Source of the DNA: Acidobacteriota bacterium
GTDB lineage: Bacteria; Acidobacteriota; Terriglobia; Acidiferrales; UBA7541
Direction of reading: 5' to 3'
Assembly: GCA_003224235.1 (NCBI GenBank)
Contig: QHYU01000145.1
Coordinates: 1 to 35,173, forward strand
DNA length: 35,173 nucleotides
The position numbers and the translations under genes are program-made. The notes beneath the pieces are model-generated. The model did no database searches. It saw nothing but the letters and a program-made list of their open reading frames with translations, and was not told the DNA's origin. Positions 1-35,173 of this stretch are shown here, piece by piece. How positions within the stretch are numbered: position 1 is the stretch's first letter; each line of letters begins with the position of its first letter.

Positions 1-159
1 TTCCAGCAAGGCAAGAAGCGTCACCAAGCCGGTCAACGCCGCGATCAGGCCGGTCGGGCCCCACCAAACCGCCGCCACCACCGCAGGGATCAGCACTGCC
101 GCGGTCAGCACACGCGGGAGAGTCGCTGAGCTTTTCAGCCTGTCAGCCTCAGACGCCAC
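1..159 (-). CDS. cdsA: Phosphatidate cytidylyltransferase, N-terminal part (cut by window edge)
   Basis: CdsA is the membrane enzyme that makes CDP-diacylglycerol from phosphatidate and CTP, the branch point to bacterial phospholipids. Only about 53 codons are inside the window. The minus-strand frame reads a short charged stretch, then RVLTAAVLIPAVVAAVWWGP and a second leucine/alanine-rich helix, which is the usual CdsA N-terminus (Arg-Val-Leu-Thr followed by closely spaced membrane helices). The frame is closed by a TAA 36 bases before the GTG at 159, and no ATG lies between them, so GTG is the likely start; a GAGG lies 11 bases upstream. It follows uppS on the same strand, the classic uppS-cdsA order. 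The catalytic C-terminal signature is outside the window, so the call rests on the N-terminal pattern and the context. Confidence 0.72.
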   Translation of the reverse strand, partial: MASEADRLKSSATLPRVLTAAVLIPAVVAAVWWGPTGLIAALTGLVTLLALLE

Positions 160-196
160 GCGGAGAAATTCCTCGTGCAGTTTCGCGACTTTCGCG

Positions 197-217
197 TCCC
201 GACGGCTTTAGTCGGGA
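197..217. repeat. Short perfect hairpin between uppS and cdsA (REP-like)
   Basis: TCCCGAC at 197-203 pairs perfectly with GTCGGGA at 211-217 around a seven-base loop (GGCTTTA). There is no T-run on either side, so it does not look like a standard intrinsic terminator. It could be a single copy of a dispersed palindromic element or an mRNA-stabilising hairpin between two co-directional genes. Confidence 0.4.
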
Positions 218-370
218 ACCACGGCCTCGCCGACGTTGGGAATGATCAGATGAGCGGACCGGGCCGGCCCGAGCCTACCATATCTTGGAGTGGGCCGTTC
301 GTCGGGGAAGTGATTCCGCGAGGGTTTCCGCACGCGGTGGGCAAGACCCGGCGGTACGAGCTTCGACGCG

Positions 371-1189
371 TCAACCGCGCGTTCCTGTGCCGGCGCTACA
401 CGCCGCAACACCACTCAAGCCGCCGTACCGGCGGTCGCGTTTCTGGAAATCGAGCAGAGCTTCAAACAAGCGCGCGCGCGAATAGTCGGGCCAGAGCGTT
501 TCGGTGACGTAAATCTCGGCGTACGCGATCTGCCACAGCAGGAAGTTGCTGACGCGCATTTCCCCGCTCGTACGGATTAGCAGGTCCGGGTCGGGTAGCC
601 CGGCGGTGTATAAGTGGTCGGCGATGGTCTGCTCGTCGACGCGAAAGGAGCCGCCGTTGTGGCGCGCGTGATCCAGGATGGCGTTGAAAGCATCGACCAG
701 CTCGGCGCGCGCACCGTAGTTGAGAGCGACGGCGAGGCGCATGCCCGTGTTGGCCTCGGTCTGACGCATGGCGCGCTTGATATCGCTGCGCACTTCGACG
801 GGCAACTGATCGGGCCGACCGATTACCAGCAGGCGGATGTTGTTCTCGTGGATGACGGGCAGCTCCTTGCGGAGGTATTCGCGGAGCAGCCGCATCAGGA
901 AATCGATCTCGGCTTTGGGCCGACGCCAGTTCTCGAGTGAAAAGGCGTAGAGCGTGAGCGCAGAAATTTTCAGTCGCGCGCAGGTTTCGATCACCTCGCG
1001 CGCCGTGTCTACCCCCGCGCGATGGCCGGCAACGCGGGGGAGGTGGCGCCGCTGGGCCCAGCGGCCGTTACCATCCATGATGATCGCGATGTGCTGGGGC
1101 AACCGCCGAGGGTCCAGCTCGTCCAGCAGGCGTGCTTCTTCGCGATCGAGAGGTCGATCCGCGGCCTTGAGCAGGTCAGACGCTTTCAC
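371..1189 (-). CDS. uppS: Isoprenyl transferase (undecaprenyl diphosphate synthase)
   Basis: This is a cis-prenyltransferase that condenses isopentenyl diphosphate onto farnesyl diphosphate to give the C55 carrier lipid precursor for peptidoglycan and O-antigen. The signature MDGNGRWA carries the catalytic Asp (about residue 39 from the chosen start). FSLENWRRP, GLPDPDLLIRTSGEMR and SNFLLWQIAYAEIY follow in the family order. I chose GTG at 1189 (272 residues, near the usual 240-260) because AGGA lies eight bases upstream and because the extra 39 residues gained from the ATG at 1306 look non-homologous. The C-terminal 15 residues after RRYGGL are low complexity. It lies upstream of cdsA on the same strand, so the two are probably co-transcribed. 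The function is secure; the exact start is not. Confidence 0.93.
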   Translation of the reverse strand: MKASDLLKAADRPLDREEARLLDELDPRRLPQHIAIIMDGNGRWAQRRHLPRVAGHRAGVDTAREVIETCARLKISALTLYAFSLENWRRPKAEIDFLMRLLREYLRKELPVIHENNIRLLVIGRPDQLPVEVRSDIKRAMRQTEANTGMRLAVALNYGARAELVDAFNAILDHARHNGGSFRVDEQTIADHLYTAGLPDPDLLIRTSGEMRVSNFLLWQIAYAEIYVTETLWPDYSRARLFEALLDFQKRDRRYGGLSGVAACSAGTGTRG

Positions 1190-1335
1190 GGACCGAATCC
1201 TGAGGATTTCACCGGGCTGCGCGGGTCCTTGCAAGCAGGCATCTTTACACCGCAAAGTTAACACAGTGGACAAAGGCAGCGCAACGGGGGAGCCAGCGAT
1301 GTGCACATCTTGCAGGGGCGTGGCACGGCAGTCGG

Positions 1336-2673
1336 CTAAGGAATCACCGAGCCGAGGCCCAAGGCCTCACCGTGCCCGGACAGCGCGGCATAAAGTAAGA
1401 CAAGGGTCAGGGCGATCATCGCCGCGCTGGTGGTCCACGCGACCGCGTTGAAAGCCGGAGTGTTGATTTTGTCTCCCATCAGGTCGCGCCGGTTAGCCAG
1501 CAACACAATGAAGATCAGCACGATCGGAAGCCACATACCATTGGCCACCTGTGAAAGCAGCAGAATGCGCAGCAGCGGCGCCCCCGGAATCAGGATCAGC
1601 CCGGCGCCCACCACAATCAGCACCGTATACAGCCAATAAAAGATGGGAGCCTCGCTGAACTTATGATCGATGCCGGACTCAAAGCCCAGTCCCTCACAAA
1701 TCACGTGGGCGGTCGAAAGCGGCAGAATCGACGCGGCAAAGAGCGACGCATTGAGCAGGCCGAAGGCAAACAGCATGCTAGCCCATTTTCCGGCCAGGGG
1801 CACCAGGGCCCTGGCCGCGTCCGCGGCGTCGGTGATGTTGCGTTGGCCGGAAGCGTACAACGTGGCCGCCGTGCAGACGATAATGAAGAAGACGATGACC
1901 ATGCAACTGATGCTTCCGAACATCACGTCGGCGCGAGCCTGCGGGTACTGCCGCGGCCCCACCCGCTTCTCCACAAAACTAGCCTGGAGGTAAAAGAACT
2001 GCCAGGGGGCGATCGTGGTGCCCACCAGCGCCGTCAACATCAGCAGATATCCGGTGTCAAAATGGAAACTGGGGATGGCCACGTTCTTGGCCGCTTGCAG
2101 CCAGTCGGGCTTGGCCAGCACGGCGGAAAACAGGTAGGCCAGATAGAAGCTGCACGCCACCAGAAATATTTTCTCCACCTGACGGTAGGTGCCGCGCAGC
2201 ACCAGCACCCAGACGAGAATCGCGGCTAAGGGCACGGCTATGTATTTGCTGATCCCAAAGATTTGCATGGCAGCCGCGACGCCCGCGAATTCCGCCACAA
2301 CGTTGCCCAGATCCACCAAAAAGCCGGCTAGCATCACGAAGAACGTGGGGCGGAATCCAAATTCCTCCCGAATCAGGTCCGAGAGTCCTTTGCCCGTAAT
2401 CACCCCCAGTCGCGCGCACATCTCCTCAGTGACATACAGGGCGATGGTCATGGGGATCAGGGCCCACAACAACTTATAACCGTAGTGCGCCCCGGCCGCC
2501 GAATAGACGGAGATGCCGCCGGCATCGTTGTCCACGTTGGAGGTGATCAGCCCCGGTCCCACCACCGCCCAAAAAAGAACCAGGCGACGACGCAGGTGGC
2601 GGCTTCCCTGGCGCAAGGCGAGGCCCCGGGCTCGCCACAGCTCCACTCTCGACAAAATCGGCGTCCAGTTCAT
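1336..2673 (-). CDS. NRAMP (SLC11)-family transporter, probable magnesium-type (NRMT)
   Basis: A 445-residue polytopic membrane protein with about eleven hydrophobic helices. The family signature in helix 1 is DPGN in Mn/Fe transporters; here the equivalent is D50-A51-G52-G53 within NVDNDAGGIS. In helix 6 the usual Met-Pro-His is A222-P223-W224. As I recall the family literature, loss of the soft Met ligand and replacement of the DPGN Asn by Gly mark the NRAMP-related magnesium transporters rather than manganese/iron carriers. The gene starts 22 bases after the stop of a soluble MgtE-N/CBS protein, another magnesium-linked module, which supports the same substrate. Seen: fold pattern and motif residues. 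Inferred: Mg2+ as substrate. The alternative is a broad divalent-metal carrier. Confidence 0.82.
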   Translation of the reverse strand: MNWTPILSRVELWRARGLALRQGSRHLRRRLVLFWAVVGPGLITSNVDNDAGGISVYSAAGAHYGYKLLWALIPMTIALYVTEEMCARLGVITGKGLSDLIREEFGFRPTFFVMLAGFLVDLGNVVAEFAGVAAAMQIFGISKYIAVPLAAILVWVLVLRGTYRQVEKIFLVACSFYLAYLFSAVLAKPDWLQAAKNVAIPSFHFDTGYLLMLTALVGTTIAPWQFFYLQASFVEKRVGPRQYPQARADVMFGSISCMVIVFFIIVCTAATLYASGQRNITDAADAARALVPLAGKWASMLFAFGLLNASLFAASILPLSTAHVICEGLGFESGIDHKFSEAPIFYWLYTVLIVVGAGLILIPGAPLLRILLLSQVANGMWLPIVLIFIVLLANRRDLMGDKINTPAFNAVAWTTSAAMIALTLVLLYAALSGHGEALGLGSVIP

Positions 2674-2695
2674 CCAATTCCGCGCTTCACTTCTA

Positions 2696-3934
2696 TCAGC
2701 GTTGCCGAAGCCGGCTCACCACATCGTCCACGGTAATGACACCGATCGGTCGGCCGTGCTCGTCCACCACGCCCAAACTACGCAGGTTGTACTTGTCAAA
2801 CATCTCGAAGACTTCCTTGTCTTCCGCCCCGGACTGCACCGAGACGAGCGCTTCAGATTTCAGCTCGACCATGGGCCGGTTCGGCGCCGCCAGCAGCAGC
2901 CGAGCCAGCGCGACGTTGCCGGAAAGCTTAGCTTCGGCGTCGATCAAAAAGATAGTGTCAAGTTGCTCCGGGTTGACATCCTGCGTCCGGATCCACTCCA
3001 CAACTTCGTCCCGCAGGGCCGTCTCCCCGACGAAAACAAACTGGGAGTTCATCATCCCGCCCGCGGTGTTCTCTTCAAAACGCAGCAGCGCGCGCACCTC
3101 CTGCGCCTCTTCACCGGGCATTTCCTGCAGTACCTCCCGCGAGGTTTCGGGCGTCAGCTCGGCGAGCACGTCTGCGGCCTGGTCGGGTTCCATCTCCTCG
3201 ATGATGTCGGCGGCCTTCTCCGGGTCGAGCTTCTCGACAATCTGCGTGGTGAGCCGGGCGTCGAGTTCGGCCAGGAGCTCGGCAGCCGTCTGCTCATCAA
3301 GCGAGTTGATGATGGCCTGCCGCTCGACAGCCGAGAGGTCCTCCATGATGTCAGCCAGATCGGCCGGGTGGAGTCCCTCCAGCTTCCGGTGTGTGATGCG
3401 CAGCTTGACGCGCCGCAGCGGGTCGGCCTCGATCAGATTGACGAACTCCCAACGGATTAGCCGGGCGGGCAGCTTCTGCTGGATCCGTCGGATCAACGAC
3501 GGGGAAACCAGCCCCTGCAGCAGCCTTCGGACTGCGCCGGTCAGGCCAACGTCCACTTGCGTGACGCGCAGTTCGACGGTCCCATTCACACGCTGCTCTG
3601 CCAGATCGATGTCGTTGACGCGCACGACCTTGCGCCCGCTGATATCGATAATCTGCTGGTCAAGCAGATCCTTCTGCACTGCCAGCCAGGCCTCGTTCGG
3701 CCGGTGAGTCTCGAGCGCTTTTTCATCCACGTTGAGCCGGACCGTCCCAGGCGCCACAAAAGCCACATGGTCATAGCGCGCTACCAGCGGCTGGTACTTC
3801 CCGCGGCCCAGCAGCATCCGCGCAACACGGTTAGGCTGATCGGCCGGCTCGATAAACAGCTCAATCACCCGGCCAACGAAGTTGCCTCCCACATCGTAGG
3901 CTTCTGCTCCCAATAGTTCAGTCGCGTGCAGCAT
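2696..3934 (-). CDS. Soluble PRC-like/MgtE-N/CBS protein (magnesium sensor-like, no membrane domain)
   Basis: A 412-residue protein with no hydrophobic helix long enough to span a membrane. Residues about 1-70 and 92-140 resemble two PRC-barrel-like beta segments. Residues about 187-295 are an MgtE N-terminal superhelical domain, with repeated LHPADLADIMEDL-type helices and EKAADIIEEMEPDQAADVLAEL. Residues about 293-412 are a CBS pair ending in GRPIGVITVDDVVSRL. In MgtE channels these N and CBS domains bind Mg2+ and close the pore; here the pore domain is absent and an NRAMP-type transporter follows 22 bases downstream. The likely role is a cytosolic regulator of that transporter. The start is well supported: GGGAGGA ends four bases before the ATG. 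The domain calls are strong and the regulatory role is inference. Confidence 0.85.
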   Translation of the reverse strand: MLHATELLGAEAYDVGGNFVGRVIELFIEPADQPNRVARMLLGRGKYQPLVARYDHVAFVAPGTVRLNVDEKALETHRPNEAWLAVQKDLLDQQIIDISGRKVVRVNDIDLAEQRVNGTVELRVTQVDVGLTGAVRRLLQGLVSPSLIRRIQQKLPARLIRWEFVNLIEADPLRRVKLRITHRKLEGLHPADLADIMEDLSAVERQAIINSLDEQTAAELLAELDARLTTQIVEKLDPEKAADIIEEMEPDQAADVLAELTPETSREVLQEMPGEEAQEVRALLRFEENTAGGMMNSQFVFVGETALRDEVVEWIRTQDVNPEQLDTIFLIDAEAKLSGNVALARLLLAAPNRPMVELKSEALVSVQSGAEDKEVFEMFDKYNLRSLGVVDEHGRPIGVITVDDVVSRLRQR

Positions 3935-4255
3935 GTCTTCCTCCCACCCGCTTCCAGATTCTCTCCCGCGTGTCTCACCGGGCTTGGATACCGGAATTCC
4001 GGGCCGGGCTTGTTTCCCAGGCCAAAAACAAAAAAAACCGCGGCCGAGAACAACCCCCGACCACGGGTCAACTCCTCACCGACTTGAGCTTAGCTTAGTC
4101 GGGCGTTGCTCCCGCAGAAGTGGGTCTCCCCAGCTTTCCTGCTTGCGGACCCGTCCAGTCCAACCCAGCCCACGCAGACCCGGCCGCCCTGTCAGAGGCC
4201 CCGCGGACGGGTTCCTGTTCCTCTGGAAGGCTCATCTGAAGCAATGGTCCTCAAT
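3935..4255 (-). promoter_or_regulatory. Long structured 5' leader of the MgtE-N/NRAMP operon
   Basis: About 320 bases separate a promoter-like site (4261-4289) from the MgtE-N start codon. Read on the minus strand, the leader is GC-rich with several possible helices, including a hairpin (4079-4102, CCGACT pairing with AGTCGG, with an inner AGC/GCT helix). An intrinsic terminator at 4024-4066 follows. The minus-strand CCCGAC (4098-4103) can instead pair with GTCGGG inside the terminator's 5' arm (4056-4061), giving mutually exclusive folds. That layout suggests attenuation, for example by Mg2+, but I could not match it to the M-box (ykoK), manganese (yybP-ykoY) or other riboswitch consensus I know. 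Confidence 0.4.
4024..4066 (-). terminator. Rho-independent terminator or attenuator upstream of the MgtE-N gene
   Basis: On the minus strand a ten-pair stem (4057-4066 with 4038-4047, including G-U pairs, nine-base loop) is followed by eight T, one G and five T (the A-runs at 4030-4037 and 4024-4028 on the plus strand). It lies about 245 bases after the CYTH stop codon and about 90 bases before the MgtE-N start. It may end CYTH transcripts, act as an attenuator in the MgtE-N leader, or both. Confidence 0.75.
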
Positions 4256-4260
4256 TTTAG

Positions 4261-4289
4261 TAGTTAAGGGCAGATCGATACTTTGTCAA
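4261..4289 (-). promoter_or_regulatory. Possible sigma70-type promoter for the MgtE-N/NRAMP operon
   Basis: A perfect TTGACA -35 element (4284-4289 on the minus strand) is followed after 17 bases by TAACTA (4261-4266), a poor -10. It lies just after the CYTH stop codon and would give a transcript with a leader of roughly 320 bases. Confidence is limited by the weak -10. Confidence 0.35.
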
Positions 4290-4311
4290 GCAAAGACTGA
4301 CACTATCAACG

Positions 4312-4971
4312 CTATTTTTTCGAGGGGGGAAAGACCATGTCCGTTGCCGGAGTGCCTTGCTTCCGGGATTCGCCAAGGAATAGCGCCAGGTAGCTCTGGG
4401 TGATGTAGTCACGGGGACTGTACCCCAGAAGCTCTGCCGCCCGGTCGATGGCTTGGGTAGGCCCTTCCAGCTCCAGGAAGTTTCCAATCGGAGTCTCGTC
4501 GAGTTCGACATGGAGCCCGGCCGCCCAACGGCAGGTGGCAGGAAGCTGAAAGCTGGTCCGATATTTCTCATAGCGGAACCAGCCGCGCAGTCCCAGCGCT
4601 TCCAGAATCAACCGCAGCCGCTCCGGGTCGGCTACGCCAACCTCCACCTCTTCCCGCATCTTGTAACGCTTTCTCGGCCCATTACCGCCTGAGGTGTTCT
4701 TGATCGCAGGACCCTTATAGGTGAGAACCGCGCGTTCCTTCGCCGCCCCGCCCGCCTTTCCGACCATGCCGGAAGCCCGCTCGACGCGCAGCCTCAGCAG
4801 CTGGCCCTGTTTGGCGAAGCCTCCTTGAGGAGTGTCAAACAGGACATTCATCTCGTGCACCCGACCGTTGGCTGTAGGGCGCGCCCGGGCAAGTGCTAGG
4901 CGACGCCGAACCGCGGCCAAGTTGGCCACGCGGAGCTTGATTTCGACCTCGGTGTAGCCCGCCATGTTCAT
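4312..4971 (-). CDS. CYTH-domain protein (class IV adenylate cyclase / triphosphatase-like)
   Basis: A 219-residue soluble protein. The CYTH hallmark ExExK is E8-V-E10-I-K12. Further conserved charged strands follow: VLFDTPQGGFAKQGQLLRLRVE, LTYKGP, KMREEVEV, RYEKYRTSF and the late VELDETPIGNFLELEG. These residues line the tunnel that binds a triphosphate and divalent metal. CYTH proteins hydrolyse inorganic or nucleoside/thiamine triphosphates, or act as CyaB adenylate cyclases; sequence alone does not separate these here. It is transcribed divergently from the exported oligopeptidase gene. The ATG at 4965 (Met3) is an alternative start. Metal dependence (Mg2+ or Mn2+) could tie it to the neighbouring metal transport genes, but that is only context. 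Confidence 0.85.
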   Translation of the reverse strand: MNMAGYTEVEIKLRVANLAAVRRRLALARARPTANGRVHEMNVLFDTPQGGFAKQGQLLRLRVERASGMVGKAGGAAKERAVLTYKGPAIKNTSGGNGPRKRYKMREEVEVGVADPERLRLILEALGLRGWFRYEKYRTSFQLPATCRWAAGLHVELDETPIGNFLELEGPTQAIDRAAELLGYSPRDYITQSYLALFLGESRKQGTPATDMVFPPSKK

Positions 4972-4990
4972 CTGGTGCGCGTCATCGGCT

Positions 4991-5012
4991 TTGGCTAGTA
5001 TATATCAGCCAA
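4991..5012. promoter_or_regulatory. Imperfect palindrome in the CYTH/ptrB divergent intergenic region
   Basis: TTGGCT at 4991-4996 and AGCCAA at 5007-5012 form an inverted repeat around an AT-rich centre; nine of eleven positions per half are symmetric. It lies 20 bases upstream of the CYTH start and about 80 bases upstream of the ptrB start. The AT-rich centre contains TATA-like -10 candidates for both directions. The geometry fits an operator for a dimeric regulator; no regulator gene is adjacent. Confidence 0.4.
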
Positions 5013-5092
5013 CTCAGGGCCCCGTTCGTTATACGATCCGCGCGTCAAACTCGAAGGAGGAGCCGCATCGAAGCATCGCCCTAGGAGGGACA

Positions 5093-7210
5093 ATGAAAGT
5101 TCTCATCCGACTCGCGATCCTGCTGACGGCCACCATGATGACCGATACCCCACTCAAGGCAAACGACACGGCCGCGCCGCAGCCGCCCGCGGCGAAGAAA
5201 GCCCCCAAGGTGGACGTGCTGCACGGCGAACGCCGCCTGGACGACTTCTCCTGGCTGCGCGAAAAGACCAACCCCGAGGTCATCGGTTACCTCGAGGCCG
5301 AGAACGCCTACACCGCTGCACTCATGAAGCCGACGGAGGCGTTTCAAGAGGCGCTGTACCAGGAGATGCTCGCGCGCATCAAGCAGACCGACCTCTCGGT
5401 GCCCTACCGCGAGCGTGGCTACTTCTACTACTCCCGCACGGAAGAGGGAAACCAGTACGCCATCTACTGCAGGAAGAAGGGCAACCAGGATGCTCCGGAG
5501 AAGATTACGCTCGATCTGAACGAGCTGGCCAAAGGCCAGAAGTTCATGGCCTTGGGCGCCTATGCCGCCAGCGACGACGGCAACCTGCTGGCCTATTCCA
5601 CGGACAACACCGGCTTCCGCCAATACACGCTCCAGTTGAAAGACCTGCGCACCGGCGAGCTGCTGCCCGAACGCATCGAGAAAGTCACCTCGGCGGCCTG
5701 GGCTGCTGACAACAAGACACTGTTTTACACCGTAGAAGATTCCGCCAAGCGCCCCTACCGGCTCTATCGCCATCGGCTGGGCTCCACCGGAGCCGACGAC
5801 CTGCTCTACGAGGAGAAGGACGAGATGTTTACCGTTGGGGTGACGCGCACGCGCAGCCGCGCCTACTTATTGCTGCACTCGGGCAGCCACACGACTTCCG
5901 AGGTGCGCTACCTCCCCGCAGCACTGCCAGATGACGCGTGGAAGATCATCGCGCCGCGCGAACACGAGCACGAATACGACGTGGACCACCACGGCGAATT
6001 GTTCTACATCCGCACCAACTCGGGAGGCCGCAACTTCCGCCTGGTGTCGGCGCCGGCGGCGGACCCGCGCCGGGAGAGCTGGAAGGAAGTTATTCCCCAT
6101 CGCCCGAGTGTGATGCTGGAGGCGATGGCATTCTTCGCGCATCACTACGTCCTGCTGGAACGCGAGGACGGCCTGCCACGCTTGCGCGTAACAGACCTGC
6201 GCAACAGCCAGTCACATCGTATCGAGTTTCCGGAGCCGGCGTATGCCGCCTTCCTCGCGCAAAATCCGGAATTTGATACGGCCACCTTCCGATTCACCTA
6301 CCAGTCCCTAATCACACCGAGCTCGGTGTTTGATTACGACATGGACAAACGCGAGCGGAAACTGCTGAAGCAGACCGAGGTACTCGGCGGCTACGACCCG
6401 ACGAAATACCAGTCCGAGCGCATTTACGCGACAGCCACAGACGGGACACGCATTCCGATCTCCCTGGTCTATAAAAAGGGCCTCAAGCGTGACGCCACCG
6501 CGCCGATGCTGCTCACCGGCTACGGCTCCTATGGGTTCCCCTTCCCGGTCTCGTTTTCCTCCAACCGTTTGAGCCTGCTCGATCGGGGTTTGGTCTTTGC
6601 CATCGCGCACATCCGCGGGGGCGGCGAGATGGGCAAGACCTGGCACGACCACGGCCGCATGATGAACAAGAAGAACACCTTCACCGACTTCATCGCCGCG
6701 GCGGAGTATCTGATCGCCCAGAAGTTTACGGCTAAAGATCGCCTGGTAATCACCGGGGGCAGTGCTGGCGGGCTGCTGATGGGCGCGGTCACCAACCTGC
6801 GGCCCGACCTGTTCCGAGCTGTGGTGTCGCTGGTTCCCTTCGTCGATGTTATTAATACTATGGCGGACGCTTCCCTGCCCCTCACCGTGGGCGAGTTCGA
6901 GGAGTGGGGTAACCCGCAAAAGAAAGCTGACTACGACTACATGAAGACGTACTCGCCGTACGACAATCTCGAGAAGAAAGCCTATCCGGCCATCCTGGTG
7001 CGGACCTCCCTCAATGACAGCCAAGTGATGTATTGGGAGCCCGCCAAGTACGTCGCTAAGCTGCGCACGCTGAAGACGGACTCGAACACGCTCCTGCTCA
7101 AGATCAACATGGCCGCAGGGCATGGCGGGGCTTCGGGCCGGTACGACTTCCTCCGTGAGGTGGCGTTCGACTACGCGTTCATTTTTTCCCAATTCGGGAT
7201 TACCAAGTAG
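5093..7210 (+). CDS. ptrB: Exported oligopeptidase B-like serine peptidase (family S9A)
   Basis: A 705-residue prolyl-oligopeptidase-fold enzyme that cuts short peptides, in oligopeptidase B after basic residues. A beta-propeller (about residues 90-430) precedes the alpha/beta-hydrolase domain. The catalytic residues are Ser557 in GGSAGG, Asp642 in SLNDSQV and His677 in AAGHGG. The blocks RGGGEMGKTWHDHG, KKNTFTDFI and LPLTVGEFEEWGNP are those of oligopeptidase B rather than prolyl oligopeptidase. The ATG at 5093 is chosen because AGGAGG lies seven bases upstream and a clear signal peptide follows (MKVLIRLAILLTATMM, cleavage probably after LKA). The longer frame from 4964 overlaps the divergent CYTH gene and lacks such a site. 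Export is unusual compared with the cytoplasmic E. coli enzyme. Substrate preference is inferred. Confidence 0.93.
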   Translation: MKVLIRLAILLTATMMTDTPLKANDTAAPQPPAAKKAPKVDVLHGERRLDDFSWLREKTNPEVIGYLEAENAYTAALMKPTEAFQEALYQEMLARIKQTDLSVPYRERGYFYYSRTEEGNQYAIYCRKKGNQDAPEKITLDLNELAKGQKFMALGAYAASDDGNLLAYSTDNTGFRQYTLQLKDLRTGELLPERIEKVTSAAWAADNKTLFYTVEDSAKRPYRLYRHRLGSTGADDLLYEEKDEMFTVGVTRTRSRAYLLLHSGSHTTSEVRYLPAALPDDAWKIIAPREHEHEYDVDHHGELFYIRTNSGGRNFRLVSAPAADPRRESWKEVIPHRPSVMLEAMAFFAHHYVLLEREDGLPRLRVTDLRNSQSHRIEFPEPAYAAFLAQNPEFDTATFRFTYQSLITPSSVFDYDMDKRERKLLKQTEVLGGYDPTKYQSERIYATATDGTRIPISLVYKKGLKRDATAPMLLTGYGSYGFPFPVSFSSNRLSLLDRGLVFAIAHIRGGGEMGKTWHDHGRMMNKKNTFTDFIAAAEYLIAQKFTAKDRLVITGGSAGGLLMGAVTNLRPDLFRAVVSLVPFVDVINTMADASLPLTVGEFEEWGNPQKKADYDYMKTYSPYDNLEKKAYPAILVRTSLNDSQVMYWEPAKYVAKLRTLKTDSNTLLLKINMAAGHGGASGRYDFLREVAFDYAFIFSQFGITK

Positions 7211-7463
7211 AAGAGCCACTCTGCATTGGCCAGGGCTAGAGATAGAACAGGCATCTGCGGCTCCTTGTTCCCGTTGCGGCAGATTGGCAGCCTTTCTTGG
7301 TGCACCATGGACAACTCAAGAAAGACAAGATTTCACTGATTAGGAATCATATTGCAAGGTGCACCTGATTGGTACAAAGCCCCGTCAGCATGTCTATTGT
7401 TTTCTATCAGTTAGCGCCGGACCTAGGAGTCGCCTATGGCACTGGTCTTGCTCCCAATTCAGC

Positions 7464-8864
7464 ATGTCATCGGGGCACGAAGGCGCAGGTGTCAATCGAA
7501 GGCCAGAAGGCGCCTCCAGGTGGGAGTCTATCCCTGCCCCTAGCGGCCCGTCTCCACCAGAATTCCTCAGCCACTCGGCGACGCCCAACTACTCAGAAGA
7601 AGCCGAAGGATCGCTAAGTTGCTCTGCCCATTCCAAGGCTTTAAAGCTCGTATTACTCACAGATCGCTTTCTTCCACATGCGGGCTCCTCCCGGGTCTAC
7701 TATTACAATCTCTACGAGAACCTAGTGTCCCAGTATCCCGATCAAGTCACGGTACTCACCAAAAAGGTTCCCGGTTGGCAGGAATTTGACCGGCGGGAAT
7801 CAGGCGTATTGCTGAAGATCGTCCGCCGGTTCCACCCCCTTCCGCACTTGAAGTATCGTCAACTCCTCAAGATTGTCTTCCCCCTGGCGGATTCCATCCG
7901 TTTTGTCCGCAAAAATCAGGTCGATTTGATTCATGCGGGTGACCTTTATCCGCAGGGAGTGATTGGGCTCGTGCTGAAGCATGGTTTCGGAATCCCCTAC
8001 ATCGCGTACTGCCATGGCGGAGAGGTCACCCAGATGGATCAGCGGCGATACCAACATCTGGTTCGCGACCGCATCTATCACCAAGCCGATGCCGTGGTCG
8101 CAGCTGGCGGATTCGCCCAGAAGCAATTGCTTCGGATCGGAATCCCGGAATCCCGCATCTGCAAGATTACCCCTGGTGTGGATTGCGAGCGGTTTTCCCC
8201 GCGCAGCCCGCGCGAGGATCTTGTCAGGCGCTTCTCCCTGCAAGACAAGAAGGTGCTGCTTACTGTCGCCCGGCTCTATCCTCGGAAAGGTCATGACATC
8301 GCGCTCCAAGCCATCGCCCGAATCCGTGCGGAGTTCGCCGACTTGCGCTATCTGATCGTCGGCGAGGGGCCGGAAGAAGCGCGTCTCCGTCGCATGGCGG
8401 CGGAGTTGGGACTCGCCGACACGGTGACCTTCGTAGGCCACGTTCCGATAGAGGAGCTGCCGGACTTCTATCATCTTTGCGACCTGTTTGTGATGCCGAA
8501 TCGACAGGAACCGGACGGCGACGTTGAAGGCTTTGGCATGGTCTTCCTGGAAGCCAATGCGGCAGGGAAAGCAGTGGTTGGCGGCCGATCCGGGGGAGTC
8601 TTGGATGCGATCTTGCACACGCAGACAGGGTTCCTGGTGAAGCCGAAGGACGTTGAGGGGTGGGCTGCAACGATAAAGCTCCTTCTCAGCAATCCCAATT
8701 TGTGTCACCAAATGGGCGCCCGTGGATTGGAACGAGCGCGGGCCCAATTCAGTTGGAAAAGCCGGGCCATGCAACTGCATCAGTTGAGCCGCGAGGTGGT
8801 GCAAGCGACGCGTCAGAAAGCATGGGAGAAAGCACCTCGGGTTTCTTCGCCACAGACCTCTTAG
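7464..8864 (+). CDS. GT4-family glycosyltransferase, PimB-like
   Basis: A GT-B fold, retaining glycosyltransferase that moves a sugar (often mannose) from a nucleotide sugar to a lipid or glycan. The acceptor domain begins about residue 60 with KLVLLTDRFLPHAGSSRVYYYNLYENL, the opening typical of PimB-like enzymes. The donor domain has LLTVARLYPRKGHDIAL, IVGEGPEEARLRRMA and the EX7E pair Glu355/Glu363 in DVEGFGMVFLEANA, followed by GGRSGGVLDAI. The start is uncertain: the frame is open from a GTG at 7359, the first ATG is at 7464, neither has a good ribosome site, and the first 55 residues look unlike coding sequence. True translation may start later. It stands alone on the plus strand between ptrB and mutS, so the acceptor cannot be guessed. 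Confidence 0.85.
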   Translation: MSSGHEGAGVNRRPEGASRWESIPAPSGPSPPEFLSHSATPNYSEEAEGSLSCSAHSKALKLVLLTDRFLPHAGSSRVYYYNLYENLVSQYPDQVTVLTKKVPGWQEFDRRESGVLLKIVRRFHPLPHLKYRQLLKIVFPLADSIRFVRKNQVDLIHAGDLYPQGVIGLVLKHGFGIPYIAYCHGGEVTQMDQRRYQHLVRDRIYHQADAVVAAGGFAQKQLLRIGIPESRICKITPGVDCERFSPRSPREDLVRRFSLQDKKVLLTVARLYPRKGHDIALQAIARIRAEFADLRYLIVGEGPEEARLRRMAAELGLADTVTFVGHVPIEELPDFYHLCDLFVMPNRQEPDGDVEGFGMVFLEANAAGKAVVGGRSGGVLDAILHTQTGFLVKPKDVEGWAATIKLLLSNPNLCHQMGARGLERARAQFSWKSRAMQLHQLSREVVQATRQKAWEKAPRVSSPQTS

Positions 8865-9012
8865 ACTAAGCGCATCAGCTCATCGCCGCCCCCCTTCCCC
8901 AGCAGCCTGCCATCCTGCAACGAAGAATCCTCGCCAGCGTGCGTGGTCTCAACCGCTCCGTGCCCTGAATTTTCCGGTGGCCACTCAATAGCGCCGGGGC
9001 CGCCACCGCCGC

Positions 9013-9042
9013 TCGACAGAATCACACCGCCCGGAGTATAAG
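9013..9042 (+). promoter_or_regulatory. Probable sigma70-type promoter for mutS
   Basis: TCGACA (9013-9018) and TATAAG (9037-9042) are each one mismatch from consensus and are 18 bases apart. They lie 111 bases upstream of the mutS ATG. A tandem nine-base repeat (CCAGGCGAC, 9051-9059 and 9060-9068) lies where the transcript would begin. Confidence 0.45.
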
Positions 9043-9152
9043 AAAATCATCCAGGCGACCCAGGCGACTCCTTAGCCCAATCCTGGAACGCTTGTTCCCT
9101 TCAGCGGGAAGGCAGTCAAAGGGACCGGCGGCGAGCAAATCGAAGATCTCGC

Positions 9153-11828
9153 ATGAGCGAACCAACCACGCCGTTGATGCGGCAGTACCAGGCCATCAAG
9201 ACGCGGTACCCACATGCACTCGTGCTCTTCCGCCTGGGCGACTTCTACGAACTGTTCTACGAAGACGCTATCGTGGCTTCGCGCGAGCTGCAGATCACCC
9301 TCACCTCCCGCAACCGGGAGCGCAACCAGCCCGTGCCCATGTGCGGCGTGCCCTATCACGCCGCGGAGAATTACATCGCGCGGCTGATCCGCGCGGGCTA
9401 CAAAGTCGCCGTCTGCGACCAGATGGAGCTGCCCAGCCCGGGCAAGAAGCTGGTCCGCCGCGAAGTAGTCCGCGTCATCACCCCCGGCACCGCGACCGAC
9501 CTGCAAGTGCTCGAGCCCAAGGAGAACAACTTCCTCGCCGCCCTGGCGCGTGATCCTTCGGCGCCAACCATCGGCCTGGCCTACGTGGACATTTCCACCG
9601 GCGAGTTCCACGCCACCGAGTTCACCGGAGCGGAAGCCGAGGAAAAATTGCGCGATGAGCTGCAACTCCTGCGGCCTCGCGAAATCCTGCTGCCGCGGCC
9701 CGTGAGTCTCTTTCCCCAGGCCACTGGCGCAGACCTCGACGGTATAGGTGGCGTGGAAACGCGCCTCGAGGAATGGGTCTTTCGCGACGACTACGCCGAG
9801 CGTTTGCTCATCGAGCAGTTCGGCGTGGTGGGTCTGGAAGGGTTCGGTCTGGCTGGCCACCGCCAGGCCGCCTCGGCCGCAGGCGCGCTGGTCCACTATC
9901 TGCGCGAGACCTCTGCCAAGGGCGATGGCAGCGAAACGGACAGGCGCGCTTGCCCACCCCTACAGCACCTGGATCGCGTGCGCTATTACGAGCAGCAGGA
10001 GGCGCTGGTGCTCGACAGCGTCACGGTGCGCAACCTCGAGCTGGTTGCCCCGCTGTTTGCCGAGGAAGCGACTCGCGCCCAGGCGACCACTTTGCTTGTG
10101 GCCCTGGACGAGACCTCAACTGGCATGGGCGCCAGGCTGCTGCGCTCTTGGATCCTTCGCCCGGAGATCGCTCGCCCGGAGATCGAGGAGAGGCTGGATG
10201 CCGTGGGCCAGCTCAAAGCGAATACCGTGCTGCGCGAGGAGATCCGCAAGGAGTTGTCGGGCGTGCTGGACCTCGAGCGGCTGGCGAGCCGCGTCACCCT
10301 GGGGGTAGCCTCGCCGCGCGATTTACTGGCGCTGCAGGGTTCGCTGGCGCGCATCCCAGTACTCCGCAGCTACCTGGCCAAAGTCTCCAGCGCGCGCCTG
10401 GCCGCGCTGCACGGCTCGCTCGACGAGCTCGCCGACGTGCGCGAGCGGATCCAGCGCGCCATTGCCGACGACCCTCCCCCGCAAGTGACAGACGCCGGCG
10501 TCATTCGCCGCGGCTACGACCCCGAGCTCGACGAGCTGCGCGAGCTGAGCCAGCGCAGCAGGCAGTTCATCGCCGCGATGGAAGAGCGCGAGCGCAAGCG
10601 CACCGGAATCGCCTCGCTGAAAATTCGTTTCAACCAGGTCTTCGGCTATTACATCGAAGTCAGCAAGCCCAACCTGCACTTGGTGCCCGCGGACTTTGAG
10701 CGCAAGCAAACGCTGGTGAACGCCGAGCGCTTCACCGCGCCCGAGCTCAAAGAATACGAACGCAAGGTGCTCGCGGCCGATGAGCGCATTCTGGAGATCG
10801 AGCGCCGCCTGTTCGCCGAGCTGCGCGCCGGGGTGGCGCAGCAGGCCGCGCGGCTGCGGCAGACCGCCGCGGGAGTCGCGCAACTCGATGTGCTGGTGAA
10901 CCTCGCGCGCCTGGCCGCCACGCACCGCTACTCCCGCCCGGAATTTACCGATTCGGGTGAGCTGCTGATTGTTGGCGGGCGCCACCCGGTCATCGAGCAG
11001 CTCCTGACGCAGCGCGGCGAGCGCTTCGTGCCCAACGACCTCTATCTCCATCCCGCTTCGCAACAAATCCTGCTGATCACCGGCCCGAACATGGGGGGCA
11101 AGTCCACCTACCTGCGCCAGGCGGCGCTGATTGTGCTGATGGCGCAGATGGGCTCGTATGTGCCGGCCGAGCAAGCGCGCCTGCCGGTTATAGACCGCAT
11201 TTTCACCCGCATCGGCGCGTCGGACAATTTGGCGCGGGGTCGCTCAACCTTTCTGGTGGAGATGAGCGAGGTTGCCGCGATTTTGAACACGGCCACGCCC
11301 GCGAGCCTGGTATTGCTGGACGAGGTTGGCCGAGGCACAGCCACCTTTGACGGGCTCTCGATCGCTTGGGCGGTAGTGGAGCACCTCCAAGCCCACACCC
11401 GCGCGCGCACGCTCTTTGCCACGCACTACCATGAGCTCACTGAGCTGGCCGAGTTGCTACCTGGCGTCAAGAATGTGCACGTCTCAGTGAAAGAGGCCGG
11501 CCATGACATCGTCTTCTTGCGGCGGGTCGAGCCCGGCAGCGCCGATAAGAGTTACGGTATCGAAGTGGCGCGCCTCGCCGGCTTGCCGCGCACCGTGATT
11601 GAGCGCGCCCGTGAAATCCTTCGCCGGCACGAACAGAGCGAACGCCAGTTGAGCGAGAAGCTATCGCCGGGGGCGGCGTCCGCGCCGGATGCTTCTCCCG
11701 AACAGCAAGTTATGTTCACGCCGATTGACCGCCAAGTGCTCGACGAGCTGCGCCGAGCCGACCTCGACAACCTCAGACCGCTCGACGCACTTAACCTGCT
11801 CGCCCAACTGAAGAAACAGATCACATGA
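9153..11828 (+). CDS. mutS: DNA mismatch repair protein MutS
   Basis: MutS dimers recognise mispaired or looped bases and, with MutL, start strand-directed repair. At 891 residues it is the normal MutS1 length. The mismatch-binding Phe-x-Glu is F31-Y32-E33 in [11 protein letters not shown]. Connector, lever and clamp domains follow (for example [15 protein letters not shown] and [15 protein letters not shown]). The ATPase has Walker [10 protein letters not shown] (644-652), Walker [11 protein letters not shown] (Asp723/Glu724) and [12 protein letters not shown]. The C-terminal helix-loop-helix for dimerisation is present ([20 protein letters not shown]). The ATG at 9153 is the natural start for a domain I that begins [11 protein letters not shown]. 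No mutL is in the window. Confidence 0.98.
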
Positions 11829-11904
11829 TAGTTCGGGCGACCGCCGCGAGATCCGTGCGAACTTCCTCCACCTCCTCTCCTTCCCTTCCCCCCGGAGCGA
11901 CCCG

Positions 11905-13170
11905 ATGAGTTCAGCCTCCCCCCGCACTATGCGCGTGCTCGGCCTGATGTCCGGCACCTCGGCCGATGGCATTGACGTGGCCCTGGTGCGCATTGCAGGC
12001 TCGCCGCCGAAGATTGCAGCGAAGCTGGAAAACTTCTTGACACTTCCATTTCCTCCCGCAGTCCGAGCCGCGGTCTTGCGGCTTGCCGAGGGCCAGCCCA
12101 CCACAACCGGCGAGATCAGCCAACTCAATTTTCTCTTGGGAGAGCTATTCGCCCGCGCGGCGCTGGGGGCTTGCCGGCGCTTCCGGGTTCCACCGCAGCG
12201 TATCGATCTAATCGGCTCGCACGGGCAGACGATTTATCACCAGGGCCACCCGGGCCCGTTCCTAAGCTCGGCAGCGCCACTGCCCCAGCGGCGAAATCGC
12301 CAGCGGAATGCGGTGGCTTCGGCAACGCTCCGCGGGCCGGAGAGAGTTGCCTCGACGTTGCAAATCGGCGAGCCCGCCGTCATTGCCGAGCGCACTGGAA
12401 TCACCACCGTTGCGGATTTTCGCCCTGCGGACATGGCCGCGGGCGGCCAAGGGGCGCCGCTGGTGCCCTTTGTGGACTACTTGCTTTACTGCGACGAACG
12501 CCGAGGGCGCGTGGCACTGAATCTAGGCGGGATTGCGAACGTCACGGTAATTCCGCGCGCCGCACGGCCTGACCAGGTCTTCGCCTTCGACACCGGGCCC
12601 GGCAATATGGTTATCGATGCGCTGGTGCGCCACTTCAGCCGCGGAAAGCAAACGTTTGACCGCGACGCCCGCATGTCACGGAAGGGCCGGTTCCTGCCAC
12701 GGCTGGTGAACGAATTACTGGGCGAGGCTTACCTGCGCCAGCCGCCGCCAAAGACGGCAGGGCGCGAACAATACGGCGTGGCTTACATGCAGCGATTGCT
12801 CGACTGGGGCCGCAAGCACAAGGCGCGCCCGGAAGATTTGGTGCGCACGGCCACAATCTTGACCGCGCTTTCAGTGGTGGATGCGTTTCATCGCTGGATC
12901 CTACCGTGCGCGAAGGTCGAGCAATTGATCGTCTCCGGCGGTGGCGCCCATAATCCGTTGCTGATGGCGCAGCTCGGGGCGGGGCTTTCCGGCATCGAGA
13001 TTGTTTCGTCAGCAGACTTGGGCATACCCGAGGACGCCAAGGAAGCTTTCGCCTTCGCCATCCTGGCCTATGAGACTTTTCACGGCCGTCCGGCCAACCT
13101 CTGTAGTGCAACGGGCGCCAAACATCCCGCTATACTCGGTAAGGTGATCTATGCGCAGAAAAGGAGCTAA
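11905..13170 (+). CDS. anmK: Anhydro-N-acetylmuramic acid kinase
   Basis: AnmK phosphorylates and opens 1,6-anhydro-MurNAc, released by lytic transglycosylases, to give MurNAc-6-phosphate for peptidoglycan recycling. The N-terminal LGLMSGTSADGIDVAL is the family phosphate-binding signature. IGSHGQTIYH, LQIGEPAVIAERTGITTVADFRPADMAAGGQGAPLVP, LNLGGIANVT, FDTGPGNMVIDA and the late VSGGGAHNPLLM follow in order. The protein is 421 residues, longer than the usual 360-390, partly from a basic insertion after IYHQGHPG (about residues 115-148). The ATG at 11905 has GGAG seven bases upstream. The gene starts 76 bases after mutS, and its last 20 bases overlap the start of the binding-lipoprotein gene, so the latter pair is probably co-translated. 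Confidence 0.95.
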   Translation: MSSASPRTMRVLGLMSGTSADGIDVALVRIAGSPPKIAAKLENFLTLPFPPAVRAAVLRLAEGQPTTTGEISQLNFLLGELFARAALGACRRFRVPPQRIDLIGSHGQTIYHQGHPGPFLSSAAPLPQRRNRQRNAVASATLRGPERVASTLQIGEPAVIAERTGITTVADFRPADMAAGGQGAPLVPFVDYLLYCDERRGRVALNLGGIANVTVIPRAARPDQVFAFDTGPGNMVIDALVRHFSRGKQTFDRDARMSRKGRFLPRLVNELLGEAYLRQPPPKTAGREQYGVAYMQRLLDWGRKHKARPEDLVRTATILTALSVVDAFHRWILPCAKVEQLIVSGGGAHNPLLMAQLGAGLSGIEIVSSADLGIPEDAKEAFAFAILAYETFHGRPANLCSATGAKHPAILGKVIYAQKRS

Positions 13171-14773
13171 AGGATGTAGCGGAGCCAAAGCAGGTTCCTC
13201 TACTTCGTCTACGCCCTTCATCTGCTTTGCTCTCCTTACCTTCTTGCTGCTGCTCGCGAGTTGTTCGAGCCCCCGGGCGGCTGACCCGGGCACGGTTACA
13301 TTCTTGATTGAAACCATGCCTGCCAATCTTGACCCGCGCATCGGCACCGATGCGCAATCGCAGCGACTCCACAGCCTGGTGTTCAGCGGCTTGCTCGAGC
13401 GAGACGCGGAGATGAATCTGCGCGGGGACCTAGCCGAGCGCTGGGAGTCTCCCGATCCTCTCACTTACGTCTTCCATCTTCGCCGCGGCGTGCGCTTTCA
13501 CAACGGCCGGGCACTTACTTCCGCCGATGTGAAGTTCACATTCGATTCCATCCTTTCCGGCGCCATCAAAACGCCGAAGCGGGGCGCCTTCCGCATGCTG
13601 GCAGCGGTGGAAACGCCCGATGCAGCGACCGTGGTGTTCCGCTTGCGCGAGCCGTTCGCCTCGTTTCTCTGGAATCTGGCGCGTCCATCCGTCGGGATTG
13701 TTCCGGCCGATGCGACGGCCGATTTCGCGCAGCATCCCATCGGAACGGGCCCCTTCCGCTTTCTGCGCGCGCGACAGGACGAAGAGGTCGTGCTCGAGCG
13801 CAACTCGAACTACTTCCGGCGCCCTCCGAGCATCGAACGCGTGCGCTTTCGCATCGTACCGGATGCCACGGTGCGCGCGCTCGAGTTGCGCAAGGGCACA
13901 GCGGATCTAGTGCTGAACTCGCTTTCGCCGGACATGGTGCCGGTGCTGGCGCGCCAGCCGGACTTGGAGGTCACCCAGCAGCCGGGCACGACCTATTGGT
14001 ACGTGGCGTACAACCTGGACGCCCCTGCGCTGGGACGGCGCGAGGTCCGGCAAGCGCTGGCCTACGCTACCGACCGCCGGGCGCTGGTGACCTATCTGCT
14101 GCGCGGGCAGGCGCGACTCGCGGATGGCTTGCTGCCGCCCAATCACTGGGCCTACGAGCCCAATGTGCCGCGCTACGAATACGATCCTGCGCGCGCCGAA
14201 CGGTTGCTCGACGCTGCGGGCTTCCCCCGTCCCGCCGGGGCCGGCGGGCACGCCATACGGCTGAAGCTGACCCTAAAGACTTCGACGGAAGAGATCACGC
14301 GGCTGCTGGGCGCGGTGCTGCAGGAACAGTGGCGGCGAGTGGGCGTCGAGCTCGAGCTACGCCCGCTTGAACTTGCCACTCTCTACGCTGACATCACTCG
14401 CGGCAACTTTCAGCTCTACACCTTGCGCTGGGTGGGCGGCAATAACGACCCGGACATCTTTGAGTTCGTTTTCCACTCGCGCAAGATCCCGCCGGACGGC
14501 GCCAACCGAGGCCACTATCGCAACCCGCGGCTTGACGTCCTGGTCGACCAAGCCCGCGTGGAGGCTGACCGCGAGCGGCGCCGGCAGCTCTACAGTGAAG
14601 TCCAGCGCATCGTGGCCGAAGACTTGCCCTATCTCAATCTCTGGCTCTCCGACAATGTCCTGGTGCACCGCCGACGCATCACTCAGGTGCAGCTCGCGCC
14701 CACGGGCGACTACGACTTTTTGGACGGAATCGTCCTGCAGGATTTGCCTCGAATACAGAAAAGTGGCCTGTAG
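13151..14773 (+). CDS. ABC-transporter peptide-binding lipoprotein (SBP family 5, DppA/OppA/MppA type)
   Basis: A 540-residue extracytoplasmic solute-binding protein. A signal peptide ends in the lipobox LASC, so Cys38 would be lipidated and anchor the protein in a membrane. The family-5 body follows: NLDPRIGTDAQSQRLHSLVFSGLLERD, LAERWESPDPLTYVFHLRRGVRFHNG, the marker LTSADVKFTFDSIL, HPIGTGPFRF and VRQALAYATDRRALV. AAGG lies eight bases before the ATG at 13151, inside the end of anmK. The family binds peptides, nickel or, in MppA, murein tripeptide; the overlap with anmK favours a cell-wall peptide, by inference. No permease or ATPase genes follow, so it must share a transporter encoded elsewhere. 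Confidence 0.93.
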   Translation: MRRKGAKGCSGAKAGSSTSSTPFICFALLTFLLLLASCSSPRAADPGTVTFLIETMPANLDPRIGTDAQSQRLHSLVFSGLLERDAEMNLRGDLAERWESPDPLTYVFHLRRGVRFHNGRALTSADVKFTFDSILSGAIKTPKRGAFRMLAAVETPDAATVVFRLREPFASFLWNLARPSVGIVPADATADFAQHPIGTGPFRFLRARQDEEVVLERNSNYFRRPPSIERVRFRIVPDATVRALELRKGTADLVLNSLSPDMVPVLARQPDLEVTQQPGTTYWYVAYNLDAPALGRREVRQALAYATDRRALVTYLLRGQARLADGLLPPNHWAYEPNVPRYEYDPARAERLLDAAGFPRPAGAGGHAIRLKLTLKTSTEEITRLLGAVLQEQWRRVGVELELRPLELATLYADITRGNFQLYTLRWVGGNNDPDIFEFVFHSRKIPPDGANRGHYRNPRLDVLVDQARVEADRERRRQLYSEVQRIVAEDLPYLNLWLSDNVLVHRRRITQVQLAPTGDYDFLDGIVLQDLPRIQKSGL

Positions 14774-15268
14774 ATTCAATAAGAGCGGCACCTCTGGCGG
14801 CTTGCTCGCCCCGAGCTTTCTGCAAGATGTGTAAGTCATTCCGCGAACCATGCTTCGAGGACAAGCCCTTCTCTCTCGAAAGGAAAGGGCTTCGGGGCAG
14901 CCAGCCACCAGGTATTCTCCCCGCACTGCCACCAGGTATTCTCCCGACAGTTAGTGTCAGGTTTCACCAACCGCGAATTCCAATAATCAACGGATTGCCA
15001 AGTCTTCCTCTATCAGGTAACAGATCACTCGAAGCTTAATTCTCATGGATCTCAGTATGCGCCGACCAAACGCCTGCGGCTTTAAGTGCCGGTGCGCCAG
15101 GCCGGCAAGCAAATTGAGATGCCGCTCAGCCAGCCCGTAGGGCCAAAGACAAGAGAGGGCACGGTCGGGCGAAAAAGACCCCGAGGAAGGGGCACTGACT
15201 GTGCTGATGCAATTCGATCAACCGGCAAGTTGGTTTTGCAGGCGTGATGCATGGGATGGAGATATGAG
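14774..15268. other. Intergenic region (about 495 bases) with small repeats, no gene seen
   Basis: I see no convincing coding frame. It holds an eight-pair hairpin (AAGCCCTT at 14863-14870 with AAGGGCTT at 14885-14892) without a T-run, which might still help end the lipoprotein transcript, and an 18-base direct repeat listed separately. The last 170 bases are GC-rich leader sequence of the subtilase gene with weak local hairpins. No clear promoter was found. Confidence 0.5.
14904..14945 (+). repeat. 18-base direct repeat, two copies with 24-base period
   Basis: GCCACCAGGTATTCTCCC occurs at 14904-14921 and again at 14928-14945, separated by six bases. It is non-coding as far as I can see. It may be a tandem duplication or a pair of binding sites; only two copies are present. 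Confidence 0.6.
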
Positions 15269-16642
15269 ATGAGGCGCAAAGTGGAACGACAGATTCTCGC
15301 ATCGCTGCTCGGGCTCGTCACCCTGCTGGGTATACCCCGCGCTGGCAGCGCATCCGACGAAGAGGGCGAGTTCATCCTTCGTTGTTCGCCAAAGGAGATC
15401 CAGGAAGTCGTCAGACGCCACGGGTTGACACTCATCCACTCGCACGAGAGCCAGGACATCCATTTTGTCCGCGCCCCGGCTGCCGCTCATCCGGAGCATT
15501 TTTTAAGCCACCTCAGGTCCGACCCGGATGTGAAGGGGATAGAGTCGGACACAGATGTGATGCTCCCGGAGGCGCCTGCGGGGCTAAGACTCGACCAGTC
15601 CATTGCTTCCATCCTCGACACGCTGGGCCGCCGGACACTGGTCCCTTTCTACGGGAGCCCGGTGTCGAGCGGTTACGTCAACCAACCGGCGATCATGCTG
15701 ATTCAGTGCGCGGAGGCCCATCAACTCGCCACTGGGGCCGGGATTGTGGCCGTGATTGATACGGGCGTGGACCCTAACCACCCCGTGCTGAGGGCCTCGC
15801 TGGTTCCGGGCTTTGACTTCACCCGCAACTTGCCTGGCATCCCTTCCGAGTTCGCCGATCTGGGCCAGTCCACCGCCTCTATCCTGGACCAATCCACGGC
15901 CTCCATCCTGGACCAACAGACAATCGTCATCCTGAATCAGTCCACCGCGTCGATTCTGGACCAGTCGACCGCGAGCATCTTGGACACCCGGCAAGTGCCA
16001 CGGACTTTTGGGCATGGCACTATGGTGGCCGGGATCATCCATCTGGTGGCGCCCACGGCGCGGATCATGCCCTTGAAAGCGTTCGAAGCCGATGGGACCG
16101 CTAGCTTGTTTGAGATCCTGCGCGCCATCTACTACGCCGTGGACCACGGGGCCAAGGTGATCAACATGAGCTTCAGCACGGAGCAGCGTTCAGCGGAGCT
16201 GAAGCTTGCGATCAAATACGCGGCCAGCCACGGGGTAGTCTGCGTCTCCTCCGCAGGCAACAACGGAGCCAAACTCCGCGTTTATCCGGCGGCGTTTGAT
16301 GACGTTTTGGGCGTGGGGTCAACGAGCAACCTGGATGCTCGCAGTACGTTTTCCAACTTCGGCGGCCAGGTCGTCACATTGGCAGCTCCGGGGGAAGGGA
16401 TCATTACCACGTATCCCGGCGGGCACTACGCCGCCGCCTGGGGCACATCCTTCAGCGCCGCCTTCGTTTCCGGGGGCGCGGCCCTTCTGCTGCAGGTGAA
16501 CACCCGAACAAATCAGGAGGCCGCCGCGGATGCGCTCGAAGAAAATGCCAAGGAACTCCCCGATAGACTGGGACTAGGAGAAGGGCGGATTGACTTGTAC
16601 CGAGCGCTGTTGAGCGTGCTACGGCCTGAGAGCCGAGACTGA
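15269..16642 (+). CDS. Exported subtilisin-like serine protease (S8) with octapeptide array
   Basis: A 457-residue secreted subtilase. A signal peptide (about residues 1-30) is followed by an inhibitor-I9-like propeptide (about 32-105). The catalytic residues are Asp164 in AVIDTGVDPNHP, His249 in GHGTMVAGI and Ser394 in GTSFSAAFVSG; the oxyanion Asn lies in SSAGNNGAK. Between the Asp and His motifs is an insert of five back-to-back copies of an eight-residue unit (QSTASILD; residues about 200-239), and a sixth copy (QSIASILD) lies at the propeptide/catalytic junction (about residue 110). I do not recognise this repeat. The start at 15269 is chosen because GGAG lies seven bases upstream; the ATG at 15251 is an alternative. 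The protease role is secure; the repeat function is unknown. Confidence 0.93.
   Translation: MRRKVERQILASLLGLVTLLGIPRAGSASDEEGEFILRCSPKEIQEVVRRHGLTLIHSHESQDIHFVRAPAAAHPEHFLSHLRSDPDVKGIESDTDVMLPEAPAGLRLDQSIASILDTLGRRTLVPFYGSPVSSGYVNQPAIMLIQCAEAHQLATGAGIVAVIDTGVDPNHPVLRASLVPGFDFTRNLPGIPSEFADLGQSTASILDQSTASILDQQTIVILNQSTASILDQSTASILDTRQVPRTFGHGTMVAGIIHLVAPTARIMPLKAFEADGTASLFEILRAIYYAVDHGAKVINMSFSTEQRSAELKLAIKYAASHGVVCVSSAGNNGAKLRVYPAAFDDVLGVGSTSNLDARSTFSNFGGQVVTLAAPGEGIITTYPGGHYAAAWGTSFSAAFVSGGAALLLQVNTRTNQEAAADALEENAKELPDRLGLGEGRIDLYRALLSVLRPESRD
15866..15985 (+). repeat. Five tandem 24-base units encoding the octapeptide array of the subtilase
   Basis: Five contiguous 24-base units encode QSTASILD, QSTASILD, QQTIVILN, QSTASILD and QSTASILD. 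An isolated related unit (QSIASILD) lies at 15596-15619. The units differ mostly at synonymous sites: Ser at position 5 is encoded TCT, TCC, TCG and AGC in the four matching units, while the peptide is unchanged. That pattern points to an old repeat held by selection on the protein, not a recent slippage product. Confidence 0.9.
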
Positions 16643-17107
16643 ATAGGCAGCCGTGATCAAAGCCGTGGCGCCCCGAGCTTTTTGGTCCCTGGCTTCAAAA
16701 GGGTTGCAGGATTTCGCGTTCATTCCTTCAAGAAGTCAATAAACCATTAACAAAAGGTTGGCGCCGCGCATCGCGAGTTCGCGTCCCCTAGAGCGACCAT
16801 CATTGTCGCGACGCGTTTTCTTATCCCGGCCACCCAAAACGCACTGGCGCGCGGACGGAAATTTCGCCGGCTGAACTTGATGCCACTCAGCCTGCGAGCT
16901 ATCCCTACCCGAAAAATCCTCTTCGCGGCTCAAAACGAAATCCTTCTGACGCGGTCGCCACAGTCGTGTACTCAACTCCATGTGATCAACCCCATGTGAG
17001 TCCCTTTCAAGCGCCAACACGGACTAAACCTTGATAGCACTGCAAGGCGAAGACGGTTGGCCCAATTCGCTGGAGGCCCCTGGCAGGGAGCCGCAATAGA
17101 GTTAATT
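16643..17107. other. Intergenic region (about 465 bases), nothing recognised
   Basis: The stretch between the subtilase and the PAS remnant has no frame with recognisable protein features. A 94-codon minus-strand frame (16736-17020) reads as charged low-similarity sequence without a ribosome site. No clear terminator or promoter was seen. Confidence 0.5.
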
Positions 17108-17420
17108 ATGGATTCGGCAAAGCGTGCCACATTAAACGTCGTCATACTCGCAGTCGTGGTTTACTGTACCGTGATGTACTTGGACCGTGCGGATGCCGAG
17201 CGCAAGCGATCAGAACAAGCATTGCGCGAAAACGAAGCACGGCTTCGCCGCCCGCTTGATTTCAACATTATGGTGATCATTTTGGCGGATAAGAGCGGCT
17301 GAACCTCTGCCGCCGACAACGCTTTTCTCAAGGTGGTGGATTACACCTAATTTCATCCCTACGGGCCCCTGTGAAACCGGCCCACCTGCGGGCGTCTTCT
17401 TCCCAGAGGAGCAGAACATA
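17108..17420 (+). pseudogene. Decayed membrane-anchored PAS sensor fragment
   Basis: From the ATG at 17108 the frame encodes a transmembrane helix (VVILAVVVYCTVMYL), then the linker ERKRSEQALRENEARLRR that normally joins sensor segments, then the start of a PAS domain (LDFNIMVIILADKSG) before a TGA at 17300. The same frame continues after the stop with DNAFLKVVDYT, the next PAS block, then further stops at 17348 and 17372, after which similarity ends. This is the signature of a broken PAS histidine kinase or cyclase. It lies directly upstream, in the same frame, of the intact receiver-PAS-GGDEF gene. A 64-residue membrane peptide could still be made, but I see no good ribosome site. Confidence 0.6.
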
Positions 17421-17422
17421 GC

Positions 17423-18751
17423 ATGATGAGGGAACCTGAATTAAAGCCAAAAATGCCCCAGAAACGGCCGCTGGATATCTTGTTTGTGGAAGACAACACT
17501 GCCGATGTGGACCTCAGCCTGCGGGAGTTTAAGAAGGCAGAGCTAGAGGTCCATGCCGATGTCGTGCAGACCGCCCAAGAGTTTGTCGAGAGGCTGTCCG
17601 CGAAAGCCTACGATGTCGTCTTAGCCGACTACCGGTTGCCCGGCTGGACCGGGATGGACGCCCTGGAGCTCCTGCGACAGCAGGGGAAAGAGATCCCGTT
17701 CATTCTGGTGACCGGAGCACTGGGGGAAGAAATGGCAGTGGAGTGTGTCAAGAGGGGCGTCGCGGACTATATTCTCAAGGACCGCTTGGTCCGTTTGCCC
17801 GTGGCCATTTGCCGTGTCTTGGAAGAAAAATACCTGCGAGATGCGCGCCTGTGGGCCGAGACCGTGCTGCAGGAAAGCAAGGCGAGGTTTCGCACGCTGA
17901 CAGAAACGATTGCCTCCGCGATCTTTATTCACCAGGGGACTGAATGTCGTTATGTGAATCGCGCGGCCGAGGCGATCACGGGGTACAGCCGAGAAGAACT
18001 CCTGGCTATGAGTTCCTGGGACCTTGTCCATCCCGATTCTCGAAAACTTGTCATGGAACAAGGGCTTGCCCGCCTACGGGGAGAACAGACCCCTGGGCGA
18101 TTTGAAATCAAGATCCTCACAAAGCAGGGTGAGGCGCGCTGGCTTGACGTCACGGTGGCAATGATTGAGTACAATGGCCGTCCGGCCGGGCTGACTACAG
18201 CCTTCGACATCACTGAGCGCAAACGGGCGGAAGACGAGGTTCGGCATCTGGTGGCCAGTGATCCGCTGACGGGTCTCGCCAATTACCGCCGGCTTCTCGA
18301 AGTGTTCGACGCGGAGGCGAAGCGGTCCAAGCGCACCGGACGACCGTTCGCTCTCCTGCTGCTGGACCTGGACGGACTGAAGAAGATCAACGACGCTCAG
18401 GGCCATCTCGCAGGCAGCCGGGCCCTGTGCCGGCTGGCGAACGTCCTCCGCCTCCATTGCCGTGCTATCGATATCGCCGCACGTCATGGGGGTGATGAGT
18501 TTGCCTTGATCCTCCCGGAAACAGCGACGGAGGCGGCCCAACAAGTAGCGCGCCGGATCTCCGAGCGGCTGGCCAACGACGGCGAGCAGCCTCCACTTTC
18601 CGTAAGCATAGGCGCGGCAAGTTACCCGCAGGATGGCGAAACCATCGATCAGCTGTTGGGCGCAGCGGACCGCGCCCTGTACAAAGTCAAGGCCAGCATT
18701 GGCGAAACCGGCTCCTTGCCGTCCCTTGCGCGAGGCGCTCCATCCATCTGA
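17423..18751 (+). CDS. Response regulator diguanylate cyclase (REC-PAS-GGDEF)
   Basis: A 442-residue soluble signalling protein that makes cyclic di-GMP from two GTP. The receiver domain (about 15-140) has the acidic pocket E23/D24, phospho-acceptor Asp69 in VVLADYRLPG, and Lys in YILKDRL. A PAS domain (about 155-275) has FIHQGTECRYVNRAAEAITGYSREEL and ends in the linker FDITERKRAEDEV. The GGDEF domain (about 280-430) starts DPLTGLANYRRL and carries an intact GGDEF (356-360). An RxxD inhibitory site (R347-A-I-D350) lies five residues before it, so product feedback inhibition is expected. There is no EAL domain. GAGGAG lies about ten bases before the first ATG; the second ATG directly after is an alternative. 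No partner kinase is adjacent except the broken sensor upstream. Confidence 0.94.
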   Translation: MMREPELKPKMPQKRPLDILFVEDNTADVDLSLREFKKAELEVHADVVQTAQEFVERLSAKAYDVVLADYRLPGWTGMDALELLRQQGKEIPFILVTGALGEEMAVECVKRGVADYILKDRLVRLPVAICRVLEEKYLRDARLWAETVLQESKARFRTLTETIASAIFIHQGTECRYVNRAAEAITGYSREELLAMSSWDLVHPDSRKLVMEQGLARLRGEQTPGRFEIKILTKQGEARWLDVTVAMIEYNGRPAGLTTAFDITERKRAEDEVRHLVASDPLTGLANYRRLLEVFDAEAKRSKRTGRPFALLLLDLDGLKKINDAQGHLAGSRALCRLANVLRLHCRAIDIAARHGGDEFALILPETATEAAQQVARRISERLANDGEQPPLSVSIGAASYPQDGETIDQLLGAADRALYKVKASIGETGSLPSLARGAPSI

Positions 18752-18910
18752 TTAGGAGTTCGCAACCGCCGCTTTCGCGACAGAATTAAAGCGAAGGTCA
18801 CAGCAGAGCCAAAGCCCGCGATTTCGACCCACGTGGAGATTGCTGGCACTTCTCCTGCCAACTCACAGGCAAGCCGTACCCAGAGATATTGAGCAACAAT
18901 TCCAACCAGC

Positions 18911-21900
18911 CTAGATTCTCGGTTTATCGTTTCCTGCTTCCTCGACCTTCGTCCTGACTGTAAAGCCTTTAATCACCACGTAGAGTACCGGGATGAACAG
19001 AAGATTCAGTGACGTTGCCGCGATCATCCCGCCGAACACGGTGGTGCCGACGGAATGGCGGCCGGCCTGCCCCGCTCCCCGCGCCATCACCAGAGGCAGG
19101 ACGCCCAGGATGAACGCGAGAGAAGTCATGAGGATGGGACGCAAACGGATTCCCGCTGCCTCGATGGCTGCTTCGGTGATCGATAGGCCCCGTTCGCGCA
19201 ACTGCTCCGCAAATTCCACGATCAAGATCGCGTTCTTACTGGACAATCCGATCAACATTACCAGGCCAATCTGACAATACACGTCGTTTTGCAGCCCTCG
19301 CAGCCACTGCGCGCTGACCGCCCCCAATAACGCCAGCGGGACGGCCAACAGCACGATGAAGGGGAGGGAAAAGCTCTCATATTGCGCGGCAAGCGTGAGG
19401 TAAACGAACAAGAGGCCGAGCGCGAAGAGCATGGCGGCCTTGCCTCCGGACTCGATTTCCTCGAGCGATAAGCCGGTCCAGCTATAGTTGAATCCCCGCG
19501 AAAGGATCTGTCTCCCGAGCTCCTCCATGGCGGTGATTCCCTCGCCGGAGCTGTGACCTGGAGCGGCCGAGCCATCGATCTCCGCCGAGCGGAACAGGTT
19601 GTAGTGGCTGATCACCTGGGGGCTTGTGGTCTGCGCAATTTGCACCAAACTGTCGAGCGGGATCATCGCTCCCTGATCGGACCGCACGTAATACTCGCGG
19701 ATATCCTTTGGTTGCGAGCGGAACCGTTCGCCGGCCTGTACGTAGACGCGATAGGAGCGATTGTTGAAGTCGAAGTCATTCACATACGCTGACCCCATGT
19801 AAACTTGAAGCGCGTCCGTGATTTGAGAAAGCGGCACGGCGAGGCTTTTTGCCTTTTCGCGGTCCATGGTTACCAAGAACTGCGGGTCGTTGGCGCTGAA
19901 ACTGGTGAACAGCCCATTCAAATCGCTCCGGGAATTTCCCTGTTTCACCATCTGGCGAGTGACCTCGGCAAGCCCCTCCAGGGAATGCCCGCCTTGGTCC
20001 AGCAATTCAAACTGGAAACCTCCGAACTCCCCCAGCCCCTGGACTGACGGAGGCGCAAAAGGAACCACCACAGCCCCAAGAATTCCTGCGAGCGAGCCGC
20101 GCAGCCGTTGGATGACGCTGGCCTCGGAATGCTCGCTCCCTTTGCGCTCCGAATAAGGTTGCAAGGCCGCGAAGATCATGGCGCGATTCGGCGCGCTTCC
20201 GACGAAACTGAATCCGCTGACCGCGAAGACGTGTCTCACCTCGGGCACTTTAGCCAGAATGGCCTCCACCTGCTCGCAGATTCGCGTCGTGTATTCGAGC
20301 GAAGCTCCCTCAGGCGCCTGCGCCGCGATCATGAACCACCCTTGATCCTCCTCGGGGACGAAAGCTCGCGGCACCCGCTGATAAACCCAGTAGGTAAGCC
20401 CTAAGCCAAACAGAAACACCAGGACGGTAATAAATTTGAACCGCAAGAGTTGGCGCAAAAAATTTCGGTATCCGATATTCAAGGTGAGGATGGCGCGATT
20501 CATGAAAGAGAGGAAACCGCCTCCCGCGACCTGCCTCCGCCCCAGCAGAATCGCAGAAAGCGCCGGGGTCAGAGTCAGTGCGTTGAAGGCGGAAATGGAG
20601 ACCGAGAAAGCGATGGTGAGCGCAAATTGCCGGAACAGGATTCCGGTCGTGCCGGGAAACAGCGCCACCGGCACAAACACCGACACCAGCACCAGCGAGG
20701 TCGCAATGACCGCCCCGGCCACCTCTCCCATCGCCACCGAAGTCGCGCCACGCGCCTCCGTGAGCCCTTCCGAAATGTGGCGCTGCACATTTTCGATGAC
20801 CACGATGGCATCATCCACCACCAGGCCCGTGGCCAGGGTAATGCCGAAAAGGGTGAGCGTGTTGATCGAAAAGTTGAACAGCCGGACGAAGAGAAAGGTG
20901 CCCACCAGCGAAACAGGAATCGTTATGGCCGGAATCAAAGTGGTGCGCCAGTCCTGCAAGAAAACGAAGATGACCAGGATGACCAGCAGGATCGCCTCGA
21001 GCAGCGTGAGCAAGACGTCCTGGATGGATTCACCCACCACGGTGGTGGTGTCAAAAGCGACCTCGTACTTCAGACCGCCGGGAAATTGCTTCGAGAGGCG
21101 CGCCAGTTCAGCCAGAGCGGCGGCGTCGACTTCGAGAGCGTTGGCATGCGAGAGCTGGGTGATGCCGATGCCGACAGCGTCGTGCCCATTGAACTGCAAG
21201 TTGGAGCTGTAATCCTCGGCCCCAAGCTGAGCGACGCCTACGTCTCTCAGTCGGACCAGGCTTCCATCCGACGCCCTCCTGAGCACGATACGCTCAAACT
21301 CGGCAGGATCAGTCAGGCGGCCCACGGCGCGAACGCTGATTTGATAGGCCTGATTTTGGGGCGCCGGAGGTTGTCCTACCTGGCCGGCCGCGATCTCGAC
21401 GTTTTGTTCGCGAAGCGCTTGGAGGATATCGCTGGCGGTGAGGCCGCGGCCCGCCATCTTCACGGGGTCGAGCCAGATTCGCGCGGCGTACTTGCGTTCG
21501 CCGAAGATGAAGACATCCGCAACGCCTTTGATCCGTTTGAGGGCATCCCGCACGTAGACGTCAAGGTAGTTGCTGATGAACAGGCTGTCGTACTTATTGT
21601 TCTCGGAGTAGAAGGCCGCGCCGAAGACAAAATTCGTGGAGCTCTTGACGGTGATGACTCCCGTTCTCTTCACCTCATCGGGAAGACGCCCCAGAGCGGC
21701 GTTGACGCGGTTCTGAATGTCAACGGCAGCAAGATCCACATCCCGGTTCAGCTCGAAAGTAGCGGTGATGGTGCTCGTCCCATCATTCCCGCTGGTTGAG
21801 GTGACGTATTTCATCCCCTCGACGCCATTGATCTGTTCCTCGAGAGGCGTGGTCACCGCGGATTCCACCACCTGCGCGTTGGCTCCGGTGTAGATACTCG

Positions 21901-22039
21901 TGACCGTAACCTGCGGGGGCGCAAGATTGGGGAAGAGCGCGATGGGAAGCGTAGGAATAGAAATGGCGCCGCCCAGGATAATCAGCAGCGCGCAGACAGT
22001 CGCAAAGATGGGCCGTCTTATGAAGAACTCAACAAACAT
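18911..22039 (-). CDS. RND efflux pump, inner-membrane transporter (HAE1, AcrB-like)
   Basis: A 1042-residue hydrophobe/amphiphile-efflux pump. It begins MFVEFFIRRPIFATV, the invariant HAE1 start, and has two halves, each with a large periplasmic loop. The proton-relay Asp pair is in GLVVDDAIVVIENV (about residue 405). The Lys of the second half is in SSKNAILIVEFAEQLRERG, and FVPEEDQGWF opens the second periplasmic domain. It exports drugs, bile-salt-like or hydrophobic compounds with proton import, together with an adaptor and a TolC-type channel. The adaptor gene lies 60 bases upstream on the same strand; no channel gene is in the window. Substrates cannot be told from sequence. Confidence 0.97.
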   Translation of the reverse strand: MFVEFFIRRPIFATVCALLIILGGAISIPTLPIALFPNLAPPQVTVTSIYTGANAQVVESAVTTPLEEQINGVEGMKYVTSTSGNDGTSTITATFELNRDVDLAAVDIQNRVNAALGRLPDEVKRTGVITVKSSTNFVFGAAFYSENNKYDSLFISNYLDVYVRDALKRIKGVADVFIFGERKYAARIWLDPVKMAGRGLTASDILQALREQNVEIAAGQVGQPPAPQNQAYQISVRAVGRLTDPAEFERIVLRRASDGSLVRLRDVGVAQLGAEDYSSNLQFNGHDAVGIGITQLSHANALEVDAAALAELARLSKQFPGGLKYEVAFDTTTVVGESIQDVLLTLLEAILLVILVIFVFLQDWRTTLIPAITIPVSLVGTFLFVRLFNFSINTLTLFGITLATGLVVDDAIVVIENVQRHISEGLTEARGATSVAMGEVAGAVIATSLVLVSVFVPVALFPGTTGILFRQFALTIAFSVSISAFNALTLTPALSAILLGRRQVAGGGFLSFMNRAILTLNIGYRNFLRQLLRFKFITVLVFLFGLGLTYWVYQRVPRAFVPEEDQGWFMIAAQAPEGASLEYTTRICEQVEAILAKVPEVRHVFAVSGFSFVGSAPNRAMIFAALQPYSERKGSEHSEASVIQRLRGSLAGILGAVVVPFAPPSVQGLGEFGGFQFELLDQGGHSLEGLAEVTRQMVKQGNSRSDLNGLFTSFSANDPQFLVTMDREKAKSLAVPLSQITDALQVYMGSAYVNDFDFNNRSYRVYVQAGERFRSQPKDIREYYVRSDQGAMIPLDSLVQIAQTTSPQVISHYNLFRSAEIDGSAAPGHSSGEGITAMEELGRQILSRGFNYSWTGLSLEEIESGGKAAMLFALGLLFVYLTLAAQYESFSLPFIVLLAVPLALLGAVSAQWLRGLQNDVYCQIGLVMLIGLSSKNAILIVEFAEQLRERGLSITEAAIEAAGIRLRPILMTSLAFILGVLPLVMARGAGQAGRHSVGTTVFGGMIAATSLNLLFIPVLYVVIKGFTVRTKVEEAGNDKPRI

Positions 22040-22099
22040 GCCGCCCTGGGCTTTATCGGGGAACCCCGGGAAAGGTGTCGGCGCGGGAGCGGCCGGGAA

Positions 22100-23197
22100 T
22101 CACTTGTGGGGTACCACCGGCGCCCCATCCACCAAATTCTGCGCCCCCGAGACAATAATGCGATCCCCGGCCTTAATCCCATCCAGCACAACGTAGTCGT
22201 TGCCGATCATCTGCCCCACGCGTATCTGTCTTTGCCGGGCTACAAGCGATCTGCCCTCGCCTTCTGCCACAAACGCGAAGAATTGTCCGTTAATGCGGGA
22301 GACCGCCAGCACCGGGATCAGCCGGCCCTCGCGGGAACTCCAGGTAATCCTCGCGTGAACAAACTGTGAGGTGCGCAATAGGCCCCTTGGATTGTTCACC
22401 CGCGACTTGATCAGAACCGACTGCGTCTGGTCATCCACCTCTGCCGAGATGAAATCAATGGGGCCTTCGGCAGCTACTTTGCCAGTGTCGTCCAGGATCT
22501 GGACCAATCTCTTCAATCGAAGTTGGCGCGCCCGCTCAACCGGCACCTTGATATAAGCCTCGAGGTCCCCTGGCTGGTCCACCGTGGTCAGCAAAGTGGA
22601 TTGTGTGACGCGGTCTCCAACCCGGACAGGAATATCGCCAACCACGCCGCTGGTCGGAGCCAGAACGCCGTAGTAGTGCAGCTGGACCTGCTGCTCTCGA
22701 ACCTGGGCCTCCAGCGCCTTCACCTGCGCCTCCACGGCCTCCAGAGACGTCTGCGCCTCGTCCAGACTTTGTTTGCTGACCACTCCCTCGGCATACAGTT
22801 TGGCCACGCGCTCCCGTTGCTGCTTTGCATAACGCAGGTTGGCAAGAGCAGCCTCGCGCGCGTATTCCTGGCTGTGAAGAGTGGCCTGCTGCTTCAGCGC
22901 GTCAATCTGCATGAGCGGCGTGCCTGCGGTTACCCGTTCGCCAGAATGGACATAGATTTGGATCACCTGTCCACCGACCTCGGGATTAATGACGGCCGAG
23001 TGCCGCGACTTCAGCGTCGCCACATACTCCGACGTGTCGTCGATCGTCGTCGAACGGGCGATCTCGATCTTGACCGGCGTCGCCGGTGCCTGATTTGCCG
23101 GCGAGCGATCGCTCGAAGCTTTGTCGGTGCCGCAGCCCCCCGCGAACGCCATCAGGGCTACTGCAGTCACAACTGTTGGTCTGCCTATGCTCAACAT
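22100..23197 (-). CDS. RND efflux periplasmic adaptor lipoprotein (MFP)
   Basis: A 365-residue membrane fusion protein linking the RND pump to an outer-membrane channel. The signal peptide ends in the lipobox AGGC (Cys22), so it is probably lipid-anchored. The half-motifs of the lipoyl domain are VINPEVGGQVIQIYVHSGERVTAGTPLMQID (about 69-99) and LHYYGVLAPTSGVVGDIPVRVGD (about 173-195). They flank an alpha-helical hairpin rich in Gln, Glu and Ala (about 100-170). Beta-barrel and membrane-proximal segments follow, ending GDRIIVSGAQNLVDGAPV. It is first in the two-gene operon with the HAE1 pump. A TTGACA sequence lies about 65 bases upstream, but no convincing -10 follows it. Confidence 0.95.
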   Translation of the reverse strand: MLSIGRPTVVTAVALMAFAGGCGTDKASSDRSPANQAPATPVKIEIARSTTIDDTSEYVATLKSRHSAVINPEVGGQVIQIYVHSGERVTAGTPLMQIDALKQQATLHSQEYAREAALANLRYAKQQRERVAKLYAEGVVSKQSLDEAQTSLEAVEAQVKALEAQVREQQVQLHYYGVLAPTSGVVGDIPVRVGDRVTQSTLLTTVDQPGDLEAYIKVPVERARQLRLKRLVQILDDTGKVAAEGPIDFISAEVDDQTQSVLIKSRVNNPRGLLRTSQFVHARITWSSREGRLIPVLAVSRINGQFFAFVAEGEGRSLVARQRQIRVGQMIGNDYVVLDGIKAGDRIIVSGAQNLVDGAPVVPHK

Positions 23198-23462
23198 CGG
23201 GGCCCTGTCGACTGGGAATCAACCCCAAAACGCTCTTCCCGCTCTGCCTATGGTCTGCAGATGTCAAGAGTCTGAGCATCCTATCAAATCTCCGGGGCCA
23301 GTCCAACTGACGAAGCGCAGCACCAACCCACGGCTCCAGCTACTCGCGCGACGCTGCTTCCCTGCTCACTAAGCGTCGACCGCGGCTGTGGGCCGCAGCC
23401 TGAACGCAATCGCTAATTCAACCCGGTCTGGGCAGGGATGCGCGGGCGCCTGCGACGGAAAG

Positions 23463-24179
23463 TCAACGTCCCGCGCCTGCTGAGTCGAGGTGGGGAGCGA
23501 TCCCGCTGAAAGCGCTTTTAGAGCTGGAAATCACCTCGTTTGCGCCCAAACTTTCGAGGATTTCGGTGAACTCATCCAAGAAGCAGCGGACGATTATCAC
23601 AGCTTTCTTGTTTCGGTCGCGCGCCCGTTTTGTAACCAGCAAAGCCGTTTCGATGTTGTTCGCGGTGATCACAACCAGTCTTGCTCGCTCGATGCCCGCG
23701 TCTGCAAGCGTGCTTTCTTGTTTCGCGTTATCCACAATGACCGGCTCTCCGGCGCGAACCAGGTCATCTACCACCGTGGGATCTCTCTCGATCAGAACGT
23801 ATGGCCGGGTATTCTGCCGAAGATGCTCGACGATCCGCGCTCCGAGATGACCGTGACCGACAATAATGGTGTGATCTTTGATCTCTCTGGCGAGCATTCG
23901 ACATCCCTCCTGCGGATTGTAGCGCTGTAAAGCTTGGAGCAAGAATATCGAAATGACGATACCAAACAGGACGCATTGACCCCAGAAGGAATAGAGGTCC
24001 CAGAACGAGTCCCGGCGCTGGCGCAGATAGACCGCGTTCAGAAAGGCCTCCCAAAGCGGCACACGCTCCACTTTGTAGAAAGCGATCGTCCCCAATGCGA
24101 ACCAAAGTCCTATGAGCGCGAAGCCCCAGCGGCTTTGACGCAGAAAAATCGCCAGTCGGATCCAGAAGAAGCGGCCCAT
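23463..24179 (-). CDS. Two-helix membrane protein with RCK/TrkA-N domain, lacking a K+ selectivity filter
   Basis: A 238-residue protein built like a small ligand-gated potassium channel: helix 1 (about 18-36), a loop, helix 2 (about 67-85), and a C-terminal RCK (TrkA-N) Rossmann domain. The nucleotide-binding turn is GHGHLG (108-113), followed by PYVLIERDP, VDNAKQESTLADAGIERARLVVITANN. Where channels carry a pore helix and TVGYG, this protein has AVYLRQRRDSFWDLYSFWGQ, so a K+ filter is absent. It may be a membrane-bound nucleotide sensor, a subunit of another channel, or a degenerate channel. The frame is intact. It is divergent from dps; its start lies 186 bases from the dps start. Confidence 0.8.
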   Translation of the reverse strand: MGRFFWIRLAIFLRQSRWGFALIGLWFALGTIAFYKVERVPLWEAFLNAVYLRQRRDSFWDLYSFWGQCVLFGIVISIFLLQALQRYNPQEGCRMLAREIKDHTIIVGHGHLGARIVEHLRQNTRPYVLIERDPTVVDDLVRAGEPVIVDNAKQESTLADAGIERARLVVITANNIETALLVTKRARDRNKKAVIIVRCFLDEFTEILESLGANEVISSSKSAFSGIAPHLDSAGAGR

Positions 24180-24263
24180 CCGAAACCTGCCCTCGGAATG
24201 CTAGGCCGTGCCGTTAAGCTAGTCAACGCGGCCCGCGCTCGTTGGCAACTGGCGAAGGACGTC

Positions 24264-24292
24264 TTGACAAGAGCGGACAAAGAGACTCTAAT
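24264..24292 (+). promoter_or_regulatory. Strong sigma70-type promoter for dps
   Basis: A perfect TTGACA (24264-24269), a 17-base spacer and TCTAAT (24287-24292, one mismatch from TATAAT). The predicted transcript starts near 24299, giving a leader of about 67 bases before the dps ATG. Confidence 0.6.
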
Positions 24293-24365
24293 CGCTGCTC
24301 CGCCTCGTTTCTGCGGCGATCACACAGAAAAACGAGTTGAGAAGCAGACCACGCAGGAGGTAAAG

Positions 24366-25007
24366 ATGGCTTCCAAAACGGATAAGCGCAACAGCACGTA
24401 CAGCCAACTTGAAACCGGCGCGGAGCGGTCAAAACCGCTCGTGCACCAGAATGCCCGGGAAATTCAGGCGTATGGGAGGATCGCAAAGTTGCCGATTGCG
24501 TTGGATGAGAAGGTATGTGCGGCCAGCGCGGAGAATTTGAACCAGATCCTCGCGGACACGATTACGCTTCGCGATCTTTACAAGAAGCACCATTGGCAGG
24601 TCGCCGGGCATACCTTCTACCAGCTTCATCTGCTCTTTGATAAACACCACAACGAACAGGACGAACTGGTGGACGCGATTGCCGAGCGCATTCAAACCCT
24701 GGGCGCCATTAGCCTTGCGATGGCTGCGGACATCGCTGAAACAACCATCATCCCGCGCCCGCCGCGCGGCCGCGAAGAAGTGCCTGTTCAAATTTCACGC
24801 CTCCTCCAGGCGCACGAAATTGTTCTGAAAGAGACTCGCACCATGGCCCGGCAAGCCGCTGAGGCCGGAGACGATGGGACGAACGACCTGCTGGTGAGCG
24901 ACGTGATCCGCACGAACGAATTGCAGGTGTGGTTCCTCGCAGAGCATCTGGTGGACGTACCAGTGGTGCGTGCGGATGAAGCAAGGGCGGCTTCAGCGGG
25001 CCGCTGA
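24366..25007 (+). CDS. dps: Dps-family DNA-protection ferritin
   Basis: A 213-residue mini-ferritin that oxidises Fe2+ with peroxide and stores it in a 12-mer, protecting DNA in stress or stationary phase. All ferroxidase ligands can be placed by alignment to E. coli Dps: His76 (KKHHWQV), His88 (YQLHLLF), Asp92, Asp103 and Glu107 (DAIAERIQTLG). The N-terminal 45 residues are basic and flexible and may contact DNA or other subunits. Although the frame is open from 23934, the ATG at 24366 is chosen: AGGAGG lies six bases upstream and homology begins after it. A good promoter lies upstream. The phosphoketolase gene follows on the same strand after 190 bases. Confidence 0.95.
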   Translation: MASKTDKRNSTYSQLETGAERSKPLVHQNAREIQAYGRIAKLPIALDEKVCAASAENLNQILADTITLRDLYKKHHWQVAGHTFYQLHLLFDKHHNEQDELVDAIAERIQTLGAISLAMAADIAETTIIPRPPRGREEVPVQISRLLQAHEIVLKETRTMARQAAEAGDDGTNDLLVSDVIRTNELQVWFLAEHLVDVPVVRADEARAASAGR

Positions 25008-25197
25008 AACGCCGGTCATCGGAATGGCGTTTGCTCGCTGGCGTGTGGATCGTCCTGATAATTCTTGCCGCTGTTCCGGTGACCGCCCATTCTCTCTTGA
25101 TTCTCGTCCGCTTATGTTCCTCCGATAAGGGCTGGCATAGGCTTGCAGGTCAGCTCGGGACAGCGCCGAGTCAACTCGTGACAAAAAGGAGATTGTG

Positions 25198-27600
25198 ATG
25201 GCTGCTGCAGCGTCGCCGAGTTCGGCAAGGCCTGCTCGGTCCAGTGAGCCCTTGTCTACCGAAGAACTGCGCAAGATGCACGCGTACTGGCGCGCGGGAA
25301 ATTATCTCTCAGTTGGACAGATCTATCTATGTGCCAATCCGCTTTTGCGCGAGCCGCTCAAGATCGAGCATATCAAGACACGATTGCTGGGCCACTGGGG
25401 CACGACGCCTGGACTGAATTTTATCTACGTCCATTTCAATCGCCTCATCAAGATGCGCGATCTGAACGTCATCTACATCACCGGTCCAGGGCATGGCGGG
25501 CCCGGCCTCGTCGCGAATACCTATCTGGAAGGCAGCTACAGCGAATTTTATCCCAACATCCCGCAAACTGAAGCAGGCATGCGGAAATTGTTCAAGCAGT
25601 TCTCGTTTCCGGGCGGAATTCCCAGCCACGTCGCACCGGAAACGCCTGGATCCATTCATGAAGGGGGTGAACTGGGCTATTCGATTGCGCATGCCTACGG
25701 CGCGGCGTTCGACAATCCCGACTTGCTCGTCTGCTGCGTAGTCGGTGACGGCGAATCCGAGACGGGACCCCTCGCCGCAAGCTGGCATTCGAACAAGTTC
25801 CTGAATCCTCGGCGTGATGGGGCTGTGTTGCCCATCCTTCACCTCAATGGCTACAAGATCGCTAACCCCACCGTGGCTGGGCGTATGACCGACGATGATC
25901 TGGCCAGGCTCTACACCGGGTACGGCTATAATCCTTTTTTCGTCGAAGGCAGCGAGCCGGAAAAAGTCCATCAGCAGATGGCGCGCACGCTCGATACGGT
26001 AGTAGACGAAATCCACACCATTCAAAGGAATGCCCGCGACGGAAAAACGACGGGCATGCCGGCGTGGCCGATGATCATCCTGCGCACGCCGAAGGGTTGG
26101 ACGGGGCCCAAATTTGTGGACGGCAAGCCCGTGGAAGGAACGTGGCGCGCGCACCAAGTGCCCGTCGCCGATTTTGCCGGCAATCCCGAACATTTGAAAA
26201 TCCTTGAAGACTGGCTTCGCAGCTACAAACCCGAAGAGCTTTTCGATCAGGAAGGGACTTTACTGCAGGAATTGAAAGATCTTGCCCCAAAGGGCGACCG
26301 CCGCATGGGAGCGAATCCGCACGCAAACGGCGGCCTTTTGTTGCGGGATCTGGTGATGCCGGATTTCCGTGAGTATGCGGTGGATGTGCCTAAGCCGGGA
26401 GGAGTGGAGGGGGAAGCGACGCGTGTATTGGGAAAATTTCTGCGCGACGTGATGAAAGCAAACGAGCGCACAAGCACTTTTCGGGTGTTCGGGCCCGACG
26501 AGACTGCGTCGAATCGGCTTGACGCAATTTATGAAGCCACGCCGAAGGTCTTCATGGAGAAGCTCCTCGAAACGGATGAAAATCTATCGCCGGATGGGCG
26601 TGTAATGGAAGTCCTGAGTGAACACATGTGCCAGGGATGGCTCGAGGGTTATCTGCTTACAGGCCGGCACGGATTTTTTTCGTGCTACGAGGCCTTCGTT
26701 CACATTGTGGATTCAATGTTCAACCAGCACGCCAAGTGGTTGAAAGTAACCCGCGACATTCCCTGGCGCCGGCCCATCGCCTCATTGAATTACTTGCTGA
26801 CCTCCCACGTGTGGCGCCAGGACCATAACGGCTTTACGCACCAGGATCCTGGGTTCATCGATCATGTCGTCAATAAAAAGGCGGATGTCGTTCGCGTGTA
26901 TCTTCCGCCGGACGCGAATACGTTGTTGTCGGTCGCAGATCATTGCTTGCGCAGCCGGCATTACGTCAACGTAATTGTCGCAGGCAAGCAGCCCGCGCCT
27001 CAGTACCTCAACATGAATGACGCCATCGAACACTGCACGAGCGGGATTGGAATCTGGGAGTGGGCGTGTACTGACAAGGGCAGCGAACCGGATGTCGTGA
27101 TGGCCTGTGCGGGAGATGTCCCTACCCTCGAGACGCTGGCGGCTGTCGATCTGCTGCGGCAGCATTTTCCTGACATTAAGATCCGCGTCGTCAACGTGGT
27201 CGATCTTATGACATTGCAGACGCCAGGCGAGCATCCGCACGGGATTTCAGATCGCGATTTCGATTCCATGTTGACGATAGACAGGCCGGTAATTTTCGCC
27301 TATCACGGCTACCCAGCACTCATTCACCGGCTCACGTATCGCCGGAAAAACCACGGAAATTTTCATGTTCACGGCTATAAGGAAGAGGGAACGATCACAA
27401 CGCCCTTTGATATGACCGTACTGAATGAGCTCGACCGCTTCCACCTTGCCGGAGATGCTGTCGACCGTGTGCCGCGTCTGCAACAAATCAACGCCCATGT
27501 TCAGCGGCATCTGCGGAGGAAGCTCTTCGAACACAAGCAGTACATCTACGAACACGGTGATGACATGCCCGAAATCCGCGATTGGAAATGGCCGTATTAG
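25198..27600 (+). CDS. xfp: Phosphoketolase (xylulose-5-phosphate/fructose-6-phosphate)
   Basis: An 800-residue thiamine-diphosphate enzyme that splits xylulose-5-P (or fructose-6-P) with phosphate into acetyl-phosphate and a C3 (or C4) sugar phosphate. The length is typical. Family blocks are [88 protein letters not shown], the ThDP-binding [19 protein letters not shown], and [17 protein letters not shown] lies six bases before the ATG at 25198; the GTG just before it is less likely. It is followed by acetate kinase after three bases, giving a complete acetyl-P to acetate plus ATP route. Confidence 0.97.
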
Positions 27601-27603
27601 TCC

Positions 27604-28854
27604 GTGAAAATCCTGGTTCTCAATTCGGGCTCGAGCAGCCAGAAAAGTAGTCTGTACGAAGTGCATGACCGTTTGCCCGAAACTCCTCCCAAACCTTGCT
27701 GGGAGGGTCAGATTGAATGGAACGGTAACCAAGCGGAACTGGGGATTACGACGGCCCAGGGCACGACACTCAAGGAGCAACTCCCTCTGGAGTCGCGCCG
27801 CCAAGCGACCGACAAGCTGTTGAGCCATTTGTGGAGCGGTCAAGCGCGTGTCGTTCGTGATGCTTCGGCAGTCGACATCGTGGGCCACCGTATTGTAAAC
27901 GGCGGAAGCGAATACAAGGAGCCAACGTTCATCACGGCGGGGCTGAAGACTGCGATCGCGCGCATGGCAGCATTTGCACCGCTCCATAACCGCGCCGAGT
28001 TGGAAGGCATTGAAATCATCGCGCGCACATTTGGTTCCGTGCCGCAAGTGGCCGTGTTTGACACCGGCTTTCACAGCCGTCTGCCGGAAGCCGCCTTCGT
28101 CTACCCAGGACCATACGAGTGGCTTGCCCAAGGGATCCGCCGGTATGGATTTCACGGAATCAACCATCAATATTGCGCCGAGCGCGCTGCGCAACTGCTT
28201 GGAAGGGATCTGAAATTACTAAAACTCGTGACGTGCCATCTGGGAAATGGCTGCTCGCTGGCCGCCATTCGCGAAGGCCACAGTGTGGACACCACCATGG
28301 GGTTCACGCCGCTAGAAGGCCTGATGATGGGAACGCGGTCCGGCTCGGTAGATCCGGGGATCTTGACTTACTTGATGCGGCAAAGTTCCTTCACCGCAGA
28401 GCAACTCGACGAATTGCTGAATACGAAGTCAGGCCTTCTGGGGATTTCAGGAATTTCGGGCGACATGCGGCAAATCGTATCTGCCATGAAGGAAGGAAAT
28501 CCCCGGGCGAAGCTCGGTTTTGAGATCTTTGTGCACCGCCTAAGGTCCTCGATAGGTTCGATGGTGGCAATTTTGGGCGGAATCGATGCCCTGGTCTTCA
28601 CTGCCGGAATCGGCGAGAACTCGCCCGAGATTCGTGCGGTCAGTTGCGCAAACTTCGGATTTCTCGGCGTGAAACTTGATCCTGCAAAGAATGCGCAGTC
28701 ACTTCCAGACCAGGACATATCGCTGTCTGATTCAGCCGTCCGAGTATTGGTCGTGCGCGCCCAGGAAGACTGGGCGATTGCCCGAGCGTGTTGGAGGCTG
28801 GGCTCGCAACCATCGAGACATGAGCTGAGTGGGGGAAAGGCGCGCTGCGCTTGA
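27604..28854 (+). CDS. ackA: Acetate kinase
   Basis: AckA converts acetyl-phosphate and ADP to acetate and ATP. The 416-residue sequence has the ASKHA-fold phosphate loop NSGSSSQK (variant of N-x-GSSS-x-K), HRIVNGG, FDTGFHSRLPEAAFVYPGPYEW, IRRYGFHGINH, HLGNGCSLAAI, GFTPLEGLMMGTRSGSVDPG and FTAGIGENSPEIR. It starts with GTG three bases after the phosphoketolase stop and has no strong ribosome site of its own, so translational coupling is likely. Some family-conserved positions are altered (for example HRIVNGG where most have HR-V-HGG). A related butyrate or propionate kinase is less likely given the partner gene. Confidence 0.95.
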   Translation: MKILVLNSGSSSQKSSLYEVHDRLPETPPKPCWEGQIEWNGNQAELGITTAQGTTLKEQLPLESRRQATDKLLSHLWSGQARVVRDASAVDIVGHRIVNGGSEYKEPTFITAGLKTAIARMAAFAPLHNRAELEGIEIIARTFGSVPQVAVFDTGFHSRLPEAAFVYPGPYEWLAQGIRRYGFHGINHQYCAERAAQLLGRDLKLLKLVTCHLGNGCSLAAIREGHSVDTTMGFTPLEGLMMGTRSGSVDPGILTYLMRQSSFTAEQLDELLNTKSGLLGISGISGDMRQIVSAMKEGNPRAKLGFEIFVHRLRSSIGSMVAILGGIDALVFTAGIGENSPEIRAVSCANFGFLGVKLDPAKNAQSLPDQDISLSDSAVRVLVVRAQEDWAIARACWRLGSQPSRHELSGGKARCA

Positions 28855-29153
28855 GGCGGCTCGCCCGTTCTGAAATGTCATCATTGCCACTCCACGGTAG
28901 ATAGAATCGCATTGTGGAGTAGACGACCACGTCGCTTACCTGTGGGGCCGAAGCGATACCGCTCCACAGCGTACGACAATGTAGGTCGTCAATTTCAAAC
29001 GCGACCACGTTTTGTCGTGGACATTCCTGTTTAGGTAGTTTTCGCCTTCTAGTCTGGCGCGGCCGATGGATGTGGCATTTTCCCAAAGCCAGCTGGAGCG
29101 AGCGGGAGGGACTTCGCCGGCGGCAACGGAGTCCAGGCTGAAACCGCCCCCAG
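28855..29153. other. Intergenic region between ackA and the small basic gene (convergent), hairpins only
   Basis: No coding frame is supported. A seven-pair hairpin (ACTCCAC with GTGGAGT around 28890-28921) and a short CCACG/CGTGG hairpin near 29005-29020 are visible. Neither has a T-run. They may mark factor-dependent termination of the converging transcripts. Confidence 0.35.
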
Positions 29154-29315
29154 TCAGCTATGCTGTTCTGGTTCGGTGGGCACGGTTACGTTTTCGTTCG
29201 AAGTTTGGTTTTCCGCGCGGCTAGCGAGTTTTTTCTGCGCACGCCGTTCGGCCTTCATGCGCTGCTTTTCCAGTCTCTTCATTTCCTTTTGGCGCTTTTG
29301 GAACGTGGTTGCCAT
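29154..29315 (-). CDS. Small basic protein of 53 residues (unknown function)
   Basis: A short gene not usually called by length filters. It reads MATTFQKRQKEMKRLEKQRM and continues as a Lys/Arg/Glu-rich helix (KAERRAQKKLASRAE), then a polar tail ending PTEPEQHS. AAGGAG lies five bases before its ATG. It begins 65 bases after the stop of the RRM RNA-binding gene on the same strand, so the two are probably co-transcribed. The composition (long charged helix, strongly basic) resembles ribosome- or RNA-associated small proteins; an RNA-related role is inferred only from charge and neighbour. I do not assign a family. Confidence 0.72.
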   Translation of the reverse strand: MATTFQKRQKEMKRLEKQRMKAERRAQKKLASRAENQTSNENVTVPTEPEQHS

Positions 29316-29380
29316 CAGATCTCCTTGAAATCAGGATGAGGCGCGGAGAATGCCGCGATCGGCAAAGGCATCGTTGCACG

Positions 29381-29740
29381 CTACCAGCGGGGTTCGCGTG
29401 GCTGGCGCGCGACTTCGCGGTAATCCTCGTTCGAGAATCCGCCCCGGCCGCCGCCGCGGCGGCCTCCACCGTCCCGTGGTGGGCCACTGCGCTCGGTCTT
29501 GGGGCGAGCTTCATTCACCTTCAGGCTGCGCCCGCCGACCTCTTTTCCATTGAGAGCCGCAATTGCCTTGGCCGCCTCTTCGTCGTTGGGCATTTCCACA
29601 AAAGCAAAGCCGCGGGCCCGGCCAGTCTCTCGGTCCATCGCTACGTGGACGCGCGTGATCTGTCCGAACGGTTCGAACAGCGCGCGCAACTCGCCTTCCG
29701 TCGTCTGGAAACTCATGTTGCCAACAAACAGATTCTTCAT
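29381..29740 (-). CDS. RRM-type RNA-binding protein, glycine-rich
   Basis: A 119-residue single RNA-recognition-motif protein like the cyanobacterial Rbp and proteobacterial cold-associated RNA-binding proteins. RNP2 is LFVGNM (residues 4-9) and RNP1 is RGFAFVEM (about 43-50); the aromatic RNA-contact residues are present. After the domain (about 1-80) comes an Arg/Gly-rich tail (DGGGRRGGGRGGF). AAGGAG lies nine bases before the ATG. The leader between it and the divergent gene upstream is about 380 bases, long enough for post-transcriptional or cold-type control, but no cold-shock box was recognised. A small basic protein gene follows in the same direction. Confidence 0.93.
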   Translation of the reverse strand: MKNLFVGNMSFQTTEGELRALFEPFGQITRVHVAMDRETGRARGFAFVEMPNDEEAAKAIAALNGKEVGGRSLKVNEARPKTERSGPPRDGGGRRGGGRGGFSNEDYREVARQPREPRW

Positions 29741-30118
29741 TCTATTTCTCTCCTTAACTCAGTCCGGCGCCGGTCGTGAGGTGCCGCGGCACCCTGCCGG
29801 ATTCAGATTGCTGCGAAACGGCGACGAGAAACCCGATGAAGTCACGTGAGGCAGGTCACAAACGCCGCCCGGGAGGGTAATCACGCAATCCGACTTCTCA
29901 AGAGTGCAGAGTGACTATAACACAGCCACCGACAAAAGTCCCTACATTCAAATACGTGCTGGTCACCCGCGATTGTGGTTGAGGCCATCCGGCAGGTGGT
30001 AGACCAAGTCCTCTCCCCTGCAGCAAACAAGTTTTGCTTCTCCTTAAGCGAAACAGCGCGTCCCTCACCGGAATACCTGTGGGCAGTTATCTACAGTGTG
30101 ATACGCTTCAGGCCAGAC

Positions 30119-30982
30119 GTGAGGAACCGAACCCGCTTTCGCGCGTTGGCAGGAATGGCTCTGCTGGCCGCAGTGGCCTGGAGCGGCGTGGTCCGCGCGC
30201 AAGAGTCGCCGGCTCCTCCTCCGCACCCGCCCGCCCCGCCTGCATCTTTCAAGGAGGAAATCGAGAAGAACGTGGCGGCGCCGTGCGTGGAGCCGCCGCC
30301 GCTGGTGCGCCTGGAGGATTATGACGGGCCGTTGAAGAAGATCGTGGGCACGTTCGCCCGGAAGCTGGAACGCAAGTCGGTGCACCACCCGCACTACAAG
30401 CCTGGCGCGATACTGTGCTCACTCGATGCGAAAGGCAAATTCGTTCTGTTCGTCCACGACACGTTTGAGCCCGTGACGTTTCTTGCCGCCGGTTTCAACG
30501 CGGGGCTAGACCAGGCGGAAAACCAGGATCCCACCTTCGGGCAGGGCGGCGCGGGGTATGGCAAGCGCTTCGGCGCCAACTTCGCCGATCAGGCCTCGTT
30601 CAAGTTCTTTAAGGACTTTATGTATCCCTCGATATTTTCGGAGGACCCGCGGTACTACCGCCTGGCTCACGGCAGCGGCGGGAGGCGCTTACTCCACGCG
30701 GTGGAGCACGTGTTCCTGGCCCACCACGACAATGGCAAGCGCATGTTCAATTTTTCCGAATTGCTGGGAACGACAAGCGCTGTCGTGCTGAGCAACGTCT
30801 ACCACCCAGGCAACGAACGCGGCTTCGCGCCGGCAGCGGAGCTGGTGGGCTACAGCATCATCATAGACGTGGGTTTCGACGTGCTGCGCGAATTCTGGCC
30901 GGAGATCTCCCGCAAATTCAGGCTGCCCTTCCGCGGTGAACACGAGCCGGGGAATCATGACTCGAACCCTGCCACCAAGTAA
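30119..30982 (+). CDS. Exported conserved hypothetical protein
   Basis: About 287 residues with a signal peptide (Arg-rich start, ALAGMALLAAVAWSGV core, cleavage near VRA-Q), a proline-rich linker (APPPHPPAPPASF), then a globular part. Its C-terminal half has GFNAGLDQAENQDPTFGQGGAGYG, FMYPSIFSEDPRYYRLAHG and LGTTSAVVLSNVYHPGNERGF. This style (DPRYY, S-N-Y-P near the end) I associate with exported acidobacterial proteins of unknown function. The frame is open from a GTG at 29975. I chose the GTG at 30119 because the upstream codons read as non-coding and the signal peptide then has the normal layout; GTG at 30098 is also possible. No catalytic motif was seen. Confidence 0.75.
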   Translation: MRNRTRFRALAGMALLAAVAWSGVVRAQESPAPPPHPPAPPASFKEEIEKNVAAPCVEPPPLVRLEDYDGPLKKIVGTFARKLERKSVHHPHYKPGAILCSLDAKGKFVLFVHDTFEPVTFLAAGFNAGLDQAENQDPTFGQGGAGYGKRFGANFADQASFKFFKDFMYPSIFSEDPRYYRLAHGSGGRRLLHAVEHVFLAHHDNGKRMFNFSELLGTTSAVVLSNVYHPGNERGFAPAAELVGYSIIIDVGFDVLREFWPEISRKFRLPFRGEHEPGNHDSNPATK

Positions 30983-31146
30983 GCCCCGCAGCCGCACCGG
31001 GCCTTTCTCTCCGCCGAAGTAAGCAGCTCGCGGTTGGGGATTTACAACCCCGCGTACTTTCTTACTGGGGATCCCCTTTTGCTCATGAGAGAGGTCTAGG
31101 ATATCATTTCACAGATGGCGAAAACTTCCCATTCGAGCCCAAGAGG

Positions 31147-31173
31147 TTGCTAGACATTACGGTGTAGTATACT
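31147..31173 (+). promoter_or_regulatory. Possible promoter for the TldD-like operon
   Basis: TATACT (31168-31173, one mismatch from consensus) has TTGCTA (31147-31152) 15 bases upstream, a short spacer. It lies about 50 bases before the first start codon. A self-complementary GGGGATCCCC followed by TTTT, about 75 bases further upstream, may end the preceding transcript. Confidence 0.35.
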
Positions 31174-31225
31174 TCATGCGCGAAATGGTGGTAGCGGGCC
31201 GCAGTTGGGTTGTTCTATCGACAGG

Positions 31226-32935
31226 ATGATGGTGAAAGATTATCAAGCCATTTGCCCCATTTCTGCCCTGCTGCTTTCCGGGATCGTCTCCTTGATCGCG
31301 ATGCCGGAACCGACGGCTTCTCCGATCCTCGTCGCCATGCGGCAGGAGCTTTCGCGTGCAATGGACGACTTAAAGAAACAGCCCATGCCGCCTTACTTCC
31401 TGAGCTACCAAATCACTGAAACGCACTCCGTTTCCGTGCACGGAGCCTACGGCACGATCGCGTCTAGCAATGAGAACCAAGTTCGTTTACTTGGCATCGA
31501 TCTGCGCGTCGGCAACACCACACTCGACAACACGCACCCCATCCGCGGCGGCATGCCAGTTTTTGATTTCGCCGACGGTTTCTCGCTCTCAGAGGTGCCC
31601 CTCGAGGATAATCCGAATGCGATCCGGCGGATCCTCTGGTATCAGACCGACAAGAAGTACAAGCGGGCACTCGAACACTACACGCGTGCGAAAGCCAACG
31701 CAGAGGTGAAGGTGGCACCGGAAGACGCCTCGGCAGATTTTTCGAATGAGCCAGGGGAGAAATATGTGGAAGCGCCTCTCTCCGTCCATGTAGATCGTGC
31801 CGCATGGGAGCAAAAAGTCAGAAAATATACAGCTCCGTTTGCAAGTTTCCCAGACATCTACGAAGGGGAAGCAACTTTGAGCGTACAAGGCGAGACGCGC
31901 TGGTACGTGAACAGTGATGGCTCAGAGTTGCAAACATCCTCCGCTTACTACCGATTGATTCTATCTGCCTACACAAAGGCTGACGACGGCATGGAATTAC
32001 CTCGCTACGAATCCTTTATCGCGTTCAAACCTGAAGGGTTGCCCGATGACACCACCGTGTTGAAAGCAGTGGACCACATGATTGCAGATCTCCGCGCACT
32101 GAAAAAAGCGCCGGTTGTCGATCCTTACACAGGCCCGGCGATCCTTTCCGGTCGCGCGAGCGGCGTGTTCTTGCACGAAGTCTTTGGTCACCGCATCGAA
32201 GGGCACCGGCAGAAGGACGAGGGAGAGGGGCAGACCTTTAAGAAGAAAGTCGGAGAGAAGATTCTCCCTGATTCTTTCTCCGTGTATTTCGACCCGACCC
32301 AGCGCCAGTTGGGCAATACGGACCTTGCTGGTTATTACCTCTACGACAATCAGGGAGTAAAAGCGCGGCGTGTCGATGTCGTAAAAGACGGCGTGTTCAA
32401 AAACTTCCTGATGTCGCGCTCGCCGATTGCGGGGTTCGATCACTCGAACGGGCACGGCCGCAGTCAGCCAGGACTACCTGTAGTCGCGCGCCAATCGAAC
32501 CTGGTGCTAACGACATCAAAGCACGTCTCGCACGATGAATTGAAAAAGATGCTCATTGATCTGATGAAAGGGCAGAACAAACCGTTCGGGCTATTTTTCG
32601 AGGATATCGAAGGCGGATTCACCATTACGCAGAGAACGATTCCGAACACGTTCAATGTGATTCCGGTTATGGTGTACCGCATTTACCCCGACGGCCGGGA
32701 AGAGCTCGTGCGTGGCGTGGACCTGATCGGAACACCGCTGACAGTTTTTAGCAAGGTCCTTGCGGCCGATAACGACTCCCAGGTATTCAACGGCGTCTGC
32801 GGAGCCGAGTCAGGCTGGGTTCCTGTCTCGGCATCCTCCCCGGATATTCTGATTTCACAGATCGAAGTGCAGAAGAAGGAAAAATCGCAGGAGAGAGCGC
32901 CAATTTTGCCGCCGCCCGGAACATATCATCCATGA
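31226..32935 (+). CDS. Exported TldD-like metallopeptidase (catalytic member of a pair)
   Basis: A 569-residue TldD/PmbA-superfamily protein. The zinc ligands of TldD are present: H317 and H322 in LHEVFGHRIEGH (HExxxH, with Glu318 as base) and Cys525 in VCGAESGWVPVS. TldD acts with TldE to degrade or trim unfolded peptides. Unlike the cytoplasmic E. coli protein, this one opens with a hydrophobic signal-like segment (ISALLLSGIVSLIAM), so export to the periplasm is likely. The start is uncertain among ATG 31226, ATG 31229 and GTG 31232, and ribosome sites are weak. Its last four bases overlap the start of the second paralogue (ATGA), so the two are co-translated. Confidence 0.88.
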   Translation: MMVKDYQAICPISALLLSGIVSLIAMPEPTASPILVAMRQELSRAMDDLKKQPMPPYFLSYQITETHSVSVHGAYGTIASSNENQVRLLGIDLRVGNTTLDNTHPIRGGMPVFDFADGFSLSEVPLEDNPNAIRRILWYQTDKKYKRALEHYTRAKANAEVKVAPEDASADFSNEPGEKYVEAPLSVHVDRAAWEQKVRKYTAPFASFPDIYEGEATLSVQGETRWYVNSDGSELQTSSAYYRLILSAYTKADDGMELPRYESFIAFKPEGLPDDTTVLKAVDHMIADLRALKKAPVVDPYTGPAILSGRASGVFLHEVFGHRIEGHRQKDEGEGQTFKKKVGEKILPDSFSVYFDPTQRQLGNTDLAGYYLYDNQGVKARRVDVVKDGVFKNFLMSRSPIAGFDHSNGHGRSQPGLPVVARQSNLVLTTSKHVSHDELKKMLIDLMKGQNKPFGLFFEDIEGGFTITQRTIPNTFNVIPVMVYRIYPDGREELVRGVDLIGTPLTVFSKVLAADNDSQVFNGVCGAESGWVPVSASSPDILISQIEVQKKEKSQERAPILPPPGTYHP

Positions 32936-34734
32936 GCCATGCACAAAGGATGCGGCGAATTCTGTTGACAGCGGCGCTGTGTGCGTTCGCTGTAGCACCG
33001 GCGAACGCACAGGCACAGGACGACGTGCTGGGCCGCGCAATGCGCGATGAACTTGCGCGCTCTAAGGAAAAGCTACGTCTTGCCCAGCTCGAACGTCCCT
33101 ACTTCGTCGCCTATCGCGTGCACGAGGCGCAGGGACTCCATGTCTCCGCTAGCTGCGGCAGCCTGCTCGGGAGCAGCGAGTCGCACGCACGCACCTTGAG
33201 TGTCGAATTGCGCGTGGGCGATTACGCCTTCGACAACACGAATTTCTTTGCGGCCTCTGGGTTTTGGATAGGCTTCAGCCGCTCTTGGTTCGGACTGGGC
33301 CAGCTTCCGCTCGATGACAACTACATCGAAATCCGCCGGCAGATCTGGTTGGCGACCGACGCCGCTTACAAGCAGGCGCTTGAGGACCTGGCAGGGAAAC
33401 GGGCTGCACTCAAGAACAAGACGCGCACCGAAAATCTCGCAGACTTCAGCGAGGAAGATCCCACGCAAACGACGGACGAAAACCCTGCGGTACAGCTCAA
33501 GCGCTCCGACGCTGAAGCACTCGTTCGCGATCTCTCGAAGCTCCTGAGCGAAATGCCTAATATCTACGCCTCGACGGTTAGTTTTGGAGTTAGCAATGGC
33601 CGGACGCGTTACGTAAACAGCGAGGGAAGCTCTTATACGGATTCTCGCCCTCTAATCGCGCTAACCGCGAACGCTTCGACGCAGGCTACGGACGGTATGC
33701 CACTTGGTGATTCAGTGGAATTCTACGCGATGTCCTTCGATTCCTTCCCCGCGCGCGATCAGCTCGCGACGCAGATCCAGGATATGGGTGTCCGGCTGGA
33801 AAGCCTGCGCAAGGCCCCGCTCCTCGGCCGCTATAACGGACCGGTGCTGTTTGAAGGCCGCGCCGCAGCGGAACTTTTCAGTAAGGAGTTCGCGCCGGCT
33901 CTGGTGGCACAACGCAAGCCTGTGTCCGGCAACCCGGAAATGGAAGCTGTGTTCGAGCGTTTCTCGCAGCAAGGGGAGAGTCCCTTTGCCGACAAGATCG
34001 GGGCTCGGGTGCTGCCGGATTTCCTCAGCGTCGTCGATAACCCCACGATTTTGCAATACGGCAAGAACAGGTTATTAGGTAGCTACAAAGTGGACGACGA
34101 CGGAGTACGTGCGCGCGAGACGCACCTGGTCGAGAACGGCATCCTAAAGACCTTCTTGACGACGCGTACACCGGTGGAAGGTGCGACCCACAGCACCGGC
34201 AATCGCCGCGGCGCCGGGGCTGCTCCGAGTAACTTGTTTGTGGAAGTGCGCAAAGGGCCAAGCGAATCGGAACTGAGAGAGCAGTTGGTGGCGCTGGTCA
34301 AGAAGCGCGGCCTCGAATACGGAATCGTGGTGCGCAAAATCGGCGGCGAACCGGGGGCGACAATGGAGGAGCAGGCGATGGCTGTGTTCAAGGCAATGAC
34401 TGGCCAAGCCGCCGGGGGAAAAAGCATTTTAGTAGCCTATAAGATCTATCTGGATGGTCGAGAAGAGTTTATCCGCGGCGCTCATCTCTCTGGAATTAGG
34501 GCGGAATCCTTCAAGGAGATTGTGGCGGCGTCAAAGGCGGCGACCGTGTACAACACTATTCAGTTGCCACTTCGCAGCTCCGCCATGATATCAAGTCTTG
34601 CCGAAGAGGGAATGTCCATGCCCATCGTTTCTTACGTGGTTCCATCTCTCCTCTTCGACGATTTGACTCTGACGAAACCATCTGGGGAGATGCCGAAACC
34701 TCCCTTCAGCAAACCGCCCGTATCGGCGCAATAG
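32932..34734 (+). CDS. Exported TldD/TldE-like protein lacking metal ligands (partner subunit)
   Basis: A 600-residue paralogue of the preceding gene, collinear with it through most of its length (YFVAYRVHEAQGLHVSASCGSLL matching YFLSYQITETHSVSVHGAYGTI; RYVNSEGS matching WYVNSDGS). A clear Sec signal peptide ends ANA-QAQ. At the metal site LHEVFGH is replaced by LFSKEFAP, and the C-terminal Cys motif is also gone, so it should not be a metallopeptidase. This mirrors TldE, the ligand-free half of the TldD/TldE heterodimer. The ATG overlaps the upstream stop (ATGA). The likely role is a structural or substrate-guiding subunit. The frame is intact, which argues against simple decay. Confidence 0.85.
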   Translation: MSHAQRMRRILLTAALCAFAVAPANAQAQDDVLGRAMRDELARSKEKLRLAQLERPYFVAYRVHEAQGLHVSASCGSLLGSSESHARTLSVELRVGDYAFDNTNFFAASGFWIGFSRSWFGLGQLPLDDNYIEIRRQIWLATDAAYKQALEDLAGKRAALKNKTRTENLADFSEEDPTQTTDENPAVQLKRSDAEALVRDLSKLLSEMPNIYASTVSFGVSNGRTRYVNSEGSSYTDSRPLIALTANASTQATDGMPLGDSVEFYAMSFDSFPARDQLATQIQDMGVRLESLRKAPLLGRYNGPVLFEGRAAAELFSKEFAPALVAQRKPVSGNPEMEAVFERFSQQGESPFADKIGARVLPDFLSVVDNPTILQYGKNRLLGSYKVDDDGVRARETHLVENGILKTFLTTRTPVEGATHSTGNRRGAGAAPSNLFVEVRKGPSESELREQLVALVKKRGLEYGIVVRKIGGEPGATMEEQAMAVFKAMTGQAAGGKSILVAYKIYLDGREEFIRGAHLSGIRAESFKEIVAASKAATVYNTIQLPLRSSAMISSLAEEGMSMPIVSYVVPSLLFDDLTLTKPSGEMPKPPFSKPPVSAQ

Positions 34735-34765
34735 TGCTTCCTTTTGTCACCCAGACTGGACAAAG

Positions 34766-34799
34766 CCAGGGCGTTAGCCAATGCCATTGTTCGTCCTGG
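34766..34799. terminator. Possible bidirectional terminator between convergent genes
   Basis: CCAGGGCG (34766-34773) can pair with CGTCCTGG (34792-34799), eight pairs with one G-U, around an 18-base loop. It is flanked by AAA on the left and TTT on the right. It lies between the convergent TldE-like and DUF3494 genes. The loop is large and the T-runs are short, so confidence is low. Confidence 0.25.
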
Positions 34800-34819
34800 T
34801 TTCACGCTTACGTCGTGCC

Positions 34820-35173
34820 TTACGGAGCAGGCACTGTAACAGTGTTGGCCAGTAATGTAATCGCGCCAGATTGGCACAGCATTCTGCCCTCAACCACTGA
34901 GCCGGTACCCAGCGAGTTTGATGCAACAGCCAGTACGCTTCCCTTGAAGCTAACGTTGGTTCCGATAGTCGATGAGGCAGCGATCGCCCAAAAAACGTTG
35001 GCAGCCTTGGCGCCGCCGATCAGAAGGACTTGGGCACCGTTATTCACCGTGAGTGAGGACCCTACCTGGAAGATCCAGACAGCATTCGCGTCGCCCTTGG
35101 CGTCGAGAGTGAGGATTCCGTTCACTGCTATGCTCATCGTGGACCCGGACGTATAGACGCCCGGGGCGAGGGT
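34820..35173 (-). CDS. DUF3494 ice-binding-like protein, C-terminal part (cut by window edge)
   Basis: The minus-strand frame is open to the window edge and reads TLAPGVYTSGSTMSIAVNGI, then LTLDAKGDANAVWIFQVGSSLTV, QVLLIGGAKAANVFWAIAASSTIGTNVSFKGSVLA and ends GRMLCQSGAITLLANTVTVPAP. These are the successive strands of the DUF3494 beta-solenoid found in ice-binding proteins and in many bacterial surface proteins with no ice role. The gene begins beyond the window, so the ATG at 35137 is internal. A secretion signal would lie outside the window. Family assignment is strong; ice binding itself is not shown. Confidence 0.85.
   Translation of the reverse strand, partial: TLAPGVYTSGSTMSIAVNGILTLDAKGDANAVWIFQVGSSLTVNNGAQVLLIGGAKAANVFWAIAASSTIGTNVSFKGSVLAVASNSLGTGSVVEGRMLCQSGAITLLANTVTVPAP

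Follow-up and report, generated by a model that had tools for sequence, protein, structure and literature searches.

Matched octapeptide copies in Acidobacteriota subtilases co-vary with the TPR domain of a neighboring TPR-CHAT protein

The subtilase gene and its octapeptide array

The DNA analyzed here (the window) is a stretch of 35,173 nucleotides from an Acidobacteriota bacterium (assembly GCA_003224235.1, contig QHYU01000145.1). An open reading frame on its forward strand (15251..16642, 463 amino acids) encodes an orphan member of a family of array-bearing S8 proteases; translation could equally well begin at the ATG at 15269. The assignment to the S8 proteases was borne out by a Pfam match (PF00082, E=3.6e-41) and by the catalytic residues Asp170, His255, and Ser400, which are encoded on the forward strand at 15758..15760, 16013..16015, and 16448..16450, respectively, and are invariant in our subtilase alignment (A1). 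The fold of the protein matches that of pro-subtilisin E (3whi), and the segment MRRKVERQILASLLGLVTLLGIPRAGSAS (15269..15352, forward strand) is a probable N-terminal export signal.

Tandem Repeats Finder detected a 24-base array at 15860-15985, between the Asp and His codons. The original prediction had read this array as five copies of QSTASILD. The array is real, and units 1, 2, 4, and 5 (15866..15889, 15890..15913, 15938..15961, and 15962..15985, all on the forward strand) are exact, but the third unit (15914..15937, forward strand) reads QQTIVILN and is a degenerate, in-register spacer that does not count as a matching copy; relatives have a spacer of the same length. Any two of the four exact units differ at 3-7 of 24 nucleotides, all of the differences being silent, and the serine codon is AGC in unit 5 against TCN in units 1, 2, and 4. 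A further copy, QSIASILD, which matches QSTASILD at seven of eight positions, lies between the propeptide and the catalytic domain at 15596..15619 (forward strand), just where it had first been placed. The array matched no solved sequence in the PDB and had no confident fold in two AlphaFold models (pLDDT about 40-50).

A search of the 4.57 Mb source genome with back-translated QSTASILD gave 29 matches, all in or adjoining a subtilase match, against none for the reversed control; the array is therefore not a product of chance. About a dozen subtilase copies and fragments are dispersed over contigs C1, C16, C37, C67, C71, C91, C126, C209, C221, and C225 of this genome, several of them truncated at contig ends. 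On contig C16 (locus L349, C16:1-9000), two array-bearing subtilases are found with genes for an ECF sigma factor, a TPR-CHAT protein, and a CxxC protein, and contig C91 carries a TPR-CHAT gene and a subtilase gene. The neighbors of the window gene encode MutS, AnmK, an SBP_bac_5 protein, a GGDEF regulator, and AcrB, and there is no ECF/TPR-CHAT/CxxC cluster in the window. The window gene is an orphan duplicate, probably with the TPR-CHAT protein of contig C16 as its partner. The SBP_bac_5 gene (13151-14773), of the oligopeptide-binding type, is located directly upstream of the orphan subtilase and has relatives in only three other loci.

A family of array-bearing subtilases

We collected 180 related subtilase genes, nearly all from Acidobacteriota, and found exact octapeptide repeats in 150 of them; the array-bearing members found were all from Acidobacteriota. 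The octapeptide differs between genes (QSTVAILD, QSTAAVLD, QSTAAILE, QHTAAMLD, QSTTPILD, QSTGAILD, and QRSLAFID are among the units) but matches within a gene, even between the propeptide junction and the Asp-His loop. The array is neither absent nor scrambled in close relatives, which keep it with an identical last tandem pair in 84 of 96 genes (at most 27 across 10,000 shuffles). Where both sites could be compared, the junction copy was exactly the loop unit in 17 of 22 genes and agreed with it at 6-7 of eight positions in the remaining five; L019, for instance, has GSPVSILD and L021 has ASTVEILD at both sites. The majority of genes retain at least two exact copies, and many have only one of the two sites; the more distant relatives L206, L212, L215, and L219 have tandem units at the junction only. 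A hydrophobic N terminus was present in 129 of 143 array-bearing subtilases. We found no earlier description of octapeptide repeats in subtilases in the literature searched and no occurrence of the six octapeptides searched for there, which, with the null search of solved sequences, is consistent with the earlier remark that the repeat belongs to no described family.

Selection for identical copies

Copies could be kept alike at the DNA level, gene conversion or repeat expansion homogenizing them so that the identity of the peptides would have no function. L204 (G340 contig C448) has five QSLRAILE units that are nearly identical in DNA and represent a recent tandem expansion, and codon identity within genes is slightly higher than expected (0.43 against 0.38 between identical units, and 0.51 against 0.43 for junction-loop pairs). 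However, silent sites between units are near saturation and close to random while the peptides are identical, and recently changed units have no excess codon identity. Saturation is fast at silent sites, and an old conversion could therefore not be excluded from codon identity by itself, but serine codons can exclude it. The serine at position 2 is encoded by TCN in all copies in 119 of 122 genes and by a mixture of TCN and AGY in three of the 122, whereas at positions 3-5, where serine is derived, the two codon families are mixed between copies in 23 of 35 genes (Fisher p=7e-16, with genes that are not all independent). TCN and AGY are not one silent step apart, and thus the copies gained the same serine separately. 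On these mixed serines we rejected DNA homogenization as the source of copy identity and regard it as extremely improbable.

Unit-type changes were mapped on a catalytic-core tree built without the array: slots A and B changed 52 times each and only 56 times when taken jointly, at least 48 of the changes coinciding. The copies became alike through independent point mutations, with selection favoring identity, and the early suggestion that selection acts on the peptide is strongly supported by identical peptides over nearly saturated silent sites and by derived serines from different codon families. The evidence for copy matching (identical pairs, equality of junction and loop, joint changes, and serine codons) is independent of any hypothesis on a partner, and the family is a clear case in which repeat identity is kept by selection on the peptide and not by DNA homogenization.

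A conserved gene cluster with a TPR-CHAT protein

In the relatives, the subtilase gene belongs to a conserved cluster, repeated throughout the phylum, of genes for an ECF sigma factor, a small CxxC protein, a TPR-CHAT protein, and the subtilase, often with an HD-GYP gene; in most of them the gene immediately before that of the subtilase encodes the TPR-CHAT protein. The ECF54 group of sigma factors has been noted in a review for its conserved subtilase and CHAT neighbors (PMC8999054). The partner protein contains TPR repeats followed by a C-terminal CHAT domain (PF12770, E=5.6e-58), with the catalytic His in 58 and the catalytic Cys in 60 of 61 proteins, and no HTH domain was among its Pfam matches. 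The same ECF/CxxC/TPR-CHAT cluster accompanies the junction-only forms of the subtilase, and array-bearing genes without an adjoining TPR-CHAT gene, such as that of the window, also exist. Among 89 genomes of the same GTDB family, a CHAT gene was present in 41 of 43 genomes with these subtilases and in 17 of 46 without them, a comparison in which lineage is uncontrolled. The octapeptide was sought in the neighboring proteins of the clusters and was absent from them.

A hydrophobic N terminus was found in only 3 of 61 TPR-CHAT proteins, and judged from these N termini the subtilase looks exported and the TPR-CHAT protein cytosolic, so that the two would meet only before export or after re-import. 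In 42 loci (within L009-L069), the small CxxC protein encoded near the TPR-CHAT gene contains H-x4-C-x2-C and resembles a zinc-binding anti-sigma factor, its Pfam result being just a weak CarboxypepD_reg match. An HD-GYP gene lies downstream of the subtilase in 23 loci (within L012-L068).

Covariation between the octapeptide and the TPR domain

We compared unit variation with the partner protein in 61 pairs of neighboring subtilase and TPR-CHAT genes, on which the contact pairs described below were chosen before being re-tested with 20 more; TPR residues are numbered as in the TPR-CHAT protein of L016. Unit variation tracked TPR divergence when the subtilase and CHAT were controlled for (partial r 0.21, p 0.0035); with CHAT left uncontrolled, the signal was weak (partial Mantel r=0.127, p=0.067), and CHAT divergence itself did not track unit variation (-0.18). 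In a column scan, the TPR region held the top associations, many of which were about 37 residues apart. Even octapeptide positions co-varied with TPR residues about one repeat apart, whereas odd positions did not. The co-varying states were D8 with R114, V6/I6 with I157/S157, A4/V4 with V194/A194, and S2 with H271.

As a null for this coupling, 204 subtilase-core columns were scanned identically. The association of position 2 with TPR residue 271 (r=0.81) exceeded all 204 columns, and that of position 4 with residue 194 (r=0.48) exceeded all null columns of similar diversity. Position 6 was most closely associated with residue 81 (r=0.46, above all of similar diversity), with residue 157 giving 0.33, and position 8 with residue 114 (r=0.62) fell in the top tenth of the null. 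Positions 1, 3, 5, and 7 were unremarkable against the same 204 columns, and position 5 coupled better to a subtilase column than to the TPR domain.

The pair 4-194 is complementary in size: Val, Thr, or Met at position 4 goes with Ala, Gly, or Ser at residue 194, and Ala, Gly, or Ser with Val or Ile, with few exceptions. With the 20 added pairs, its volume correlation was more negative than that of any other among 852 columns, and it came first among 400 columns for co-change; of 11 independent contrasts, 8.6 agreed with it and none opposed it (median p=0.004). Tallies for the other pairs were 60/61 for S2-H271, 39/40 for V6/M6-I/L157, and 68/70 for D8-R114, none of these three reaching 0.05 by itself on the small number of independent pairs available. 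Exceptions were the receptor on contig C16 of the source genome, with L157 beside I6, and L415, with A194 beside A4. The window peptide fits the C16 protein at three of four contacts (R114, I194, and H271) and not at L157, and in the C91 pair all four contacts fit. Residues 114, 157, and 194 recur at equivalent sites of consecutive TPR helices, each 13 residues ahead of the repeat's glycine, and a residue at this site faces the ligand. Conserved asparagines at TPR residues 161, 198, and 238 would be suited to contacts with a peptide backbone. The covariation suggests a putative peptide pocket in the TPR-CHAT protein.

Prediction on further pairs

The rules for residues 194, 271, and 157 were set down before new pairs were fetched. 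In a first hold-out they were right in 19, 20, and 13 of 20 pairs, respectively, the misses at 157 being mostly Asn beside Ile6. After the 157 rule had been widened to Asn and a rule for residue 114 added, all 40 of 40 residues were right in a second hold-out of ten new pairs (49-91 percent identity). For most hold-outs, a close relative in the training set follows the rule as well, and the residues of the nearest known relative would themselves satisfy the rule in 6 of 10 cases at 157, 9 of 10 at 194, and 10 of 10 at both 114 and 271; the informative cases are therefore those in which the relative points to the wrong residue. In L391, V4 is paired with A194, against I or V with A4 in its relatives L392-L394, and L481 (QSTSTVLE) has I157, against a nearest relative that carries I6.

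A candidate ligand of TPR-CHAT proteins

Copy identity under selection, the gene cluster, covariation with size complementarity, and correct prediction on new pairs were all computed directly. They point to a previously undescribed peptide recognition system and, judging from the sequences, to an external partner, the TPR domain of the TPR-CHAT protein, in place of the roles first considered for the repeat (a self-associating or anchoring segment, an autoprocessing target, or a lock between propeptide and enzyme). The octapeptide copies are probably interchangeable linear ligands of a concave groove in the TPR domain of the partner TPR-CHAT (caspase-like) protein; the physical binding is what we infer from covariation in co-inherited genes. 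The peptide would lie extended, with residues 8, 6, 4, and 2 facing TPR residues 114, 157, 194, and 271. Each copy would have to fit one groove, and hence all copies in a gene would match; when the groove changed, all copies would change with it. The exported protease, bearing several copies in exposed segments, may release octapeptides outside the cell, and these may re-enter and switch the cytosolic TPR-CHAT protein in the manner of RRNPP pheromones, which are processed extracellularly and taken up by an oligopeptide permease. Release and re-import are proposed with less certainty than binding, by analogy with those pheromones. The full scheme, a peptide signaling system of Acidobacteriota in which a secreted protease would be the multi-copy octapeptide precursor and the receptor would be a cytosolic TPR-CHAT protein connected to an ECF sigma factor, with a specificity code that can be read from peptide positions and TPR repeats, is offered tentatively, as a possibility that we would rate somewhat below even.

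The main rival to release and re-import is capture of the subtilase precursor before export. The octapeptides would still be TPR ligands, never released, and the TPR-CHAT protein would dock on them in the cytosol, where the precursor might act as a protease substrate, as a brake, or as a means of sensing that export is blocked. The same unit-TPR covariation would result, and the hydrophobic N-terminal segment on the subtilase, with none on the TPR-CHAT protein, would allow a cytosolic meeting without re-import; the TPR-CHAT protein Csx29 cleaves a partner protein encoded beside it (PMC10028731). We nevertheless consider it rather unlikely, since docking alone leaves unexplained that at least two exact copies are kept in most genes and that the copies are placed in segments exposed on the folded enzyme.

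The other readings place the function of the units within the subtilase. Units that served as cleavage sites or pseudosubstrates matched to the enzyme's own active-site cleft would account for a copy at the propeptide junction, where autoprocessing occurs, for a length of eight residues, which is that of a protease cleft, and for units that end in D or E. The mutual information between unit and subtilase core is, however, accounted for by phylogeny and the apparent coupling vanishes once this is allowed for; the best subtilase column also scores below the TPR columns, and subtilases are usually less specific than exact identity over eight positions would require, so that an autoprocessing target is quite improbable. 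Identical units might instead pack together as beta strands or short helices, in one molecule or across several, in keeping with their identity within a gene, their divergence between genes, and their hydrophobic alternation. Such packing is very improbable: neither AlphaFold model gave the array a confident fold that would speak for self-association or anchoring, the copies occupy two unrelated sites with variable spacing, and coupling to a different protein is not what it predicts. Since many genes have just the junction or just the loop, the copies are not bound to one contact geometry, and a lock between propeptide and enzyme is likewise unsupported.

Relation to known systems

Binding of the octapeptides by the TPR groove would resemble the RRNPPA systems (Rap, NprR, PlcR, AimR, and others), in which a TPR protein with a concave groove is encoded beside the gene of an exported precursor with up to six identical peptide copies (PMC9765709). 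The subtilases that adjoin a TPR-CHAT gene likewise carry the copies and mostly the hydrophobic N terminus counted above, unlike the window's orphan, which has no such neighbor. The present systems differ from RRNPPA in that the proposed receptor has a C-terminal CHAT protease and not an HTH domain or a three-helix bundle, the proposed precursor is a subtilase, and the hosts are Acidobacteriota and not Firmicutes. A second likeness, in neighbor genes alone, is to ECF54-type clusters, in which an ECF sigma factor has carboxypeptidase-like, subtilase, and CHAT neighbors (PMC8999054); an ECF sigma gene with subtilase and CHAT neighbors was found here as well, for example in L349. Neither octapeptide arrays nor a matching of TPR domains to ligands turned up in the literature searched, and our matching of units to the TPR domain suggests a possible reason for the recurring subtilase-CHAT-ECF association. 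The locus of craspase (type III-E Csx29) also encodes both a TPR-CHAT protease and an RpoE-type sigma factor (PMC10028731, PMC9729208), whereas in the clusters that we examined we noticed no gene for a CRISPR effector and the ligand is apparently a linear octapeptide carried by the subtilase. Pro-subtilisins with an inserted linker (3whi, and pro-Tk-subtilisin 2e1p) share the overall fold and the propeptide arrangement, but the junction and Asp-His octapeptide arrays are unmatched among solved sequences. The literature searched held no prior description of TPR-CHAT proteins with peptides and no ligand for a non-CRISPR TPR-CHAT protein; the octapeptide is a candidate for such a ligand of these caspase-like proteins, with a proposed recognition code that can be tested.

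Other repeats in related subtilases

Matches in a plasmid search were only distant S8 proteases. The related subtilases of L242 and L249 have other junction repeats, DGGETILPL and GGSWSI, and that of L314 (G531 contig C200), which lacks QSTxxxxD, has NPAVLALLN repeats at the junction and in the loop, on a short contig with no TPR-CHAT gene. A subtilase of L202 and L344 (G304 contig C43) has 15 exact copies of QSTGAILD; 14 lie ahead of the catalytic domain within longer super-repeats, and the remaining one is in the Asp-His loop.
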